A DNA stretch of 64,000 bases from an uncultured Spirochaetaceae bacterium (GTDB lineage: Bacteria > Spirochaetota > Spirochaetia > Sphaerochaetales > Sphaerochaetaceae): NCBI GenBank assembly GCA_944389275.1, contig CALXLT010000012.1:1-64000 (forward strand), given 5' to 3'. The position numbers were made by a program, and so were the translations under genes. Shown piece after piece: positions 1-64,000 of the stretch. Below the pieces are notes generated by a model, which was not told the DNA's origin, ran no database searches, and was given only the letters and a program-made list of their open reading frames with translations. Within the stretch, counting starts at the first letter, position 1, and each line of letters starts with the position of its first letter.

Positions 1-308
1 TGCTTTTTCTTTTTTTCCAGCAAGAAGTATATTTCGCGGACACCTGCTTGAGATGTCCTTTTTCCATGATGATAAGAGTGGGGAAATCCCTATGATAAAA
101 CTGTCCCTTTAAAGACTATTACAAACAGTAGCAGGCAATGCCAGAGATACTGCAACGGACTCATTTCAGCCGTTTGCCATAGTTACTGCACGACTCACAT
201 CCCTTGGTGATGCACTTACTTTGTCATTTGAATTTAATGCATAACTTCTGCCGGTATAGATACCAATACTGAGATTACTATGTTATTCTCATGTATTGAG
301 GTGGTGAC
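1..308. other. Gene-free left edge of the window
   Basis: No complete gene is visible. One plus-strand frame is open from the window edge to a stop at 110-112, and one minus-strand frame starts at an ATG at 67 and runs off the edge. Either could be the end of a neighbouring gene, but neither is recognisable. A 12-bp palindrome, GGTATAGATACC, lies at 253-264 upstream of the first glycosyltransferase gene. No clear terminator or strong promoter was found. Confidence 0.4.
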
Positions 309-1451
309 GTGAGAGGACTGTGCGTATATGTTGATGGTGGAAAGGGCCACTATGTTCCTGCAAAGGCCGTTCAGGAAGAGCTGCAGGCTATGGGCATCGA
401 TACAGTCCTCGAGGAGTTCTTCGATTATCTTGATATCCGCTGGATGGGAAGGATAAACAAGTCTTTCTGGCGGACGATGCTTCGTATGCCTGCATTAGAG
501 AGGCACATCTCTAAGTTCAATGATAGTGATTCCAATGGAATGGAGTGGGCTATAAGGTTCGCTGATAAGCATTGCACGCGGATGCTGCAGGCTAATCTGG
601 AGGAATTCCGTCCGGATTTCGTTTTCGCAACCCATCCTTATGCAAGCACTGTGCTTTCTGAGATGTTTGATTACCTTGGGATAGACATCCCTGTGTATTA
701 TTTCGCTACCGATGTGTTCTCTGCTCCTGTAGCGGCAGTCTGTGATAAGCTTCGCCGGTTCTATATCTCAACAGAGGAGGGTGTGGAGGTCGTCAGATCC
801 ATGGGGCAGGCGAGGAATACGATTGAGCTGGCGCCGTTTCCGCTGCAGCGCTCCGTCGCGGATGTCCGGAAGCTCGATAAGAAGGCGACAAGGAAAAAGC
901 TAGGGCTTGATGCGGATCTCTTCACGCTTCAGATAAATCTCGGAGGAGAAGGGCTTGGATCTTTGTATCTTCTTGAGTCGCTTATCAAGAAGAATATTCC
1001 GATGCAGATTGTGATACTTGGTGGCATGGACAAGAATATGTCCAAGAAGATCAATGGCATTATCGATAAGTCCAGGAATACCGATGTAAGGGTTTATTGC
1101 AAAGGCTTCGTCAATAACGTTGATGAGTATCTGGCTGCTTCGGATATCATAGCGGGAAGGGCTGGCATAAATACGATAGTCGAAGCGATGTATGCCCATC
1201 GCCCGTTCCTTATCACTGAGCTGGTATATACAGTGATTCCTTCGGCAGACTATGTGGAGAAATACAAAGTCGGCTGGAATTGCACCGGTAAGCGCAAGGA
1301 GAGCGTTGAGATAGTCCTTGATTATGCAGAGCATCTGGAAAAACTTGCTGAACTGGACGCTAATTTTAACGGTATTCCAATAGAATTCAGCGCAAGACAC
1401 TTGGCAGAAAAAGTAGCTTCTGATGCTATCTATAAACATTCGGAGAATTAA
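309..1451 (+). CDS. MurG/MGDG-synthase-like glycosyltransferase
   Basis: A 380-residue GT-B glycosyltransferase resembling the monogalactosyl/processive diacylglycerol glycosyltransferase group. The N-terminal half starts with a glycine-rich loop (VDGGKGHYVPA, about residues 8-18) that in this family contacts the lipid acceptor. The C-terminal half carries the MurG-like nucleotide-sugar site (QINLGGEGLGS near 210, then AGRAGINTIVEA near 285). It probably transfers a sugar from a UDP-sugar to a membrane lipid at the inner face of the membrane, giving a glycolipid or an anchor for the surface glycan of the following genes. The start is a GTG preceded by a GAGGTGGT Shine-Dalgarno-like stretch. 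The exact sugar and acceptor cannot be read from the sequence. Confidence 0.75.
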   Translation: MRGLCVYVDGGKGHYVPAKAVQEELQAMGIDTVLEEFFDYLDIRWMGRINKSFWRTMLRMPALERHISKFNDSDSNGMEWAIRFADKHCTRMLQANLEEFRPDFVFATHPYASTVLSEMFDYLGIDIPVYYFATDVFSAPVAAVCDKLRRFYISTEEGVEVVRSMGQARNTIELAPFPLQRSVADVRKLDKKATRKKLGLDADLFTLQINLGGEGLGSLYLLESLIKKNIPMQIVILGGMDKNMSKKINGIIDKSRNTDVRVYCKGFVNNVDEYLAASDIIAGRAGINTIVEAMYAHRPFLITELVYTVIPSADYVEKYKVGWNCTGKRKESVEIVLDYAEHLEKLAELDANFNGIPIEFSARHLAEKVASDAIYKHSEN

Positions 1452-1482
1452 ATCCATTCGTATGGATATATTAAAACATTTG

Positions 1483-1488
1483 TATAAT
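1483..1488 (+). promoter_or_regulatory. Candidate -10 element (TATAAT) upstream of the fusion gene
   Basis: A perfect TATAAT lies in the 85-bp gap between the first glycosyltransferase and the nucleotidyltransferase-aminotransferase gene. No convincing -35 is seen at 16-18 bp. An AAGGAG Shine-Dalgarno follows near 1518, rather far (about 13 nt) from the ATG at 1537. It would allow the two AT-rich downstream genes to be transcribed separately from the first gene. Confidence 0.4.
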
Positions 1489-1536
1489 GTATCATGATAA
1501 TTAGCTTATTAGCTTAATAAGGAGACCTGATTAGAT

Positions 1537-3351
1537 ATGCAGGCAATAATATTAGCTGCAGGTATGGGGCGAAGATTAGGAGAATTCACGCAGAATAATA
1601 CGAAATGTATGGTTTCAGTAAATGGAGAAACTTTGATTTCCAGATTATTGAAACAGTTGAGACAACATCCATGTATAGATAAAGTTGTTATAGTTGTTGG
1701 GTATAAAGGCGATATTCTCAAAAATTATATTGCTAATTTGCATATAGCCCTCCCTATTGAATATGTTGAAAATCCCGATTATGAAAAAACAAATAATATA
1801 TATTCCCTTTATTTAGCCAAAGAGTTTCTTTGTAAGGATGATACATTACTATTCGAATCAGATTTAATATTTGAAGATTCCGTATTGGATTTATTATTGA
1901 ATGACAATCGTGAAACTTTAGCTTTGGTTGATAAGTTTCAAAGTTGGATGGATGGTACTTGCGTAGAACTTTCGGAGAATTACAAGATCAAGCGGTTTGT
2001 TGCCAGAAGCAAGTTTGATTTTAAGCTAATTGACAGATATTACAAGACAGTAAATATATATAAATTTAGTAAGGACTTCTCCTACAGGTATTATGTTCCA
2101 TTCTTAGAGGCTTACTGCCAGGCTTTAGGTAAAAATGAGTATTATGAACAGGTGTTGCGTGTTATTGCCATGCTAGATAATCCTCCTATTACAGCATTGT
2201 GCTTATCTGGTCAGCATTGGTATGAAATTGATGATGTAAATGATCTTAATATTGCATCAACTATATTTGCGGATCCTGAAACAAAACTGAAGAGAATGGA
2301 AAGCAGTTATGGTGGATTCTGGCGCTATCCTGATGTTAAGGATTTCTGTTATCTAGTAAATCCTTATTATCCTACAAAAGAAATAATCGATGAGATAAAG
2401 TCATGTAGTGATATTCTAATTCGAACATATCCATCAGGACAGCAGCAGAATTCTTTGCTTGCTTCAAGGAATTTTGATGTTCATATCGATAATATTATTG
2501 TTGGAAATGGTGCTGCAGAGCTTATTAAATCCGTGATGAATTTTATTTACGGTAAGACAGGGGTAATCAGACCTACATTTGAAGAATATCCTTCGCGTAT
2601 TTGCGATAAGAGTGATGAAATTGTTTTCCAGCCCGTTGATTTTACTTATTCTTCAGATGATGTTATCCGATTCTTTGATGATAAGGAAATCTCAAATCTT
2701 ATCCTTATCAATCCTGATAACCCGTCTGGAAATTTCATCGAGAAGGAAGAAATGCTACATCTTTGTGATTGGGCAGTTAAAAAGCAAATTCATATCATTG
2801 TTGATGAATCGTTTATAGATTTTGCAGAAGGAACGATTGAATCCAATTCGATACTATCACAGCGTATTATTGATGCCTATGAGAATTTGATTGTTGTAAA
2901 GAGTATATCAAAATCATATGGTGTTCCCGGACTGAGATTGGGAATCCTAGCTTCCGGAGATAAAGATCTGATTGCAAGAATGAAAAAAGATGTGGCCATA
3001 TGGAACATAAACTCATTAGCGGAGTTTTATATGCAGATTTATCTTAAATATAAGAAATCATATGTTGAGTCATTATCTCAAATAAAAGAAGAACGGACTA
3101 GATTTGTACAAGAGCTATCTAAGATTAATGGGTTACATATTTATCCTTCAGCGGCGAATTATATTATGATAAAACTTCCAGAAGGAATAACTTCTCATGA
3201 CATTAGTTTACGGTTGCTTGCAGATCATTCTATATTAATCAAGGATCTTTCATCTAAGATTAAGAATGGTCAATTCATACGTGTTGCTGTAAAAAATAAA
3301 GAAGAAGATGATTTGTTTTTAAGTGCATTTAATGAATGTATTTGTTTTTGA
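1537..3351 (+). CDS. Fused LicC-like nucleotidyltransferase and PLP aminotransferase
   Basis: A 604-residue two-domain protein. Residues 1 to about 235 are a sugar/choline-phosphate nucleotidyltransferase: LAAGMGRRLGEFTQNNTKCM holds the nucleotide-binding loop and the basic residue, and FESDLIFED fits a metal site. Residues from about 250 to the end are a fold-type I aminotransferase of the HisC/CobD group: NPDNPSG, the PLP-pairing Asp423 in VDES, and the Schiff-base Lys459 in SISKSYGVPGLRLG. One polypeptide would therefore make an amino-phosphate (or decarboxylate an amino-acid phosphate, as CobD does) and activate it with CTP. The layout recalls the PntC-AEPT fusion of Treponema denticola, but the aminotransferase here is class I/II and no phosphonate genes are nearby, so that pathway is not supported. 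The gene is AT-richer than the main chromosome, suggesting transfer. Confidence 0.8.
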   Translation: MQAIILAAGMGRRLGEFTQNNTKCMVSVNGETLISRLLKQLRQHPCIDKVVIVVGYKGDILKNYIANLHIALPIEYVENPDYEKTNNIYSLYLAKEFLCKDDTLLFESDLIFEDSVLDLLLNDNRETLALVDKFQSWMDGTCVELSENYKIKRFVARSKFDFKLIDRYYKTVNIYKFSKDFSYRYYVPFLEAYCQALGKNEYYEQVLRVIAMLDNPPITALCLSGQHWYEIDDVNDLNIASTIFADPETKLKRMESSYGGFWRYPDVKDFCYLVNPYYPTKEIIDEIKSCSDILIRTYPSGQQQNSLLASRNFDVHIDNIIVGNGAAELIKSVMNFIYGKTGVIRPTFEEYPSRICDKSDEIVFQPVDFTYSSDDVIRFFDDKEISNLILINPDNPSGNFIEKEEMLHLCDWAVKKQIHIIVDESFIDFAEGTIESNSILSQRIIDAYENLIVVKSISKSYGVPGLRLGILASGDKDLIARMKKDVAIWNINSLAEFYMQIYLKYKKSYVESLSQIKEERTRFVQELSKINGLHIYPSAANYIMIKLPEGITSHDISLRLLADHSILIKDLSSKIKNGQFIRVAVKNKEEDDLFLSAFNECICF

Positions 3352-3360
3352 GGAAGTGAT

Positions 3361-4452
3361 ATGAATATAACAATAGTTGGAGCTGGTAATATAGGCACGC
3401 AAATTGCTGTTCATGCAGCAGCAAAGGGGCATAGCGTTACTATTTTTACTAAGAATTTTGTAAAGTTTGCCAAAAGATTAATTATAGTAAATGAATGCAA
3501 TAAAGTAATGCTTGAAGGTGATATAAAAGATGTTACAGATGATCCTGATCAAGCTTTTAGCTGTGCTGATGTAATAATCATTACCTTACCATCATTTTGT
3601 CAAAATGATTTTGCAAATAAATATGAAAGATATGCGAGGAATAAACTTTATGTTGGTTTTTTCCCTGGTACTGGTGGTAGTGAATGTATTTTTGATAAAT
3701 GGTTATTTAAAGGGGTAACTCTTTTTGGATTGCAGAGAGTTCCCTCTGTTGCTCGGCTTATTGAGTATGGCTCTAAGGTCAGAGCTACTGGTTATCGTGA
3801 TAATTTATTTTTAGGGGCGCTACCCAATGATGACACAGAGTTATGCTGTCATTTTATTTCTAGCTTGTTTGATATCCAGTGTTTTCCTCTTCCAAATTAT
3901 CTTAATGTTACTCTCACTCCTTCTAATTCAATCTTACATACATCAAGGATGTATTGTCTTTTTAAGGAATACAGTAAGAGTGTTCCTTTCTATGATTCTA
4001 TCCCTTTATTCTATGAGGACTGGGATATTGAATCTGCAGAGTTGTTGTTGAACTGTGACGCTGAAGTACAGGCGATACGATTGATTTTAGAAGCATATGG
4101 TTTTGATTTGAGTTACGTTAAATCATTACGAGATCATTATGAGAGTTATACTCCATCTGAAATGGTCCAAAAACTAACATCTATTAAAGGATTTAAAGGG
4201 TTAGAAACGCCTCACATTAAACTAGAAAATGGGAAATATATTCCTGATTTGAATTCTAGGTATTTTAAAGCAGATTTTCCTTATGGTTTGCATATCCTTC
4301 AGCAAATTGGAGATATTGTTAATGTGGATACTCCTTTTATCGATCGAATATGGCGGTGGTATGAAGGAGTTCGTTTAACAAGTGATTCTTTTAGCTTTGC
4401 TGATTATGGTATTAATACCGTAAATGATTTTCTTTCATTTTATAGTCCGTAA
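3361..4452 (+). CDS. Opine/octopine-dehydrogenase family oxidoreductase
   Basis: A 363-residue NAD(P)-dependent enzyme. The N-terminus is a Rossmann fold starting with VGAGNIGTQIAVHAA, and the C-terminal half matches the helical domain of octopine/nopaline dehydrogenases, with the conserved histidine region SNSILHTSR near residue 195. Members join an amino acid or amine to a 2-oxo acid by reductive condensation. It starts 9 bp after the nucleotidyltransferase-aminotransferase gene, behind a GAGGAAGTGAT Shine-Dalgarno-like stretch, and shares its AT-rich composition. The two are therefore probably one transcription unit and one pathway: N-carboxyalkylation of an amino group destined for a surface polymer is the natural guess, since N-(1-carboxyethyl) amino acids occur in some O-antigens. 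The substrate is unknown. Confidence 0.75.
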   Translation: MNITIVGAGNIGTQIAVHAAAKGHSVTIFTKNFVKFAKRLIIVNECNKVMLEGDIKDVTDDPDQAFSCADVIIITLPSFCQNDFANKYERYARNKLYVGFFPGTGGSECIFDKWLFKGVTLFGLQRVPSVARLIEYGSKVRATGYRDNLFLGALPNDDTELCCHFISSLFDIQCFPLPNYLNVTLTPSNSILHTSRMYCLFKEYSKSVPFYDSIPLFYEDWDIESAELLLNCDAEVQAIRLILEAYGFDLSYVKSLRDHYESYTPSEMVQKLTSIKGFKGLETPHIKLENGKYIPDLNSRYFKADFPYGLHILQQIGDIVNVDTPFIDRIWRWYEGVRLTSDSFSFADYGINTVNDFLSFYSP

Positions 4453-4506
4453 GTAAGTACTTTCTAGTCTCTTGATAATATTAGGAAGATGAAGTATCAA
4501 ATCATC

Positions 4507-6084
4507 TTATTTATTGGTTTCCATCATCTTTCGTTGCTTTCGTTTGTCCATGAACGCAATCTTGACGGTCCTTACTATCGTGATGGCCTCAGGATTCTTC
4601 CTGTAGACGATGAGGAAAACAGCGCAGATAATAGCTATGGTTACCGCAGCCTTGATTACTATTCCCAGGATCCCGCTAAATGGTATGAATGAATTCACGT
4701 AGTATGCTATTGCGGCAATAGCGGCAGAGAGGACGAATCTTCCTATAGCTGTAACATAGTACCAGAAAGCTGAGCTGCTCAGTCCGCTATGGAATATGAC
4801 CCTCGGTTCAATCATGAGATTGATGAATACCTGCGTGAATATGGTCCCTATGATGATTCCATTGAATCCCCACCAATAGCCTAGGATTATTGACACGATA
4901 AGATTTGTCAGTCCTTCTGCAAGTGGACGTTTCCTATCTTCCCAATAAAGCCCCAATGATGATTTGAATGTGAGGAGGATTTCTCTTTGGTTGCTTAGAT
5001 AGAAGCTTATGAAGATAAGGATCACCTGATCCATACCTAAAGCTCTGTCTTTTCCGAAGAATGTGCTTATTATCGGATTTGATATATTTATCAGCAGGAT
5101 TGTCAGAGTGCTGTAAATGAAGAATGATGCGAGGTTGAGTGCATCGAAGCTTCTGGCTATGGTTCGCTTTGATTCTGTGACTCCCGCATTCCCGACTCCC
5201 GCCGTGATTGATTTCGGGAGCAGCGTAGAGAGCGTCATGAGCCCTGCTGTTATCATCTGGTAGTTTGAGTATTTGCCCAGAAAGGCTGTTCCAACCATTG
5301 CGCTTATGAGTATTGAATCCGTAGTGCTCACAAGTATCGTGGAGAGTTTTGTTATTATCAGGCCCTTTGTATTCCTGATCAGGTGCCTGATATTCTCTGG
5401 ATCGATCCTTGCCTCTTTATACTTCCTCATCTCCGGGAATTGCCTCGAAGTCATTATGTTGAGGATGATTGCCCTGATAAGGTTTATGGCAAAGATACTT
5501 ATCGAATAAAGAAGGAAGTTCTGTGTGAATATAGCAATCAGGATATCTACGATATATAGGATCGTCCAGGCTATATTGTTCACAAGGTTGATCTTGTACT
5601 GTTCTTGGTTTGCGGCAAGAAGCGTTTCCTTGTATCCGAAATAATAGTTTGATACCGTCTTGAACAGGAAGAACAGGAAATACAGCCTGACATTCGCCAT
5701 CGGTATATCTGTATTCAGCAGGAATCGCATGAATGGCATGAATGCAACGCCACCAATCAGGATTATCGAGCCGACAATCCTATAAGCCTTGCGGTAGAAA
5801 CGCATTATGGCAGCAATCTGGTCTTCCTGCCTAAGCTCAAGCGGAGCATAGAGAGCAAATGCGATGGATGTGCTTATTCCAAGCTCTGCAGCGCTTAGTA
5901 CTCCGATGACATTGTTGAAGAAGCTGTAGAGGCCTAGATAATCAGCTATGAAGAATCTATTGAAGATGGTTCTTTCAACAAAGCTGAATACCCCCATAAC
6001 GATAGCTGTTACCAGCGTTATAGTCGTATTGAGCTTTGCTTTCTCGATTCTGTTGAGCCGACGCTCTACGGTCCTGCTATCCAT
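4507..6084 (-). CDS. Polysaccharide flippase (Wzx/MOP superfamily)
   Basis: A 525-residue integral membrane protein with about 12-14 hydrophobic segments and the start typical of oligosaccharide flippases: a short basic N-terminus, then a first segment with FSFVERTIFNRFF and YLGLYSFFNNVIGVLSAAELG. It would flip a lipid-linked oligosaccharide across the cytoplasmic membrane. I prefer the ATG at 6084 to a TTG two codons upstream (6090), because a TATATC hexamer ends 7 nt before 6084 and no Shine-Dalgarno is present. It converges with the opine dehydrogenase gene, 54 bp apart. No Wzy polymerase is visible in the window, so the glycan may be a short oligosaccharide or the polymerase lies outside. 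Confidence 0.8.
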   Translation of the reverse strand: MDSRTVERRLNRIEKAKLNTTITLVTAIVMGVFSFVERTIFNRFFIADYLGLYSFFNNVIGVLSAAELGISTSIAFALYAPLELRQEDQIAAIMRFYRKAYRIVGSIILIGGVAFMPFMRFLLNTDIPMANVRLYFLFFLFKTVSNYYFGYKETLLAANQEQYKINLVNNIAWTILYIVDILIAIFTQNFLLYSISIFAINLIRAIILNIMTSRQFPEMRKYKEARIDPENIRHLIRNTKGLIITKLSTILVSTTDSILISAMVGTAFLGKYSNYQMITAGLMTLSTLLPKSITAGVGNAGVTESKRTIARSFDALNLASFFIYSTLTILLINISNPIISTFFGKDRALGMDQVILIFISFYLSNQREILLTFKSSLGLYWEDRKRPLAEGLTNLIVSIILGYWWGFNGIIIGTIFTQVFINLMIEPRVIFHSGLSSSAFWYYVTAIGRFVLSAAIAAIAYYVNSFIPFSGILGIVIKAAVTIAIICAVFLIVYRKNPEAITIVRTVKIAFMDKRKQRKMMETNK

Positions 6085-6091
6085 AAGCAAA

Positions 6092-6097
6092 GATATA
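6092..6097 (-). promoter_or_regulatory. Candidate -10 element of the flippase gene (leaderless type)
   Basis: On the minus strand TATATC occupies 6097-6092 and is followed by 7 nt and the ATG at 6084. No Shine-Dalgarno lies between them and no good -35 is seen at 16-18 bp, so this rests on the -10 spacing alone. Confidence 0.35.
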
Positions 6098-6230
6098 ACA
6101 TACTAAAAGGGCAAAAGTTTCAATATTAAGTTAAGATCCCTGAAAACACAGCAGTTTGAGTTTTTTGTCATATTCGCCTATATTCTGAGAACATATAAGC
6201 AGACTGTGCAGTATACTGTGGATTAGGATT

Positions 6231-7172
6231 ATGAATACGAAATGGCTCATCAAGAATTGGTTTAGGGTAGGGCGGAAGATATCCTGGAAACTCAGCTTCG
6301 AGACGCTGGCATCTCTCTTATATTTCATTCCTGCATTCAAGAAAGATTCAATATACAGGATAGTCCAGAAGAAACATGAGTTTGTCCTTTCATATTTAAG
6401 AGAAGCCTATTCGTATCGCATAGAGCAATATAAAAATATAAAGGCTGTTACCAATATTCCTGAACATCATTACATCTGGGTCATGTGGTGGCAAGGGGAG
6501 GACAATGCTCCTGATCTGGTGAAGATGTGCATAAATAGCATCCGCAAGAATGCCAATGGCGCAGAGGTCGTTGTCATAAGCGAGAGCAATTTCCGTGATT
6601 ATGCGGATATCCCAGAATATATAATCGAGAAGCATAGGCGAGGGATAGTCTCATTTGCGCAGCTATCAGACATAATGCGTATATTCCTTATTTCAGAGCA
6701 TGGTGGATTGTGGCTTGATTCTACTATTTACGTTTCACAGCCGATACCTCAGGCTATATTCACGAAACCATTGTATTCTCTTCATACATCATTGAAGAAG
6801 ACTCCTTTTATCCAGAATGATCGTATCCATTGCTTTGTCCTTGGTGGTACTCCTGGATCAAAGCCGATTATGTTTGAGCGTGATTTCCTATCAGACTACT
6901 GGAAGGATCATGAAGTCATAATTGATTACTATCTTCTAGATTATTCAATCATGCTCCAGTATTTTGAGTTGCCTGATGTCAAGGCAATGATAGATGGCTT
7001 GGAATATACAAGCGAAGGTCTTTATGATCTAGTCTCGATCCTCGATAAACCGTATGACAAGGAAAAGCTAGAGAAGATATTGGCAGACAACATCTTCTCT
7101 AAGCTTGTCTGGAATCAGAAGCATAAGGCAGATGGTGCGAATACTAATTATCAGTATCTGCTGAATTATTGA
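6231..7172 (+). CDS. Capsular polysaccharide synthesis glycosyltransferase (GT32-like)
   Basis: A 313-residue protein of the Caps_synth/GT32-like group. Supporting motifs are HYIWVMWWQGEDNAPDLV near residue 80, and SDIMRIFLISEHGGLWLDST near 140, which contains the DXD-like nucleotide-sugar and metal-binding region of family 32 enzymes. It has no signal peptide and should act on the cytoplasmic side, adding a sugar to the lipid-linked glycan. A TATACT hexamer (6212-6217) and a weak TAGGATT ribosome site precede the ATG. The 3' end overlaps the convergent GT14-like gene by 7 bp. Donor and acceptor are unknown. Confidence 0.8.
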   Translation: MNTKWLIKNWFRVGRKISWKLSFETLASLLYFIPAFKKDSIYRIVQKKHEFVLSYLREAYSYRIEQYKNIKAVTNIPEHHYIWVMWWQGEDNAPDLVKMCINSIRKNANGAEVVVISESNFRDYADIPEYIIEKHRRGIVSFAQLSDIMRIFLISEHGGLWLDSTIYVSQPIPQAIFTKPLYSLHTSLKKTPFIQNDRIHCFVLGGTPGSKPIMFERDFLSDYWKDHEVIIDYYLLDYSIMLQYFELPDVKAMIDGLEYTSEGLYDLVSILDKPYDKEKLEKILADNIFSKLVWNQKHKADGANTNYQYLLNY

Positions 7173-8080
7173 TTCTGTAAGCTGAGTACGTATTCTTCTA
7201 TTCGTTCAATGATCTCACGATCCGTATCTTCGTTGAATTTCCTGGCAAACAGCAAGTCCGATGAAATGAGTTCATTGTAGTCCAAATTTCTGAATGTATA
7301 TGGTTCTCCCCTTGTCCAATCTATGAAACGCATATTGGCATGCATATCACCTTCAAAGGTCTTTATATATAGCCTGTCACGGAATTTCGAGTTATGGACA
7401 AGTAACGGCAGGAACGATTCATCGCTTGCTCTTGTCATCCTGAATTGCTTGATTATCCAGTTGGATTTTGACAGTACATATTCAGCAAGCTCGTCTGTAA
7501 TATCAAACCATTGGGATCCTCTGGCGAATTCCAGTCCTTTTATCCTATTGATCCCAATTAGCATCTGGAAGAACATAGCCGTATACTCAATTCCTACGAA
7601 AAAGTAATCTCGCATCAGCTTGAATCGTCCAGAATGCCGATAATGCCTGCTAAATAGATGGTAGTATTTTACTCTGCTGTAGTAAGGCTTTGAAAGGAAT
7701 TTACCTGGAATCTGGTATTCCACGAATTCCTTTCCCTGATTTCTCTCGAAGAAATCAAGTATTTCTTTCTGTGGTTTCAGCGGCAAATCAGAGCCTGAAA
7801 GCAAGTGATAATAGCAATAGGTACCAGTTTCCTTTGCTTTTCTTAAAAGGAAAAGCTCTACCTCTGTTAAGGAGATGTCTGACCAATATACCTTGATCTC
7901 TTTGAAAATGTATACGTTGGAAACCAAGCTTTCAGTATCTATATCAGCAGCAGTCATTTTCGACTTAGCGTCTATATGGATGAAAATATCATTGCGCTCG
8001 TTGTCTAAGAGTTTCAACAGAGTATGCAATTGGGCTGGATGCTTATCAATAATAAGCAAATATGCATGTTTATGATTCAT
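7166..8080 (-). CDS. Core-2/I-branching-type glycosyltransferase (GT14-like)
   Basis: A 304-residue protein matching the Core-2/I-Branching enzyme family: AYLLIIDKHPAQLHTLLKLLD at the start, DIFIHIDAKS near residue 35, and HLLSGSDLPLKPQ near 95, the most diagnostic motif. Bacterial members are glycosyltransferases of capsule or exopolysaccharide loci. The gene starts inside the last codons of the LicD gene (11-bp overlap), so the two are probably translationally coupled and cotranscribed with the GT-D gene upstream. The 3' end overlaps the opposing Caps_synth gene by 7 bp. Confidence 0.8.
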   Translation of the reverse strand: MNHKHAYLLIIDKHPAQLHTLLKLLDNERNDIFIHIDAKSKMTAADIDTESLVSNVYIFKEIKVYWSDISLTEVELFLLRKAKETGTYCYYHLLSGSDLPLKPQKEILDFFERNQGKEFVEYQIPGKFLSKPYYSRVKYYHLFSRHYRHSGRFKLMRDYFFVGIEYTAMFFQMLIGINRIKGLEFARGSQWFDITDELAEYVLSKSNWIIKQFRMTRASDESFLPLLVHNSKFRDRLYIKTFEGDMHANMRFIDWTRGEPYTFRNLDYNELISSDLLFARKFNEDTDREIIERIEEYVLSLQNQ

Positions 8081-8936
8081 TTGTTAGTTTCCATGTTACT
8101 TTTGGATAATGTTCTCCATGTCTTTTGTTTTCAGGAGGTAATTGCATGTAATCACCATAAGCTGTAGTCAATATCTCATCATAACCAATAGGTGCCATCA
8201 ATTTATGTCCCTCAAAATCTAATTCAATTGCTTCCTCATACCATTTTGCATTGAATAAAAGCCTATCAATTTGTGGCTCTAGCCCAAATGCTACTAAGAT
8301 AGAATCTGCATTCTTCTCTTTTGGTGAAAGTGATTTTTGATACTCATTGAATTTAATATTATTTTCTGCGGCATCCTTAAATAAATAAGAAAACCTGTTC
8401 TTTCCTTTGTAGATAACAAGATTCCAAAAATTACATATTTTCCATTGCAGCGGGGCATAGCGAAAATCTGTTATCATTTGTCTTCTATTGAAAAGTAATA
8501 AATTATCCTGAATAGCTAATTTTTCTTTTTCAGAACTGATTTGTACGTAATCAAATGGAAAAATATCGACAAATAACCCGTACTCAAAAGGAGGTTTCAA
8601 CCTATTTTCGATTAATGTTGTCTCAGTATTTATTACTTTTGCATATCCCCATAAGTAATTGCGTTCAGTATAGGGGGATATAAGCTTGAATTTGGGGTTC
8701 GCTAAATTATTGAATTCCGAAAGCAGTTTTTCATATTCACTGCGTTCTATGCATATATCTACATCATCATCCCAAGGAATAAAACCTTTGTGCCTAACGG
8801 CCCCCAACAATGTTCCTGCATATAAAAAGTATTTAATTCCAATGATCTTTGCGACCCGGTCAATTTCTAGGAGAATTGCCGTTAATTCATTTCTTATATC
8901 AGCTTTAGTTAACTCAATTTCATGTTTTTTTTTCAT
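8070..8936 (-). CDS. LicD family phosphotransferase
   Basis: A 288-residue LicD-type enzyme with the hallmark YAGTLLGAVRHKGFIPWDDD (about residues 41-60), a nucleotidyltransferase-fold site that binds metal through the acidic DDDVDI stretch. LicD proteins transfer phosphocholine, or related phospho-groups, from a CDP-activated donor onto a surface glycan or teichoic acid. Within this locus it is the obvious partner for the CDP-type activation predicted for the fused gene at 1537-3351. A GAGGT Shine-Dalgarno lies about 12 nt before the ATG. The gene is AT-rich like the fusion gene and unlike the housekeeping block. Confidence 0.85.
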   Translation of the reverse strand: MKKKHEIELTKADIRNELTAILLEIDRVAKIIGIKYFLYAGTLLGAVRHKGFIPWDDDVDICIERSEYEKLLSEFNNLANPKFKLISPYTERNYLWGYAKVINTETTLIENRLKPPFEYGLFVDIFPFDYVQISSEKEKLAIQDNLLLFNRRQMITDFRYAPLQWKICNFWNLVIYKGKNRFSYLFKDAAENNIKFNEYQKSLSPKEKNADSILVAFGLEPQIDRLLFNAKWYEEAIELDFEGHKLMAPIGYDEILTTAYGDYMQLPPENKRHGEHYPKVTWKLTNES

Positions 8937-8982
8937 ATATTTTATTTACCTCGTTTTGATGTTTACCTAAAAATGGGGAAAT

Positions 8983-9807
8983 TTATTCTATTGTGCATAT
9001 TATTTCTTTTTTATAGCTATCATCGATGTCTTTTTCTACAAGGGTTTTATACCCCCCTGCTTCATTTACAAATTTGTTCTTGACTGGAACTTTGGTTGTT
9101 GCTCGCATTTTCCACCATTCATATTCTATATCCATATGTCCAATATCCAAGGCTCTATATCCTGCTTTATGAAGCCTATAAGCCAAGACAGTAGCCGTCG
9201 GCCCTAATGCAAGCAAGAATAGGGTATCTTTTGGAAATGACTTTGCTTTTTCTTCAATTTGATCAATTCGAGAATATGCATTTGTTGTTGGACCAAGAAT
9301 CCTTTTTACGCTTTTTGCTTTCTTTAAAAAATCATTGCCTACACCAATTCGAGATTTTGTTCCTTCAATTAGGACAACATCTTTTCCTTCCCATTCATCA
9401 GAAAGCATAGAAAAGCACATATTTGCAATGCTATCACTTTGAGTATTCAACCAAGGCCTTGTAATTTGGGCATCTCCATAGCTGTTTCCTGAAGAAAAAT
9501 AATGTTTCCAAATAACTCCCATTAATCTTAAGTTGGCTTTCCACCATTTTTGGGATGACGCAACAAAATCAGATGAATCAGTTATTGCAATTGGAATACA
9601 AACAAGGAATGATGGATCATTTTCCTTTGTTATTTCGATTAATTCCTTTCTAAGTCGCCAAGAGGGGCGCTGAAAACCAATTCCAATCATGGTCATCAAA
9701 GATACTTCACCATCTCCGAAGCGACCGATGGAACAACCCGTTTTCTTTATGTATTCCAAAGTTTCCTTCTTGTTTAGAATCTTTGGCGGCCATGTTTTCC
9801 TTTTCAT
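8983..9807 (-). CDS. GT-D fold glycosyltransferase (SP_1767/DUF1792 type)
   Basis: A 274-residue protein starting with a basic stretch and then SIGRFGDGEVSLMTMIGIGF (about residues 26-45). The GDGE is the DXE metal/nucleotide motif of GT-D enzymes such as the DUF1792 domain of DGT1, which glycosylates serine-rich repeat adhesins. Further family features are VLIEGTKSRIGVGNDFL and LALGPTATVLAYRL in the second half. It probably adds a hexose to the glycan of this locus. A GGAGAAAAT Shine-Dalgarno immediately precedes the ATG. A C6 run inside the gene (around 9050) is too short to be a confident slippage site. Confidence 0.8.
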   Translation of the reverse strand: MKRKTWPPKILNKKETLEYIKKTGCSIGRFGDGEVSLMTMIGIGFQRPSWRLRKELIEITKENDPSFLVCIPIAITDSSDFVASSQKWWKANLRLMGVIWKHYFSSGNSYGDAQITRPWLNTQSDSIANMCFSMLSDEWEGKDVVLIEGTKSRIGVGNDFLKKAKSVKRILGPTTNAYSRIDQIEEKAKSFPKDTLFLLALGPTATVLAYRLHKAGYRALDIGHMDIEYEWWKMRATTKVPVKNKFVNEAGGYKTLVEKDIDDSYKKEIICTIE

Positions 9808-9959
9808 ATTTTCTCCAGCTTTAGATGTATGCAGTTTAGCATATAAAGTGTCTTATTTATATCCAAATAGAGTGGATATCCTTTATGGAAAGGCTTGATG
9901 GTTTCGGCGAGATTTAGCAACGCTGTACAAATATAGGTATTTTATTTTCTAGAACGATT

Positions 9960-9994
9960 GTTATCCCTATTTTGCTTTACATACAGGGGATAAC
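9960..9994. promoter_or_regulatory. Inverted repeat spanning the -35 of the ATPase-nuclease gene
   Basis: Perfect 8-bp arms, GTTATCCC at 9960-9967 and GGGATAAC at 9987-9994, surround the -35 hexamer of the promoter at 9976-10003. This is the geometry of a repressor site, possibly for autoregulation by the adjacent gene. Direct evidence is limited to the symmetry. Confidence 0.5.
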
Positions 9995-10003
9995 AGGTAT
10001 AAT
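9976..10003 (+). promoter_or_regulatory. Strong promoter, predicted leaderless transcript
   Basis: TTTACA at 9976-9981, a 16-bp spacer, and TATAAT at 9998-10003. The ATG at 10010 lies 6 nt after the -10, where transcription should begin, and there is no Shine-Dalgarno. Confidence 0.65.
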
Positions 10004-10009
10004 TGATTT

Positions 10010-11779
10010 ATGATGGACAAAAGAGCCAGGCTTGAATCTGAAATCAATGCGCTTCCTAAGGGGACAGTTTCTGCAAAGCATATAAAAGGAAAAGAGTATC
10101 TCTATCATCGCTGGTATGAGGATGGGGTGCGGAAAGAACAGTATGTCTCAGAGACTGAGGCCGTTTATCTATCTGAGCAGATAGCGAAAAGGAAAGAACT
10201 GGAGGCCGAGCTGAAGAAACTCGGGCTTTCACGTCGACAAGGACACGATAGGTATGATTTTTCCTCTTCTGTCATTGTCGGTGATGGCTTGGCCGCATTC
10301 TCGGAGCCCGTGAGGAAGCTGAAGAAGCGAGAATGCTTTAGTCAGCTTCATGACTATATATATGGAGATAACGATGGCAAGGTACTGGTCCTTTTTGGAT
10401 TGAGGCGTACAGGCAAGACCACTCTCATACGGCAATTAATTGAAGAAATGGATTATAGCATCATCGCCCGTACTGCTTTCATGCAGATCATGCCTTCTAA
10501 TACCCTTGCTGATATAAACAAGGATCTTATTCATCTGTTTCATGATGGATACCGTTATGTTTTCATAGATGAGGTGACCATGCTCTCCGATTTTATCGAA
10601 GGCGGGGCTTTGTTTGCCGATCTATTTGCGTCAAGCGGCATGAAGATAATCCTCTCCGGTACAGACTCGCTTGGGTTTGTCTTCGCGGGGGATGAGCAGC
10701 TGTATGACCGCATGATAATGGTCCATACGACATTCATACCTTATAGGGAGTTCGTTTCCGTGCTTGGAATCAGGGGTGTCGATGAATACATCCGCTTTGG
10801 CGGTACGATGAGCTTATCCGGCATCAATTATAATGAAGGCTCTCCTTTTGCAGCTTCATCGTCTGCTGGTGAGTATGTTGATACGGCTATTGCCAGAAAT
10901 ATCCAGCATTCGCTTAAAAATTATCAGGATGGAAGGCATTTCCGTCTTCTGCTGGAACTGTATGAGAAGAATGAGCTGACAAGCGCCATAAACCGTGTCG
11001 TTGAGGATATGAATCATAGGTTCACCCTGGAAGTCCTTACAAGGGATTTCAGGTCAAATGACCTGTCGTTCTCAGCAAGGAATCTCCGCAAGGATCGTGA
11101 TAACCCGACAACTATCCTGGATGATGTGGATGTTGCGGCTGTCACTGAGAGATTGAGAAGAAGATTGGAGATCCGGAATCAGGAGGAGATGGCTGTATCT
11201 TTATCAACAGAGCATGCTGCGGAGATAAAGGAATATTTTGAGCTTCTTGATCTGATTCATGAAATTCCGATTGCCTTGATGGACAGCAGCACGCAGAGGT
11301 TGTTCCGTACGGCTGTCTCTCAGCCAGGCTTGCGTTACTCCCAGGCGGATGCGTTGGTAAGCAGCTTGCTTGAGGATGAGATGATGGATAATCTGCCGGC
11401 AGAGGAGCGAAGCCGGATATTGGAACGGATACGTAGTGAGATCAAAGGCCGGATGCTGGAGGATATCGTGCTCTTGGAAACAACTTTCGCCTTGCCGGGC
11501 AGGAAGGTGTTCTCGTTCCAGTTTGATGTCGGAGAGTTCGATATGGTGGTGCAGGATCCTGAGGCCATCACCTGCCAGATATATGAGATAAAGCACAGTG
11601 ATAAGATTGATGAACGGCAATACCGGCATTTGCTGGATAGCCGGAAATGCGAGGCTGCAGAATTCCGTTATGGCCGAATCACGGGTAAATACGTCCTTTA
11701 TCGGGGAGATGATGCGGATATAAACGGTATCCACTACATCAATGTAGAGGAATATCTAATGCACCTAAAGGATTCATGA
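10010..11779 (+). CDS. AAA ATPase with C-terminal PD-(D/E)XK nuclease-like region
   Basis: A 589-residue protein. Residues 1-80 form a small basic, partly coiled N-terminal region. A P-loop ATPase follows with Walker A GLRRTGKTT near 130-138 and Walker B YVFIDEV near 180, of the AAA_14/DUF4143 type. The last 100 residues carry GEFDMVV followed by QIYEIK, a D-x(n)-ExK arrangement typical of PD-(D/E)XK nucleases. Families of this kind are numerous in spirochaetes and other anaerobes and are suspected mobile or defence genes, with no settled function. It is transcribed alone from a strong leaderless promoter and lies between the glycan locus and an ATPase/TOPRIM pair. An ATG one codon downstream (10013) is an alternative start. 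Confidence 0.75.
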   Translation: MMDKRARLESEINALPKGTVSAKHIKGKEYLYHRWYEDGVRKEQYVSETEAVYLSEQIAKRKELEAELKKLGLSRRQGHDRYDFSSSVIVGDGLAAFSEPVRKLKKRECFSQLHDYIYGDNDGKVLVLFGLRRTGKTTLIRQLIEEMDYSIIARTAFMQIMPSNTLADINKDLIHLFHDGYRYVFIDEVTMLSDFIEGGALFADLFASSGMKIILSGTDSLGFVFAGDEQLYDRMIMVHTTFIPYREFVSVLGIRGVDEYIRFGGTMSLSGINYNEGSPFAASSSAGEYVDTAIARNIQHSLKNYQDGRHFRLLLELYEKNELTSAINRVVEDMNHRFTLEVLTRDFRSNDLSFSARNLRKDRDNPTTILDDVDVAAVTERLRRRLEIRNQEEMAVSLSTEHAAEIKEYFELLDLIHEIPIALMDSSTQRLFRTAVSQPGLRYSQADALVSSLLEDEMMDNLPAEERSRILERIRSEIKGRMLEDIVLLETTFALPGRKVFSFQFDVGEFDMVVQDPEAITCQIYEIKHSDKIDERQYRHLLDSRKCEAAEFRYGRITGKYVLYRGDDADINGIHYINVEEYLMHLKDS

Positions 11780-11959
11780 ATCCGTATGTCCGATATCCTG
11801 TGTCAGCATATATTTCCTATTCCTTGTCATTCCTTCAGCTTTTACAGACTCTTCTGATACCAGCTTTGATGTGATGGGGCGGAGGGATGATGCGTTGGTT
11901 ACCATTGCCTTGCTTAATGCGCGAGAAGGATGGCTTGCTACATGAACTTCTTGTCCTTG
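11774..11959 (-). pseudogene. Winged-helix protein C-terminal remnant
   Basis: On the minus strand an open stretch of about 61 codons, bounded by stops and lacking a usable start, reads like the end of a winged-helix domain (ALSKAMVTNASSLRP, then SKLVSEESVKAEGMTRNRKY). This is the usual recognition-helix and wing pattern of ArsR/AlbA_2-associated C-termini. I read it as the tail of a gene whose 5' part has been lost. It fills most of the gap between the two defence-like transcription units. The call rests on the pattern only and could be chance. Confidence 0.35.
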
Positions 11960-12085
11960 TCAGCTTGTATCTTTGTATATATCCATTAAGGACAATCTAG
12001 AATCGCTTGAGATGCCCCGTAAAAAAATTACGGCATGTTGACTTTGCGTTGCTTTGCCTTGATAATCAAGAAGAGGGGAATGCAC
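11780..12085. other. Intergenic region before the ATPase/TOPRIM operon
   Basis: About 306 bp without an intact gene. It holds the winged-helix remnant on the minus strand and a short hairpin (CCGTAA at 12017-12022, TTACGG at 12028-12033, five-A loop) 53 bp before the preferred start of the ATPase gene. TATATA-like stretches near 11980 may supply a promoter, but no -35/-10 pair at proper spacing stands out. Confidence 0.4.
12017..12033. promoter_or_regulatory. Short hairpin/operator upstream of the ATPase/TOPRIM operon
   Basis: CCGTAA and TTACGG form a perfect 6-bp inverted repeat around an A5 loop, with further partial symmetry in the flanks (ATGCC on the left, GGCAT on the right). Read on the minus strand it is not followed by a T-tract, so a terminator is less likely than a protein site or RNA hairpin. 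Confidence 0.35.
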
Positions 12086-13183
12086 ATGCTGAAGAAATTT
12101 GCGGTAACTGGTTTCAAGGGATTCAAGGATCGGATAGAGCTCGATCTCTCTAAGCATCGCAATTATGAATTCAACGGGTTTGCCATAAAGAATGGAATCA
12201 TAAAGGATGGAATCATTTATGGCCCTAATGGGTCCGGCAAATCAAATCTTGGCTTTGCTATCTTTGATATCCTTAATCATTTGTCCCAGAAGACCAAAGA
12301 GCCGCATCATTATGTGAATGCAGCGTATGCTGGGGATCCGAATGGGGTTATGCTCTTTGAATATACCTTTGATTTCAGCGGATGCTTGCTGGAGTATTCC
12401 TATGAGAAGGATGCAAAGAATATAATAAGGAAAGAAGCTCTTCTCGTTGATGGACGGTATGCCTTCAATCGTGACAATGGCTTTGAGATAGATCGTGCTC
12501 AATTCCCTTTGGCTGAAGATAATGTAAAGGCTCTGAGAGAGAATCCTAACAATATCTCCATAGTCAATTATCTTGCAGCCACCTTTCCTTTGCCTGAGGA
12601 TCATTATCTGAATCAGCTGCTTCGTTTCGTTGATTCCATGCTTTGGTTCAGATGCCTTGAAAGCAGAGGGTTCATGGGGCTTAGAGCTCAGGGGGAGCCG
12701 ATAAGTGAATTCATCATCAATAATGGACTGGTTGATGATTTCAAGGCATTCCTGCTTGAAGTAAGCGATCAGGATTATGATTTCTCTGAGCCTTTGCCTG
12801 GAGAGAAGCTGCTTTATTGCTTTATTGGTGGCAATAAAGTCTCGTTCATCGATGTGATGTCCATTGGTACAAGTTCTCTGTATCTGCTTTATTATTGGCT
12901 GCAGAATATAAAGGATGCCAAATTCCTTTTTATCGATGAATTTGATGCATTCTATCATTTCAAGCTTGCTGCTGCCGTATGCAGGCGTCTGTTCAGATAT
13001 GATTGCCAGATCCTTCTGACTTCTCATAATACATTCCTTATGTCGAATGATATCCTGCGTCCTGATTGCAATTTCATCCTGAATCATAATGAGATAAAAG
13101 CATTGTGTGATTGCACGGACAAGGATCTTCGGTTCGGGCATAACATCGAGAAGCTTTTCCGGGGTGGGGCTTTTGACATATGA
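12086..13183 (+). CDS. ABC/SMC-like AAA ATPase of a two-gene candidate defence system
   Basis: A 365-residue ATPase of the AAA_21/AAA_15 (RloA/AbiL/OLD-like) kind. It starts KKFAVTGFKGFKDRIELDL, as these proteins usually do, with Walker A GPNGSGKS at residues 46-53, Walker B FLFIDEFDAFYHF and an H-loop LLTSHNT. I chose the ATG at 12086 because GAGGGG lies 7 nt upstream; an in-frame ATG at 12035 would add 17 residues before the conserved start. The stop overlaps the next gene's ATG by 4 bp (ATGA), so the pair is translationally coupled. Such ATPases act as sensors that gate a toxic effector (PARIS, AbiL and similar), which is why the partner matters. Confidence 0.75.
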   Translation: MLKKFAVTGFKGFKDRIELDLSKHRNYEFNGFAIKNGIIKDGIIYGPNGSGKSNLGFAIFDILNHLSQKTKEPHHYVNAAYAGDPNGVMLFEYTFDFSGCLLEYSYEKDAKNIIRKEALLVDGRYAFNRDNGFEIDRAQFPLAEDNVKALRENPNNISIVNYLAATFPLPEDHYLNQLLRFVDSMLWFRCLESRGFMGLRAQGEPISEFIINNGLVDDFKAFLLEVSDQDYDFSEPLPGEKLLYCFIGGNKVSFIDVMSIGTSSLYLLYYWLQNIKDAKFLFIDEFDAFYHFKLAAAVCRRLFRYDCQILLTSHNTFLMSNDILRPDCNFILNHNEIKALCDCTDKDLRFGHNIEKLFRGGAFDI

Positions 13184-14004
13184 TCTTGTTTGTATTCGAG
13201 GGAAAAGAAAGAGAGCCTGCCATATTCAAGACAATCGAATATCTTTTCTTCAAGGACAAGATGGATAGGATCATCTGTTCATATTGCAATAATATCTACG
13301 GATTATATAAGCAGATGACAGATGATGGCCGTATTACGGACGAAAGATATTATCTTGACCTGGTATCAGTCTTGAGGACGCGTCTTGCCGCTGATCCTGA
13401 TAATCCACTGAGGGATATCGAGGATTCTTCGGAGATATCTGAGATTTATCTCTTTTTTGATTATGATATCCATAATCAGAACAAAGATGGGACATTCTCA
13501 TATGCGGAGTTGAATGACCAGTTACGGACAATGGTTGAATTCTTTGATGATGAGACCGGGCATGGCAAGCTTTATGTGAATTACCCTATGGTGGAGTCAA
13601 TCAGGTATACGAAGAAACTCCCTGATCCTGATTATCATCTGCATACATTTCCCGTATCATCATTGAAATACTTCAAATCAAGATCCGCGGATTTCTCTCA
13701 TTATGATAATCTTGATTTTGCATCCTTCCGTCTTGGTAGGAATAAGGCTATCTCTGAGAAAGATAAGGTACGATCTGCTGAACTATTTGTAAATTGGAAG
13801 CATTTGATAACGCAGAATACTGAGAAGGCAAATTATATTTGCAGTGGCCACAAGAGCATTCCTTTAGACCTGGATGCTGTTTCCCAATCTTGCATATTTG
13901 AAAATCAGCGAGGGAAATTCATTTCTGAAGATAAGGTAGCCGTTCTTAATTCCTTTCCATTATTCCTGTTTGAATATTTCGGGTGTAATTTTGCTGATTC
14001 CTGA
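13180..14004 (+). CDS. TOPRIM/RloB-like partner of the ATPase
   Basis: A 274-residue protein starting ILFVFEGKEREPAIF, where Glu7-Gly8 fits the first TOPRIM motif. The second acidic motif follows at LFFDYDIHN (Asp94, Asp96). This is the arrangement in RloB, in DUF4435 (AriB of PARIS) and in OLD-type nucleases. The C-terminal part (YVNYPMVES near 125, AVLNSFPLFLFEYFG near the end) resembles uncharacterised proteins found beside AAA ATPases. It probably acts as a metal-dependent nuclease or RNA-cleaving effector released by the ATPase. The family could not be named with certainty, and I would not equate it with a described system without a search. Confidence 0.6.
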   Translation: MILFVFEGKEREPAIFKTIEYLFFKDKMDRIICSYCNNIYGLYKQMTDDGRITDERYYLDLVSVLRTRLAADPDNPLRDIEDSSEISEIYLFFDYDIHNQNKDGTFSYAELNDQLRTMVEFFDDETGHGKLYVNYPMVESIRYTKKLPDPDYHLHTFPVSSLKYFKSRSADFSHYDNLDFASFRLGRNKAISEKDKVRSAELFVNWKHLITQNTEKANYICSGHKSIPLDLDAVSQSCIFENQRGKFISEDKVAVLNSFPLFLFEYFGCNFADS

Positions 14005-14081
14005 GAATGTCTGGAAAGCTTTTTTAACTGTTGCATTGATTGACGTAGTTCAAGAGAAAGCAGAGGGAAAATCCCATAGTA

Positions 14082-14104
14082 TTCATGATAGATTTGATCA
14101 TGAA
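14082..14104. repeat. Inverted repeat downstream of the TOPRIM gene
   Basis: TTCATGAT (14082-14089) and ATCATGAA (14097-14104) are perfect 8-bp arms around a 7-nt loop. No T-tract follows, so its role (weak terminator, operator) is undecided. Confidence 0.3.
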
Positions 14105-14190
14105 ATCAGATTCAAGCTTTGATTTCCTTATAATATAAGATTATATCTATTAGTGCCCTGCAATCATCGCATTCTCATGCCTCATGCCGG

Positions 14191-14219
14191 TTTCTCTTTT
14201 TCCCCATTCCCTATATACT
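14191..14219 (+). promoter_or_regulatory. Promoter of the nfnAB operon
   Basis: TTTCTC at 14191-14196, a 17-bp spacer and TATACT at 14214-14219. The nfnA ATG at 14239 is preceded by a GGAG ribosome site, so this mRNA has a short leader. Confidence 0.5.
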
Positions 14220-14238
14220 GACGCCGGAGAATCGATAG

Positions 14239-15075
14239 ATGTACAGGATAGTTTCGAAAGAGCAGTTTTCCCCGGAGGTCTTCTCCATGGAGATTGAGGC
14301 CCCGATGATCGCAAGGGAAAGGAAGGCCGGCCAGTTCGTTATCATACAGAAGGGCGGTGACTTCAATGAGCGCGTCCCTCTCACCATCGCTGATGCGGAT
14401 GAGGAGAAGGGTACGATAACGATAGTCTTCCAGCGTGTCGGCGCCAGCACGTACCTGCTGGCCGAGATGAACGTTGGCGATTATATAGAGAATGTCCTCG
14501 GCCCACTTGGATCGCCGACGCATATCGAGAACTTCGGACGTGTCGTCTGCGTCGGGGGCGGAATCGGAGTAGCTCCGCTTTTCCCGATCGCCCAGGCTCT
14601 TAAGAATGCCGGCAATGACGTGAAGATCATAATAGGCGCGCGCACCAAGGATCTTATAATCGAGGAAGCGAAGATGCGCACCATCGATCCGGATCTCACA
14701 ATCATAACCGATGATGGATCCTATGGCCTAAAGGGAGTGGTGACAGAGCCGCTGAAGGCACTTCTCGAGAAGGGCGATGTGGATCAGGTCGTGGCTATCG
14801 GACCGGGAATCATGATGAAGTTCTGCACGAAGACAGCAGCTGAGTTCAATACGCCTATCATCGTATCGCTCAATACGATCATGATCGATGGCACGGGAAT
14901 GTGCGGCGGCTGCCGCGTGAGCGTTGGCGGCGAGACGAAGTTCGTCTGCGTCGATGGCCCTGAGTTCGATGGCCATCTTGTTGATTGGGACAATATGCTG
15001 ATGAGACAGCGCACATACAAGGATCAGGAGGCGGAGGCCAATCACCGCTGCCGCCTGGAGGGAGCTGGAAGATGA
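14239..15075 (+). CDS. nfnA: NfnA-type ferredoxin-NADP reductase FAD subunit
   Basis: A 278-residue FAD/NAD-binding subunit of the sulfide dehydrogenase/NfnA family. The FAD domain has RVPLTIAD, the pyridine-nucleotide domain has VCVGGGIGVAPLFPIAQAL near residue 95, and the C-terminus carries the [2Fe-2S] cysteines (MCGGCRVSVGG, then FVC). With NfnB it forms the electron-bifurcating NADH-dependent ferredoxin:NADP oxidoreductase, or a related transhydrogenase, balancing NADH, NADPH and reduced ferredoxin in anaerobes. The GGAG ribosome site fits the ATG. The stop overlaps the nfnB start by ATGA. Confidence 0.9.
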   Translation: MYRIVSKEQFSPEVFSMEIEAPMIARERKAGQFVIIQKGGDFNERVPLTIADADEEKGTITIVFQRVGASTYLLAEMNVGDYIENVLGPLGSPTHIENFGRVVCVGGGIGVAPLFPIAQALKNAGNDVKIIIGARTKDLIIEEAKMRTIDPDLTIITDDGSYGLKGVVTEPLKALLEKGDVDQVVAIGPGIMMKFCTKTAAEFNTPIIVSLNTIMIDGTGMCGGCRVSVGGETKFVCVDGPEFDGHLVDWDNMLMRQRTYKDQEAEANHRCRLEGAGR

Positions 15076-16550
15076 AGAGCGCGGATGTTCTTGAGAGAGA
15101 GGCACAGGCTGCCCTGGGCATGATACATGATGGCATGAGTGCGAAGGAGAGGGCCGCGATCCCTCATCAGGATATGCCTCAGCAGGATCCCAAGGTCAGG
15201 ATAACCAATATGTCTGAGGTCGCGCTTGGCTATACCGAGGATGAGGCTGTCGTTGAGGCCAACCGCTGTCTGCAGTGCAAGACGAAGCCATGCGTGAATG
15301 GCTGCCCTGTAGGGATTGATATCCCGGCATTCATCCATGAGATCACGAAGAAGGATTACAAGGCAGCGCTTTCCGTTATCCAGGAGAGCAGCCTTCTTCC
15401 TTCAATCTGCGGCCGTGTCTGCCCGCAGGAGAACCAGTGCCAGAAGTTCTGCACGGTAGGCAAGATGCTCAAGGATGTGGATCAGGCTGTCGGCATCGGG
15501 CGCCTGGAGCGCTTTGTCGCGGATCATGAGAGCGATAGCGCGTCCCTTCCGGAGATAGCTCCGGCTACAGGCAAGAGGGTCGCTGTCGTTGGCTCGGGGC
15601 CTGCGTCGATCGCCTGCGCGGCTGACGTGAGGAGAGCCGGCCATGACGTGACCATATTCGAGGCCCTGCATAAGATGGGCGGAGTCCTCAGCTATGGTAT
15701 CCCTGAGTTCAGGCTTCCCAAGCGTCTTGTCGATAAGGAGCTTTCCAAGCTTTCGGATATGGGCATAAAGCTTGAGAAGAACGTGCTGGTAGGGCGCACG
15801 AGGACCATAAAGGAGCTGATGGAGGAGGATGGATTCGACGCTGTGTTCATCGGAACAGGCGCAGGGCTTCCTAAGTTCATGAATATCCCGGGGGAGAACC
15901 TTGGCTCGGTATTCTCGGCCAATGAGTATCTCACGCGCTCGAACCTTATGAAGGCCTATGACCAGGAGCATTCGATGACTCCGTTCTTCCACTCAAGGCG
16001 CGTTGCTGTCTTCGGTGGCGGAAACGTCGCTATGGACGCAGCCCGTACGGCCCTCAGGCTCGGCGCGGAGACCGTGGATATCATATACAGGAGGACGCGG
16101 AGCGAGATGCCTGCCAGGAAGGAGGAGATCGAGCACGCTGTTGAGGAGGGATGTAATCTCCGCCTCCTTTCACAGCCTGTCGAGATCCTTGGCGATGAGA
16201 AGGGCAATGTCCGCGCCGTGGTGATCAGGAAGTGCGAGCTGGGCGAGCCTGATGCCTCCGGCCGCCGCTCTCCTGTGGAGATTCCGGGCTCTGACTATAC
16301 CGTCGAGTATGATACGGTCATAGTCTCGATCGGCAACGCGTCCAATCCTCTCATAAAGAAGACTACGCCTGAGATTGAGACCAACAGGCGCGGCAACTTC
16401 ATCGTCGATGAAGAGACCTGCAGGACATCCATGGAAGGGGTGTATGCAGGCGGTGATATCGTGCTTGGCGCTGCGACAGTCATACTTGCCATGGGGCAGG
16501 GACGCAAGGCCGCGCGCGCCATCAATGAGTATCTTGCGGAGAAGAAGTGA
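15072..16550 (+). CDS. nfnB: NfnB / glutamate synthase small-chain-type oxidoreductase
   Basis: A 492-residue FAD protein of the GltD/NfnB type. Cysteine motifs near the N-terminus (CLQCKTKPCVNGCP, then CGRVCPQENQCQKFC) bind the two [4Fe-4S] clusters. The first dinucleotide fold begins VAVVGSGPASIACAADVRRA and the second VAVFGGGNVAMDAARTALR, and the end shows GVYAGGDIVLGAATVI for FAD. Position and fusion-free pairing with NfnA favour NfnB over a GltB partner, since no large glutamate synthase chain is nearby. A longer in-frame start inside nfnA (14985) is unlikely; the ATG at 15072 forms the usual ATGA coupling. Confidence 0.9.
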   Translation: MKSADVLEREAQAALGMIHDGMSAKERAAIPHQDMPQQDPKVRITNMSEVALGYTEDEAVVEANRCLQCKTKPCVNGCPVGIDIPAFIHEITKKDYKAALSVIQESSLLPSICGRVCPQENQCQKFCTVGKMLKDVDQAVGIGRLERFVADHESDSASLPEIAPATGKRVAVVGSGPASIACAADVRRAGHDVTIFEALHKMGGVLSYGIPEFRLPKRLVDKELSKLSDMGIKLEKNVLVGRTRTIKELMEEDGFDAVFIGTGAGLPKFMNIPGENLGSVFSANEYLTRSNLMKAYDQEHSMTPFFHSRRVAVFGGGNVAMDAARTALRLGAETVDIIYRRTRSEMPARKEEIEHAVEEGCNLRLLSQPVEILGDEKGNVRAVVIRKCELGEPDASGRRSPVEIPGSDYTVEYDTVIVSIGNASNPLIKKTTPEIETNRRGNFIVDEETCRTSMEGVYAGGDIVLGAATVILAMGQGRKAARAINEYLAEKK

Positions 16551-17008
16551 GAGACAGGGACAGCGTATTCTGCATCGTTGATGAGAAGGATAAGCATGAG
16601 GCGATAGACCATATCATCGCCGCATGCTCTATCTTCGATGAGCTTCCGGACAAGAAGCGCTTTGCTGATGCTGTGCATAGGCGTGAGCGAGTGCAGTCGA
16701 CCGGAATCGGGCACGGGGTCGCCATCGCGCATGGCAAGTGCCCGGGAATCGAGGATCCTTCGATTGCCCTGGGGATATCTCCTGAGGGGATCATCTTCGA
16801 TGACCGCTTTCCAGATCCCGTGCATATCATCTTCGTCATAGCATCGTCCCCGACGAAGGAGAGCCTTTATCTCAGGGCTGTCGCTTCAATACTTTCCTGG
16901 GTGCATGATGCCGATTTCCGCGCTATGCTGCTCTCTGGAGAGGAATGCGGGGACGTCATGCGCTTTTTCAATATGCTGAGGACGCAGACATTCGTCCCGA
17001 GGGCGTGA
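16547..17008 (+). CDS. PTS EIIA type-2 (fructose/nitrogen family) domain protein
   Basis: A 153-residue single-domain EIIA of the mannitol/fructose/PtsN superfamily. STGIGHGVAIAHGK contains the phosphorylatable histidine (His62), and VHIIFVIASSPTKESLYLRA matches the second half of the fold. No permease or EIIB is adjacent; instead the GTG start overlaps the nfnB stop (GTGA), so it is translated with a redox enzyme. A regulatory, PtsN-like role or a partner elsewhere are both possible. The 3' end overlaps the opposing folate cyclo-ligase gene by 41 bp. Confidence 0.75.
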   Translation: MRDRDSVFCIVDEKDKHEAIDHIIAACSIFDELPDKKRFADAVHRRERVQSTGIGHGVAIAHGKCPGIEDPSIALGISPEGIIFDDRFPDPVHIIFVIASSPTKESLYLRAVASILSWVHDADFRAMLLSGEECGDVMRFFNMLRTQTFVPRA

Positions 17009-17495
17009 GGACCGCGTCAAGCGTTGCATCATGCTCCTCTTCGGAGAAATCAGGGAAGAATGATGCTGAGAAAGCCAGCCCTATGGTCCTGATCCTATCC
17101 CTGTTCTCCCTTATGTATCTGTCATAGTATCCGCCGCCGCGGCCAAGCCTGCAGAGCTTGCTGTTGTACCCAAGAAGCGGGACAAGCATCAGCGCCTTTT
17201 CGTAATCTGCTTCACTCATCTCCGGCTCCAGGAATCCCATAGGTGACCTATGGAATCTCCTTGACGAGGAGAATGCCATCCGGCCCGCATGGATGAATGG
17301 AAGCAGAACCCTCTCGTCAGATAGAAGCGGCGTGATGTCAGGCTCGTCAGCAAGCGGGCAGAATGCCAGGATCGTGCTGGCTGAGTGGAATTCAGGAAGC
17401 GCCCTGAGGCTCTCGACGATCATAGCTGACTCAGCTTCCCTGTCGATGCCTAGGATCCTACGCTTTGCTTCCTTTCTTAGCTCGTTCTTGCTCAT
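16968..17495 (-). CDS. 5-formyltetrahydrofolate cyclo-ligase
   Basis: A 175-residue enzyme converting 5-formyl-THF to 5,10-methenyl-THF with ATP. The family signature LGRGGGYYDRYI near residue 118 and the N-terminal KNELRKEAKRRI are clear, and the second half keeps TIGLAFSASFF. A GAGGT ribosome site precedes the ATG. The gene lies 11 bp downstream of a small zinc-ribbon gene, probably its cotranscribed partner. The 3' end overlaps the EIIA gene by 41 bp, one of the longest convergent overlaps in the window. Confidence 0.9.
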   Translation of the reverse strand: MSKNELRKEAKRRILGIDREAESAMIVESLRALPEFHSASTILAFCPLADEPDITPLLSDERVLLPFIHAGRMAFSSSRRFHRSPMGFLEPEMSEADYEKALMLVPLLGYNSKLCRLGRGGGYYDRYIRENRDRIRTIGLAFSASFFPDFSEEEHDATLDAVLTPSGRMSASSAY

Positions 17496-17506
17496 TGATC
17501 ATTACC

Positions 17507-17713
17507 TCAATGCCCGATGAGGAAATCAAGCACGTTGAGGGCCGTGGAGGAATCGCTTCTGTAGAACTCCGTATAGCCGCAGTTGCTGCATGAGATCGCG
17601 ACGAACTTCTTGTTCTGCACATCAAAGAGCTTCGAGAAGTTCCCTCCTGTCGTCTGTATAGTATCCGAAATGTATTCCGTGCAGCCGCACTTCGGGCATC
17701 TGTATGTATCCAT
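17507..17713 (-). CDS. Small zinc-ribbon protein (DUF2082-like)
   Basis: A 68-residue protein with two CxxC pairs (RCPKCGCTEY near the start, SCSNCGYTEFY in the middle), the pattern of the nucleic-acid-binding zinc-ribbon family PF09855. I place the start at the ATG at 17713, which directly precedes the ribbon and lies 6 nt after a TACAAT hexamer; an ATG six codons upstream (17731) has no better support. Function is unknown; zinc binding is inferred from the cysteines. Confidence 0.7.
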   Translation of the reverse strand: MDTYRCPKCGCTEYISDTIQTTGGNFSKLFDVQNKKFVAISCSNCGYTEFYRSDSSTALNVLDFLIGH

Positions 17714-17719
17714 GGCTAT

Positions 17720-17725
17720 ATTGTA
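17720..17725 (-). promoter_or_regulatory. Candidate -10 of the zinc-ribbon/cyclo-ligase operon (leaderless type)
   Basis: TACAAT on the minus strand is followed by ATAGCC and the ATG at 17713. No Shine-Dalgarno is present. The -35 is poor (TACGCA at 17 bp). Confidence 0.45.
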
Positions 17726-17773
17726 ATGCATCAGCGGCTGTATGCGTAGTTTGCGTATATGGCATTCCAGCCA

Positions 17774-17802
17774 TTCACATTAGCCGCTCAATCCGTTAGA
17801 TT
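17774..17802 (+). promoter_or_regulatory. Promoter of the outer-membrane barrel gene (leaderless type)
   Basis: TTCACA (17774-17779), 17 bp, TAGATT (17797-17802), then 7 nt to the GTG at 17810. This supports the GTG as the true start of the signal-peptide-bearing protein. Confidence 0.5.
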
Positions 17803-17809
17803 ATCCTAT

Positions 17810-19630
17810 GTGAAAAGGGCGATCGCATTCTCATTGGCTTTGGTTCTCGTCATCTCCTCGCTGTGGTCAAACACGATGCGGACATACACGGCGCGCGATG
17901 ATATATACAAGGATCTATCCAGGCTATGCCGCATGGCTGGCGTGATAGGCCCATCCGGCTATGCTCCCGTGACGGCGGAGGAGCTTAGGATTGCCCTTGA
18001 GAGAATCGACCGCTCATCGCTTTCGCCGTCCCTTGCCGCGGAGTATGACCGCATAGAGCGCGAGCTTGCGGGCCGCGATCCTCTTTTCCGGTCAGGCGCG
18101 TTCGGCCTTGACCTCACCGGCGGCGTGAACATTCAGGCGAATATCGCCGATGAGCGCGACTTTGACTTTGCCAATGAGTTCTCTGACGCCCCTGCAAAGG
18201 ACAGGCGCAATGAGACGCTGATCCCATATAGGTATCAGGAGCCTGCCCTTTATGGACAGGCTAGGGTGTATTTTGGTGACCATGTCCAGCTTGAAGGTGA
18301 CATCCAGTTTGGCAACAACCAGCATCATCTCTATGAGACATCTTTCGGCTGGCTTCTGACGCATCACGGAGGAGCGTGGCTTTTCCTCAATGATGCCATG
18401 GAGACGAAGACGACATCGGCGCCCGTGCAGTTCCCGTACAGGGCGGGGATTGCGGCAGGCAACGATTTCTTCACGTTCATCCTCGGACGCTTCCCGCACA
18501 GCATGGGAAACGGCGTTACCGGCAATCTCCTTGTCGGCGACAACTTCGTGTATCAGGAAGTCGCGAGCATGTCATTTGCAAGCAGGTACTTCACGTACAG
18601 GATCTCTGCCACGCGCTTTGACATGCAGTTCGATGGCTGGGATACGGAGAAAGGGATAGAGAGCGGCCATTATGATGGCAATGAGGGATCGTTCTCCCGA
18701 CGTGAGTTCACCGGGCCGCAGCAGATGCGCATCGTCCACAGCTTTGATATAGCTATCCTCGATAAGCTCCGCATCGAGGTTGATTTCGGCACGATGCTTG
18801 TCACCGATTCCCTTTTCGACCTGCGCTTCTTCTCCCCGTTCCTGATCCTTCATGATTACTATAACTACACGAATGAGCTTTCGCTTGAGTATTTCGATGA
18901 GGCGAACAATATCATGGCGCTATCCATCGAAGGAGCGCTTGGAGGAGGATTCTCCGCTTATGCCTCATTCGTGCTTGACCAGTTCCAGATCCCGGGGCTG
19001 GAGGAGGCCACCGTGCCTCTCTCGTTCGGGGTGCTTGGGAATCTGAAGCATACCGCCATGATCGGCGATGGCTCTCTCGATTCCTACATTGAGGTCGTAT
19101 ATACCAACCCGTATCTCTATCTCAACGGCAAGTATAGGAGAGGGGAGAACGGCGAGAAGTTCTATGCCCACAATCTGGACTTCATCGTCGGCTATCATAT
19201 GGAATCGATAGATGACTATGCCTTCTCCGGGTATATCTATGGCCCTGACGCGGTGGTCCTCTCGCTTGGAACCATGTATACATCCTCTGATTCTGTCTGG
19301 GCGTGCGGAGGCTCGCTTACATACAGGCTCCAGGGAGACAACGTGGTGAAGCATAAATGGCTTGGAGCGGACCAGACCGCGATCGATGAGCCATTCGTGG
19401 GCGAGGACTCGGGCGTGAATACCGAGACAACCCCATCGGGAGGAATGGATAGGGCGGAGCATATGTTCTCTGTATCGCTTTATGGCTATTACAGCTTCTT
19501 CCCGGGCTTCAGGCTCTATGGCGGGGTGCAGGTGAATTCCTATATAAATTATGGGAATATCCCGGGAAATGACGGGATAGTGCATCCGATGGCAACCATC
19601 GGGGTCTCATACAGAGGCCCCTCGAGGTAG
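17810..19630 (+). CDS. Large outer-membrane beta-barrel protein (capsule-assembly Wzi-like)
   Basis: A 606-residue exported protein. From the GTG at 17810 it begins with a signal peptide (KRAIAFSLALVLVISSLWSN). An alternative ATG at 17759 would place 17 extra residues before the signal, which is unlikely. The mature part has a short alpha-helical N-terminal region followed by many alternating aromatic/polar beta-strands (for example ALYGQARVYFGDHVQLEGDI) and ends with VSYRG, an aromatic-rich barrel terminus. The order resembles Wzi/capsule-assembly-type barrels, but similarity is only at pattern level. It would sit in the outer membrane as a channel or a glycan-binding protein. No operon partner is obvious. 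Confidence 0.6.
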   Translation: MKRAIAFSLALVLVISSLWSNTMRTYTARDDIYKDLSRLCRMAGVIGPSGYAPVTAEELRIALERIDRSSLSPSLAAEYDRIERELAGRDPLFRSGAFGLDLTGGVNIQANIADERDFDFANEFSDAPAKDRRNETLIPYRYQEPALYGQARVYFGDHVQLEGDIQFGNNQHHLYETSFGWLLTHHGGAWLFLNDAMETKTTSAPVQFPYRAGIAAGNDFFTFILGRFPHSMGNGVTGNLLVGDNFVYQEVASMSFASRYFTYRISATRFDMQFDGWDTEKGIESGHYDGNEGSFSRREFTGPQQMRIVHSFDIAILDKLRIEVDFGTMLVTDSLFDLRFFSPFLILHDYYNYTNELSLEYFDEANNIMALSIEGALGGGFSAYASFVLDQFQIPGLEEATVPLSFGVLGNLKHTAMIGDGSLDSYIEVVYTNPYLYLNGKYRRGENGEKFYAHNLDFIVGYHMESIDDYAFSGYIYGPDAVVLSLGTMYTSSDSVWACGGSLTYRLQGDNVVKHKWLGADQTAIDEPFVGEDSGVNTETTPSGGMDRAEHMFSVSLYGYYSFFPGFRLYGGVQVNSYINYGNIPGNDGIVHPMATIGVSYRGPSR

Positions 19631-19631
19631 A

Positions 19632-20900
19632 TCAGGAATATTTCCTGTAAAGCTCGCTTATGATCCTTATGCCTTCCTCCGTCAGGTCATCCGGGCCTGA
19701 GTAATTGAGGCGGAGGCACTTGTCATAGTGCTCATGGGGGTAAGGCTTCTCGTCGGAGCCGAAGAAGAAGTACTCGCCCGGTACCGTGACTACGCCATGC
19801 TCCATCAGGATCGAATAGAACCTGAGCGTTGGGATTGAAAGGGATGGCAGGTAAAGCCATGTGAATATCGAGCCTTCGATCCTGTGGAAGAAGTATTCCG
19901 TCCCCTCGAAGTATCTTCGTATCCAGCTTTCAGCTTTCCTGGCCTTCTCCTGATAGAAAGGCCTCACGCTTCTCTCCGCGGCGTCCACAAGCTCTCCTGA
20001 GGCTATGAGGTTCTCCGAGAGCACCTGTCCCATAGTGCATGACGCGAGGGCGGCGATCGCGTTGAGATTGGAAAGAGCTGTGGCTATCTCCTTCCTTGCG
20101 ATGACGATTCCTGTGCGTATCGATGGAAGCCCTATCTTCGAGAGGCTCATCGATAGCACTATATCCTCGTTCCATATAGGCTCGGCGTTCTCCGTGAATA
20201 TGATATGCGGGAACGGCAGGCCGTACGCGTTGTCCACTATAAGAGGGATGGAATGGCGTTTTGCAAGGGACGCGAGGAAATTTATCTCATCATCGGTGAG
20301 CACGTTGCCTGATGGGTTCGTCGGCCTTGATACGGCGATCGCACCGACCTCCTCACGCTGATCCAGATAAGCCGCGACAGCTTCCTTGTCCAGCGTGTAC
20401 TTGAATGTCCTGTCCGGAAAATACTCGCACCTGGCAGCGACGCTCCTGAACGTGCCATCCTCGATGCCCTGGTCCGCATATCCTATATATTCCGGCATCA
20501 AAGGGAAGAGTATTGTCTGCTCACTGCCGCCTGTCTTTCCAGAGAACAGGTTCAGCAGATAGAACATGGCGCTCTGGCTGCCGTTTGTGATGGCGATGTT
20601 CTCATCCGTTATGTCCCAGCCATAGCGGGAGCGGAAGAAGGAGGCGACTGCGTGGATGAAACGGCCTCTTCCCTGCGGCGCGTCGTAGTGCGATATGATA
20701 TCCTCGAATTCCTCGCAATCCGCGAGGATCCTCTCCATCTCCCTTCTGTAGAGAGCCTCTGTCTCCGGCACCCTCGCCGGATTGCCGCCTCCAAGAGGAT
20801 ATGTCTTGATCCCATCCGGAAGCGGCCGGCCTATGTCATCCATCAGCTGGAGTATCCCTGAGTGCGATGTAAGTTTCTTTCCGAAATCACTGAAGCGCAT
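19632..20900 (-). CDS. avtA: Valine-pyruvate aminotransferase
   Basis: A 422-residue PLP enzyme that closely follows E. coli AvtA along its length: MRFSDFGKKLTSHSGILQLM at the start, LGGGNPARVPE, TNGSQSAMFYLLNLF, SRPTNPSGNV, VDNAYGLPFP and the lysine region SMSLSKIGLP. It interconverts valine and pyruvate with 2-oxoisovalerate and alanine. The start at 20900 matches E. coli AvtA and lies 6 nt after a TATCAT hexamer; an ATG eight codons upstream has no support. It is an independent unit between two opposing genes. Confidence 0.93.
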   Translation of the reverse strand: MRFSDFGKKLTSHSGILQLMDDIGRPLPDGIKTYPLGGGNPARVPETEALYRREMERILADCEEFEDIISHYDAPQGRGRFIHAVASFFRSRYGWDITDENIAITNGSQSAMFYLLNLFSGKTGGSEQTILFPLMPEYIGYADQGIEDGTFRSVAARCEYFPDRTFKYTLDKEAVAAYLDQREEVGAIAVSRPTNPSGNVLTDDEINFLASLAKRHSIPLIVDNAYGLPFPHIIFTENAEPIWNEDIVLSMSLSKIGLPSIRTGIVIARKEIATALSNLNAIAALASCTMGQVLSENLIASGELVDAAERSVRPFYQEKARKAESWIRRYFEGTEYFFHRIEGSIFTWLYLPSLSIPTLRFYSILMEHGVVTVPGEYFFFGSDEKPYPHEHYDKCLRLNYSGPDDLTEEGIRIISELYRKYS

Positions 20901-20906
20901 GCATCT

Positions 20907-20935
20907 ATGATAGGGAGAAATCAATCCATGGTGAA
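20907..20935 (-). promoter_or_regulatory. Promoter of avtA (leaderless type)
   Basis: On the minus strand TTCACC (20935-20930), 17 bp, TATCAT (20912-20907), then AGATGC and the ATG at 20900. No ribosome site is present. Confidence 0.6.
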
Positions 20936-20937
20936 GA

Positions 20938-21594
20938 TTAGGAGAGGCTTATCCGGCCTTTTTCCATCCTCGCTATCCTGTCTGATATCCCCGCTGCGGC
21001 CTTCTCGTCATGCTCGACTATCATGAGCGTTATGCCGAGGCTGCCACGGATGCTGAGAAAGAGGTTGAGCATGCTGGCCTTGAGAGATGCGTCAAGAGAG
21101 GACACTGGCTCATCGGCAAGGATGATGGAGGGCCGTGCCGCTATCGCCCTGGCCAGAGCAACACGCTGCATCTCTCCTCCGGAGAGCTCTGCTGGCCTTT
21201 TATCAAGCACCTTCGGCCCAAGCTTCACCGCGTCAAGATAGCATGCGGGATCTGCTTCGTCCTCGATGGCCTCCTTTATGATATCCTTTACTCTCATCCT
21301 TGGATCCAGGGATTGGGATGGGGACTGGAAGATGAGCTGTATTTCCCTCCGTGTCCTTCTCAGCTTCTTTCCTTTTAGCGAGAGGAGATCCTGATCATTG
21401 TAGATAACGGTGCCAGAATCAGGAGGAAGGTAGGCCGCGATTATCCTCAGGAGCGTTGACTTGCCGCATCCGGATTCCCCTATGATCGAGAGTATCTCGC
21501 CTCTGCAAAGCGAGAATGATGCGTCAGCGAGGACTTCCTTCTCCCCGAGCCTCTTGCATATGCCTTCTACTGCCAGGATCGTATTGCCTTCCAT
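20938..21594 (-). CDS. Solitary peptide/nickel-type ABC transporter ATPase
   Basis: A 218-residue ABC ATPase with Walker A GESGCGKST, Q-loop QSPSQSLDPR, signature LSGGEMQR, Walker B IILADEPVSSLD and an H-loop histidine VEHD. The SLDPR after the Q-loop is typical of the Opp/Dpp/Nik family. It lacks the C-terminal oligopeptide extension, so it is a minimal ATPase. No permease or binding-protein gene is adjacent, so it may serve a transporter encoded elsewhere. A TATAAT ends 8 nt before the ATG, with no Shine-Dalgarno. Confidence 0.8.
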   Translation of the reverse strand: MEGNTILAVEGICKRLGEKEVLADASFSLCRGEILSIIGESGCGKSTLLRIIAAYLPPDSGTVIYNDQDLLSLKGKKLRRTRREIQLIFQSPSQSLDPRMRVKDIIKEAIEDEADPACYLDAVKLGPKVLDKRPAELSGGEMQRVALARAIAARPSIILADEPVSSLDASLKASMLNLFLSIRGSLGITLMIVEHDEKAAAGISDRIARMEKGRISLS

Positions 21595-21602
21595 ATGCTC
21601 TG

Positions 21603-21633
21603 ATTATAGACAGCAACAGTCCCTTGATATATC
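21603..21633. promoter_or_regulatory. Divergent -10 elements for the ABC ATPase and FKBP genes
   Basis: TATAAT on the minus strand (21608-21603) lies 8 nt before the ATPase ATG at 21594. TATATC on the plus strand (21628-21633) lies 8 nt before the FKBP ATG at 21642. Neither gene has a Shine-Dalgarno and the -35 elements are weak. Both fit near-leaderless starts. Confidence 0.45.
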
Positions 21634-21641
21634 TTTTTCCT

Positions 21642-22367
21642 ATGCGTTTCCTTTCGATTCTTCTGTTAGCGCTTATGATGCTTTCATCGTGCGGCCGGGA
21701 TGATGAGGTCGTGTCGACATCTGATTCCTCAATGTATGAGCTGCCATCTCCTTCTTCCCTAGGAGAGCGGTTCAGCTATGCCTTCGGCTATCTTCTCGCT
21801 TCCTCGGCTGAGAGGGAATATGGACATGACGCTGATCTTGGCTACATAGTGCGTGGCGCCATGGATTATGCCGAGGGGCGCGTTCAGATGTCCGCCGGCG
21901 AGATGAACCAGGCTGTTATCGAGTTCCAGCAGATGCAGGCTGAATCGAATGCGGAAAGGACCGCGGAGAAGACCGCTGAGAATGCTGCGGCTGCTTCTTC
22001 GTTCCTGGAAGCCAATAAGAAAAGAAGCGTTGTCGGGGTGACTTCTTCCGGGCTGCAGTACGAGGTTGTCGAGGAGGGGGATGGCAAGCTTGCCAAGCAT
22101 GCTGAGGATGTTGAGGTTGATTACCAGCTCACGCTCCTTGATGGCAGCATCGCCGATTCCTCCTATGAGCGCGGCAGGAGCTCACGCTTCTCCCTTTCCT
22201 CTGTCATCCCTGGCTTCGCGGAAGGCATAAGGCTCATGAGGGAAGGCTCAAGCTATCGTTTCTGGATCCCGCCTGAGCTTGGCTACGGGGAGCTTGGGGC
22301 AGGGGATTCCATCGAGCCTAATTCCCTCTTGATATTCGATGTGCATCTTATCGAGGTCCTCGACTGA
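21642..22367 (+). CDS. FKBP-type peptidyl-prolyl isomerase lipoprotein
   Basis: A 241-residue lipoprotein. The signal peptide ends in a lipobox (MLSSC, Cys17). An FKBP_N dimerisation region (FSYAFGYLLASS) and a charged helix with AERTAEKTAENAAAAS follow, then a C-terminal FKBP domain (LQYEVVEEGDGKLAK, VIPGFAEGIRLMREG, FWIPPELGYGE). It should be an FkpA/Mip-like prolyl isomerase and chaperone for envelope proteins in the periplasm. The start at 21642 is chosen because it directly precedes the signal peptide; an upstream in-frame start would destroy it. Confidence 0.9.
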   Translation: MRFLSILLLALMMLSSCGRDDEVVSTSDSSMYELPSPSSLGERFSYAFGYLLASSAEREYGHDADLGYIVRGAMDYAEGRVQMSAGEMNQAVIEFQQMQAESNAERTAEKTAENAAAASSFLEANKKRSVVGVTSSGLQYEVVEEGDGKLAKHAEDVEVDYQLTLLDGSIADSSYERGRSSRFSLSSVIPGFAEGIRLMREGSSYRFWIPPELGYGELGAGDSIEPNSLLIFDVHLIEVLD

Positions 22368-22409
22368 GGCGCTGACAATAAGCTAGACTCTTAAGCAAGG
22401 AGATTGAAG

Positions 22410-23390
22410 ATGAGCGATAACAAACGTCCTGAAGATCTTATGAGGATCGAGACAGAGGAACAGGCCCTTGCCTTCATCAGCAGGGAAGTCGAGGCTGTAA
22501 AGGCACAGGTTGGCAATGGCAAGGTGCTTCTTGCCCTTTCCGGAGGAGTCGACTCATCCGTAGTTGCCGCTCTCCTGATAAAGGCCATAGGCAAGAACCT
22601 TGTCTGCGTGCATGTCAATCATGGGCTTCTCAGGAAGGGAGAGCCAGAGCAGGTCGTGAAGGTCTTCAGGCATGAGATGGATGCCAACCTAATATATGTC
22701 GATGCCGTTGACCGCTTCCTTGATAAGCTCAGCGGGGTATCTGACCCAGAGCAGAAGAGGAAGATAATCGGCGCGGAGTTCATCAGGGTATTCGAGGAAG
22801 AGGCCAGGAAGCTTGAAGGCATAGATTTCCTTGCTCAGGGCACTATCTATCCTGATATCCTCGAAAGCGATGGCGTTAAGGCCCATCATAACGTGGGAGG
22901 TCTTCCTGAGGACCTGAAGTTCGAGCTTGTCGAGCCGCTTAAGTTCCTCTATAAGGATGAGGTAAGGGTTGTAGGAAAGGCTCTTGGCCTTCCTGACAGC
23001 ATGGTATATCGCCAGCCGTTCCCAGGTCCAGGACTCGGTGTCAGATGCCTTGGCGCAATCACGCGCGACAGGCTTGAGTGCGTCCGCGAGTCCGACGCGA
23101 TCCTCCGCGAGGAGTTTGCCGCGAATGGCCTTGAAGGCAATGTCTGGCAGTACTTCACCGTTGTCCCTGATTTCAAGTCAGTCGGCGTCAGGGATAGCAA
23201 GAGGAGCTTTGAGTATCCTGTGATCATCAGGGCTGTCAACACCAAGGATGCCATGACCGCCACCGTCGAGGATGTCCCGTTCGCGCTCCTGCAGCATATA
23301 ACCGACAGGATCCTCAAGGAAGTGAAAGGCGTCAACCGTGTCTGCTATGATATGACGCCGAAGCCGGTGGGCACGATTGAGTGGGAGTAA
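22410..23390 (+). CDS. guaA: GMP synthase ATP-pyrophosphatase subunit, no glutaminase domain
   Basis: A 326-residue protein equal to the C-terminal half of bacterial GuaA. The P-loop LLALSGGVDSSVVAALL near residue 43-59, the XMP-binding PFPGPGLGVRC near 205 and the C-terminal dimerisation domain ending KPVGTIEWE are all present. The amidotransferase domain of standard GuaA is absent, as in archaeal two-subunit enzymes (GuaAb). It therefore needs a separate glutaminase or free ammonia. An AAGGAG lies 7 nt before the ATG at 22410. It catalyses XMP to GMP with ATP. Confidence 0.88.
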   Translation: MSDNKRPEDLMRIETEEQALAFISREVEAVKAQVGNGKVLLALSGGVDSSVVAALLIKAIGKNLVCVHVNHGLLRKGEPEQVVKVFRHEMDANLIYVDAVDRFLDKLSGVSDPEQKRKIIGAEFIRVFEEEARKLEGIDFLAQGTIYPDILESDGVKAHHNVGGLPEDLKFELVEPLKFLYKDEVRVVGKALGLPDSMVYRQPFPGPGLGVRCLGAITRDRLECVRESDAILREEFAANGLEGNVWQYFTVVPDFKSVGVRDSKRSFEYPVIIRAVNTKDAMTATVEDVPFALLQHITDRILKEVKGVNRVCYDMTPKPVGTIEWE

Positions 23391-23638
23391 TAATTGCTCA
23401 TAATATAAGCAGTTAAATATCAAAATACTGTGCTAAAGGCCCCTGCATGCCTCTCCTTTTGAAGTGTATCATGCAGGGGTCGAACTTTTGAAAATTTTTC
23501 TTATAAAAATATATGAATATTCTTCCGCTATTAATGATGAAAAGTCTTTTTGATTATATTTGTTATTAACTGGTGGGCAGAATGTTTTGTAAAATCCATT
23601 CCTAAGGTTATGCTATAATTGAATGAGGAGGAGATAAG
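23391..23638. other. AT-rich intergenic region after the GMP synthase gene
   Basis: About 248 bp. It contains a strong hairpin at 23438-23481 and, near its right end, a TATAAT (23614-23619) followed by a GAGGAGGAG ribosome site for the DUF4160 gene. Nothing else is recognisable. Confidence 0.5.
23438..23481 (+). terminator. Hairpin terminator after the GMP synthase gene
   Basis: CCCCTGCATG (23440-23449) pairs perfectly with CATGCAGGGG (23470-23479), and two further pairs extend the stem; the loop is 20 nt. It is followed by GAACTTTTG and an AT-rich stretch, so it probably ends guaA transcription. Confidence 0.6.
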
Positions 23639-23896
23639 ATGCCAACCATATCTATGTTTTTCGGGATATTGATAAGGATGTATTATGATGAACATAATCC
23701 TCCGCATTTCCATGCTTCGTACCAAGGGAATCAAGCAACTTTTGATATGGATGGCAATATTCTAGATGGTGATTTCCCGGACAGACAGAAGAAATTGGTT
23801 GCTGCATGGGCCGTGTTGCATAAGGATGAGCTGTTAGCAAACTGGGAGCTCGCCAGAGAAGATCAATCTCTGTTCAGGATTGATCCTCTTAGATAG
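23639..23896 (+). CDS. DUF4160 protein, first gene of a DUF4160-DUF2442 pair
   Basis: An 85-residue protein with the DUF4160 pattern: a basic, aromatic start, YYDEHNPPHFHASY near residue 15, and WAVLHKDELLANWE near 60. DUF4160 and DUF2442 genes are often adjacent and are suspected to form a toxin-antitoxin-like module, but no activity is established to my knowledge. A GGAGGAG ribosome site precedes the ATG. The DUF2442 gene follows after 12 bp. Confidence 0.8.
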   Translation: MPTISMFFGILIRMYYDEHNPPHFHASYQGNQATFDMDGNILDGDFPDRQKKLVAAWAVLHKDELLANWELAREDQSLFRIDPLR

Positions 23897-23908
23897 GACG
23901 GAGGCTGT

Positions 23909-24175
23909 ATGGGAAATCCCGCCTGGGTTGTTAAAAAAGTCATTCCACGAAGAGACTACACCCTTCTTCTTACTTTTGAAGATGGAAAGCATGGTATTTA
24001 TGATTTCCGTCCCGATCTATCACGCCCAATATTCAGAAAGCAGCAGAACATAGATTTCTTCATGCAGGCAAAGGTTCTATATGGGACAGTTGTATGGCCT
24101 GATGACAGTGATATAGCACCAGAGCACCTTTACGAGAAATCAATACCAATCAATAGGAATGTGCTTATGTGTTAA
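23909..24175 (+). CDS. DUF2442 protein, partner of DUF4160
   Basis: An 88-residue DUF2442 protein: VKKVIPRRDYTLLLTFEDGK at the start, then YDFRPDL, and the family's conserved VVWPDDSDIAPEHLYEKS near residues 63-80. A GACGGAGG ribosome site precedes the ATG and the upstream DUF4160 gene ends 12 bp before it, so the pair is an operon. Function is unknown. Confidence 0.8.
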   Translation: MGNPAWVVKKVIPRRDYTLLLTFEDGKHGIYDFRPDLSRPIFRKQQNIDFFMQAKVLYGTVVWPDDSDIAPEHLYEKSIPINRNVLMC

Positions 24176-24294
24176 CCTGATTATTATGATGGTGATTTAT
24201 TTCCATCATTCTATGGCCAAATGATGGAGATATGGAGGGGGATGAGATTTGCATGAGAAGATCCGATTATGCTCCGGTAATTAGCGCATTATTT

Positions 24295-24690
24295 TCATTC
24301 TTGCACAGAAACATGCATTCTTCTTTTCATCTCATTCAGGAGCTTTCTGTCAAATGATATGATTTCCGTGCTTGGAGATAATCCTTCGGCAATCAGCAGA
24401 CAGTCGACATAATCCAGCCTTGTTTCGCGGTATATACCTAGGGCTATCCTGATTGCTTCCTTTCTTTCGACTGAGATTTCATATAGAAGGGTGAACATGG
24501 CCTCTGCGGCTGCTGGCCTTGGAATAGCGTATAAAGCTTTGCTGGTTAGCACATATAGGGTTTCCGGAATTGTTTCAGGAACAATTTCGACACCCTTCCT
24601 GATGTTTTCCATTTCTGCTATCTCGACAATCGCATCTTCGGCAGGGGAGCATCTGCCATTCTGATCTCTCAGGTGAAAGCTCTCATGCAC
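24295..24690 (-). pseudogene. Degenerate PIN-domain toxin
   Basis: 131 codons from a GTG. The second half is clearly PIN-like: VIETIPET-type core (VPETIPETLYVLTSKAL) and LDYVDCLLIAEGL, followed by STEIISFDRKL, which carry the later acidic residues. The usual start (hydrophobic strand then DxN with the first catalytic Asp) is missing. Extending the frame upstream gives only a few codons to a TAG, with SGN where DxN would be expected, and there is no ATG or ribosome site. No antitoxin gene is adjacent. I read it as an inactivated VapC-type gene. Confidence 0.5.
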
Positions 24691-24767
24691 ATAATGATTA
24701 CCGCTTATGTCCTATACTTCTTTTGCAGGAGTGTTTCATCCTCTTGCAAGATACTTAGGAGGATTAT

Positions 24768-25412
24768 ATGGGACAATTTTATCGTGTGATTTGGGAGGAG
24801 GAAGGTAATCGTAGGGTTTTCGACTATGGCGGCAAGCTGATGGAATTTTCAAGCATGTATAATTATAATTTTTCACTGCTGGTTGACCACATCGCGAAAA
24901 TAAAGAAGCCAGTACGCCTTGCAATCATGGGAGATTATGCGAATAAAGAATTGGTCTACAATGATGATTCACTTTCGAAGGAGATGATTGCTGAGCTGTA
25001 TCAGGAAGCATGGGATAGCGACGATACGGATGAAATCAATACTGATTCAGCTGCACCAGTCCATCGGTATATCATCAATCACACGAAACATCTTTATGTT
25101 GACGTTGTTGATTCTATCAATCTAGCAGGCTTCTTGGAGGGGCGAGACAGAGAGTATTTCCGTAACAACACCATTAGAAAATTCATGTTAGGAGAATGCC
25201 TCGAGAGAATACAAGGTGCTGATGTTATCAATCCCCTGATAATCCTGACAGCTGTAGGCAATGGCTGGGGTATTGGCGATTACTGTGGGATTAAGTCAGA
25301 ATATGCAGGATGGTGGGCATGGGATAAGATATCTGTTAGCGATGATTACTCAGATATCCCAAGAGATTACGCTAGGTTCAATATTGCCTTTACGGAGTTC
25401 GCTCGAAGCTAG
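24768..25412 (+). CDS. Uncharacterised 214-residue protein
   Basis: A soluble 214-residue protein without a signal peptide, preceded by a strong AGGAGG ribosome site. I do not recognise a named family. The C-terminal motif ILTAVGNGWGIGDYCG followed by GWWAWDKISV recalls hypothetical proteins of gut Firmicutes that end with a similar glycine-rich GNGRGGGDY-type stretch. The N-terminal part is acidic, with a FDYGGKLMEFSSMYNYNF segment. It sits alone between a PIN remnant and a bidirectional terminator, in an accessory stretch. No function is proposed. Confidence 0.7.
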   Translation: MGQFYRVIWEEEGNRRVFDYGGKLMEFSSMYNYNFSLLVDHIAKIKKPVRLAIMGDYANKELVYNDDSLSKEMIAELYQEAWDSDDTDEINTDSAAPVHRYIINHTKHLYVDVVDSINLAGFLEGRDREYFRNNTIRKFMLGECLERIQGADVINPLIILTAVGNGWGIGDYCGIKSEYAGWWAWDKISVSDDYSDIPRDYARFNIAFTEFARS

Positions 25413-25460
25413 GTAGCAGATATACCGAAAGCGTATATCCAAATTATATCTGACATGATA

Positions 25461-25483
25461 ACAGGCCGGTAGATCCGGCCTGT
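25461..25483. terminator. Bidirectional terminator hairpin
   Basis: ACAGGCCGG (25461-25469) and CCGGCCTGT (25475-25483) form a perfect 9-bp stem with a 5-nt loop, between two convergent genes. T-tracts are weak on both sides. Confidence 0.65.
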
Positions 25484-25511
25484 CATCGGGTCTCATAAAG
25501 CTATCTGATGA

Positions 25512-26537
25512 TCAGACATAGTTCTCAAGCGGGTATGTTGGATAGGATAGGGTATCCAGCTGATCGCTTGTCACATAGCCTGCGGGTGCGTTGAGCAGCG
25601 AAGGGATCCGGTTGACGATAGTTGCGCAGGTGTGCTCGACTGTCGCTGGCTTCACGATATGGAACTCCGTATCCGGCTCGCCGGTGATCCACCAGTCGCA
25701 CATATCCCCATCATCAGGTCCATAGACCTTTCCGATAGTCTCCTCCTCGATGGTTATTCCCTGCATTGTCTCGATTGTCACCACCGCGGACATTCCAATG
25801 CAGCGGCCGGCCTTGATCGTCTTGCCAAGTGTTTCGCTGTAGACATCATGGTCCACGATGCATGGGACATGCTTCTGCTCGATTGACTTTATGGTAAGCC
25901 CAAGCTTGCTGCAGATCGCCTCGCTGGCATTCCAGGCGTATGATGGCTCGAACTCAGCGGGGTGGGCGATCTTCTTCTCGAACTCCTCTGGTGTGAGGTC
26001 ACATCCGTGCGCGTTTGCCAGTGCGATTCCGTATTCATCCACGTTATAGGAGTAGGCGCCCTTGATCTTGTCGATCCTGTTGCATGACGCGGCGACGAGG
26101 CCTACCATGTTGATCCAGAATGTGTCCTGCATGCCACTGCCTGTGATTGTGCATCCGTTTTCTTTCGCGAGCGCGTCGAGGCGGTTTGTCATCGCGGCAG
26201 CTGTTGTCCATGGATAGATGGCCTCTTCACATGTTGTGATAACGTTGATGCCTCTTGTCACGCACTTCTCGACATGGTCATAGATATCCTTGATGAACGA
26301 GAACAATGTAACGACCGCGACATCAGCATCGCACTCATCCAGAACCTTATCCGCGTCATTTGAGATGATGATGCCTGTCTTCACTCCCAGCCCCGCGTAG
26401 TCACCGACATCCATGCCGACAATCGCTGGATTGAGGTCAATCGCTCCGACGATCTGCGCGCCATGCTCATGAAGATAGCGAAGGATATACTTGCTCATCT
26501 TTCCGCAGCCATACTGTACGACTCTGATCTTTTCCAT
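25512..26537 (-). CDS. 2,4-diaminopentanoate dehydrogenase-like oxidoreductase
   Basis: A 341-residue NAD(P)-dependent enzyme of the dihydrodipicolinate-reductase-like group. The Rossmann motif [17 protein letters not shown] is at the N-terminus and the C-terminal domain matches the DAP_DH_C family ([16 protein letters not shown] in the middle, [16 protein letters not shown] late). The closest described activity I recall is Ord of oxidative ornithine degradation. The ortAB partner genes are absent here, so the substrate may differ. An AAGGAG ribosome site precedes the ATG. It lies 49 bp downstream of a MerR regulator on the same strand. Confidence 0.7.
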
Positions 26538-26586
26538 GTGGAATCTCCTTTTCGCTTATATTCTGAAGTCTGCTGCAGGATGAGAG

Positions 26587-27453
26587 TCAAATTCTTTTTC
26601 TGCTGAAGTCCACAGGAACTTGAAGGCGCAGGAACATCCCCCGCTTCTCATCATCGAATACGTTGAATTCTGTAAGTACCTCGCATATGTAGTCACCGCA
26701 GATGGATAGCCCCTCGCTTTTGCAGTGGCTTAGAAGCATGGACGCGCCTTCGATTTCCTTGTCATAGCTGTCTAGGTATATGCAGGCGTACATGCCGCTG
26801 TCGATGATATCCATCGATAGATGGTAGTCCTCAAGAGCTTTGTCTGCGAATATGAATACGCGGTCTGCCCGGAAGATACCGGAAGCATAATCATCTTTCT
26901 TTATGCTTGTCCCAACGCTGTAGGTATGTATCTGCGGGATGCCTTTGTCCATCAGGTCATGGCGTAAATAGAGCAAGTCACGCTCATATGAGGAGATATC
27001 GTGGGCATAGAAGTCCTCAGGGCAGGGAATTCCATAGATCAGGCGCCTGTCTATGTATTCCAGGGATATCGTTCCTGTCGCAGGTGATTTCCTATACCTT
27101 TCCAAGCTCGATATAGCACGCTCGATAGCATCATGGCGCAGCTTCAGTCCCCTGATCTGACGGTGTATCTGCTCATTCTTCTGTGCGAGTATCGTCTCGA
27201 CCAGAGCGCTGTCATGGCAGTCCAGGACTGAGGCTATCTCTTTGAGGCTCATGCCGAGCTCCTTCATGTATTCTATCAGGTCAAAGCGTGCGTTCTGCTG
27301 TATGTCATAATATCTATAGCCTGTATTGATATCCACATGGCTGGGCTTGAGCAGCCCAAGCTTGTCATAATGCCTAAGGGTTGGGATAGTCGTATGGTTC
27401 ATCGCCGCCATCTTGCCGATTGAAAGAAGGCTGCCCTCGATTCTGCATCTCAT
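26587..27453 (-). CDS. MerR-family transcriptional regulator with effector domain
   Basis: A 288-residue regulator. The N-terminal MerR helix-turn-helix (LSIGKMAAMNHTTIPTLRHY, then DKLGLLKPSHVDINTGYRYY) is followed by a coiled linker and a GyrI-like small-molecule-binding domain from about residue 130 on. Such BltR/BmrR-type proteins activate transport or detoxification genes. Here the dehydrogenase gene follows on the same strand and is the likely target. AAGGTGAG lies 8 nt before the ATG. Confidence 0.85.
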   Translation of the reverse strand: MRCRIEGSLLSIGKMAAMNHTTIPTLRHYDKLGLLKPSHVDINTGYRYYDIQQNARFDLIEYMKELGMSLKEIASVLDCHDSALVETILAQKNEQIHRQIRGLKLRHDAIERAISSLERYRKSPATGTISLEYIDRRLIYGIPCPEDFYAHDISSYERDLLYLRHDLMDKGIPQIHTYSVGTSIKKDDYASGIFRADRVFIFADKALEDYHLSMDIIDSGMYACIYLDSYDKEIEGASMLLSHCKSEGLSICGDYICEVLTEFNVFDDEKRGMFLRLQVPVDFSRKRI

Positions 27454-27531
27454 GAAACTCTCACCTTGCGATAGGGTTTTCTCGTTCTTATTGTATCATG
27501 GATAGCGGGTGGATGGCGCTTTGGAAGAATG

Positions 27532-27553
27532 CGAGGCCGGTTCCCCGGCCTCG
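27532..27553 (-). terminator. Hairpin at the end of the flavodoxin operon
   Basis: CGAGGCCGG (27532-27540) and CCGGCCTCG (27545-27553) form a perfect 9-bp stem with a 4-nt loop, directly after the flavodoxin stop on the minus strand. The T-tract after it is weak. Confidence 0.6.
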
Positions 27554-27560
27554 GCATCGG

Positions 27561-27980
27561 TCATGATATAAGTGCGTCAGCGGCTTTCCTCAAGGCCTCT
27601 ATCGCGTCATCGTCCGGAGCTTCATTCGCGATGACCGGCTCTGACGCAAGGACAGCCCCGTCTGCAAGGCATCTGTCCTCCCAGTTCCTCATCCACTCCC
27701 CGTCGCCCCATCCATAGGAGCCGAAGAGCATTATCCTCTTTCCCGAAAGGCTTTTCTCGATCGACGCGAACATAGGCTCGAACACATCCTCTTCCAGGAC
27801 CTCCGCTCCCATTGCCGGGCAGCCGAAAGCGAATGCGTCATATGATGCTATATCCCCAGGCCCGAACGCTGCTGGATCGATGGTCTCCACATCAGCCTTT
27901 CCCTGTAGCTCATCTGCAATGGCGTTCGCCATCGCTTCCGTGTTGCCTGTTCCTGAATAGTAAACAAGCGCAATCTTCAT
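27561..27980 (-). CDS. Short-chain flavodoxin
   Basis: A 139-residue flavodoxin with the FMN-phosphate loop YYSGTGNTEAMANAIA at residues 8-23, the isoalloxazine loop GCPAMGAEVLEE near 60, and LFGSYGWGDGEWM near 90. It is a low-potential electron carrier that replaces ferredoxin when iron is scarce. It follows a DUF3793 gene by 9 bp, behind a GAGGAGG ribosome site, and both are governed by a promoter with two palindromes, which supports metal-dependent control. Confidence 0.92.
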   Translation of the reverse strand: MKIALVYYSGTGNTEAMANAIADELQGKADVETIDPAAFGPGDIASYDAFAFGCPAMGAEVLEEDVFEPMFASIEKSLSGKRIMLFGSYGWGDGEWMRNWEDRCLADGAVLASEPVIANEAPDDDAIEALRKAADALIS

Positions 27981-27989
27981 CTTTCCTCC

Positions 27990-28520
27990 TCAGGCTGTCA
28001 CGCACAGCCTTGCTATATCTGTTCCGCTGGAAAAGCATTCAAGATACTTCCTGCGGCATTTTGCCCATTTCTGCAGGATCCGCTCCGCGTTCTCCTTATC
28101 CGAATAGACTTTCCATAGTCCTGAATAGAGAGCGTTGCGTCCTTTGTTCTCAATGAATCCCTTCACATCCTCTGGCGGGTAGCCCAGGAAAAGCCCGACT
28201 TCATGCGGGCATGGCGTTGAAAGGAATCTCGCCCTTAGGAATTCAAGTTTCCCGTCAATTGATTCAGGGTAGCCAAGATGCCCCAGGATCCAGGAAGAGA
28301 GGGGAGAGGATAGAGCTTTCTCAAGCTTATCCTTCCTATACACGAGTATGAGTCCCTGTCCTTTCCTGTTTGCCAGCGTGAAGAACTGCAGGCCTCTCTT
28401 TTCCAGTTTGATCATACACGTCTCCATATTCTCTGCATTAGCTATGGAAAGCAGCGAAGCTGGCTTCATATTTGCCAGTGTCGGCGAAGCGTGCGTGACA
28501 AGAAGTTCCTCGAATCCCAT
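27990..28520 (-). CDS. DUF3793 family protein
   Basis: A 176-residue protein with the DUF3793 signatures: ASPTLANMKPASLLSI near the start, CPHEVGLFLGYPPEDVKGFI near residue 105, and GLWKVYSDKENAERIL near 135. The family is common next to flavodoxin and iron-transport genes in anaerobes; its biochemical role is unknown. A GGAGG ribosome site precedes the ATG. It heads the flavodoxin operon, with a 16-bp palindrome only 12 bp upstream of the start codon. Confidence 0.85.
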   Translation of the reverse strand: MGFEELLVTHASPTLANMKPASLLSIANAENMETCMIKLEKRGLQFFTLANRKGQGLILVYRKDKLEKALSSPLSSWILGHLGYPESIDGKLEFLRARFLSTPCPHEVGLFLGYPPEDVKGFIENKGRNALYSGLWKVYSDKENAERILQKWAKCRRKYLECFSSGTDIARLCVTA

Positions 28521-28531
28521 TCGTCCTCCAT

Positions 28532-28547
28532 GTTAGCTGCGGCTAAC
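28532..28547. promoter_or_regulatory. Palindromic operator, copy 1 (GTTAGC-N4-GCTAAC)
   Basis: GTTAGCTGCGGCTAAC lies just upstream of the ribosome site of the DUF3793 gene. It shares both 6-bp half-sites and the 4-bp spacing with copy 2 at 28639-28654. The half-site resembles the centre of DtxR/IdeR sites (GGTTAGSCTAACC). Confidence 0.65.
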
Positions 28548-28623
28548 CCATCTGCGTTGAATATTGGATATCCATGACGCGGAAGAGAAGGATAGGATCC
28601 TCCTGCGATAGATATCCAAAGGC

Positions 28624-28653
28624 ATCATAGCATATTTAGTTAGCAATTGCTAA
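28624..28653 (-). promoter_or_regulatory. Candidate promoter of the DUF3793-flavodoxin operon
   Basis: On the minus strand TTAGCA (28653-28648), 18 bp and TATGAT (28629-28624). The -35 lies within operator copy 2, so a bound repressor would block RNA polymerase. It predicts a leader of roughly 95-100 nt that contains copy 1. Confidence 0.45.
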
Positions 28654-28654
28654 C
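28639..28654. promoter_or_regulatory. Palindromic operator, copy 2 (GTTAGC-N4-GCTAAC)
   Basis: GTTAGCAATTGCTAAC is a perfect 16-bp palindrome with the same half-sites and spacing as copy 1, 107 bp away. It overlaps the predicted -35 of the flavodoxin operon. Confidence 0.7.
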
Positions 28655-28781
28655 CATATTTGCTGTTTTTCTCTTCCTTTTTTCTGAAAGCTGAAGTGGT
28701 AGAAGCTTTCAAAGGTCCAGGATGGATTTTCCGGTATATTCTGATCAGGATAATTTCAATCCATGGGTTGTCTTGAATTTG

Positions 28782-28818
28782 TTGAATCTAAATTCATTGA
28801 AATTAAATTCAATGATTG
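28782..28818. repeat. 37-bp direct repeat with internal palindrome, copy 1
   Basis: Contains TCATTGAA (28794-28801), a 6-bp spacer and TTCAATGA (28808-28815), which are exact reverse complements. Copy 2 starts 67 bp downstream and differs at 7 of 37 positions. The arrangement before an ATPase-nuclease gene suggests operator sites. Confidence 0.65.
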
Positions 28819-28848
28819 TGCGTGAGCTGGATTTCTTATATGATTATA

Positions 28849-28885
28849 TTGAAATCAGATTCATTGAAATTGAGTTCAATGACTG
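28849..28885. repeat. 37-bp direct repeat with internal palindrome, copy 2
   Basis: Contains TCATTGAA (28861-28868) and TTCAATGA (28875-28882). All 16 arm positions are identical to copy 1 while the flanks and spacer drift, which argues that the arms are selected. It abuts the GGGAGGTG ribosome site of the ATPase gene. Confidence 0.65.
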
Positions 28886-28895
28886 GGAGGTGCTT

Positions 28896-30308
28896 ATGTT
28901 CCTTTCTCGTAGGGCAGAGCTGCAGCGTATGGAATCCTTTTTTGCATCGAGTGGCAGGGCCGCGTTGGTTTATGGGAAAAGAAGAGTTGGGAAAACCCGC
29001 CTTGTTTCCGAGTCGTCAAAAGCCTATCCCGGTAAGATAATAAGTTATCTCTGTACCAAGGAAAGCTATGATGTCAATCTTGCAGATCTTATAAGCGAAT
29101 ATTGCTTTATCTTCAATGATTCCAATCGTTCTTTTAGCTCGTTTCCTGACTTCTTCCGATTCCTGAAGAACCTCGATGAGGAGATTCTGGTGATTCTTGA
29201 TGAATATAACAATCTCAAGGAGGGATACGGTGGTGTTCAGACTGATTCGATGATGCAGAGGATCCTTGATGTTTTGGCTGGAAGCAAGGTGAAGGTGGTC
29301 CTGCTGGGTTCAGAAATCACGATGATGAAGGAATTGCTGGATAGCGATAATCCGCTTTTTGATCGTTTTGATCTTACCATCCATCTTGAGCCTTTCGATT
29401 ACTATGATAGCGCGTTATTCTTTCCTGATTCAGCTTTGCGATGGAAAGTGGATACTATTGCGGTTTTCGGTGGCTTGCCTGCTGCTCTGGAACAGGTTGA
29501 TATCTCATCATCGCTTGCTTCGAACATAAAGGAATTGTTTCTGGAGCCCGAGGGAAGAGTCCGTACTCTGGTAGAGCGGACTATTATGCAGGAGTATCGT
29601 AAGCTTGGATCTGTCTTCTCGTTGCTGACACAGCTTGGCAACGGGAAGAAGACATATGGGGAATTGAAGGAGAAGATCGATCCTCATAACACGGGGAATC
29701 TTTCAAAGCTTCTAAAGAAGCTTATTGATAATGAAACTGTTGTATGTATCCATCCGATAAATCGGAAGGAGGATAGGAAAACCACATTCTATGCCATCAG
29801 CGATAATCTGCTGAGATTCTATTTCACATATGTCCATCCAAATCGTTCCCGTATACAGCAATTCGGTGTGGATGCCGTATTCGAGCAGTTCGTGGAGCCT
29901 TCATTATCTACTTACCTGAGCTATCGCTTTGAGGATATTGCCCGTTCCTATTTCTCTCGTTCCGTAAAAAGCGGATCGCTGAAAGGCGTGATTGATGTCG
30001 GAACATATTGGTATGACGATAAGAAGAGACATAAGAATGGTGATTTCGATTGCGCTGTTTCGTATGGAGATGGATATGATATCTTCGAAGTGAAGCATCT
30101 TTCAGCGCCGATGGATCGTACTTTGGCTGATGCGGAGATCAGGAAAATCCAGGAGATCGGCGCAATGAATGTAAAGCATATCGGCTTCGTTTCCCTTGAA
30201 GGTTTCTCCTTCACCGATCCTGATTATGTCCTTATATCAGGCAAGGAGCTTTTCTCCCCAGAGCTGGAAACGCCTGCTTGCAGGAAAAAGCATGATCAGC
30301 TTGGCTGA
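28896..30308 (+). CDS. DUF234-type AAA ATPase with nuclease-like C-terminus
   Basis: A 470-residue protein of the archaeal-type ATPase/DUF234 family. It begins MFLSRRAELQRMESFF, then Walker A YGKRRVGKT (27-34) and Walker B VILDEYN near 110. A winged-helix segment lies in the middle (TYGELKEKIDPHNTGNLSKL), and the C-terminal region has GDFDCAV followed by DIFEVK, a PD-(D/E)XK pattern. The start at 28896 follows a GGGAGGTG ribosome site; an upstream in-frame start would run through the two repeat copies. It shares architecture with the gene at 10010. Suspected defence or mobile function; unproven. Confidence 0.8.
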   Translation: MFLSRRAELQRMESFFASSGRAALVYGKRRVGKTRLVSESSKAYPGKIISYLCTKESYDVNLADLISEYCFIFNDSNRSFSSFPDFFRFLKNLDEEILVILDEYNNLKEGYGGVQTDSMMQRILDVLAGSKVKVVLLGSEITMMKELLDSDNPLFDRFDLTIHLEPFDYYDSALFFPDSALRWKVDTIAVFGGLPAALEQVDISSSLASNIKELFLEPEGRVRTLVERTIMQEYRKLGSVFSLLTQLGNGKKTYGELKEKIDPHNTGNLSKLLKKLIDNETVVCIHPINRKEDRKTTFYAISDNLLRFYFTYVHPNRSRIQQFGVDAVFEQFVEPSLSTYLSYRFEDIARSYFSRSVKSGSLKGVIDVGTYWYDDKKRHKNGDFDCAVSYGDGYDIFEVKHLSAPMDRTLADAEIRKIQEIGAMNVKHIGFVSLEGFSFTDPDYVLISGKELFSPELETPACRKKHDQLG

Positions 30309-30317
30309 AGCTGTTAA

Positions 30318-31631
30318 TCAGTTCCTGCTGTCCTCTTTCGGAAGGATCAGATTCAGGATGATCGCGACGATGGCGGAGATGACAACGGGGGATGAGGCGA
30401 ATACCAGCGTCACCCATTCCGGGAACTGCGCCAGGGATTCGCTGACCATGCTCACTCCCATTCCCAGCGCCGCGGAGAGGCCTACTATAGACGTGTTGCG
30501 ATAGCTCATCGGCTGCATCGCGACAAGCTTCATCCCTGTCATCGCTATTGATGCGAAGACTGAGACGGTCGCGCCGCCGAGAACGCATTGCGGTATTGTC
30601 GTAAGAAGAGCCGAGAACCTCGGAACAAGCCCAGCTGCCAGAAGCATCAATGCAGTCAATGCCAATGTTCTCCTATTCACCACTTTCGTGGAGGAGACGA
30701 TTCCCACATTCTGTGAATACGTTGCATTCGGCAGTCCTCCAAAGATTGCGGATATCATATTCGATACCCCGAATCCTATGATGCCTCCTCTCAGCTCATC
30801 CCCGCTTGGCTCCCTGTCCATCCCTCCGATTGTCGTTGCCGACATATCGCCTATGGCCTGGACCGCGTTGATGGCGAAGAGCAACGAGAAGGCAAGGGAA
30901 GAGGAGAATTCGAACTTTATTCCGAATGGGGCTATCTTAGGCAGCGAGAATAGTCCGGATGTCCCTATCGCGCTGAGATCGATCATGCCAAAGCACGCGG
31001 AGAGCACATAGCCTGCGGCAATGCCGATAAGGATCGATGCCAGCTTAAGCATTCCTTTTCCGAAATGATTGAGTACCGTGACCGTTATGAGCGTGAAGAT
31101 CGATACCAGCCAGTTCTGCCACGAACCGAACGCGGCGTTGCCTGTCCCTCCGGCCATATAGCTTATCGCGGTAGGGTACAGTGAGAGCCCGATCGTGAAG
31201 ACGACGGTTCCGGTAATGAGCGGGGGAAAAAGCTTCTGCAAGTGCTTTGCGAAGATACCGATCACGATCGCTATAGCGCCACCTATGAGCTGCGCCCCGA
31301 AGATCTCGGCAATGCCTGATTTCCCTGCGATATCCTGCATCGTCGCGAGGTACGCGAAGCTTACTCCCATTATGATAGGAAGCCTTGCTCCGCAGATCCC
31401 TTTCACTCCGAAGAGCTGAAGCAAGGTGGAGACAGCGGCACAGAAAAGGGATGACTGTATCAGCAGTATCCTCATGTCGCTTGCCAGTCCTGCAGCCGAT
31501 GAGATTATTATCGCAGGCGTGACGCAGCCCACGATCATCGCAACGAGGTGCTGCAATGCAAGAGGCAATGAGTACCTGAGAGAAGGGAGCCTGCCGTTTT
31601 CCTGGAAAAGAAGATATCTGCTGTCATCCAT
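30318..31631 (-). CDS. NCS2 family purine (xanthine/urate-type) permease
   Basis: A 437-residue membrane protein of the nucleobase-cation symporter-2 family with about 14 hydrophobic segments. Diagnostic stretches are the GVKGICGARLPIIMGVSFAY region near residue 75, and NATYSQNVGIVSSTKVVNRR near 305, which corresponds to the QNxG substrate motif of xanthine and urate permeases. It probably imports xanthine or a related purine with a cation. A TACAAT ends 6 nt before the ATG, with an AGGA in between. It converges with the ATPase gene, ending 9 bp from it. Confidence 0.88.
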   Translation of the reverse strand: MDDSRYLLFQENGRLPSLRYSLPLALQHLVAMIVGCVTPAIIISSAAGLASDMRILLIQSSLFCAAVSTLLQLFGVKGICGARLPIIMGVSFAYLATMQDIAGKSGIAEIFGAQLIGGAIAIVIGIFAKHLQKLFPPLITGTVVFTIGLSLYPTAISYMAGGTGNAAFGSWQNWLVSIFTLITVTVLNHFGKGMLKLASILIGIAAGYVLSACFGMIDLSAIGTSGLFSLPKIAPFGIKFEFSSSLAFSLLFAINAVQAIGDMSATTIGGMDREPSGDELRGGIIGFGVSNMISAIFGGLPNATYSQNVGIVSSTKVVNRRTLALTALMLLAAGLVPRFSALLTTIPQCVLGGATVSVFASIAMTGMKLVAMQPMSYRNTSIVGLSAALGMGVSMVSESLAQFPEWVTLVFASSPVVISAIVAIILNLILPKEDSRN

Positions 31632-31637
31632 TTTCCT

Positions 31638-31643
31638 ATTGTA
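31638..31643 (-). promoter_or_regulatory. Candidate -10 of the purine permease gene (leaderless type)
   Basis: TACAAT on the minus strand, then AGGAAA and the ATG at 31631. The -35 is weak. AGGA could act as a partial ribosome site, so this case is ambiguous. Confidence 0.4.
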
Positions 31644-31744
31644 TCACGGAAAGTGAAATCGACAGATAATTCACGGGAGCCCCATATCTGTTGATGATAG
31701 GAGGAGATCTGCTTTACTCTATCTCATAAGTGATGGAGGTAGAG

Positions 31745-33538
31745 ATGCTGTACCCTGAGATGAATGAAGCAAGGAATATCATGGATCTTGGAGGAGCCTG
31801 GCTTTTCCGGCTTGATGATGGAAAGCATTCGGAAGGCTATGCGGATCCAGCTTTCTTTGATGAGGCCAATCTGATGGCTGTCCCTGCTGCATATAATGAC
31901 CTGAATGAGGATCCAGCATTCAGAAGCCATTGCGGCTGGGCTTACTATAAGCGCTCGTTCACCATTCCAAGAACACTGGCATCCGAGCGTCTGGTGCTTC
32001 GCTTCGATGCTGTCACGCATTACGCGAAGGTCTATCTTGATGGAGAGCTTGTAGCCGAGCATAAGGGAGGATTCCTTCCGTTTGAGGTCGATGCAACGGG
32101 AAAGATCGTGCCAGGGAGGGAGTCTGAGCTTATCGTTGCCGTCAGCAACAGGATAGATCATTCCACTCTGCCGATGGGCAATGAGGAAGGCACTGCTTTC
32201 TTCGGCTCTGACAACGCAGATGTCCCAAGCGTGATCGCGGCAAAGGCATGGCGAAAGCCTGTGAATCTCCCGAACTTCGATTTCTTCAATTATGCTGGAA
32301 TCATAAGGCCCGTACGGCTGTACACGACACCGAAGGAATATATCCAGGATATCTCGATAACCACTGAGGTTTCCGGAAACGATGGAATAGTCAGCTTTGA
32401 TGTGGAGACTTCCGTGCCAGGGCGGGTTTCCATAACGATTGAGGACAGGGAAGGAAAGACTGTCGCAGCTGGCAGCGATAAGCTTGTCATCAAGGATGCC
32501 CATCTCTGGTGGCCCTATCCCGGGGATCCTTATTTATATAAGGCGACCGTGATGTTCGGCAGCGATGTATATACGCTCAATGTCGGGATAAGGACTGTCG
32601 AGGTGAATGGGACTGGGTTCCTTATCAATGGCAAGCCGTTCTATTTCAAGGGATTCGGCAAGCATGAGGACAGCGCTATCCACGGCAGAGGCTTTGATTT
32701 TGTCCTTGATGTGAAAGACATAAGCATGATCCACTGGATGAATGCCAACTCCTTCCGCACAAGCCATTACCCATATGCTGAGGAGATGTATGATCTCTGC
32801 GACAGGGAAGGGATTGTCATCATCGACGAGACTCCTGCCGTAGGTATCGGCGGAACAAGCGAGGATATCTACAAGGTAGGACGCTTCCAGGAGCATCATA
32901 GGGCTATCATCCATGATCTGATCAAGCGTGACAGGAATCATCCATCTGTGGTGATGTGGTCGATGGGAAATGAGCCTGATGTCGTGACGTTCCCTGATTC
33001 CGCTTATGACTACTGGCATTCGCTGTATGAGTATACCAAGACCCTTGATAAGCAGTGCCGTCCTGTGACATTCGTATGCAACCAGAACAATTATGAGCGG
33101 GATAGGATCACGCGTGAGATGGATGTGGTATGCATCAATCGCTATTATGGCTGGTACAATCTATCAGGAGACATGGATGCAGCCTGCTATGCTCTCAACC
33201 TTGAGCTTGATTTCTGGGAGAAGATATGTAAGCCTGTGATCCTCACTGAGTATGGCGCAGATACGCTTCCGGGCTTTCATCTTTCTGTCCCTGAGATGTT
33301 CAGCGAGGAATTCCAGACGATGTATTACGACAGGATTAACAGCGAGCTGGACAAGAGATCGTTCATCATAGGTGAACATCCATGGAATTTCGCGGATTTC
33401 AGCACGATCCAGGGGCCGATGAGGGCAGATGGCAACCGCAAGGGATTGCTGACCCGGGACAGAAGGCCTAAGGCCGCGGCTCATTATTTCCGTAAGCGAT
33501 GGGGTGATATCCCAAGCTTTGGCTATAAGGAAACATGA
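31745..33538 (+). CDS. uidA: Beta-glucuronidase (GH2)
   Basis: A 597-residue glycoside hydrolase family 2 enzyme. It has the jelly-roll N-terminal domain (CGWAYYKRSFTIPR), an immunoglobulin-like domain, and a TIM barrel with the acid/base Glu410 in WSMGNEPD and the nucleophile Glu502 in TEYGADT. NRKGLLTRDRRPK near the end holds the asparagine-lysine pair that binds the glucuronate carboxylate. Loop 1 after DETPAVG is short compared with E. coli UidA. No signal peptide, so it is cytoplasmic. The start at 31745 follows GGAGGT and matches the usual MLYP start; a GTG at 31730 is less likely. No glucuronide transporter is adjacent. Confidence 0.93.
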   Translation: MLYPEMNEARNIMDLGGAWLFRLDDGKHSEGYADPAFFDEANLMAVPAAYNDLNEDPAFRSHCGWAYYKRSFTIPRTLASERLVLRFDAVTHYAKVYLDGELVAEHKGGFLPFEVDATGKIVPGRESELIVAVSNRIDHSTLPMGNEEGTAFFGSDNADVPSVIAAKAWRKPVNLPNFDFFNYAGIIRPVRLYTTPKEYIQDISITTEVSGNDGIVSFDVETSVPGRVSITIEDREGKTVAAGSDKLVIKDAHLWWPYPGDPYLYKATVMFGSDVYTLNVGIRTVEVNGTGFLINGKPFYFKGFGKHEDSAIHGRGFDFVLDVKDISMIHWMNANSFRTSHYPYAEEMYDLCDREGIVIIDETPAVGIGGTSEDIYKVGRFQEHHRAIIHDLIKRDRNHPSVVMWSMGNEPDVVTFPDSAYDYWHSLYEYTKTLDKQCRPVTFVCNQNNYERDRITREMDVVCINRYYGWYNLSGDMDAACYALNLELDFWEKICKPVILTEYGADTLPGFHLSVPEMFSEEFQTMYYDRINSELDKRSFIIGEHPWNFADFSTIQGPMRADGNRKGLLTRDRRPKAAAHYFRKRWGDIPSFGYKET

Positions 33539-33542
33539 ATCA

Positions 33543-34946
33543 TCATGCGCCTTGGTTTCCAGTCATCTTCCTTTCTTCCGCTCTGCATAGCTTCCTTGCT
33601 GTATAGATAGAGATGATGGTGATCGGAATGGCGGTGCCGCAGTTTGAGATCATCATCATTACGCCAAGGGCAGTGGCGCCATCGGCAATCAGGAGCTGGA
33701 GGATAAGAAGAACGGGGATGCGGAACACGAATATCTTCAGGAAGTTCATAAGAAGAGTGATCCGTGTCTTCCCTAGTCCCAGGAGGAAATCCATCCCGGC
33801 TCCTCCGATTGCGATTCCAAGGCAGCTGACTGAGTCATAGACGAATATCCTCTGGATTATTTCCCTGAACTCAGGATTGAATCCGCTGCGGCTTGTCGCG
33901 AATACAGGGATAAGATAGCTGCTTGATGCATATAGTATCGATAACGCGAAGAAGCAAGCCAGGAATGTGACTGCTATGTTCGCGATGTATACCTTCACGG
34001 CTCTTTTGTATTTCCCCGCTCCGTAGTTCTGGCTGATGATCGAGCTGGAGGCGTCCGAAAAGCCATTCTCAAAGCTGGCGGCAAGGCCGCTGACATTGTT
34101 TGAGATACCCAGGGCACCGATCATCTCAGCCCCATATGAAGAGGCCAGGGAATTGACTATGACCTTGCCGAGCGAGAACGCGGAATCCTCTACAGCCACT
34201 GGGTATGATATCCCAAGAAGCGATCTTGAGTATCCTGCAGTCGGATTGAATATGAGCGAAGGGCGTATGCAGAATATGCTCTTTCGGTTGAAAAGATGCG
34301 GCAAGGCGTAGATCGCACAGGCGGCATATGTGATGAATGTCGCCAGCGCTATATACGCTATTCCTTTGTCCAGCACGTAGATGAAAATGGCTGTAAGCAC
34401 CAGCTTTAGAACCATCATCGCCATGTTCACAAGTAGTATGATTCCCGTTCTGCCCCGGGATTTCTCCACGTTTATGTATACGAGGTTGACGAAATTCACC
34501 ACCGTCGCCAGGATCAGCAGGCGGAAGTAGGCGGTTCCTTCCTCTATGAACTCTTCCGGGGTACGTATTGCCCTGAGGATCCATGGGACAAAAGGGATCA
34601 TGATCAGAAATACTGCGGAAAGGATCAGCAGAAGACGGATCAGGGTGTTCGTGAGCTCGTTTGTCCTCTTCATATCCCCAGCTCCATAGGCCCTGTTGAT
34701 GAGTATCATCGAACCTGTGCCCAAGCCTGTACCTATTGAGTTGAGTATCATCCGGATCTGGTTCATGTAAGCCACGGTCGAGACCTCGATTGTCCCGAGA
34801 TGGCTGGCCATGACCGTGTCCAAAAGCGAGAACAGCGATGCGAACAGCGCGAAGACCGCCAAGGGGATTCCGATCTGTATTATAAGCAGGTATGGGTTTG
34901 CAGAAAGGGACTTCTCCCTGAACTGAGCTTCTGACAGCCTCTTCAT
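33543..34946 (-). CDS. MATE family efflux transporter
   Basis: A 467-residue membrane protein with about 12 transmembrane segments and internal two-fold similarity, as in MATE/DinF multidrug exporters. The N-terminal half includes IQIGIPLAVFALFASLFSLL and TVMASHLGTIEVSTVAY, and the second half FENGFSDASSSIISQNYGAG, both standard family positions. It exports cationic compounds in exchange for Na+ or H+; the substrate is unknown. A GGGAGAG ribosome site precedes the ATG. The stop is 4 bp from that of the beta-glucuronidase. Confidence 0.88.
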   Translation of the reverse strand: MKRLSEAQFREKSLSANPYLLIIQIGIPLAVFALFASLFSLLDTVMASHLGTIEVSTVAYMNQIRMILNSIGTGLGTGSMILINRAYGAGDMKRTNELTNTLIRLLLILSAVFLIMIPFVPWILRAIRTPEEFIEEGTAYFRLLILATVVNFVNLVYINVEKSRGRTGIILLVNMAMMVLKLVLTAIFIYVLDKGIAYIALATFITYAACAIYALPHLFNRKSIFCIRPSLIFNPTAGYSRSLLGISYPVAVEDSAFSLGKVIVNSLASSYGAEMIGALGISNNVSGLAASFENGFSDASSSIISQNYGAGKYKRAVKVYIANIAVTFLACFFALSILYASSSYLIPVFATSRSGFNPEFREIIQRIFVYDSVSCLGIAIGGAGMDFLLGLGKTRITLLMNFLKIFVFRIPVLLILQLLIADGATALGVMMMISNCGTAIPITIISIYTARKLCRAEERKMTGNQGA

Positions 34947-35071
34947 GACAACTCTCCCGAGAGAAGATTCTGCTTGTTTTCCTCACCAAGGTGAATAGGG
35001 GAAAGCCATTTTGATGGACAAATCCGGAACAACAGGTGGATATAGGGCACAAGCCTCAGAAATGGCTGTCA

Positions 35072-35101
35072 TTGCGGATGTAGTCCATTCTGCAATATAT
35101 T
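35072..35101 (+). promoter_or_regulatory. Promoter of the histidine phosphatase gene
   Basis: TTGCGG (35072-35077), 18 bp, TATATT (35096-35101), followed by a GGAGG ribosome site at 35109-35113 before the ATG at 35119. Confidence 0.45.
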
Positions 35102-35118
35102 ATCAGGCGGAGGATCGT

Positions 35119-35706
35119 ATGGATTTCACCCTTACGCTTGTCAGGCATGGAGAGAGCGAGGCGAATGTCCGGCATATGCTTTCCGGCTGGATGGATGTTG
35201 ATCTTACAGAGCATGGAAGAAAGGAGCTTGAGGAGCTGCGGCGGAGCGTGGATTATCCTGTAAGCGAGGCGTACTATGCTTCTCCTCTCAGGCGATGCCG
35301 CGATACTTCTCGCATCCTGTTCCCTGATGCCGATCCGATAATCTCAGATGATTTCAAGGAGATTGACTTCCGCTCGCTTGAAGGCTGGATCCTGTCATCG
35401 AAGGATGAGATAGACGCGTACTTCGAGTCATGGATAGAGGATGAGCCTTATATCGATGAGGAGACGATGAGCGAGGTGATGGAGAGGGGAAGGAACGCGC
35501 TGCTTCGTGTCGTGGAGACGGAGGAAGGCAAAGGTCGGCACTCCGCGACTGTCGTTATGCACTCCGGGATAATGCGCTCCGCGATAGTCTCGCTCTTCTC
35601 GCTGGACAGGACGGAATTCCTACGCATGAGCGTCCCGAACGGGCTTGGCTATGTGCTGGAGTTTGAGGGATCTGTTCCTATCTCCTTTAAATCCATCAAT
35701 AGATAA
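35119..35706 (+). CDS. Histidine phosphatase family protein
   Basis: A 195-residue phosphoglycerate-mutase-like phosphatase. LVRHGESEANVR holds the phosphohistidine near residue 10, ASPLRRCRDTSRIL the arginine cluster, and VVMHSGIMRS the second histidine. The start at 35119 follows GGCGGAGG with good spacing; earlier in-frame codons lack the family pattern. Substrate is unknown; it could act on phosphosugars or cobalamin-type intermediates. It stands alone in its strand context. Confidence 0.85.
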   Translation: MDFTLTLVRHGESEANVRHMLSGWMDVDLTEHGRKELEELRRSVDYPVSEAYYASPLRRCRDTSRILFPDADPIISDDFKEIDFRSLEGWILSSKDEIDAYFESWIEDEPYIDEETMSEVMERGRNALLRVVETEEGKGRHSATVVMHSGIMRSAIVSLFSLDRTEFLRMSVPNGLGYVLEFEGSVPISFKSINR

Positions 35707-35756
35707 TATTCCTATTTCGCGCTGATTGTGTAATTATGTTATTTCGATTAGGCTTG

Positions 35757-35785
35757 GAAAAACTGCAGGCATCTGTCGCCTGCAG
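35757..35785 (-). terminator. Intrinsic terminator of the trmJ-glpQ-DUF362 operon
   Basis: GCCTGCAG and CTGCAGGC (35763-35770 and 35778-35785) form an 8-bp stem with a 7-nt loop. On the minus strand the stem is followed by TTTTT, the expected U-tract. Confidence 0.75.
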
Positions 35786-35792
35786 CTTGATA

Positions 35793-36896
35793 TCATTTCA
35801 CTGTGATAAGCTCGTAATCCATTGAGCCGAGACCTATGCTCTCTGCATATTCCAGCCCCTGCTTCCAGTTCGTCGTCGGATGGATATCGTCAAAGTGATC
35901 ATGATGCGTGTGCTCTGCCTGGGAAAGCATCGTGTCCGGATTCACAGGCATCCTGTTCACGGCATCCGCGCATGCCTTATCCAGCGCGACTGGATCGAAT
36001 GAGGCGAATATGCCGATATTCGGCACGATAGGCGCGTCATTCTCGCTGTGGCAGTCGCAGTTGGGGGAGATGTCCACCGCGATGGAGATGTGGAAATGAG
36101 GCCTGCCGCCGAGCACGGCCTTCGCGTACTCCATCATCCTGCAGTTCAGCTCATCATTTGAATTGTCCGCGCCTGCAACGATAGCATCCTTCGGACAGAT
36201 CGCTATGCATCTGCCGCAGCCGACGCACCTGTCATGATCAATCGTGCACTTGCCGTTCTCGAACTGAGGAGCCGAGTGCGCGCAGATTCTTTCGCAGCGA
36301 TGGCATCCTATGCATTTCTCCGCGATCACATGGGGCTTGCCGGCAGCATGCATCTCCATCTTGCCCCGTCTTGATCCTGAGCCCATCCCTATGTTCTTCA
36401 GCGCGCCTCCGAAGCCCGTTGACTCGTGGCCCTTGAAGTGGGAGAGGGAGATGAAGATATCCGCATCCATGATCGCCCTTCCGATCTTCGCCTCATGGAC
36501 ATATTTCCCATCCACAGGCACCTCCACGTCGTCGTTGCCCTTTATGCCATCTGCGATGATTACATGGCAGCCTGTCGTGAGGGGCGTGAAGCCATTCATG
36601 TCAGCGCTCTCAAGATGGTCGATGGCGTTCTTCCTGCCTCCGACATAGAGCGTGTTGCAGTCAGTAAGGAAAGGCTTTCCTCCCAACCTCTTCACCTCAT
36701 CGGCGACGCATCTGGCCCAGTTAGGGCGGAGAAATGCCAGGTTCCCAGGCTCGCCGAAATGCATCTTTATCGCGGCAAAGTGGCCATCGAAATCTATCGT
36801 GTCGATCCCCGCCTGCCTCATCACCTTCCTGAGCTTGTCCAGAAGGTTGTTGCCGAAATCCGTCCTCAGGTCCGAAAAGTAAACCTTGCTTGCCAT
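35793..36896 (-). CDS. DUF362 protein with two [4Fe-4S] motifs
   Basis: A 367-residue protein with an N-terminal DUF362 domain (KMHFGEPGNLAFLRP, SHFKGHESTGFGGALKNIGM) and a ferredoxin insertion: CIGCHRCERICAHSA and CVGCGRCIAICPKDA near residues 195-240. It is probably an electron-transfer or reductase-associated iron-sulfur protein; the family has no settled reaction. It follows the glycerophosphodiesterase gene by 2 bp behind a GAGGT ribosome site, forming the end of a three-gene unit, and is ended by an intrinsic terminator. Confidence 0.85.
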   Translation of the reverse strand: MASKVYFSDLRTDFGNNLLDKLRKVMRQAGIDTIDFDGHFAAIKMHFGEPGNLAFLRPNWARCVADEVKRLGGKPFLTDCNTLYVGGRKNAIDHLESADMNGFTPLTTGCHVIIADGIKGNDDVEVPVDGKYVHEAKIGRAIMDADIFISLSHFKGHESTGFGGALKNIGMGSGSRRGKMEMHAAGKPHVIAEKCIGCHRCERICAHSAPQFENGKCTIDHDRCVGCGRCIAICPKDAIVAGADNSNDELNCRMMEYAKAVLGGRPHFHISIAVDISPNCDCHSENDAPIVPNIGIFASFDPVALDKACADAVNRMPVNPDTMLSQAEHTHHDHFDDIHPTTNWKQGLEYAESIGLGSMDYELITVK

Positions 36897-36898
36897 AT

Positions 36899-37702
36899 CT
36901 ACCTCACCCCCATATCCTCAGCTACCTTTATAAGCAGCCTCGGGTTGTCTGTCATTATCGTGTCAACGCCGATCGAGAAGAGCCTTCTCATCTCGCTCTC
37001 ATCGTTTATGGTCCACACCATCACCACTGCATCGCGCTTATGCATCTCCTCCACGAAGCGCCTGTCCACGACCGTGATGCCATATTGCCTCACCGGCACC
37101 TGGAAAATGATCTTCCTGTCAAATGACCGCGGAAGCATATGGAGCTTCTTCTTCAATAGGAGCGGGATGACCTCAAGCGTGGTGATTGATGTGAGGATAT
37201 CCGGAGCGGCTTTCCTTAGTTTCTTGAGGTTATCAAGATGGAAGGACGCGGCGCAGATCCTGTTCTCGGCCTTATGCTCCCTGATCACGCTTATGAAGCG
37301 GTCGACAATCTCCGGCTCCTGGCTCTTGAGGTCGATGTTGAACCTTTCGTCCGGGCATAGCTCCAGCGCCTCTGAAAGCGTAATGAGCTTCACGCCCTTG
37401 CCTCTGAATGGATATGTCTTGCCGCCATCCCTCGTGAATGTGTATCCGGCATCATATCTCTTGAGTTCTGCAAGCGTGTGGCTTTCCAGCGTTCCCTTGC
37501 CGTCGGTGTTGCGCTCAAGCGTCGGGTCGTGCCAGATGACTATCTCGCCATCCTTCGTCAGATGGACATCTGTCTCGATCACATCGATTCCCAGTGAGGC
37601 TGCGCTGCTGAAGGCCTCTGCCGTGTTTTCCGGGAAGAACGCCGAATCCCCCCTATGCGCCACGACGCGGGGCATGGGGGAGAGGAAGCTCTCAAACTCC
37701 AT
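36899..37702 (-). CDS. Glycerophosphodiester phosphodiesterase
   Basis: A 267-residue GDPD-family enzyme: VVAHRGDSAFFPENTAEAF with the catalytic histidine, then IETDVHLTKDG with metal-binding acids and WHDPTLERNTDG with the second histidine. It hydrolyses glycerophosphodiesters to glycerol 3-phosphate and an alcohol, and with no signal peptide it acts in the cytoplasm, as UgpQ does. A perfect AAGGAGG lies 7 nt before the ATG, inside the end of trmJ (11-bp overlap). Confidence 0.9.
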   Translation of the reverse strand: MEFESFLSPMPRVVAHRGDSAFFPENTAEAFSSAASLGIDVIETDVHLTKDGEIVIWHDPTLERNTDGKGTLESHTLAELKRYDAGYTFTRDGGKTYPFRGKGVKLITLSEALELCPDERFNIDLKSQEPEIVDRFISVIREHKAENRICAASFHLDNLKKLRKAAPDILTSITTLEVIPLLLKKKLHMLPRSFDRKIIFQVPVRQYGITVVDRRFVEEMHKRDAVVMVWTINDESEMRRLFSIGVDTIMTDNPRLLIKVAEDMGVR

Positions 37703-38435
37703 CTGCCGCCTCCTTGTGCTTGGCGATCAGCTCCGCCTTGCGGAAGATCTTCTCGAATCTCTGCATCTCGCTCTCGGAGAGGGCAGCGCGCTCGCATATA
37801 TCCACGAGAAGCTGCTCTGTCCATTTCCTCTCGTCAGCAAGCTTGAAGTATCCCATCGCCTCAAGGTGGTCAGCCATCTCCTTTCCCGCGGTCCTTATCC
37901 TATCGTGCGTCACCGCGGTCATCCCTGTCTTATACTTCCCTGCTCCCTGGAATAGGGCATAGCAGATGATCTGCACAGCCTGGGAGAGGTTAAGGGAAGG
38001 GAAGCGCTCGGATGTGTCGATAGTGACGATCGATGAGCATAGCGCGACCTCGTCATCCCTCAGCCCGTCGGATTCCCTTCCGAACACAATTGAGATATCT
38101 CCATCGGGAAGTTCCTTGAGCTTATCGGAGAGCTGCTCAGGCGAATAGGCGCTCATCTTGCGGAACTTTCCTCTTCTCCTGGTTGCCCCTACGGTGAATA
38201 TGCTGTCCTTCAGGGCTTCCTCCAGCGTCTGGAAGCGCTCAGCGTTCTCCCATACATCAGAGGCATGAAGGGCAAGCGTCCTTACCCTGTCCTCGTCATA
38301 TTCCCTGCCGCCTACTATGGCAAGGCGCTCTATTCCCATGGTCTTTGCCGCCCTGCACGCAGAGCCGATGTTCGCTCCATCCTGGGTATCCACCAGGACT
38401 ATGCGGACACGTTTGAGATAACCGTCTCTTTCCAT
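37692..38435 (-). CDS. trmJ: TrmJ-type RNA 2'-O-methyltransferase
   Basis: A 247-residue SpoU/TrmH-fold methyltransferase. It starts with VRIVLVDTQDGANIGSACRA (motif 1), has IVFGRESDGLRDDEVALC (motif 2) and SLNLSQAVQIICYAL (motif 3, the knot). The C-terminal extension of about 80 residues fits TrmJ, which methylates position 32 of tRNA. The ATG at 38435 lies 7 nt after a TAAAAA hexamer; a TTG twelve codons upstream is less likely. The gene heads an operon with glycerophosphodiesterase and DUF362. Confidence 0.85.
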   Translation of the reverse strand: MERDGYLKRVRIVLVDTQDGANIGSACRAAKTMGIERLAIVGGREYDEDRVRTLALHASDVWENAERFQTLEEALKDSIFTVGATRRRGKFRKMSAYSPEQLSDKLKELPDGDISIVFGRESDGLRDDEVALCSSIVTIDTSERFPSLNLSQAVQIICYALFQGAGKYKTGMTAVTHDRIRTAGKEMADHLEAMGYFKLADERKWTEQLLVDICERAALSESEMQRFEKIFRKAELIAKHKEAADGV

Positions 38436-38442
38436 GATGCTT

Positions 38443-38471
38443 TTTTTATTCTGTATCGTTTGATTTTGCAA
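38443..38471 (-). promoter_or_regulatory. Promoter of trmJ (leaderless type)
   Basis: On the minus strand TTGCAA (38471-38466), 17 bp, TAAAAA (38448-38443), then 7 nt to the ATG at 38435. No ribosome site is present. Confidence 0.5.
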
Positions 38472-38487
38472 TACCGCCCGCGAGGAC

Positions 38488-38516
38488 TGGTGATAGCAAA
38501 TCGTTTGTAGTATAAT
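38488..38516 (+). promoter_or_regulatory. Promoter of the AI-2E transporter gene (leaderless type)
   Basis: A perfect TATAAT (38511-38516) is followed by CCGCTC and the ATG at 38523. A weak -35 (TGGTGA, 38488-38493) lies 17 bp upstream. No Shine-Dalgarno. Confidence 0.6.
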
Positions 38517-38522
38517 CCGCTC

Positions 38523-39701
38523 ATGACCATAGCGCCTCCAGATAATACGAATAAGATCATTCGTGATATCCTAGCATTCTTCGCCGTCGCGCTTTTCCTC
38601 TATCTGATGAAGGCGGTGGCGTCCATCATAGTGCCGATGGTCATAGCGTTCTTCATATTCATATTCCTCAATCCCCTGCTCTCGAGGATGGATAAGCTGA
38701 GGATCCCGAGACTGCTGTCGCTTGTCATAACCCTTGCAATCGTGGCGGCTGTCTTCGTGCTCTTCCTGTATGTCTTCTTCCTGATGGTCAACATGCTGAT
38801 GAGCCCGGAATCGGGAATACCGGCGTATGCAGCGAGGGTGAACCAGCTCGATGCCGCGATGTCGGCATGGCTCGCGCCTTACCTGGATGAGAACCCGGAG
38901 ACATTCAGCCTCCTGAGCTGGCTGAACATAAACTGGTACTCGGTGCTTATGAGCAGCCTCGCGTCCATCTCCAGCAAGTTCATAGAGGTGCTTTCCGACG
39001 CGCTTCTCGTGTTCCTTTACCTGATGTTCATCATACTCGAGCGCCAGACGATACATCCAAAGCTCCTTGCAGCCCTTCCTCGAGGAAAGGTTCAGAGAGC
39101 GACGCAGATGGTCGAGAGGATGAACAAGCAGACCTCCAAGTACCTTCTGATGAAGGTCATAATAAGCCTTGCCACAGGCGTGATGTTCTATTTCGCGTCT
39201 GTCATAACGCATCTTGATTTCGCCCTTGTCTGGGGCGTCCTGGCCGTTATCCTCAACTTCATACCCACGATCGGCTCGATCGTCTGTACCGCGGGCACGA
39301 TAATCATGGCCATCATCCAGTTCGCGCCGGACTGGGGCAGCATCATATTCGTCACGCTGCTGATGATCAGCATCGAGATGGTGCTCGGGAATATAATCGA
39401 TCCCAGGATGCAGGGGATGCAGCTCAATATATCCCCGCTCGTGATCCTTATATCCCTTGCTGTCTGGGGCTATGTCTGGGGACTGCCGGGCATGTTCCTT
39501 TCAGTGCCGCTGACATCGATGATGCAGATAATATGTGCGAACGTCCCATCGCTCCGTCCTATCGCCATACTCCTTTCAGAGGGGCGCAACTACCGCAAGG
39601 ACTATGACAGGAAGAGAAGGAAGAAGAAGAGCATGCACGAGGAGACCGGGGATATCGAGATGCCGGATGCATCGCAGATACAGCGCATAGATCCCCAGTG
39701 A
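38523..39701 (+). CDS. AI-2E family transporter
   Basis: A 392-residue membrane protein of the AI-2E/PerM exporter family: two N-terminal hydrophobic segments (ILAFFAVALFLYLMKAVASI), a long soluble insert, then four to six helices containing NFIPTIGSIV and DPRMQGMQLNISPLVILISL, which are the family's conserved positions. The C-terminus is a basic tail. Members include the autoinducer-2 exporter TqsA and Na+/H+ antiporters, so the substrate is uncertain. It ends 2 bp from the convergent DMT transporter. Confidence 0.85.
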   Translation: MTIAPPDNTNKIIRDILAFFAVALFLYLMKAVASIIVPMVIAFFIFIFLNPLLSRMDKLRIPRLLSLVITLAIVAAVFVLFLYVFFLMVNMLMSPESGIPAYAARVNQLDAAMSAWLAPYLDENPETFSLLSWLNINWYSVLMSSLASISSKFIEVLSDALLVFLYLMFIILERQTIHPKLLAALPRGKVQRATQMVERMNKQTSKYLLMKVIISLATGVMFYFASVITHLDFALVWGVLAVILNFIPTIGSIVCTAGTIIMAIIQFAPDWGSIIFVTLLMISIEMVLGNIIDPRMQGMQLNISPLVILISLAVWGYVWGLPGMFLSVPLTSMMQIICANVPSLRPIAILLSEGRNYRKDYDRKRRKKKSMHEETGDIEMPDASQIQRIDPQ

Positions 39702-39703
39702 GA

Positions 39704-40579
39704 TCATTCCCTTCCTGATATAGCTATTCCGATGACCATCATCACTGATCCTATGATGAGGGCAGGGTAGAGCCTCGAGTATATCGCCCAGTCCAGCGCC
39801 GCCGCTGCCATGACCTGTCCCGCCGACATGAGGGCGGATGAGTCCGCGCCGGGGATCCTGGGGATTATCGTATTGGAGGCGACGACGACAAAGCATGCCA
39901 GGATGCCTCCTCCGACGACTGCGTAGAACGGCACGGCGCCAAGATGGCTGAGCGCGTCGAAAGTGCCTGACGCGTCTGCCCGGAACGCGAACAAGGCTAT
40001 CCCTATAAGCCCTGAGACCACATTCTGCCTGGCTGAGAAGAATGCCCCCTTGGCTGCCGCGAATCTCGAGTTGTAAGCCATCTGCACCATCGTGATGATC
40101 CCAGCGGCGATGCCTAGAAGCGCGTAGAGCGGGTTGATGACCTCCCCTGTGAAGAGGAGCATCACGGCAATGCCTGCCGCGACGACCATTATGGATATCG
40201 CCCTTCGCGTGCTTATCGCCCTCTTCCTCATCCACATCCAGCCTGTGATATCAAGCACGAGGCCGGCAAGGCACTGGCCAAGGACCGCAGCTCCCATCGC
40301 GATAGTCGCTCCGGTTTCCCTCACGGAATAGTAATTGCACGTGATGACCATAAGGCCGAAAAGGCCTCCGAACCACATGTACCATGGAGCTTTTTCCCTG
40401 GGCGGATTCACACGCGTGTCCTTAGGGAGCGCTAGCATCACGGAGGATAGGAATATGATCCCCACCGCCTGGTTGATCAGGATCGACACGCTGTTTGATG
40501 TAGCGGCCCCAAGCTCTGTATTGAATATCACCATTACGGATATGATGGCGCCTGTGAGGAATGCGATGGCTCTGTCCAT
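39704..40579 (-). CDS. DMT-type membrane protein with two YdcZ/DUF606 repeats
   Basis: A 291-residue protein with about ten transmembrane segments in two similar halves of five, as in the DUF606 (YdcZ) group of drug/metabolite transporters. The first half has NQAVGIIFLSSVMLALP and the second NVVSGLIGIALFAF. The substrate is unknown. The start at 40579 lies 7 nt after a TATCCT hexamer and precedes the first segment; an upstream ATG (40618) would add 13 polar residues. Confidence 0.75.
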   Translation of the reverse strand: MDRAIAFLTGAIISVMVIFNTELGAATSNSVSILINQAVGIIFLSSVMLALPKDTRVNPPREKAPWYMWFGGLFGLMVITCNYYSVRETGATIAMGAAVLGQCLAGLVLDITGWMWMRKRAISTRRAISIMVVAAGIAVMLLFTGEVINPLYALLGIAAGIITMVQMAYNSRFAAAKGAFFSARQNVVSGLIGIALFAFRADASGTFDALSHLGAVPFYAVVGGGILACFVVVASNTIIPRIPGADSSALMSAGQVMAAAALDWAIYSRLYPALIIGSVMMVIGIAISGRE

Positions 40580-40586
40580 GGGCAAG

Positions 40587-40615
40587 AGGATACATTCCTT
40601 TTGCCTGAAAGCCAA
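40587..40615 (-). promoter_or_regulatory. Promoter of the DMT transporter gene (leaderless type)
   Basis: On the minus strand TTGGCT (40615-40610), 17 bp, TATCCT (40592-40587), then CTTGCCC and the ATG at 40579. No Shine-Dalgarno. Confidence 0.5.
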
Positions 40616-40669
40616 CATAGGCGTTGACGATTGCCTCTCTCTGGTTCAGAATCGCGCTGTGGAGGGATT

Positions 40670-41278
40670 ATGGAAATAGTATGCCTTGACCTTGAGGGAG
40701 TGCTTGTTCCTGAGATATGGATCGCATTCGCGGAGAAGACAGGGATCCCTGAGCTCAAGCGGACGACACGCGATGAGCCGGATTACCTGAAGCTGATGAG
40801 ATACCGCATGGATATACTGAAGGAGCATGGCCTCCGCCTGTCGGATATCCAGGACGTGATTGCGGGGATAAGGCCGCTTGATGGGGCCCGGGAGTTCCTT
40901 GACGCCCTCCGTGAGATCACGCAGGTCGTGATCCTCTCGGACACGTTCCAGGAGTTCGCGCTTCCGCTCATGCGCCAGCTTGGTTATCCCACGATACTCT
41001 GCAACAGCCTTGAGATATCATCGGAAGGGATGATAGAAGGGGTGAGGATGAGATGCGAGAACGGGAAGATGAGGGCGATTGAGGCCTTCTCATCGATCGG
41101 CTACCGCACGTTCGCCTCAGGTGACAGCTACAATGACCTTGCGATGATCAGGAAGGCCGATGGCGGCTGCCTGTTCCGCGCTCCGAGGAATATACTTGAG
41201 AGCGAGAAGGATCTCGGGATCGTCGAGGAGTACTCAGAGCTTCTGGATAGGATAAAGGCTTTCATCGCAGATGCTTAA
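40670..41278 (+). CDS. thrH: ThrH-type phosphoserine phosphatase/homoserine phosphotransferase
   Basis: A 202-residue HAD protein close in length and motif to ThrH: CLDLEGVLVPEIW at the start with the nucleophile Asp, VVILSDTFQEFA (motif 2) and FASGDSYNDLAMI (motif 4). ThrH removes phosphate from phosphoserine and can transfer it to homoserine. A GGAGGG ribosome site supports the ATG at 40670. The last 8 bp overlap a small membrane-protein gene. Confidence 0.85.
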   Translation: MEIVCLDLEGVLVPEIWIAFAEKTGIPELKRTTRDEPDYLKLMRYRMDILKEHGLRLSDIQDVIAGIRPLDGAREFLDALREITQVVILSDTFQEFALPLMRQLGYPTILCNSLEISSEGMIEGVRMRCENGKMRAIEAFSSIGYRTFASGDSYNDLAMIRKADGGCLFRAPRNILESEKDLGIVEEYSELLDRIKAFIADA

Positions 41279-41492
41279 GGGACGGATATCATTCATCATA
41301 TCGATAGTGATGCTGATGGTGGGCATGACTGTCGGCTTCATCCTTCTCGGCACCGTATATACCGGGCCGCGCTGGGTCATGTTCGCCGTCTTTATTGCCT
41401 ACCTCCTTGTATCCTATCTCGTCATAAAGTTCTCAAAGCGGTACATCCAGTGGCTCAAATCCAACGAAGTTGGTCCAAAAAGCCGTAAATAA
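41271..41492 (+). CDS. Small membrane protein with two transmembrane segments
   Basis: A 73-residue protein with two hydrophobic helices (IISIVMLMVGMTVGFILLG and VMFAVFIAYLLVSYLVIKF) and a basic C-terminus. I do not recognise the family. It starts inside the thrH stop region (8-bp overlap), so it is translationally coupled, and lies 83 bp before the DksA-like gene. Cytoplasmic-membrane location is the only supported inference. Confidence 0.65.
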   Translation: MLKGRISFIISIVMLMVGMTVGFILLGTVYTGPRWVMFAVFIAYLLVSYLVIKFSKRYIQWLKSNEVGPKSRK

Positions 41493-41575
41493 GGACCTTA
41501 TCCGCAGTTTTCACTTGACGAGAGCGATTAATATAGGCAGATTATGGCTATCCTTTCAAAGGAGGGGTTTAAAGA

Positions 41576-41938
41576 ATGGATGCTTTTACCCAGGAAATGC
41601 AGGAGAAGCTCCTCGCTGAGCGCGAGACGCTCATGAGGAAGCTCAATAATGAGGGTGATGACTTCCGCTCGGAGGCTCAGGCCTCATCCGGAAGAGGTGA
41701 TAGCAGCGATCTGGCTTCTGACGAGGGCACATACAGGAAGATGGAAGCCCTTAACGCTATGGACGCGAAGAAGCTCAAGGCTATAGAGGGTGCGCTCAAG
41801 AGGATCAGCGAAGGCAAGTATGGGATCTGCCTCCAGTGCGGGAAGCGGATACCGGAGGGACGCTTGAGGGCAATCCCCGAAGCCGTGCTCTGCATAGACT
41901 GCAAGACCGCCAACGAGAGGATGGCTGGCGGTAACTGA
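41576..41938 (+). CDS. DksA/TraR-type zinc-finger protein
   Basis: A 120-residue protein: an N-terminal coiled-coil (EKLLAERETLMRKLN), a helix with SSDLASDEGTYRKMEALN, and a C-terminal C4 zinc finger CLQCGKRIPEGRLRAIPE, then CIDC. DksA-like proteins enter the RNA polymerase secondary channel and modulate the stringent response; the coiled-coil tip residues were not checked. AAGGAGGGG precedes the ATG. A strong bidirectional terminator follows. Confidence 0.88.
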   Translation: MDAFTQEMQEKLLAERETLMRKLNNEGDDFRSEAQASSGRGDSSDLASDEGTYRKMEALNAMDAKKLKAIEGALKRISEGKYGICLQCGKRIPEGRLRAIPEAVLCIDCKTANERMAGGN

Positions 41939-41943
41939 GAAAG

Positions 41944-41970
41944 GATGAGCTGCCGTGATGGCAGCTCATC
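41944..41970. terminator. Bidirectional terminator
   Basis: GATGAGCTGCC (41944-41954) and GGCAGCTCATC (41960-41970) form a perfect 11-bp stem with a 5-nt loop. It lies between convergent genes and includes the stop codon of the metallo-hydrolase gene. Confidence 0.75.
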
Positions 41971-42598
41971 TCATCATATAAGGATTCCTTCTTCTCTCGT
42001 CCCCTATCGTGGATATCCCACCATGTCCAGGAAGCACGAATGTGCTGTCAGGCAGCTTGGAAAGCTCCTCAAGCGATCTCATCAGCGCCGAGTAGTCGCC
42101 GCCGAGGTCCGTCCTGCCGACTCCTCCCTGGAAAAGGGTATCTCCTGTCAGGACCATGTTCCCTTCCTTGCTGTATAGCGATACCGATCCGGGCGTATGG
42201 CCAGGGGTCGGGATTATGCATAGCGTCCCGCTGTACTGGCTGTAGTCGAGTATGCCGCCGGGAATCGATACATCCTTCGTCTCCTCCAGGAATGCCCTGT
42301 CGAATGAGCGGAGCATCTCCCGTAGCATCTTGCCGTTATCATCGAGAAACGCCTTGTCCTCAGCCGAGACATATACCTTTGCATCAGGGAACGTCTGCTT
42401 TATGCGCTCCAGGCCGAACACATGGTCATGGTGCGCGTGCGTGAGAAGGATCTCATCAGGCGCTATGCCCTTCTCCTCCAGCATCTCCAGAAGGGGATCG
42501 GAAGGGAAGGGAGCATCGACTATGGCTATCCTGTCCCCATCCGGGACTATGTAGCAGTTGGTCATGTATGCTCCAAGGGCAAGCGCAATAGGTCTCAT
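41966..42598 (-). CDS. Metallo-beta-lactamase fold hydrolase (glyoxalase II-like)
   Basis: A 210-residue MBL-fold protein with the metal motif HAHHDHVFGL near residue 54 and later metal ligands in PTPGHTPGSVSLY and TGDTLF, ending VLPGHG. This is the pattern of hydroxyacylglutathione/thioester hydrolases of the YcbL type. The physiological thioester is unknown. The ATG overlaps the stop of the DbpA-like gene upstream (ATGA), so the two are coupled. Confidence 0.85.
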   Translation of the reverse strand: MRPIALALGAYMTNCYIVPDGDRIAIVDAPFPSDPLLEMLEEKGIAPDEILLTHAHHDHVFGLERIKQTFPDAKVYVSAEDKAFLDDNGKMLREMLRSFDRAFLEETKDVSIPGGILDYSQYSGTLCIIPTPGHTPGSVSLYSKEGNMVLTGDTLFQGGVGRTDLGGDYSALMRSLEELSKLPDSTFVLPGHGGISTIGDERRRNPYMMR

Positions 42599-43164
42599 CA
42601 GTTCTCCGCCGCTTCCTTGGCGTTCCCGCCTTTCTTCTCCGCGAATGATACGGAAGCCGTGCGTCCGTTGATATCCATGCCGGAAACCTTCTCTATGGCC
42701 TTAAGGCAGTTCTCCTCGCTCATCGTCACGAATGAGTACTTGTCGTGGATGCGGATCATGTAGATATCCTCACGCGTGATGCCAAGAACGCCCTGCAGGA
42801 GCTTCGAAAGATCCTTCGCGTAAAGATGCTTCATCTTGCCGACGTTGATGTATATCGTCTTGGCTCCTTCCGGTATCACATGCTCCGGCCTTGCCTCTGC
42901 TTTCGGCTTATCCTGGCGGATCTCCTTCTCGGCCTTCGCTGCCTTCCTCTCGGATCTTCTCTCCGAGCCATGCCTCCTGCTGTCCGCGGCGAGGAGAAGG
43001 TATGCGGCGAACGCGCTTCTCGTGAAGAACGGCACGTTCTTCTTGATGATTCCCTTGACTCTCTCAAGCTCTTCAGGATCGGCATCCTTCATAGAGGAAA
43101 GGGCTCTGCTGATCCTTGCCTGAAGCTCCTCTTCCGAGAGGCTCTTCATCTCTTCTTTTTCCAT
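42598..43164 (-). CDS. Standalone DbpA-type RNA-binding domain protein
   Basis: A 188-residue basic protein with the C-terminal RNA-recognition domain found at the end of DbpA-type DEAD-box helicases: KTIYINVGKMKHLYAKDL, GITREDIYMIRIHDKYSFV and NGRTASVSF. The helicase domains are absent. An N-terminal acidic helix and a Lys/Arg-rich linker (RRSERKAAKAEKEIRQDK) precede it. It probably binds structured rRNA or other RNA. The start at 43164 has GGAG 8 nt upstream; 43176 is an alternative ATG. Confidence 0.7.
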   Translation of the reverse strand: MEKEEMKSLSEEELQARISRALSSMKDADPEELERVKGIIKKNVPFFTRSAFAAYLLLAADSRRHGSERRSERKAAKAEKEIRQDKPKAEARPEHVIPEGAKTIYINVGKMKHLYAKDLSKLLQGVLGITREDIYMIRIHDKYSFVTMSEENCLKAIEKVSGMDINGRTASVSFAEKKGGNAKEAAEN

Positions 43165-43297
43165 CTTAATCTCCATAATCGCCCATCTGGGCCTGGAATG
43201 ATATGCCCGCAATATGGGTATTGGGCAACCGTGCAGTTTCCGGCAATCGTAGACCGGACTATCATGGTCAATGAAAGAATGATTGAATGCTGGATGT

Positions 43298-43326
43298 TTG
43301 TCAATAAACACCCCGGATGCTACACT
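43298..43326 (+). promoter_or_regulatory. Promoter of the coiled-coil gene (leaderless type)
   Basis: TTGTCA (43298-43303), exactly 17 bp, TACACT (43321-43326), then 7 nt to the ATG at 43334. No Shine-Dalgarno is present. Confidence 0.6.
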
Positions 43327-43333
43327 ATCTATC

Positions 43334-44341
43334 ATGAGCGCGAGAGAGGAGCTTCTGAAGGAGAACAAGGCAAGGATTAAGGAGGAAGAGGAGCGTATCT
43401 CATCCCTCCTGCTTTCCCTTGGCAGCCGCGGCATGGAATGCGGTCTGTCCGTGCGCCTTCCCGGATTCATGAAGCTGCAGCAGGACTGCAGGAACGCATC
43501 TGCCGAGCGTATCCGCGCTGAGGAGCGCCTCAAGGCCATAAGGAACGCCTCGCAGGAGCATGAGGAGAGGAGGACCCTTGTCGAATCACGAAAGAAGGAT
43601 TCTGCCGAGATCGCGTCCTCGATCGATTCCCTTCTCACGTCGCTTGGCGCCTCGATTTATGAGAAATGCTCGTTCTCCCTTCTCGATAAGGACGCGTTTG
43701 CCCCAGTCTATAAGGATCAGGAGAAGCCCGGGAAAGGTTCTCTAGGCTCCGTTCTGTCCCGTCTCTCGCGAGAGCATCGGTTCAGGCGCTATGGACGCCT
43801 TGTCATCTCGAATGACCTTGACGCCATGCTCGACGGCAAGGCTAGGGAGACAGCCGAGGAGATACGCCGCCTTCAGGGGCTAAAGGCTGAGGCTGATAAG
43901 GAGAAGCATGAGCTTCTGTCCCTGATAGTCGCCAAGAAGCATTCCTACGAGGCTCTTTCGACAGAAGGGGTGGAGCGAGCCGAGAAGAACGCCAAGGGAG
44001 CCGCGGAGCGTGAGGAGGCGGCGCTCAGGAACTATGGCGCGTTCCTCTGGGACAACGGCGGAAGCTGGATAGGTGAGGATACTCCCTCTGTCCTGCTTGA
44101 TGAGATAGAGCGTATCCTTGCCGAGAAGGACGCGCTTGAGTGTCTGATCGCTGAAAGGAAGAGGCTGAAGAGCGAGGCCAAGGCCGATGACCTGATGGCG
44201 CTTTTGGAAAACGAAGAGAAGAAGCTCAGCATCCTTCAGAAGGAACGTGAGCGGATAGACAGCGAGATCGCAGATGTCGAGGCGGAGGCCGGACGGCTGA
44301 GGATGAAGCTTGAGGAGATCAGAAGGGAGCAGGGGATGTGA
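43334..44341 (+). CDS. Coiled-coil protein of unknown function
   Basis: A 335-residue protein dominated by heptad-rich helices, from ELLKENKARIKEEEERISSL at the start to KLSILQKERERIDSEI and EAEAGRLRMKLEEIRRE at the end. A central globular part (LTSLGASIYEKCSFSLLDK) separates them. No signal peptide, transmembrane helix or enzymatic motif was seen, and I do not recognise a family. It has its own promoter and converges on the pseudouridine synthase gene with a 23-bp overlap. A structural or cytoskeletal role is possible but not supported further. Confidence 0.7.
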   Translation: MSAREELLKENKARIKEEEERISSLLLSLGSRGMECGLSVRLPGFMKLQQDCRNASAERIRAEERLKAIRNASQEHEERRTLVESRKKDSAEIASSIDSLLTSLGASIYEKCSFSLLDKDAFAPVYKDQEKPGKGSLGSVLSRLSREHRFRRYGRLVISNDLDAMLDGKARETAEEIRRLQGLKAEADKEKHELLSLIVAKKHSYEALSTEGVERAEKNAKGAAEREEAALRNYGAFLWDNGGSWIGEDTPSVLLDEIERILAEKDALECLIAERKRLKSEAKADDLMALLENEEKKLSILQKERERIDSEIADVEAEAGRLRMKLEEIRREQGM

Positions 44342-45554
44342 ACACCACCTCTTCTCCCGTTGAAGGATGGATGAATGCTATGGAAGAAGCGTGGAGCATA
44401 AGCCTCTCTCCTTCTTTCCTCGTTCCATAAAGCCTGTCGCCTTTTATCGGATGGCCTATGTATGCGGAGTGCACTCTGAGCTGATGCGTGCGTCCGGTCT
44501 CTGGGAAGAATCTCACGCGCGTGCACTTCTCCCCGTCGATCACCTCGACCCGGATCCTCTTCCATCTCGTGAGAGCTCTCTTTCCCCTTTCCTTGTCGAC
44601 AATCTGGTATGGCCTGTTGTCGACATCAAGGCGCATGGGGGCATCTATCAGGCCTTCCTCTTCTGTCAGCACGCCTTCAAGCACCGCCTCGTATTCCTTC
44701 CTCACATCCCCGCTCTCGAACTCCATGGAGACGGTCCTGTGGGCCTCCTTCGTCATTGCCATTATGAGAAGCCCGGATGTGTCCATGTCGAGGCGATGCG
44801 TGTGGCAGACTTCAGGGCTTGAAGGGAAGAGGCGGTGGAAGCGGTATGAGGCGCTGTCCCTCTTATCCTCGCCGCGCCCGGGAACGCTGAGCATGCCTGC
44901 TTCCTTGTCTATGACCGCTATGCTGCTATCCGCATATATGATATCAAGACCAAGCATAGAGGGAAGGAGACGTCCGCACCGCTCGGCGCATGGGGGACGG
45001 AAGGAGAGCGTGCCGCCGCTGCCGATCGTGAACTCTGCTAGTCCCTTCATCTCCCAGCCATTACGGAGCGCGGTATTGATCAGGCGAAGCCCCGCGCAGT
45101 CCCCGGTTCCCGTCATGGCTTTCGCAGGCATCCCGATATGGCCGCCATCCCATGTTGAGAATGAGTAGAGCGCAGAGATCTTCCTGATGCTCTCTGCCGT
45201 AAGCCTCTTCCGCTCATCCATCAAGGAGACATCCCCCTCGTCGATCAACCTTGTAAGCTCATGTATCCTCTCATCGTTTTCCATCAAGGTCTTCTCATAG
45301 CCATGCTGTGAGAAGCATGGATTGACATAGCCCGGCGCCGATGCCTTGCCTCCGATGAAGCCGGAGAACGCCCTGAGTATCTTCTCTCCGCCCTTCGTGG
45401 CTGCGATCATCACGGCGAATGTCTGTTCCGGACGGATGTCTGAAAGAGGGTAGCTCTCTGATGGGGGGAATGAATACGAGGATGAGGAGAGCATGGCGGC
45501 AGCCATCTTCCCAGCCTCCTCCCTTGCCCTTTCTGTCTCGAGGAACGCGATCAT
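44319..45554 (-). CDS. RluA-family pseudouridine synthase with N-terminal extension
   Basis: A 411-residue protein. The C-terminal half is a RluA-type synthase: IYADSSIAVIDKEAGMLSVP, HRLDMDTSGLLIMA with the catalytic Asp, and PETGRTHQLRVHSAYIGHPI. The first 200 residues form an additional domain (TFAVMIAATKGGEKILRAFS) that is not an S4 domain; I do not recognise it. It isomerises uridines in rRNA or tRNA. The start overlaps the HAD gene stop by ATGA; the 3' end overlaps the coiled-coil gene. Confidence 0.85.
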   Translation of the reverse strand: MIAFLETERAREEAGKMAAAMLSSSSYSFPPSESYPLSDIRPEQTFAVMIAATKGGEKILRAFSGFIGGKASAPGYVNPCFSQHGYEKTLMENDERIHELTRLIDEGDVSLMDERKRLTAESIRKISALYSFSTWDGGHIGMPAKAMTGTGDCAGLRLINTALRNGWEMKGLAEFTIGSGGTLSFRPPCAERCGRLLPSMLGLDIIYADSSIAVIDKEAGMLSVPGRGEDKRDSASYRFHRLFPSSPEVCHTHRLDMDTSGLLIMAMTKEAHRTVSMEFESGDVRKEYEAVLEGVLTEEEGLIDAPMRLDVDNRPYQIVDKERGKRALTRWKRIRVEVIDGEKCTRVRFFPETGRTHQLRVHSAYIGHPIKGDRLYGTRKEGERLMLHASSIAFIHPSTGEEVVFTSPAPF

Positions 45555-46303
45555 GGAAACAGGACCGGATCTGATAGCACGTCAAGGAGCGTCGGATACA
45601 CGGCATCCGCGTGCTTCTCAAGCCCCTCGACATCCCCGGAGCCTGTGAGGACGGCCACGGCGTATCCAGCCTTTCCAAGGTGCGCGAACTCCATATCGAC
45701 GATGGTGTCGCCGACGATCGCGACCTCCTGGCTCTCCAGGCCCTTCTCCTCGCAGAACTCCCTTATCGCTGCCGGATTCGGCTTCGGATGGGTCGAGCTG
45801 TCCTTTGTCCTGATGAAGGAGATGTACTGGCTTATCCCCATCCTGTCGAGGAAGATCCTGGTGGAGCTCATGGTGTCATTGGTCACGATGCCGAGGCTGT
45901 ATCCGCGCCTATGCGCCTCCTCGAACACCTCCCTGACTCCAGGGAACTCCATGTTGGCGATCCTCTTCTCCAGCCCCAGGTCGCTCTTGCGCATGAAGGC
46001 GAACATCGCGCGTCCCACCATGAATGGGCTGAGATGGTATCTGAAGCATAGCATGAGAACGCGCAGCGTGGCCGTGATCTTCCTGTCATGGCGGAATATG
46101 ATGCCATCAGGATATGTGTTGCCCTTGTCATCGACGCCGAGTATCTTCAGGAAGTCATCTATGCATCTTGCCTTCCTGTCCTCTGATAGCGATGACCTGG
46201 CGAGCCCCTTCGCGATAGCCTGTGAGAATACAGGACCCCATACCTCCCCGTAATCGAAGAGGGTACCGTCCTTATCGAAGATTATCCCCTTTAGGCTGCC
46301 CAT
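45551..46303 (-). CDS. HAD-family phosphatase (phosphoglycolate phosphatase-like)
   Basis: A 250-residue HAD hydrolase with IIFDKDGTLFDYG near residue 7 (nucleophile Asp), a helical cap, LGIVTNDTMSSTRIFLD (motif 2), HPKPNPAAI (motif 3 lysine) and VAIVGDTIVDMEFA (motif 4). Substrate is unknown. I place the start at the ATG at 46303, which lies 6 nt after TATCCT and directly before the first motif; an ATG at 46330 is an alternative. It is transcribed divergently from ispE and coupled to the RluA gene. Confidence 0.82.
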   Translation of the reverse strand: MGSLKGIIFDKDGTLFDYGEVWGPVFSQAIAKGLARSSLSEDRKARCIDDFLKILGVDDKGNTYPDGIIFRHDRKITATLRVLMLCFRYHLSPFMVGRAMFAFMRKSDLGLEKRIANMEFPGVREVFEEAHRRGYSLGIVTNDTMSSTRIFLDRMGISQYISFIRTKDSSTHPKPNPAAIREFCEEKGLESQEVAIVGDTIVDMEFAHLGKAGYAVAVLTGSGDVEGLEKHADAVYPTLLDVLSDPVLFP

Positions 46304-46309
46304 GGCTGT

Positions 46310-46342
46310 AGGATATGAAAAAAACTCCATCTTGGCTATACT
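46310..46342. promoter_or_regulatory. Divergent -10 elements of the HAD gene and ispE
   Basis: TATCCT on the minus strand (46315-46310) lies 6 nt before the HAD ATG at 46303. TATACT on the plus strand (46337-46342) lies 16 nt before the ispE ATG at 46359. Matching -35 elements are poor on both strands. Confidence 0.4.
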
Positions 46343-46358
46343 GGACAATTGATCGGCA

Positions 46359-47132
46359 ATGGAAGAGAAGGCATATGCGAAGATAAACATAGGGCTCTCC
46401 ATCGGGGGGAGGGAAAAGGACGGGCTTCACAGCCTCGAGTCCTATATGGCCCTTATCGACCTGTATGACAGCCTCGATATAAGCATAGAGCCTTCATCAT
46501 CGCTTTCTGTCTCCATACATCCTGATCGGGAATACCTCGCAGAAGGCGAGGAGGATATCATGGAGAGGTGCGCGAGGATCTTCTCCGAGCGCTTCTCTCT
46601 CCCGTTCCATCTAAGCATCAGGATAAGAAAGCGCATCCCGCCAAGGGCCGGGCTAGGGGGAGGCTCTGCCGATGCCGCTGCTGTGCTTCGCGCGCTTTTC
46701 CGCCATTTCGGCATAAGCGAGGATATAGAGAAGACTGCTTTTCTCGTGGGTTCCGATGTGCCGTTCCTTGCCTCGGGCTGCAGCACCGCGTTCGTGAGCG
46801 GGCGCGGCGAGTGCGTTCGGGAGGAAAAGCCGCTGGGAGCGCTGCCCCTCCTTCTTTTCCTCAGCGGAGAGGGCAACAGCACGAAGGAGGCGTATGGTCG
46901 CCTTGATCTTCTCGATCGCAGCTTCCGCCATCTTCCGCCGCTTTCCTTTCCCTCCCGATCGGCATTCCCGAACGATTTCGAGCTGGTGTATCCCCTGTCG
47001 ATCCCAGAGTGGCTTTCATCATCTCCTGCCTACGTATCGCTTTCAGGCTCAGGAAGCGCCTGGTATGCTCTCTTTCCTTCAGGATGCGGGATGGATGCGG
47101 ACGGAGCTATCCGCACGCATCTTCTTGGTTGA
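46359..47132 (+). CDS. ispE: 4-diphosphocytidyl-2-C-methylerythritol kinase
   Basis: A 257-residue GHMP kinase: KAYAKINIGLSIGGREKDG at the start with the catalytic-site lysine, PPRAGLGGGSADAAAVLR (ATP loop) near residue 95, and SLSGSGSAWYALF near the end. It catalyses the fourth step of the MEP isoprenoid pathway. The protein is a little shorter than E. coli IspE. No Shine-Dalgarno precedes the ATG. It ends 38 bp before the tRNA gene, and the tRNA promoter starts inside its last codons. Confidence 0.92.
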   Translation: MEEKAYAKINIGLSIGGREKDGLHSLESYMALIDLYDSLDISIEPSSSLSVSIHPDREYLAEGEEDIMERCARIFSERFSLPFHLSIRIRKRIPPRAGLGGGSADAAAVLRALFRHFGISEDIEKTAFLVGSDVPFLASGCSTAFVSGRGECVREEKPLGALPLLLFLSGEGNSTKEAYGRLDLLDRSFRHLPPLSFPSRSAFPNDFELVYPLSIPEWLSSSPAYVSLSGSGSAWYALFPSGCGMDADGAIRTHLLG

Positions 47133-47157
47133 TGTCTTCCGCTTTTTCTGATATTTT
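47129..47157 (+). promoter_or_regulatory. Promoter of tRNA-Gln
   Basis: TTGATG (47129-47134), 17 bp, TATTTT (47152-47157), 13 bp before the tRNA 5' end. Confidence 0.5.
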
Positions 47158-47169
47158 CTGTTCCTGCAT

Positions 47170-47242
47170 TGGGAAGTAGCCAAGTGGTTAAGGCACGGGT
47201 TTTTGATACCTGCATCCGAAGGTTCGAGTCCTTCCTTCCCAG
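47170..47242 (+). tRNA. tRNA-Gln (anticodon UUG)
   Basis: The 73-nt sequence folds as a tRNA. The acceptor arms TGGGAAG and CTTCCCA pair over 7 bp. The D-arm is GCC...GGC with AGTGGTTAA. The anticodon stem CGGGT/ACCTG closes the loop TTTTGAT with anticodon TTG. The T-arm is GAAGG-TTCGAGT-CCTTC. The discriminator is G and CCA is not encoded, so the CCA-adding enzyme at 56736-58091 is needed. It is the only tRNA seen in the window. Confidence 0.93.
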
Positions 47243-47352
47243 CTTTTCATTCCTGTTGCAGAAAATCCTTTTGTCATATATCATTCCAGTCTGTTGTGCT
47301 TCGGCACTTTATGGTAATCGGCCTAGCCCGATGAGAGTATAAGGAGAAGAAG

Positions 47353-47988
47353 ATGAGCGAGAAGAAGTTTCTTAATGCAAAGCTCAGGACACAGGACTTC
47401 GGTTCTGCTGGTTCAAGAAGGCTTCTGAGGAACGGTGAGATCCCAGGAGTGGTATACGGAAAGGAAGATCCTATCCATGTAGTCGTCAACGCGCGCGAGT
47501 TCGCTGCCAAGAGGGCGGGCTTCGGTGAGTCAACACTCATCACGCTGAAGGTATCAGACGAGAAGGATCATGATGTATTCGTGAAGTCATTCCAGGAGGA
47601 CCTCCTGAAGGGCATCGTCCGCCACATCGACTTCTTCGAGGTCACCGCTGGCCAGGCTGTAAGGACCAATGTCCGCATCGATCTCACAGGCAATCCTGTC
47701 GGAACACGCAATGGCGGCGTTCTCGAGCAGCTTATCCACGAGATCGAGATCGAGTGTCTCCCGTCCCAGCTTCCTGAGGTCATCACCGGCGATATCTCAG
47801 CCCTTGATGTCAACGAGTCGTTCCGCGTGAACCAGCTCGCCATCCCAGCGGGCATCAGGATCTTCATCGATCCGGAAGAGACAGTCGCATCCATCAAGTA
47901 TGTCAAGGAAGAGGCTCCGGCAGCATCTGATGAGACAGCTGATGCAGCTGCTGATGCTGCTCCTGCTTCTGATGCAGCAGCAAAGTAA
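47353..47988 (+). CDS. rplY: 50S ribosomal protein L25/Ctc
   Basis: A 211-residue long-form L25 (CTC/TL5 type): an N-terminal 5S rRNA-binding domain (RRLLRNGEIPGVVYGKEDPI) and a C-terminal beta domain (FFEVTAGQAVRTNVRIDLTG, HEIEIECLPSQLPE), ending in an acidic Ala/Asp-rich tail. AAGGAGA lies 7 nt before the ATG. It begins the rplY-pth-tilS block; pth follows after 1 bp. Confidence 0.92.
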   Translation: MSEKKFLNAKLRTQDFGSAGSRRLLRNGEIPGVVYGKEDPIHVVVNAREFAAKRAGFGESTLITLKVSDEKDHDVFVKSFQEDLLKGIVRHIDFFEVTAGQAVRTNVRIDLTGNPVGTRNGGVLEQLIHEIEIECLPSQLPEVITGDISALDVNESFRVNQLAIPAGIRIFIDPEETVASIKYVKEEAPAASDETADAAADAAPASDAAAK

Positions 47989-47989
47989 G

Positions 47990-48526
47990 ATGGTTGTCTT
48001 CGGCCTTGGCAATCCTGGGGCGAAGTATTCAGGAACAAGGCACAATGTCGGTTTCGACACTGTAGAAAGGATAGCAGCGCTGAAGGGCATGAAGCTCCGG
48101 AAGCGCTGTTTCCGTCTCTATAGGCGCGCCGATCTTGCTGATTTGTCCCTTGTCGAGCCTCTTACATATATGAACAGCTCAGGCGATGTCGTTGAGGAGA
48201 ATCTGAAGGAAGGGGACACGATGGTCGTCATAGTCGACCAGATGGACCTTCCTCCAGGGCGCATGCGGATACGCGCCGGCGGAGGCTCTGCCGGGCATAA
48301 TGGGCTTAAGTCCATAATCGCGGCGCACGGACCTGATTTCATCCGCGTATATATTGGGATCGGGCGGCCGGAGCCTGGTGCTACGGTGGTTGACCATGTC
48401 CTCACTCGCTTCAGCCCGGAGGACAGGGCCTTGGTCGATAAGGCAGAGGAGAAAGCCGCGGAAGCTGTCCTGAGGCTCTATGGAGGGGAGAGGCTTGAAA
48501 GCGTCCTGCAGTGGGCTAATTCCTGA
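47990..48526 (+). CDS. pth: Peptidyl-tRNA hydrolase
   Basis: A 178-residue enzyme that frees tRNA from peptidyl-tRNA. It starts VVFGLGNPGAKYSGTRHNVG with the catalytic histidine, followed by LTYMNSSGDVV, VDQMDLPPGRMR with the active-site Asp and GSAGHNGLKSI. The start at 47990 directly precedes the conserved strand; an upstream in-frame start inside rplY adds a low-complexity run and is rejected. It overlaps tilS by 47 bp. Confidence 0.92.
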   Translation: MVVFGLGNPGAKYSGTRHNVGFDTVERIAALKGMKLRKRCFRLYRRADLADLSLVEPLTYMNSSGDVVEENLKEGDTMVVIVDQMDLPPGRMRIRAGGGSAGHNGLKSIIAAHGPDFIRVYIGIGRPEPGATVVDHVLTRFSPEDRALVDKAEEKAAEAVLRLYGGERLESVLQWANS

Positions 48527-49763
48527 AGATATCATCCTTCCGGAGGGGAGGCTCCTCATCGCGTTCTCAGGAGGCGATGATTCGCTTGCCCTCCTTGCCA
48601 TCGCGTCCCGCCTTGCCCGCGGCCGCTGCGAGGCTTTGTATGTGAACCACGCGCTCCGCGGCGATGCGGAGCTTGGCGCGGAGGAGGAACGCAACCGCAG
48701 CAATGCCGCGCTCCTTGGGATTCCTTTCTCGATCATAAGGCTTGGGAAGGGCGCGGTCGAGAAGCTGGCTGAAAGGAAATCGATTGGAACGGAAGCCGCG
48801 GCTAGGGAGCTGAGGTACGAGGCTCTTGAGCGTTACAGGGCGGAGCATGGCTTTGACTGGATCCTCACGGCCCATCATAGGGATGACCAGGCCGAGACCG
48901 TTGCCATGAGGATGCTCTCACGTTCGCCGTTCTATGCCTGGGGTGGCATCCGGAGATGCGATGGCCATATATTCCGCCCCCTTCTTTCCGTGTCCAAGAG
49001 CGATATCCTATCGTATATCAGCGCGGAAGGGCTTGAGCCTTCAATTGATTCAACCAACAGCGATACAGCTTATATGCGCAACAGCATAAGGCATCGCCTG
49101 ATGCCGCTTATCTCGGAAGAGGCGAAGGATACGATGGCCCGTATCGCTGAGAATGTAGCGTCTTTCAGGAGCAGGTTCAGCCTGAAGCCATCGTTTTCAG
49201 GGTTTTATATCTCCTATAGCCGTGACGCGTTCCTCTCTGCTCACCCTTTCCTTGCCGAGGAGGCTGTCTATGAGGCCAACGCTGCATTCGGCGGCGAGAG
49301 GGTATCGAGGGCGTTGGTGGGCCGCGTGAGGGAAAAGGCCGCAGAAGGATGCGGGAGCATCGCATCCTCTTCCCTTGTCTTCATGTTCAGCCTGGATGAG
49401 GTGCGGATCTATCCGGAGCTTCCATCATTTGCACTGCCGCTGAGCGAGGGCTTTGCTCTTCCGCTATCGCTCTCGCTTTCCTATGTGCGCGAGGATGAGC
49501 TTACGCTCTCGATTCCTATCCATTCCCTTATTGGTCCTGCCATTATCCGCGATGTGAGAGAGGGGGATATCATCGAGCTCAAGGGAGGTAGGAAGCGCGT
49601 CTCGGAGCTTATCAGGGACCAGAAGGTGCCTTACGCCATCGTCATCGAGGACAGGAAGGGCATAGTCTGCTGCCTCACGCGCCTTTTCGGCGGCCGCGAC
49701 AGGCTGGCGCGGAGGTTTTTGGGAGAGGAAGGTGAGCCTGTTGCCCTTGCTCTTATCAGATAG
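48480..49763 (+). CDS. tilS: tRNA(Ile)-lysidine synthase
   Basis: A 427-residue N-type ATP pyrophosphatase. The PP-loop LLIAFSGGDDSLALLAIA lies near residue 25, followed by YVNHALRGDAE and LTAHHRDDQAETVAMRML, and the C-terminal part ends with the TilS tRNA-binding domain (KRVSELIRDQKVPYA). It modifies C34 of tRNA(Ile)(CAU) to lysidine. The ATG at 48480 lies inside the pth 3' end; a TTG at 48495 is an alternative, and either way the two genes overlap. Confidence 0.9.
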   Translation: MEGRGLKASCSGLIPEDIILPEGRLLIAFSGGDDSLALLAIASRLARGRCEALYVNHALRGDAELGAEEERNRSNAALLGIPFSIIRLGKGAVEKLAERKSIGTEAAARELRYEALERYRAEHGFDWILTAHHRDDQAETVAMRMLSRSPFYAWGGIRRCDGHIFRPLLSVSKSDILSYISAEGLEPSIDSTNSDTAYMRNSIRHRLMPLISEEAKDTMARIAENVASFRSRFSLKPSFSGFYISYSRDAFLSAHPFLAEEAVYEANAAFGGERVSRALVGRVREKAAEGCGSIASSSLVFMFSLDEVRIYPELPSFALPLSEGFALPLSLSLSYVREDELTLSIPIHSLIGPAIIRDVREGDIIELKGGRKRVSELIRDQKVPYAIVIEDRKGIVCCLTRLFGGRDRLARRFLGEEGEPVALALIR

Positions 49764-49775
49764 CTACTGTATATT
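49747..49775 (+). promoter_or_regulatory. Candidate promoter of ftsH within the tilS end
   Basis: TTGCTC (49747-49752), 17 bp, TATATT (49770-49775). A TTG follows after 6 nt (49782) and an ATG after 9 nt (49785); no Shine-Dalgarno is present. ftsH may also be transcribed by read-through from the upstream block. Confidence 0.45.
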
Positions 49776-49784
49776 TTCCATTTG

Positions 49785-51791
<2,007 letters not shown>

Positions 51792-51797
51792 GAGAAT

Positions 51798-53606
51798 ATG
51801 GATACAGCCCACAAGAGAAACTTCTGCATAATCGCGCATATCGATCACGGCAAGTCAACGCTTGCCGATCGCTTCATCGAGCGCGCGCGCCTTGTCGCAT
51901 CGCGCGGTCCGCAGCAGACGCAGATACTGGACAATATGGATATCGAGAGGGAGCGCGGCATAACGATAAAGAGCCAGGCTGTCACGATTCCATACACAGC
52001 TTCCAACGGAGAGGCCTATGAGCTCAATCTCGTAGACACTCCGGGACATGTCGACTTCACCTATGAGGTATCCAGGGCGATCTCCTCATGCGAGGGTGCC
52101 CTTCTCCTGATAGACGCCTCGCAGGGAGTGGAAGCTCAGACGCTGGCCAACCTGTATCTGGCGATGGAGCACAACCTCGAGGTGATCCCTGTCATAAACA
52201 AGATAGATCTTCCCTCTGCGGATATCCCATCATGCCTCGAGCAGATAGACCACGACCTTGGGCTCGATCCTGACTCGACATGCTATGTTTCGGCGAAGAC
52301 CGGAGAGGGCGTTGATTCGCTCTATGAGGCCATCGTCAATCAGATACCGGCTCCGACAGGAAGCGCAGATGAGCCTCTCAAGGCCTTGATCTTCGATTCC
52401 CACTATGATCCATACAGGGGCGTCATCGTGCACTGCCGCCTGTTCTCAGGACGCATCAAGCCGGGGGACGAGATAGTGTTCATGCACTCCGGCGCGGAGT
52501 ACAAGGTGGAGGATACCGGTATATTCCAGCTGCAGCTTGTCTCGAAGCCTGAGCTTGCCGCAGGTGATGTCGGTTACTTCATAGCGGGCATCAAGACCAT
52601 CTCGGATATCCGCGTGGGCGATACCGTTACGCTCAAGGCCAATCCCGCAGATGAGCCTATGGCTGGCTTCAAGGAGGTCAAGCCTGTCGTGTTCTCCTCG
52701 ATCTATCCTGTGGATTCCAACGACTATGAGGAGCTGCAGGAGGCTATAGAGAGGCTGAAGCTCAATGACGCCTCCCTTGTCTATGAGAAGGATAACTCGG
52801 CAGCCCTTGGCTTCGGCTTCCGCTGCGGCTTTCTGGGAATGCTCCATCTTGAGGTCATACAGGAGAGGATAGAGAGGGAATTCGATCTATCGATCGTCTT
52901 CACGTCCCCGTCCGTACGTTATATCGTCTATATGAAGAACGGTGAGGTCCTGCAGATCAATAATCCTCTTGAGTATCCTGAGGTGATGAGGATCGAGAGG
53001 ACGGAGGAGCCGTACATACAGGCGAACATAATCACCCCGACAGAGTATGTCGGCCCGATAATCACGCTCTGCCTTGAGAAGCGTGGGGTGCAGACAGGCA
53101 TGAACTACCTTGACCAGAAGCGTGTCGAGCTTATATACGAAATGCCGCTTGCCGAGGTCCTCTTTGACTTCTATGACCGCCTCAAGTCGATATCACGCGG
53201 CTATGCCTCGTTCGATTACAGCGTCATCGGCTATAAGCCTACGGATCTCGTGAGGATGGATATCCTTGTGAACGGCGACCCGGTAGATGCCCTTTCCCAG
53301 CTTGTCTTCCGCGCGAACGCGCAGACTAGGGGACGGCAGGTCTGCGAGAGGCTCAAGAGCGAGATACCTCGACAGCAGTTCAAGATCGCCATACAGGCTG
53401 CCATCGGCGGGCAGATAATCTCCCGCGAGACGGTATCAGCATACCGCAAGGATGTCACCGCGAAGTGCTATGGCGGCGATATATCCCGAAAGAGGAAGCT
53501 TCTGGAGAAGCAGAAGGAAGGCAAGAAGCGCATGAAGATGGTCGGCAATGTCGAGATACCGCAGAGCGCGTTCCTTGCTGTGCTCAAGACAGAGGAGGGA
53601 GACTGA
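51798..53606 (+). CDS. lepA: Elongation factor 4 (LepA)
   Basis: A 602-residue translational GTPase: NFCIIAHIDHGKSTLADRF (G1), DTPGHVDFTYEV (G3) and INKIDLPSAD (G4), then domains II, III and V and the LepA-specific C-terminal domain with RRKLLEKQKEGKKRMK. It back-translocates stalled ribosomes. A GGAG ribosome site lies between ftsH and the ATG (6-bp gap). The stop codon overlaps the next start (TGATG). Confidence 0.96.
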   Translation: MDTAHKRNFCIIAHIDHGKSTLADRFIERARLVASRGPQQTQILDNMDIERERGITIKSQAVTIPYTASNGEAYELNLVDTPGHVDFTYEVSRAISSCEGALLLIDASQGVEAQTLANLYLAMEHNLEVIPVINKIDLPSADIPSCLEQIDHDLGLDPDSTCYVSAKTGEGVDSLYEAIVNQIPAPTGSADEPLKALIFDSHYDPYRGVIVHCRLFSGRIKPGDEIVFMHSGAEYKVEDTGIFQLQLVSKPELAAGDVGYFIAGIKTISDIRVGDTVTLKANPADEPMAGFKEVKPVVFSSIYPVDSNDYEELQEAIERLKLNDASLVYEKDNSAALGFGFRCGFLGMLHLEVIQERIEREFDLSIVFTSPSVRYIVYMKNGEVLQINNPLEYPEVMRIERTEEPYIQANIITPTEYVGPIITLCLEKRGVQTGMNYLDQKRVELIYEMPLAEVLFDFYDRLKSISRGYASFDYSVIGYKPTDLVRMDILVNGDPVDALSQLVFRANAQTRGRQVCERLKSEIPRQQFKIAIQAAIGGQIISRETVSAYRKDVTAKCYGGDISRKRKLLEKQKEGKKRMKMVGNVEIPQSAFLAVLKTEEGD

Positions 53607-54553
53607 TGGAAAGGACTGTCTTCGGATTCACGGGAAAAGGCGAGAAGGTCGAGAGGATATCGTTCAGGAACGGACGCTTCCATTTCTCGGTCCTGACGTT
53701 CGGAGCGGTCCTTCATTCATTCGGCTTCGATGATGTGGATGTCATCCTGAGCCATGAGAGCCTTGCGGAATACGAAGGCGATGACAGCTACATGGGTGAG
53801 GTCGTCGGCCCTTATGCCAATAGGATAGCGGATGGATCGTTCACGCTCGATGGCAAAACCTACATCCTCGAGAAGAACAATAATGGCAACAACCTCCATT
53901 CAGGCTCCGCCTGCTTCGGGCAGCGAGTGTGGTCAGTCATCGGCATAGGCGAGAGCTCTGTCACGCTCTCCGTGTCGACCCCCTCCGGCCTTGGAGGATT
54001 CCCTGGCAGCCACGAGTGCACTGTCACCTATCTGCTCTCGTCCGATGGCTCCCTTGTTCTGGATTACACGGTAGCAAGCGACAAGAAGTGCCCTGTGTCA
54101 GTTACGAACCATTCCTATTTCAATCTCAACGGGATGAGAAGTGATGTCAGGAATCACGTCCTCACGGTCCCTGCCGATAGCTACGTTGCCGTTGATGGCC
54201 GTCTTATCCCGACAGGCGTTGCCCCGGTGGATGGCACCGACTTTGATTTCCGCGCTCCACACGCGATAGGGGAGAGACGGAACGGCGCTTACGATAATAC
54301 GTTCTGCATCGGGAATGGCGGGCGTATCCGCGCGGAGGGCGATAAGGCCGCTATGGAGGTCTGGACCACCGAGCCTGGCGTCCAGGTCTACACAGGGGAG
54401 TTCCTCACCGGGGACCATGAGCCATTCAGCGGTGTCTGCTTCGAGTCCGGGCGCTATCCGGATACCCCTAACAATCCAGGCTTCCCGCAGGCTTATTCCG
54501 AGAGCGGAAAGCCATACAGGACAACGACTGAGTTCAGGCTGGAGGTGAGGTGA
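53606..54553 (+). CDS. galM: Aldose 1-epimerase
   Basis: A 315-residue galactose mutarotase: MGEVVGPYANRIADGSFTLD near residue 60, NNNGNNLHSG with an active-site histidine, VTNHSYFNLNG with the second histidine, and TGEFLTG, then GVCFESGRYPDTPN with the catalytic Glu. It interconverts alpha- and beta-aldohexoses. The start overlaps lepA by 1 bp (TGATG) and the stop overlaps the udk start, so it lies within a coupled run. Confidence 0.92.
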   Translation: MERTVFGFTGKGEKVERISFRNGRFHFSVLTFGAVLHSFGFDDVDVILSHESLAEYEGDDSYMGEVVGPYANRIADGSFTLDGKTYILEKNNNGNNLHSGSACFGQRVWSVIGIGESSVTLSVSTPSGLGGFPGSHECTVTYLLSSDGSLVLDYTVASDKKCPVSVTNHSYFNLNGMRSDVRNHVLTVPADSYVAVDGRLIPTGVAPVDGTDFDFRAPHAIGERRNGAYDNTFCIGNGGRIRAEGDKAAMEVWTTEPGVQVYTGEFLTGDHEPFSGVCFESGRYPDTPNNPGFPQAYSESGKPYRTTTEFRLEVR

Positions 54554-55161
54554 TGGATGTCAAGCTTATAGGGATAACAGGTGGATCGGGATCTGGAAAG
54601 AGCACGGTGGTTCGCAGGATCAAGGAGGCACAGCCTGCATCTGTCCTTATAAGCCAGGACAGCTATTACAAGAGCGCCCCGTTCATCTCGAATGAGAACA
54701 TCACTGACTATAACTTCGATCATCCCGATGCGTTTGACATGGATCTCATGCTCTCGAACCTCCAGGACCTGAAGGACGGGAAGCCCTGCATGATGCCTCA
54801 GTATGACTTCGTGCACCACAGGCGCCTCGATGAGTTCGTGGAGGTCCAGCCTGAGAAACTCATAATAATAGATGGCCTCATGATCTTCTACGATAAGAGG
54901 ATAAGGGATCTGCTTGATCTCAAGCTCTATGTCGATACCCCGCCTGACATAAGGTTCATAAGGAGGCTCGAGAGGGACATCTCGGAGCGCGGCCGTACAG
55001 TGCACAGCGTCATCGAGCAGTATACCAAGGTCGTGCGTCCCGGGCATTTCAGCTTCATAGAGCCATGCAAGGAGTATGCTGACCTGATAATCCCGGAAGG
55101 CGGCTACAACGAGAACGCGATGCAGGTCATCTTCTCGTTCGTCAAGTCAATCTGCTCGTAA
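54553..55161 (+). CDS. udk: Uridine kinase
   Basis: A 202-residue P-loop nucleoside kinase: GITGGSGSGKSTVVRRI at residues 7-23, SQDSYYKSAPF, FDHPDAFDMDLM and MPQYDFVHHRR, which are the standard Udk positions. It phosphorylates uridine and cytidine for pyrimidine salvage. The ATG at 54553 follows GGAGGTGAGG; a GTG at 54550 forms a GTGA overlap with galM and is an alternative. Its end overlaps the opposing HicB-like gene by 15 bp. Confidence 0.9.
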   Translation: MDVKLIGITGGSGSGKSTVVRRIKEAQPASVLISQDSYYKSAPFISNENITDYNFDHPDAFDMDLMLSNLQDLKDGKPCMMPQYDFVHHRRLDEFVEVQPEKLIIIDGLMIFYDKRIRDLLDLKLYVDTPPDIRFIRRLERDISERGRTVHSVIEQYTKVVRPGHFSFIEPCKEYADLIIPEGGYNENAMQVIFSFVKSICS

Positions 55162-55425
55162 GCCATTTCTGGACAACGCTATCGGAAGGCATGAAGGTGA
55201 TGATATCCTCGCCGTCACGTGCTTGCGGGGCTGTATCTTTTCCCTGTGGCTGCAAAGCGAGCGGAGATAACCATCCTGCGCTTCCTGCGCATTATGCTTT
55301 GCCTCTTCCATATCGCTTCCATAGGTGATGCATCCTTCCATGCCTTTCCCGAGAAAGAACACGCTGTACTGCCCGTTGCCTTCCAGCTTGAACCGTGCTG
55401 GGAATCCTATTGCCATATGATCCAT
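55147..55425 (-). CDS. Orphan HicB-like antitoxin domain protein
   Basis: A 92-residue protein with the HicB partial RNase H fold: FPARFKLEGNGQYSVFF, then MEGCITYGSDMEEAKHNAQE, which matches the [FP]..PGC.TYGDT.EEA.ENA.E pattern of HicB antitoxins. The C-terminal DNA-binding helix-turn-helix found in full HicB is not obvious. No hicA gene was found in the 160 bp on its 5' side, so it is an orphan or remnant. A TAGGTAG ribosome-like site supports the ATG at 55425; 55416 is an alternative. It is inserted between udk and rpmF. Confidence 0.65.
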   Translation of the reverse strand: MDHMAIGFPARFKLEGNGQYSVFFLGKGMEGCITYGSDMEEAKHNAQEAQDGYLRSLCSHREKIQPRKHVTARISSPSCLPIALSRNGLRAD

Positions 55426-55588
55426 TCTGCTACCTATATCATGAATATAGTCCGGGATGGATAAAGCTGGCGGTACTTGACTGAAATAGATATATATCAT
55501 ATCGTCATTTGTCGGATTATTGACGCCATGCGGCCCCATTTGATAATATGGAACGCCGTAAGGGTTGATTTCAATAGAGAGGTAAGAG

Positions 55589-55774
55589 ATGGCAACACCT
55601 AAGTATAAAACATCCAAGTCCAAGGCAGCTTCCAGAAAGGCTGCAAACATGAAGCTTTCAGCACCGAACCTGTCTGAGTGCCAGACATGCGGCAACCTGA
55701 TCCCTTCCCATCGCGTATGCCCGAAGTGCGGGTACTATGCCGGCAAGCCGGTTATCGTCAAGGACGAGGAGTAA
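55589..55774 (+). CDS. rpmF: 50S ribosomal protein L32
   Basis: A 61-residue protein of the L32 family with the zinc-binding form CQTCGNLIPSHRVCPKCGYY and the usual basic N-terminus MATPKYKTSKSK. A GAGAGGTAAGAG ribosome site precedes the ATG. It starts the standard rpmF-acpP-rnc cluster; only 3 bp separate it from acpP. Confidence 0.96.
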   Translation: MATPKYKTSKSKAASRKAANMKLSAPNLSECQTCGNLIPSHRVCPKCGYYAGKPVIVKDEE

Positions 55775-55777
55775 GCA

Positions 55778-56020
55778 ATGACAGAGAACGAAGTATTCGA
55801 GAAAGTTAAGTCTCTTGTTGTCGAGAAGCTCAATGTAGCTCCTGAGAAGGTGACTATGGACGCCAGCTTCCGCAAGGATTTCGGAGCAGATAGCCTCGAT
55901 ACTTATGAGCTTGTCTATGCTATTGAGGAGGAGACGGGAATCACGATCTCCGATGATATGGCCAACGAGTTCGAGACAGTCGGAGACGCTGTCCGCTATC
56001 TTGCCAAGGAACTGCAGTAA
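55778..56020 (+). CDS. acpP: Acyl carrier protein
   Basis: An 80-residue ACP with the phosphopantetheine attachment serine in FGADSLDTYEL (about residue 40). It carries growing acyl chains in fatty-acid synthesis. It lies between rpmF and rnc; the rnc start follows the stop directly. Confidence 0.96.
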   Translation: MTENEVFEKVKSLVVEKLNVAPEKVTMDASFRKDFGADSLDTYELVYAIEEETGITISDDMANEFETVGDAVRYLAKELQ

Positions 56021-56764
56021 TTGCTTTCCTATCTTGCAAAGGCTCCCTTGCTTACAGAGAAGCGTCAGAGGGAGCTTTCTTCTTTTCTCAAGGCCAATGA
56101 CCTTAAGTTCAGCGATCTAAGGCTTCTCAATCTAGCTTTCACGCATACATCCTACTCGAATGAGTGCAGGAGCGCTTCCGATAACAACGAGCGCCTTGAA
56201 TTCCTTGGGGACAGCGTCCTCGGGATGATCACCGCCGAGTACCTTTTCTCATCATTCACCAGATTCCATGAGGGGGAGTTCTCCAAGATAAAGGCCGTGG
56301 TGGTATCAGAGGAGAGCCTCTCCGAGGTCGCGCTCCGCCTCGGCGTGAATGATTACATCTTGATAGGAAGGGGAGAGCGGAGCCAGGGCGGTAACCTCAA
56401 GAAGGCAATACTCGCGGACTGCATGGAGGCTGTGATAGCCGCCCTCTATCTTGATCAGGGGCTTGAGGCGGCAAGGCGCTTTGTCCTTTCGTTCATCCCG
56501 GGCCAGGTCGAGAAGTTCCTTGAGAACAAGCTCTCCTACAAGGATTACAAGACAGAGCTTCAGGAGTATCTGCAGAAGAGAAGGGGAAAGGTCCCGAAGT
56601 ATGTGCTCGTCTCCCAGACCGGCCCGGACCATGACCAGGTGTTCTCTGTGACCGTCGAGCTTGGCACCAAGGTATATGGGCCCGCTGAAGGGCGCAACAA
56701 GAAGAGCGCTGAGCAGGCCGCCGCACGCATGGCGCTTATCGCGATAGGTCTTGAGAAAGGCTGA
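56021..56764 (+). CDS. rnc: Ribonuclease III
   Basis: A 247-residue RNase III: NERLEFLGDSVLGMI (signature with catalytic acids) near residue 60, DCMEAVIAALYLDQG with the second acidic pair, and a C-terminal double-stranded RNA-binding domain (KTELQEYLQKRRGKVPKY, ending KKSAEQAAARMAL). The start is assumed to be a TTG immediately after the acpP stop; no better start is near. The 3' end overlaps cca by 29 bp. Confidence 0.93.
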   Translation: MLSYLAKAPLLTEKRQRELSSFLKANDLKFSDLRLLNLAFTHTSYSNECRSASDNNERLEFLGDSVLGMITAEYLFSSFTRFHEGEFSKIKAVVVSEESLSEVALRLGVNDYILIGRGERSQGGNLKKAILADCMEAVIAALYLDQGLEAARRFVLSFIPGQVEKFLENKLSYKDYKTELQEYLQKRRGKVPKYVLVSQTGPDHDQVFSVTVELGTKVYGPAEGRNKKSAEQAAARMALIAIGLEKG

Positions 56765-58091
56765 TCGCCCGCTTCTCAAGATATTCCCCATTATTAAGTC
56801 CAGGATCCTCGATGACCTCTTCAAGAAGCGCGTTGAGGATCTTTCCTATTATCGGGCCTTTTGCTATCCCAAGCCCAATGAGCCTTTTCCCGTCTATCTT
56901 CAGGTCCTTGAGCGAGAGGGCGTTCTCCTTATCAAGCTCCGCGTTTATGCGGTCAGAAAACGCCAGAAGCATCGTCGGATCTGCCCTGTGTCCGGTAGTT
57001 GCGAGGATGTCAGCGACACGAAGCTGGAATAGCGGATTGATCGAATCGATGCCCACGCGGCGTATGAAGCGGCGCACGGCGCTGTCCGTCCAATCAGGGG
57101 AATAGGAGAACATGTGGTTCTCCACAAGGTGCTCCACGCACTCCCTCTCCTCGTTGGATGTCTTCAGTCTCCTGAATATCCTATCAACCATCTCCGCGCT
57201 TTCCCTGTCATGGCCGTAGAAGGTGTACTCACGCTTATCGCCATCCGCGCGTGTCGTCACCTTCCCTATATCATGAAAGAGGGCGGCAAGCTTGACAGAG
57301 ATAGGGTAGCGGTGCTCCTCAGCAGCCTCCAGGGCAAGGACGAGGTGCTCATAGAGATCCTCTTTATGCATTCCTCCCTGTCTGAAGCCATATGTCCGGG
57401 AAAGCTCTGGAAGGATCTCATCCATCAGCCCCGTGACACGCATTGCCTCAAGCCCCTTCCGTGGCTCCTTGCCGTCTATTAGGCGGAAGAGCTCCTCCTT
57501 TATCCTCTCTGCAGAGACCTTCTGTATCGTATGGGCTAGCCTGCCCATTGCCAGGAGCGTCTCCTTCTCGATCGTAAAGCCGAGCTGGGACGAGAAGCGG
57601 CACGCGCGCATCATGCGGAGCGCGTCCTCCTCAAATCGTTCCTCCGGGTCGCCGATGGCCCTTATGAGGCGCTTCCTTAGGTCCTTCTTGCCGTCGTGCA
57701 GGTCTATGACTTTGCCATCCGGGAGGCTGACTGCCATGGCGTTTATCGTGAAATCCCGTCTCTTCAGGTCCTCCTCGAGGCTCTTGACGAAGGTAACTGA
57801 ATCGGGATGGCGGCTATCGCGGTAGTCGCCCTCGGTTCGGAATGTCGTGACCTCGAAGTGACGCTTCTGGAAGATGACGGTGACGGTGCCGTGCTTTATG
57901 CCTGTATCGATGGTGCGCCTGAACATCCTCTTCACCTCCTGCGGCTCCGCGTCGGTGGTGAAGTCATAGTCATGGTTCTCCTTGCCAAGGAGGAAATCAC
58001 GCACCGCTCCCCCGACAAGATACAGGGTGTAGCCGTTCTTCGTGAAGGCCTCGGCGAATTCCTTCAGGATAGGATCTGGATTGAAGCGCAT
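56736..58091 (-). CDS. cca: CCA tRNA nucleotidyltransferase with HD domain
   Basis: A 451-residue class II tRNA nucleotidyltransferase. The head has LVGGAVRDFLLGKENHDYDF near residue 25, RRDFTINAMAVSL, and EEDALRMMRACRFSSQLGF. An HD phosphohydrolase domain follows (ALFHDIGKVTT). It adds or repairs CCA, consistent with the unencoded CCA of the tRNA gene in this window; a poly(A) polymerase role is possible but less likely. TATCAT ends 6 nt before the ATG, with no Shine-Dalgarno. Confidence 0.88.
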   Translation of the reverse strand: MRFNPDPILKEFAEAFTKNGYTLYLVGGAVRDFLLGKENHDYDFTTDAEPQEVKRMFRRTIDTGIKHGTVTVIFQKRHFEVTTFRTEGDYRDSRHPDSVTFVKSLEEDLKRRDFTINAMAVSLPDGKVIDLHDGKKDLRKRLIRAIGDPEERFEEDALRMMRACRFSSQLGFTIEKETLLAMGRLAHTIQKVSAERIKEELFRLIDGKEPRKGLEAMRVTGLMDEILPELSRTYGFRQGGMHKEDLYEHLVLALEAAEEHRYPISVKLAALFHDIGKVTTRADGDKREYTFYGHDRESAEMVDRIFRRLKTSNEERECVEHLVENHMFSYSPDWTDSAVRRFIRRVGIDSINPLFQLRVADILATTGHRADPTMLLAFSDRINAELDKENALSLKDLKIDGKRLIGLGIAKGPIIGKILNALLEEVIEDPGLNNGEYLEKRAISLSQDLSR

Positions 58092-58097
58092 ATCGCT

Positions 58098-58103
58098 ATG
58101 ATA
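58098..58103 (-). promoter_or_regulatory. Candidate -10 of cca (leaderless type)
   Basis: TATCAT on the minus strand, AGCGAT, then the ATG at 58091. No -35 of good quality was found at 16-18 bp. Confidence 0.45.
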
Positions 58104-58167
58104 TCAAATCAATCATGTTGAATCGACACCTTGTTTTTGGATATATTGATGCGGTAGGAGTCATACG

Positions 58168-61100
58168 ATGTTCAAACCTGTAAACAACAAAGTCGAATTC
58201 CCTAAGATGGAAGAAGATATCCTCAGATTCTGGGAAGAGAAGGATATATGCAGCAAGTCAATCGAGCAGAGGCCTGCTGATAACGAGTACGTGTTCTATG
58301 ATGGCCCTCCGTTCGCGACGGGACTGCCTCACTTCGGCCATTTCGTACCGGGAACGATCAAGGATGCCATACCACGCTATCAGGCGATGAAGGGCAAGAG
58401 GGTTGTCAGGAGGTTTGGATGGGACTGCCATGGCCTTCCTGTCGAGGCTGAGGTCGAGAAGACGCTCGGCATCAAGGGATACTTCGCGGTTCAGGAGTAT
58501 GGCGTGGCGAAGTTCAATGACGCATGCCGCTCGATCGTCCTGCGCTATACCAACGAGTGGAAGCACACGATCTCCCGCATGGGACGCTGGGTTGACTTTG
58601 ACCATGGCTACAGGACCATGGACAAGGATTACATGGAGTCCGTATGGTGGGCTTTCAAGACTCTCTATGACAAGGGCCTTATCTACGAAGGCTATAACAT
58701 CCTTCCTTATTCCCCGCTTCTCGCGTCCCCGCTTTCGAACATGGAGGTCAGCCTCGGTGGCTATAAGGATGTCACGGATCCTGCCGTCACGATCCGCTTC
58801 AAGGCCGATGGTGAGGAGAACACATACTTCCTGGCATGGACTACGACGCCTTGGACGCTTCCTTCGAACCTCGCTCTCGCGGTCGGTCCTGATATCGACT
58901 ACGTGAAGGTGCTTGATGAGGAGAGCGGTGACTATTACTACCTTGCCGAGAACCTTATCGGGAAGTACTACAAGGACGGGAAGGGCGCGAAGATCGTAGC
59001 AAGGATGAAGGGCTCTGAGCTCAAGGGCAGGACATATGAGCCTCTATTCCCATACTTTGCGGACCTGAAGAAGCAGGGCGCGTTCGTCGTGGTCTGCGGC
59101 GATTACGTCACGACCGAGGATGGCTGCGGCATAGTCCATACCGCTCCTGGCTTCGGTGAGGATGACTACAACGTGCTCAAGGGTACGGGAATCCCTGTCG
59201 TATGCCCGATCGATGCCGAGTGCCGCTTCACAGATGAGGTCCCTGACTTCAAAGGCCTTTTCGTCAAGGATGCTGACAAGGGCGTCATACAGTGGCTCAA
59301 GGACCATGGCAAGCTTGTAAAGAGGGAGAACTATCTCCATGCCTATCCGTTCTGCTATCGCACGAAGATGCCTCTGATCTACCGCGCTATGAGCTGCTGG
59401 TTCGTCAACGTGCAGAAGATCAAGGAGACGATGCTCGAGTGCAATGAGCAGATAACATGGGTGCCTGAGCATATAAAGCACGGTCGCTTCGGAAAGTGGC
59501 TTGAGGGCGCGCGTGACTGGGCTATCAGCCGCAACAGGTTCTGGGGCAACCCGATACCGGTGTGGAAGTGCGATGGCTCTGACTATATCGAGGTCATCGG
59601 CTCGGTTGCGGAGCTTGAGGAGAAGTGCGGCAAGAAGGTGGATGACCTTCATAAGCAGTATGTCGATGAGCTTACATGGCCATCCCCGGACGGAAAGGGC
59701 ACGATGAGGCGTATCCCTGATATCCTCGACTGCTGGTTCGAGTCCGGCTCCATGCCATACGCTGAGGAGCACTATCCGTTCGAGAACAAGGAGAAGTTCC
59801 AGAACATCTTCCCCGCGGACTTCATCAACGAGGGCCTTGACCAGACACGTGGATGGTTCTATTCCCTCACTGTCCTCGCCGCGGCACTCTTTGGAAAGCC
59901 CGCGTTCGAGCACTGCATAGTCTCAGGCCTCGTGCTTGCCGCTGACGGGAAGAAGATGAGCAAGAGCGCACGCAACTACACCGACCCGATGGACATCATC
60001 AACAAGTACGGCGCGGATGCCCTCCGCTTCGCCCTTGTCAATTCCACGGTCGTGAAGGCTGATGACCTCAAGTTCAGCGATGAGATCGTGAAGGACGTGC
60101 TCAAGAGCCTCATGATTCCGCTCTGGAACGCTTACTCATTCTTCGTGACCTATGCGAATATCGATGGATACACGCCATCCGCGACTGAGTACTCAAAGCT
60201 TTCCAATCAGCTTGACAGGTGGATCATCTCCGCTCTCAACCGCTTCGTGAAGGAAGTGACTGAGGGCTTCGAGAGCTATGATATCCAGGCTGTCACGTCG
60301 CATCTTGTCGCGTTCATCGATGACCTGAACAACTGGTACATCAGAAGGTCAAGGAGAAGGTTCTGGAAGAGCGAGAACGACAACGATAAGAAGGAGGCCT
60401 ATGACACCCTCTACCGCGTTCTCATGACATTCGTGAAGACCGCCGCTCCTATCGTCCCGTTCATCACCGAGGAGATCTATCTCAACCTCCGCACCTCAGG
60501 CATGCCGGAGTCCGTGCATCTCTGCGACTACCCTGAGTACAACGCAGATGAGAGGGATGAGAAGCTTGAGGAGGAGATGAGCCTCGCGATGAAGACGATC
60601 GCGATGGGCCGCGCGCTCCGCTCATCATCCAACATCAAGATCCGCCAGCCTCTTTCCCGCCTTGTCATCGTCGACAGGAGCGAAAGGGACAGGGAGATCC
60701 TCTCGGCTTACTCGTCGATCATCTCCGAGGAGCTCAATGTCAAGAATGTCGACATCCGCGCGGATGAGAGCGATATCGTCTCCTATAGCGCCAAGGCGAA
60801 CTTCAAGGTCCTTGGCTCGAAGCTCGGCAAGAGCATGAAGGAGGTCGCCGCGGTCATCCAGGACCTCACTTCCGCAGAGATCGCTGATATCCTCGAGGGC
60901 AATGCAAGGCGCATCGAGTACTCCGCTGGCGAGATCATGGTCAGTGAGGGCGATCTTGTCGTCCAGAGAAGCGAGAAGGAGCATGTTAAGGTCCTCAATG
61001 ACGGTGCTGTGACTGTCGGCTACGATACTGAGATCACCCATGATCTCCTCCTTGAGGGCATCGCCCGCGATATCGTCCGCTTCGTGCAGACGGAGAGGAA

Positions 61101-61296
61101 GGAGAAGGACTTCGACGTGGCTGATCACATCAGGCTCTCGATCGGAGGAAGCGATTTCATAAAGGAAGCCGTGGATGCGTTCGGCTCTTATATCTCTGAG
61201 GAGACCCTCGCGGATTCCCTTTCCTTCGGATGCTCCGAGGGAAGCGACGCGGAGATCGCTGAAGAGAATGTGAAGGTGCTGGTGGAGAAGGCATGA
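58168..61296 (+). CDS. ileS: Isoleucyl-tRNA synthetase, eukaryote-like (type 2)
   Basis: A 1042-residue class I synthetase. The HIGH-type motif is in PPFATGLPHFGHFVPGTIKD near residue 48-67, followed by RRFGWDCHGLPVE, and KMSKS is intact in DGKKMSKSARNYTDP near 600. These signatures and the length fit the eukaryotic/type 2 IleRS form, known from spirochaetes and usually resistant to mupirocin, rather than the type 1 form of E. coli. A GTAGGAG ribosome site lies before the ATG. It begins an operon with a lipoprotein, an FmdB-like protein and trpS, joined by ATGA overlaps. Confidence 0.95.
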   Translation: MFKPVNNKVEFPKMEEDILRFWEEKDICSKSIEQRPADNEYVFYDGPPFATGLPHFGHFVPGTIKDAIPRYQAMKGKRVVRRFGWDCHGLPVEAEVEKTLGIKGYFAVQEYGVAKFNDACRSIVLRYTNEWKHTISRMGRWVDFDHGYRTMDKDYMESVWWAFKTLYDKGLIYEGYNILPYSPLLASPLSNMEVSLGGYKDVTDPAVTIRFKADGEENTYFLAWTTTPWTLPSNLALAVGPDIDYVKVLDEESGDYYYLAENLIGKYYKDGKGAKIVARMKGSELKGRTYEPLFPYFADLKKQGAFVVVCGDYVTTEDGCGIVHTAPGFGEDDYNVLKGTGIPVVCPIDAECRFTDEVPDFKGLFVKDADKGVIQWLKDHGKLVKRENYLHAYPFCYRTKMPLIYRAMSCWFVNVQKIKETMLECNEQITWVPEHIKHGRFGKWLEGARDWAISRNRFWGNPIPVWKCDGSDYIEVIGSVAELEEKCGKKVDDLHKQYVDELTWPSPDGKGTMRRIPDILDCWFESGSMPYAEEHYPFENKEKFQNIFPADFINEGLDQTRGWFYSLTVLAAALFGKPAFEHCIVSGLVLAADGKKMSKSARNYTDPMDIINKYGADALRFALVNSTVVKADDLKFSDEIVKDVLKSLMIPLWNAYSFFVTYANIDGYTPSATEYSKLSNQLDRWIISALNRFVKEVTEGFESYDIQAVTSHLVAFIDDLNNWYIRRSRRRFWKSENDNDKKEAYDTLYRVLMTFVKTAAPIVPFITEEIYLNLRTSGMPESVHLCDYPEYNADERDEKLEEEMSLAMKTIAMGRALRSSSNIKIRQPLSRLVIVDRSERDREILSAYSSIISEELNVKNVDIRADESDIVSYSAKANFKVLGSKLGKSMKEVAAVIQDLTSAEIADILEGNARRIEYSAGEIMVSEGDLVVQRSEKEHVKVLNDGAVTVGYDTEITHDLLLEGIARDIVRFVQTERKEKDFDVADHIRLSIGGSDFIKEAVDAFGSYISEETLADSLSFGCSEGSDAEIAEENVKVLVEKA

Positions 61297-62117
61297 GGAA
61301 GTTCCTCCTCATAGCCCTCACGGCATTGCTTCTCGCATCCTGCGTCTACCAGTCCCCATTCAAGGAGGAGGCTCTCTTCTCCTCCATGGGAGGGGATGGC
61401 GACGTGGTGGTCACGATAGATGCCAGGCGCGTGAAGGAAGGGGCTCTCTCGTCCCTTCTTCCCTCATCGGTGCTCATAGATAGGTCTGATCGCATATCAG
61501 TATCCATAGGCCGTTCTGTCTACGGCGCCCTGGAAGGTAACTTCGGCTACGCGATAGTCGACGCGGCCCTTGCCTGGAACCCTGACTGGAAGCTTATGGA
61601 TGAGGATGACAGATACTACCGGAGCCGCTCATCAGGCCTTGAGGCCGCGGTCCCTGTCTCTGGAGTGCTTCTCTTCTCATCAGAGAGCTACAGGGATGCG
61701 CAGTCTAGGCTTATAGATGACAGGCGTGCCGTGATATCCCCAGTGACATCCGCCCTGATGGAGTCATCGCTCGCGGCGCTCTATACGCGTAGCGCGGAGG
61801 CTGCCGTAGGGATGGGTATCGGCATAACCGAGGATGTCGCGGACAACATCGATGAGATGGTCTTCCTCTTTGACGAGAAGGGGGATGGGCTTGTCCTTTC
61901 CGGATGGATCGATATGGATAGCTCCTCTTCTGCGAGGGCTCTCGTGACGGTACTGAGGAATGAATTGCTGAAAAGCATAAGGGAAAGGGGCGAGCGTCCT
62001 GATTTCGCAGCCCTCTCTTCCTATTACACGCAGGATGGCGATAAGGTCATCCTCGCGGGAATAGATATTGATGCAGAGTCTGTGAGGGGCATCCTCTCAC
62101 GGCTGGAGGTTTTCTGA
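61293..62117 (+). CDS. Lipoprotein of unknown function
   Basis: A 274-residue protein with a lipobox signal peptide (ALTALLLASC, Cys17) and a soluble body of beta-rich segments (VVVTIDARRVKEGAL, VSGVLLFSSESYR, LVLSGWIDMDSSS). No family was recognised. It starts inside the ileS stop (ATGA, 61293-61296), so it is translated with the synthetase; such coupling of an envelope protein to ileS is unusual. It should be anchored to a membrane on the periplasmic side. Confidence 0.7.
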   Translation: MRKFLLIALTALLLASCVYQSPFKEEALFSSMGGDGDVVVTIDARRVKEGALSSLLPSSVLIDRSDRISVSIGRSVYGALEGNFGYAIVDAALAWNPDWKLMDEDDRYYRSRSSGLEAAVPVSGVLLFSSESYRDAQSRLIDDRRAVISPVTSALMESSLAALYTRSAEAAVGMGIGITEDVADNIDEMVFLFDEKGDGLVLSGWIDMDSSSSARALVTVLRNELLKSIRERGERPDFAALSSYYTQDGDKVILAGIDIDAESVRGILSRLEVF

Positions 62118-62118
62118 T

Positions 62119-62325
62119 ATGCCGCTATATGAATTCAAATGCAGCAAGTGCGGGAAGAGATATGAGGTGATCAAGGGATTCTCGGAGGATGCCGATCACG
62201 ATATCTGTCCGGATTGCAAGGGAGAGGCAGAGCGCGTCTTCTCGGGCGCTCCTGCCGTTGAGTATCATGGCTCAGGCTACTATTGCACTGATCATAAGGC
62301 AAAAAGCGAGGGATCGAAGGAATGA
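62119..62325 (+). CDS. FmdB-type small zinc-ribbon protein
   Basis: A 68-residue protein of the FmdB/CxxC_CxxC_SSSS family: [19 protein letters not shown], a second CPDC pair near residue 32, and a Ser-rich tail region. Two CxxC pairs probably bind zinc. It lies 1 bp after the lipoprotein gene and overlaps trpS by 4 bp (ATGA). The role is unclear in bacteria. Confidence 0.8.
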
Positions 62326-63398
62326 GCAGGATAATCCTCACAGGCGATAGGCCCACTGGCAGGCTTCATGTAGGCCATCTTGTTGGCTCTCTCAGGGAAA
62401 GGGTAAGGCTTCAGAACTCAGGCGAGTTCGACGAGATCAATATAATGATCGCCGATGCCCAGGCCCTTACGGATAACGCGGAGCATCCTGAGAAGGTCAG
62501 GAGCAATATCATGGAGGTGGCGCTGGATTACCTCGCGGCTGGCATCGACCCGGAAAAGGCGACGATCTTCATCCAGTCGATGGTCCCGGAGCTTACCGAG
62601 CTCACGTTCTACTATATGAATCTTGTCACCGTTGCCCGCGTGCAGCGCAACCCAACTGTTAAGGCTGAGATCCAGATGCGCAACTTCGAGGCGTCCATCC
62701 CTGTCGGCTTCTTCTGCTATCCGATAAGCCAGGCTGCTGACATCACCGCATTCAGGGCAACTCATGTTCCTGTGGGAGAGGACCAGCTTCCGATGATCGA
62801 GCAGTGCAGGGAGATCGTCCATAAGTTCAACTCCGTTTATGGCGAGACGCTCACGGAGCCTAACGCGGTGCTTCCGTCAAACGCTGCCTGCCTCCGCCTT
62901 CCTGGCATTGACGGCAAGGCGAAGATGTCGAAGTCGCTTGGCAACTGCATATACCTCTCTGAAAGCGAGGCGGACCTCAAGAAGAAGGTGATGTCCATGT
63001 ACACCGATCCGAACCATCTCCGCGTGGAGGATCCGGGCCAGGTCGAGGGCAACCCTGTATTCATGTATCTTGACGCGTTCTGCCGTCCTGAATACATAGA
63101 GGAGTTCCTTCCTGACTACTCATCGCTTGATGAGCTCAAGGATCACTATAGGCGTGGCGGGCTTGGCGACGTGAAGGTCAAGAAATTCCTCCTTTCCGTC
63201 CTCAAAGCGGAGCTCACTCCGATAAGGACACGCAGGGAAGAGTGGGAGAAGCGCATCGATGATGTCTACGACATCCTCAAGAGCGGCTCTGAGGCTGCGG
63301 AGAAGAAGGCCGCGTCAGTCCTTTCCGATGTTCGCTCAGCGATGCAGATAGACTATTTCACGAACAGGCGCCTCATAGACGCGTACACAAACAAGTAA
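62322..63398 (+). CDS. trpS: Tryptophanyl-tRNA synthetase
   Basis: A 358-residue class I synthetase: [20 protein letters not shown] with the HIGH-type motif, [20 protein letters not shown] for tryptophan binding, and [18 protein letters not shown] with KMSKS near residue 205. It charges tRNA(Trp). It is the last gene of the ileS operon and is followed by a hairpin terminator. Confidence 0.94.
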
Positions 63399-63407
63399 AT
63401 CAACGCA

Positions 63408-63429
63408 GAGCCTCGCGAAAGCGGGGCTC
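63408..63429 (+). terminator. Hairpin terminator after trpS
   Basis: GAGCCTCGC (63408-63416), GAAA loop, GCGGGGCTC (63421-63429); one G-T wobble. It is followed by ATAATCTTTC, a weak U-tract. Confidence 0.65.
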
Positions 63430-63646
63430 ATAATCTTTCATTTATTGGTGATTAAGACGGAAAACAGCGGTTAATCGCCAAGATATTAATGATTATCCTA
63501 CCGTTTATCATTTGGAAATCGCATATAACAAAATAGTTTCAAAAAGGTTACAGCGAATATAAATCAGTAATCTATATATTTAAAATACAACAAGATAATC
63601 TCAAATTTAAATTAGATTCAATTTCTGTAAAAAGTTCAAAAAGTAC

Positions 63647-63677
63647 TTGACAAATATGTACTGGGGGGGGGTAGCCT
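63647..63677 (+). promoter_or_regulatory. Promoter with poly-G spacer, candidate phase-variable
   Basis: A perfect -35 TTGACA (63647-63652) is followed by a 19-bp spacer and TAGCCT (63672-63677), the only -10-like hexamer at usable distance. The spacer contains a run of nine G (63663-63671). AGTAC (63642-63646) and GTACT (63658-63662) form a short inverted repeat around the -35. Loss of two G would give the optimal 17-bp spacing, so G-run length could switch transcription of the lipoprotein gene. Confidence 0.55.
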
Positions 63678-63716
63678 TAGTGTATCAAAAATTGATTTCG
63701 GAGGATTTTGGAAATT

Positions 63717-64000
63717 ATGAAGAAATTCATTATTGCTATGCTTTGCGTAGCCGTATTGTTCGGTTTCGCGGCATGTGACAACAGCACGGGCAATCCTGCT
63801 GACACGGATACAACAACATCCACACCAGTATCTGAAGCAACTCAGCTGAGATCTGCTGCTGCATCTCTTGCGAATTGGTTCTATTCCACAGTAGATGACG
63901 GAAAGGCACCAATTGATATTAAGGGAATCATTGAAGGTGCAGATAAGTATAATGCGTCATTTGCTGATGGTAAGCTTACTATCACAAAGTCATATCCTGC
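63717..64000 (+). CDS. Lipoprotein, start only (runs off the window)
   Basis: The first 94 codons of a lipoprotein. A signal peptide (KKFIIAMLCVAVLFGFAAC) ends in a lipobox with Cys20, followed by a Thr/Ser/Pro-rich linker (TDTTTSTPVSEA) and the beginning of a globular domain (NWFYSTVDDGKAP). The family is not recognised. GGAGG lies about 17 nt before the ATG, with a nearer weak site GGA. It is the likely target of the poly-G-spaced promoter. Confidence 0.75.
   Translation, partial: MKKFIIAMLCVAVLFGFAACDNSTGNPADTDTTTSTPVSEATQLRSAAASLANWFYSTVDDGKAPIDIKGIIEGADKYNASFADGKLTITKSYP

Follow-up and report, generated by a model that had tools for sequence, protein, structure and literature searches.

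The window, by which we mean the whole 64,000-nucleotide stretch of DNA analysed here, ends inside a lipoprotein gene on the forward strand that is preceded by a compact promoter-like block. The -35 hexamer TTGACA (63647-63652), found identically at 13 places in this genome and at 219 in its genus, follows an A-rich block (63626-63646) whose consensus ends in CAAAAAGCAC. A 10-bp linker, AATATGTACT (63653-63662), with an ACY motif conserved immediately 5' of the tract, leads into a homopolymer of nine guanines (63663-63671), the candidate slippage tract, which abuts the -10 hexamer TAGCCT (63672-63677; genus consensus TAGNCT) to give a spacer of 19 bp. Further downstream, a ribosome-binding site, GGAGG (63700-63704), lies within a conserved leader, TTTCGGAGGATTTTGGAA, and the open reading frame starts with an ATG at 63717 and has the N terminus MKKFIIAMLCVAVLFGFAACDN, with a lipoprotein signal peptide, MKKFIIAMLCVAVLFGFAAC (63717-63776), and a lipobox whose cysteine is at position 20. 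The end of the window cuts this gene (63717-64000, continuing to contig position 64955), and the contig holds it in full (C12:63717-64955; 412 aa). The first-pass annotation had described the same order of TTGACA, a G9 spacer, TAGCCT at 19 bp and a lipoprotein gene downstream, and the sequence confirms it.

The encoded protein belongs to no Pfam family, and an NCBIfam search returned signal-peptide matches only, below the cut-off. Its structure model is of low confidence, with a beta-rich N-terminal half and poor quality beyond, and a fold search with this model found no match. Full-length relatives are present in the same genome and in one other member of the genus only; in all other relatives the match is confined to the N-terminal part.

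Runs of at least eight guanines give two overlapping matches within the 64 kb against 1.59 expected by chance. Such a run alone is unremarkable at this scale; the combined motif is beyond chance. The -10 hexamer TAGCCT agrees with TATAAT at 3/6 positions, which may count against reading the site as a contingency promoter.

We searched the whole genome for TTGACA followed within 20 bases by at least eight guanines and retrieved 13 distinct places, the window site included. Of the 21 tracts of at least eight guanines in the genome, 17, by reading of the loci, occupy promoter-type positions (13 with a perfect TTGACA), meaning that they lie before a lipoprotein gene or belong to the same promoter block at a contig end, a decayed gene or a prophage insertion. 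The other four lie outside promoters, one of them in frame within a phage baseplate gene. Comparison of the sequence stretches around the promoter sites, which are dispersed across many contigs, separates two sub-families, a TAGCCT type that includes the window gene and a type with a TATAAT-like -10, TATAAT itself serving as the -10 at a site on contig C38. The genome contains about 17 similar promoters that probably switch by tract length. At C15:11699-11724 (L041) we find a copy with a G10 tract and a damaged -10, AGCCTT, from which the downstream lipoprotein gene has gone, apparently a decayed locus. Two further sites, C20:17215 and C53:53853, have the interrupted tracts GGGGGTGGG and GGGGTGGGGG before lipoprotein genes with a spacing of exactly 19 bp, and these are natural non-slipping controls.

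The same design extends across the genus. A strict pattern (TTGACA-N5..11-H-G7+-TANNNT, which places the G tract 6-12 bp after TTGACA) gave 219 matches, summed from the table, in 33 of the 48 genus members, at most 13 in any one genome, and its reversed form gave none in the 48 genomes, ruling out a chance origin of the combined motif. An A-rich stretch (45-76% A among 96 genus promoters) lies 4 to 9 bases 5' of TTGACA. Eight loci of genus members without the main motif (L010, L016, L020, L281, L286, L289, L297 and L299) have poly-G near lipoprotein starts in other positions, either immediately after TTGACA or just 5' of the start codon.

Other families of the Spirochaetia have the promoter too. 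Of the 395 genomes in a sample covering the class, 84 carry one match or more, as do 31 of the 133 genera. The reversed control gave three matches in this sample, and some of the forward matches outside the main groups have loosely placed -10 hexamers and precede non-lipoprotein genes, so several of the single matches outside these groups are probably due to chance. A scan of 84,980 species genomes yielded 72 stretches, 69 of them in Spirochaetaceae/Spirochaetales records, including three from Candidatus Ornithospirochaeta stercoravium. Together, the 13 matches in the genome itself, the 219 in the genus and those across the class rule out a one-off tract. A Treponema-like family contains up to 20 promoter sites per genome, and one of its genomes with the promoter, carrying 10 tracts, is very probably that of the Treponema succinifaciens type strain 6091T (PMC3156407).

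The genes downstream are mostly lipoprotein genes. Under one strict lipobox rule, so that the calls are pattern-based, a lipoprotein gene follows 74 of the 81 genus sites for which sufficient downstream sequence was available, vs 2 of 52 open reading frames in the rest of the window, a contrast whose binomial value overstates the case because the paralogues are not independent. Seven sites fail the rule; at one of them the gene does encode a lipoprotein, overlooked by the rule, and another is interrupted by a prophage. An initial look at the Treponema-like family indicated some non-lipoprotein targets too; in one genome of this family (G214, locus L255), a promoter with a G9 spacer precedes an apparent membrane sensor or chemoreceptor rather than a lipoprotein.

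Promoter and signal peptide are conserved between these loci, whereas the mature proteins have diverged. Among eight paralogues in the genome, mean identity is 75% over the 76 bp before the tract, 82% in the leader and 72% in the signal peptide, and 26% in the mature protein. Duplication alone might account for the spread of the promoters with their genes, the G tract being a functionless hitchhiker and its differences in length partly homopolymer assembly error. Paralogues whose promoter sequences are identical over as much as about 120 bp, at which contigs end, fit this explanation, which we consider very improbable since the architecture recurs with different flanks, linkers and -10 hexamers in 33 species and several families, precedes lipoproteins at all 20 Treponema-like sites retrieved, and is also present in a closed chromosome of the Treponema-like family.

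The first-pass annotation proposed a tract of variable length, and the length indeed differs both between paralogues and between orthologues, as read from assemblies that are mostly metagenomic and in which a homopolymer length is an assembly consensus. Among 21 promoter pairs, not all independent, with flanks at least 85% identical over about 120 bp, 17 have unequal tracts; at 94% flank identity or more, the tract is unequal in six of seven pairs, and the flanks have two indels in total over the seven. Three Treponema-like orthologues, whose proteins are 84-90% identical, have tracts of G10, G9 and G8, and the G10 and G9 versions share 108 of 110 upstream bases. A homopolymer between a recognisable -35 and -10 thus varies in length between paralogues and orthologues while its flanks do not, and from these alignments the tract appears as the fastest-changing part of the promoter. 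A MutS gene for mismatch repair was found, so a general repair defect need not be invoked. Two IMG/VR scans for tract variants within the species returned one unrelated match (G5) and then none. Three contigs of another genome (G049; C13, C26 and C27, loci L145, L148 and L149) carry one promoter in two forms, with G9 and with G10, and end exactly where two upstream contexts diverge. A sequenced population with mixed tract lengths could explain these contig ends; we reject them as proof of such a mixture and keep them as a hint.

Variation in the tract changes the distance between the two hexamers. Across the genus, spacers of 14 to 23 bp occur, most often 19 bp; those of the Treponema-like family measure 14 to 20 bp, most often 16 bp. 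This spread bears on the possibility of a fixed, regulated promoter, in which a regulator or alternative sigma factor in control of a lipoprotein regulon would use the G tract as its binding site or as a structural spacer, and the length differences would be neutral slippage noise. A fixed promoter would account for the strong consensus on either side of the tract (ACY before, TAGNCT after), the sharp peaks at a G9 tract and a 19-bp spacer, the two interrupted tracts at exactly 19 bp and the sharing of one promoter type by many genes. A site of fixed register should not, however, tolerate such a range of spacers, and nearly all tracts are pure although a single base change would stabilise them; we therefore regard a fixed promoter as unlikely.

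Alternatively, the tract may act at or after transcription start, through RNA stability, start-site choice or open-complex formation, as has been discussed for tprL of Treponema pallidum, rather than through the spacing of -35 and -10. Transcription of tprL starts at the fourth base 3' of the poly-G (PMC7864442), and some tracts in the genus adjoin the start codon or directly follow TTGACA. The placement of TTGACA 6-12 bp before the tract and of TANNNT directly or closely after it, at 219 sites vs none for the reversed order, is by contrast what a spacer predicts, and we give action at the start a low probability. Control by spacing is the likely mechanism.

Which tract length corresponds to the active promoter is a separate matter. 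The first-pass annotation had named G7 as the strong state, a prediction that borrows the 17-bp optimum of Escherichia coli, whose promoters reach maximum strength with a 17-bp spacer and remain strong from 15 to 19 bp (PMC8695583). We tallied 72 listed native TTGACA-N-TATAAT sites of the genus by spacer length (14 bp, 8; 15 bp, 12; 16 bp, 18; 17 bp, 1; 18 bp, 5; 19 bp, 14; 20 bp, 10; 21 bp, 4) and saw no peak at 17 bp among them, with under half as many matches in the reversed control; these sites do not confirm a 17-bp optimum for the genus. Tract lengths in the genus (G7-G12) peak sharply at 9 rather than spreading, which may likewise count against a contingency promoter, and this peak, together with the two interrupted tracts at 19 bp, suggests that 19 bp may be a working state rather than an off state. 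With the Treponema-like mode at 16 bp as well, G7 as the strong or on state seems to us unproven, and we do not accept it.

In all likelihood, a contingency (phase-variable) promoter occupies the window site and belongs to a dispersed set that serves lipoprotein genes. The architecture, its copy number, its class of target, the tract-length differences between near-identical flanks and the conservation of the tract across species are all read directly from the sequence. The members of the set share a cassette of the A-rich block, TTGACA, a linker ending in ACY, G7-12, TANNNT, a leader with the ribosome-binding site and the signal peptide, behind which the mature proteins have diverged nearly completely. 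Slippage would alter the number of guanines within populations and, through promoter spacing, transcription. With each promoter switching independently, a cell would express its own combination of lipoproteins, presumably displayed on the surface, which may help it to adhere or to escape phages, predators or the immunity of the host. The case for phase variation is stronger than first proposed because the promoter belongs to a genome-wide and genus-wide set.

The mechanism itself is already known from several systems, and what stands out here is how many promoters are of this kind, that they are dedicated to lipoprotein genes and that a cultivable relative has them as well. The vlp genes of Mycoplasma hyorhinis form a clustered family with poly-A tracts and encode repeat-bearing proteins. 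These surface lipoprotein genes, and also maa2 and vmm, are switched by insertions and deletions in the -35/-10 spacer (PMC2268961). They share with our set the combination of lipoprotein genes and a variable spacer, whereas our tracts are poly-G rather than poly-A and our sites are dispersed over the genome rather than clustered, an arrangement that is not of the vlp type. In Neisseria meningitidis, porA has poly-G between -35 and -10, and its expression is graded 11G > 10G > 9G (PMC3639595). The architecture supports the first-pass comparison with such a porA-type spacer homopolymer, here before a lipoprotein; porA, unlike our set, is one porin gene in an unrelated lineage.

The proposed parallel with Treponema was apt, but the tpr genes are not its closest case; that is tp0126, which has the tract inside the spacer (PMC7864442). 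The tpr genes (tprE/G/J and tprL) have 7-11 guanines, mostly 9, and at tprL the tract varies in vivo and affects reporter expression (PMC7864442). The nature of the tract and its length range are similar to ours. The tprL tract, however, overlaps the -10 region by the start and the targets are Tpr outer-membrane proteins, whereas our tracts end directly before TANNNT and have TTGACA upstream. The T. pallidum gene tp0126, an OmpW homologue, has poly-G between -35 and -10 and is transcribed best at a 17-nt spacing (PMC7864442). Both cases involve poly-G in the spacer, a spirochaete and an envelope protein, in our set a putative one, but tp0126 is a single outer-membrane protein gene of a pathogen, and our promoters serve many dispersed lipoprotein genes of gut spirochaetes through a shared promoter and signal-peptide cassette with a modal spacer of 19. 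The literature searched, which covered few subscription papers, contained no description of poly-G promoters of this kind in gut spirochaetes.

More tentatively, a portable cassette of poly-G promoter, leader and signal peptide may capture unrelated lipoprotein bodies and place each under independent slippage control, which would amount to a large combinatorial system of coat variation. Two or more families of spirochaetes would share this system, and it would be either ancestral to the poly-G control seen in T. pallidum or convergent with it. Among spirochaetes, T. pallidum is known to switch promoters by poly-G, but it is difficult to study. Genomes of commensal gut spirochaetes contain the same promoter design in many copies, among them the genome that matches the type strain of T. 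succinifaciens, a cultivable and non-pathogenic commensal of the pig gut, and a cultivable carrier would allow direct measurement of how fast, in which direction and to what end poly-G tracts switch. The occurrence of the design in commensals points to coat switching as something that host-associated spirochaetes do in general, rather than an invention of virulence.

One of the promoter sites lies beside a prophage of about 35.7 kb (C39, ~34.83-70.55 kb; L050, L051 and L325) with integrase, repressor-like and helicase-like genes and a baseplate protein. A G9 promoter flanks one end of the prophage and a promoter-less lipoprotein gene, whose product is 39% identical to the window protein, flanks the other. 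The sequence TCGGAGGATTT, the ribosome-binding site of the window lipoprotein family, is present at both junctions; it is apparently there that the phage integrates, separating the promoter from its gene. Within this prophage, at ~37.7-38.4 kb on the minus strand (L050:4687-5358), the gene for the baseplate protein (Gp10_C) has an in-frame G10 tract near codon 24, a possible translational slippage switch.
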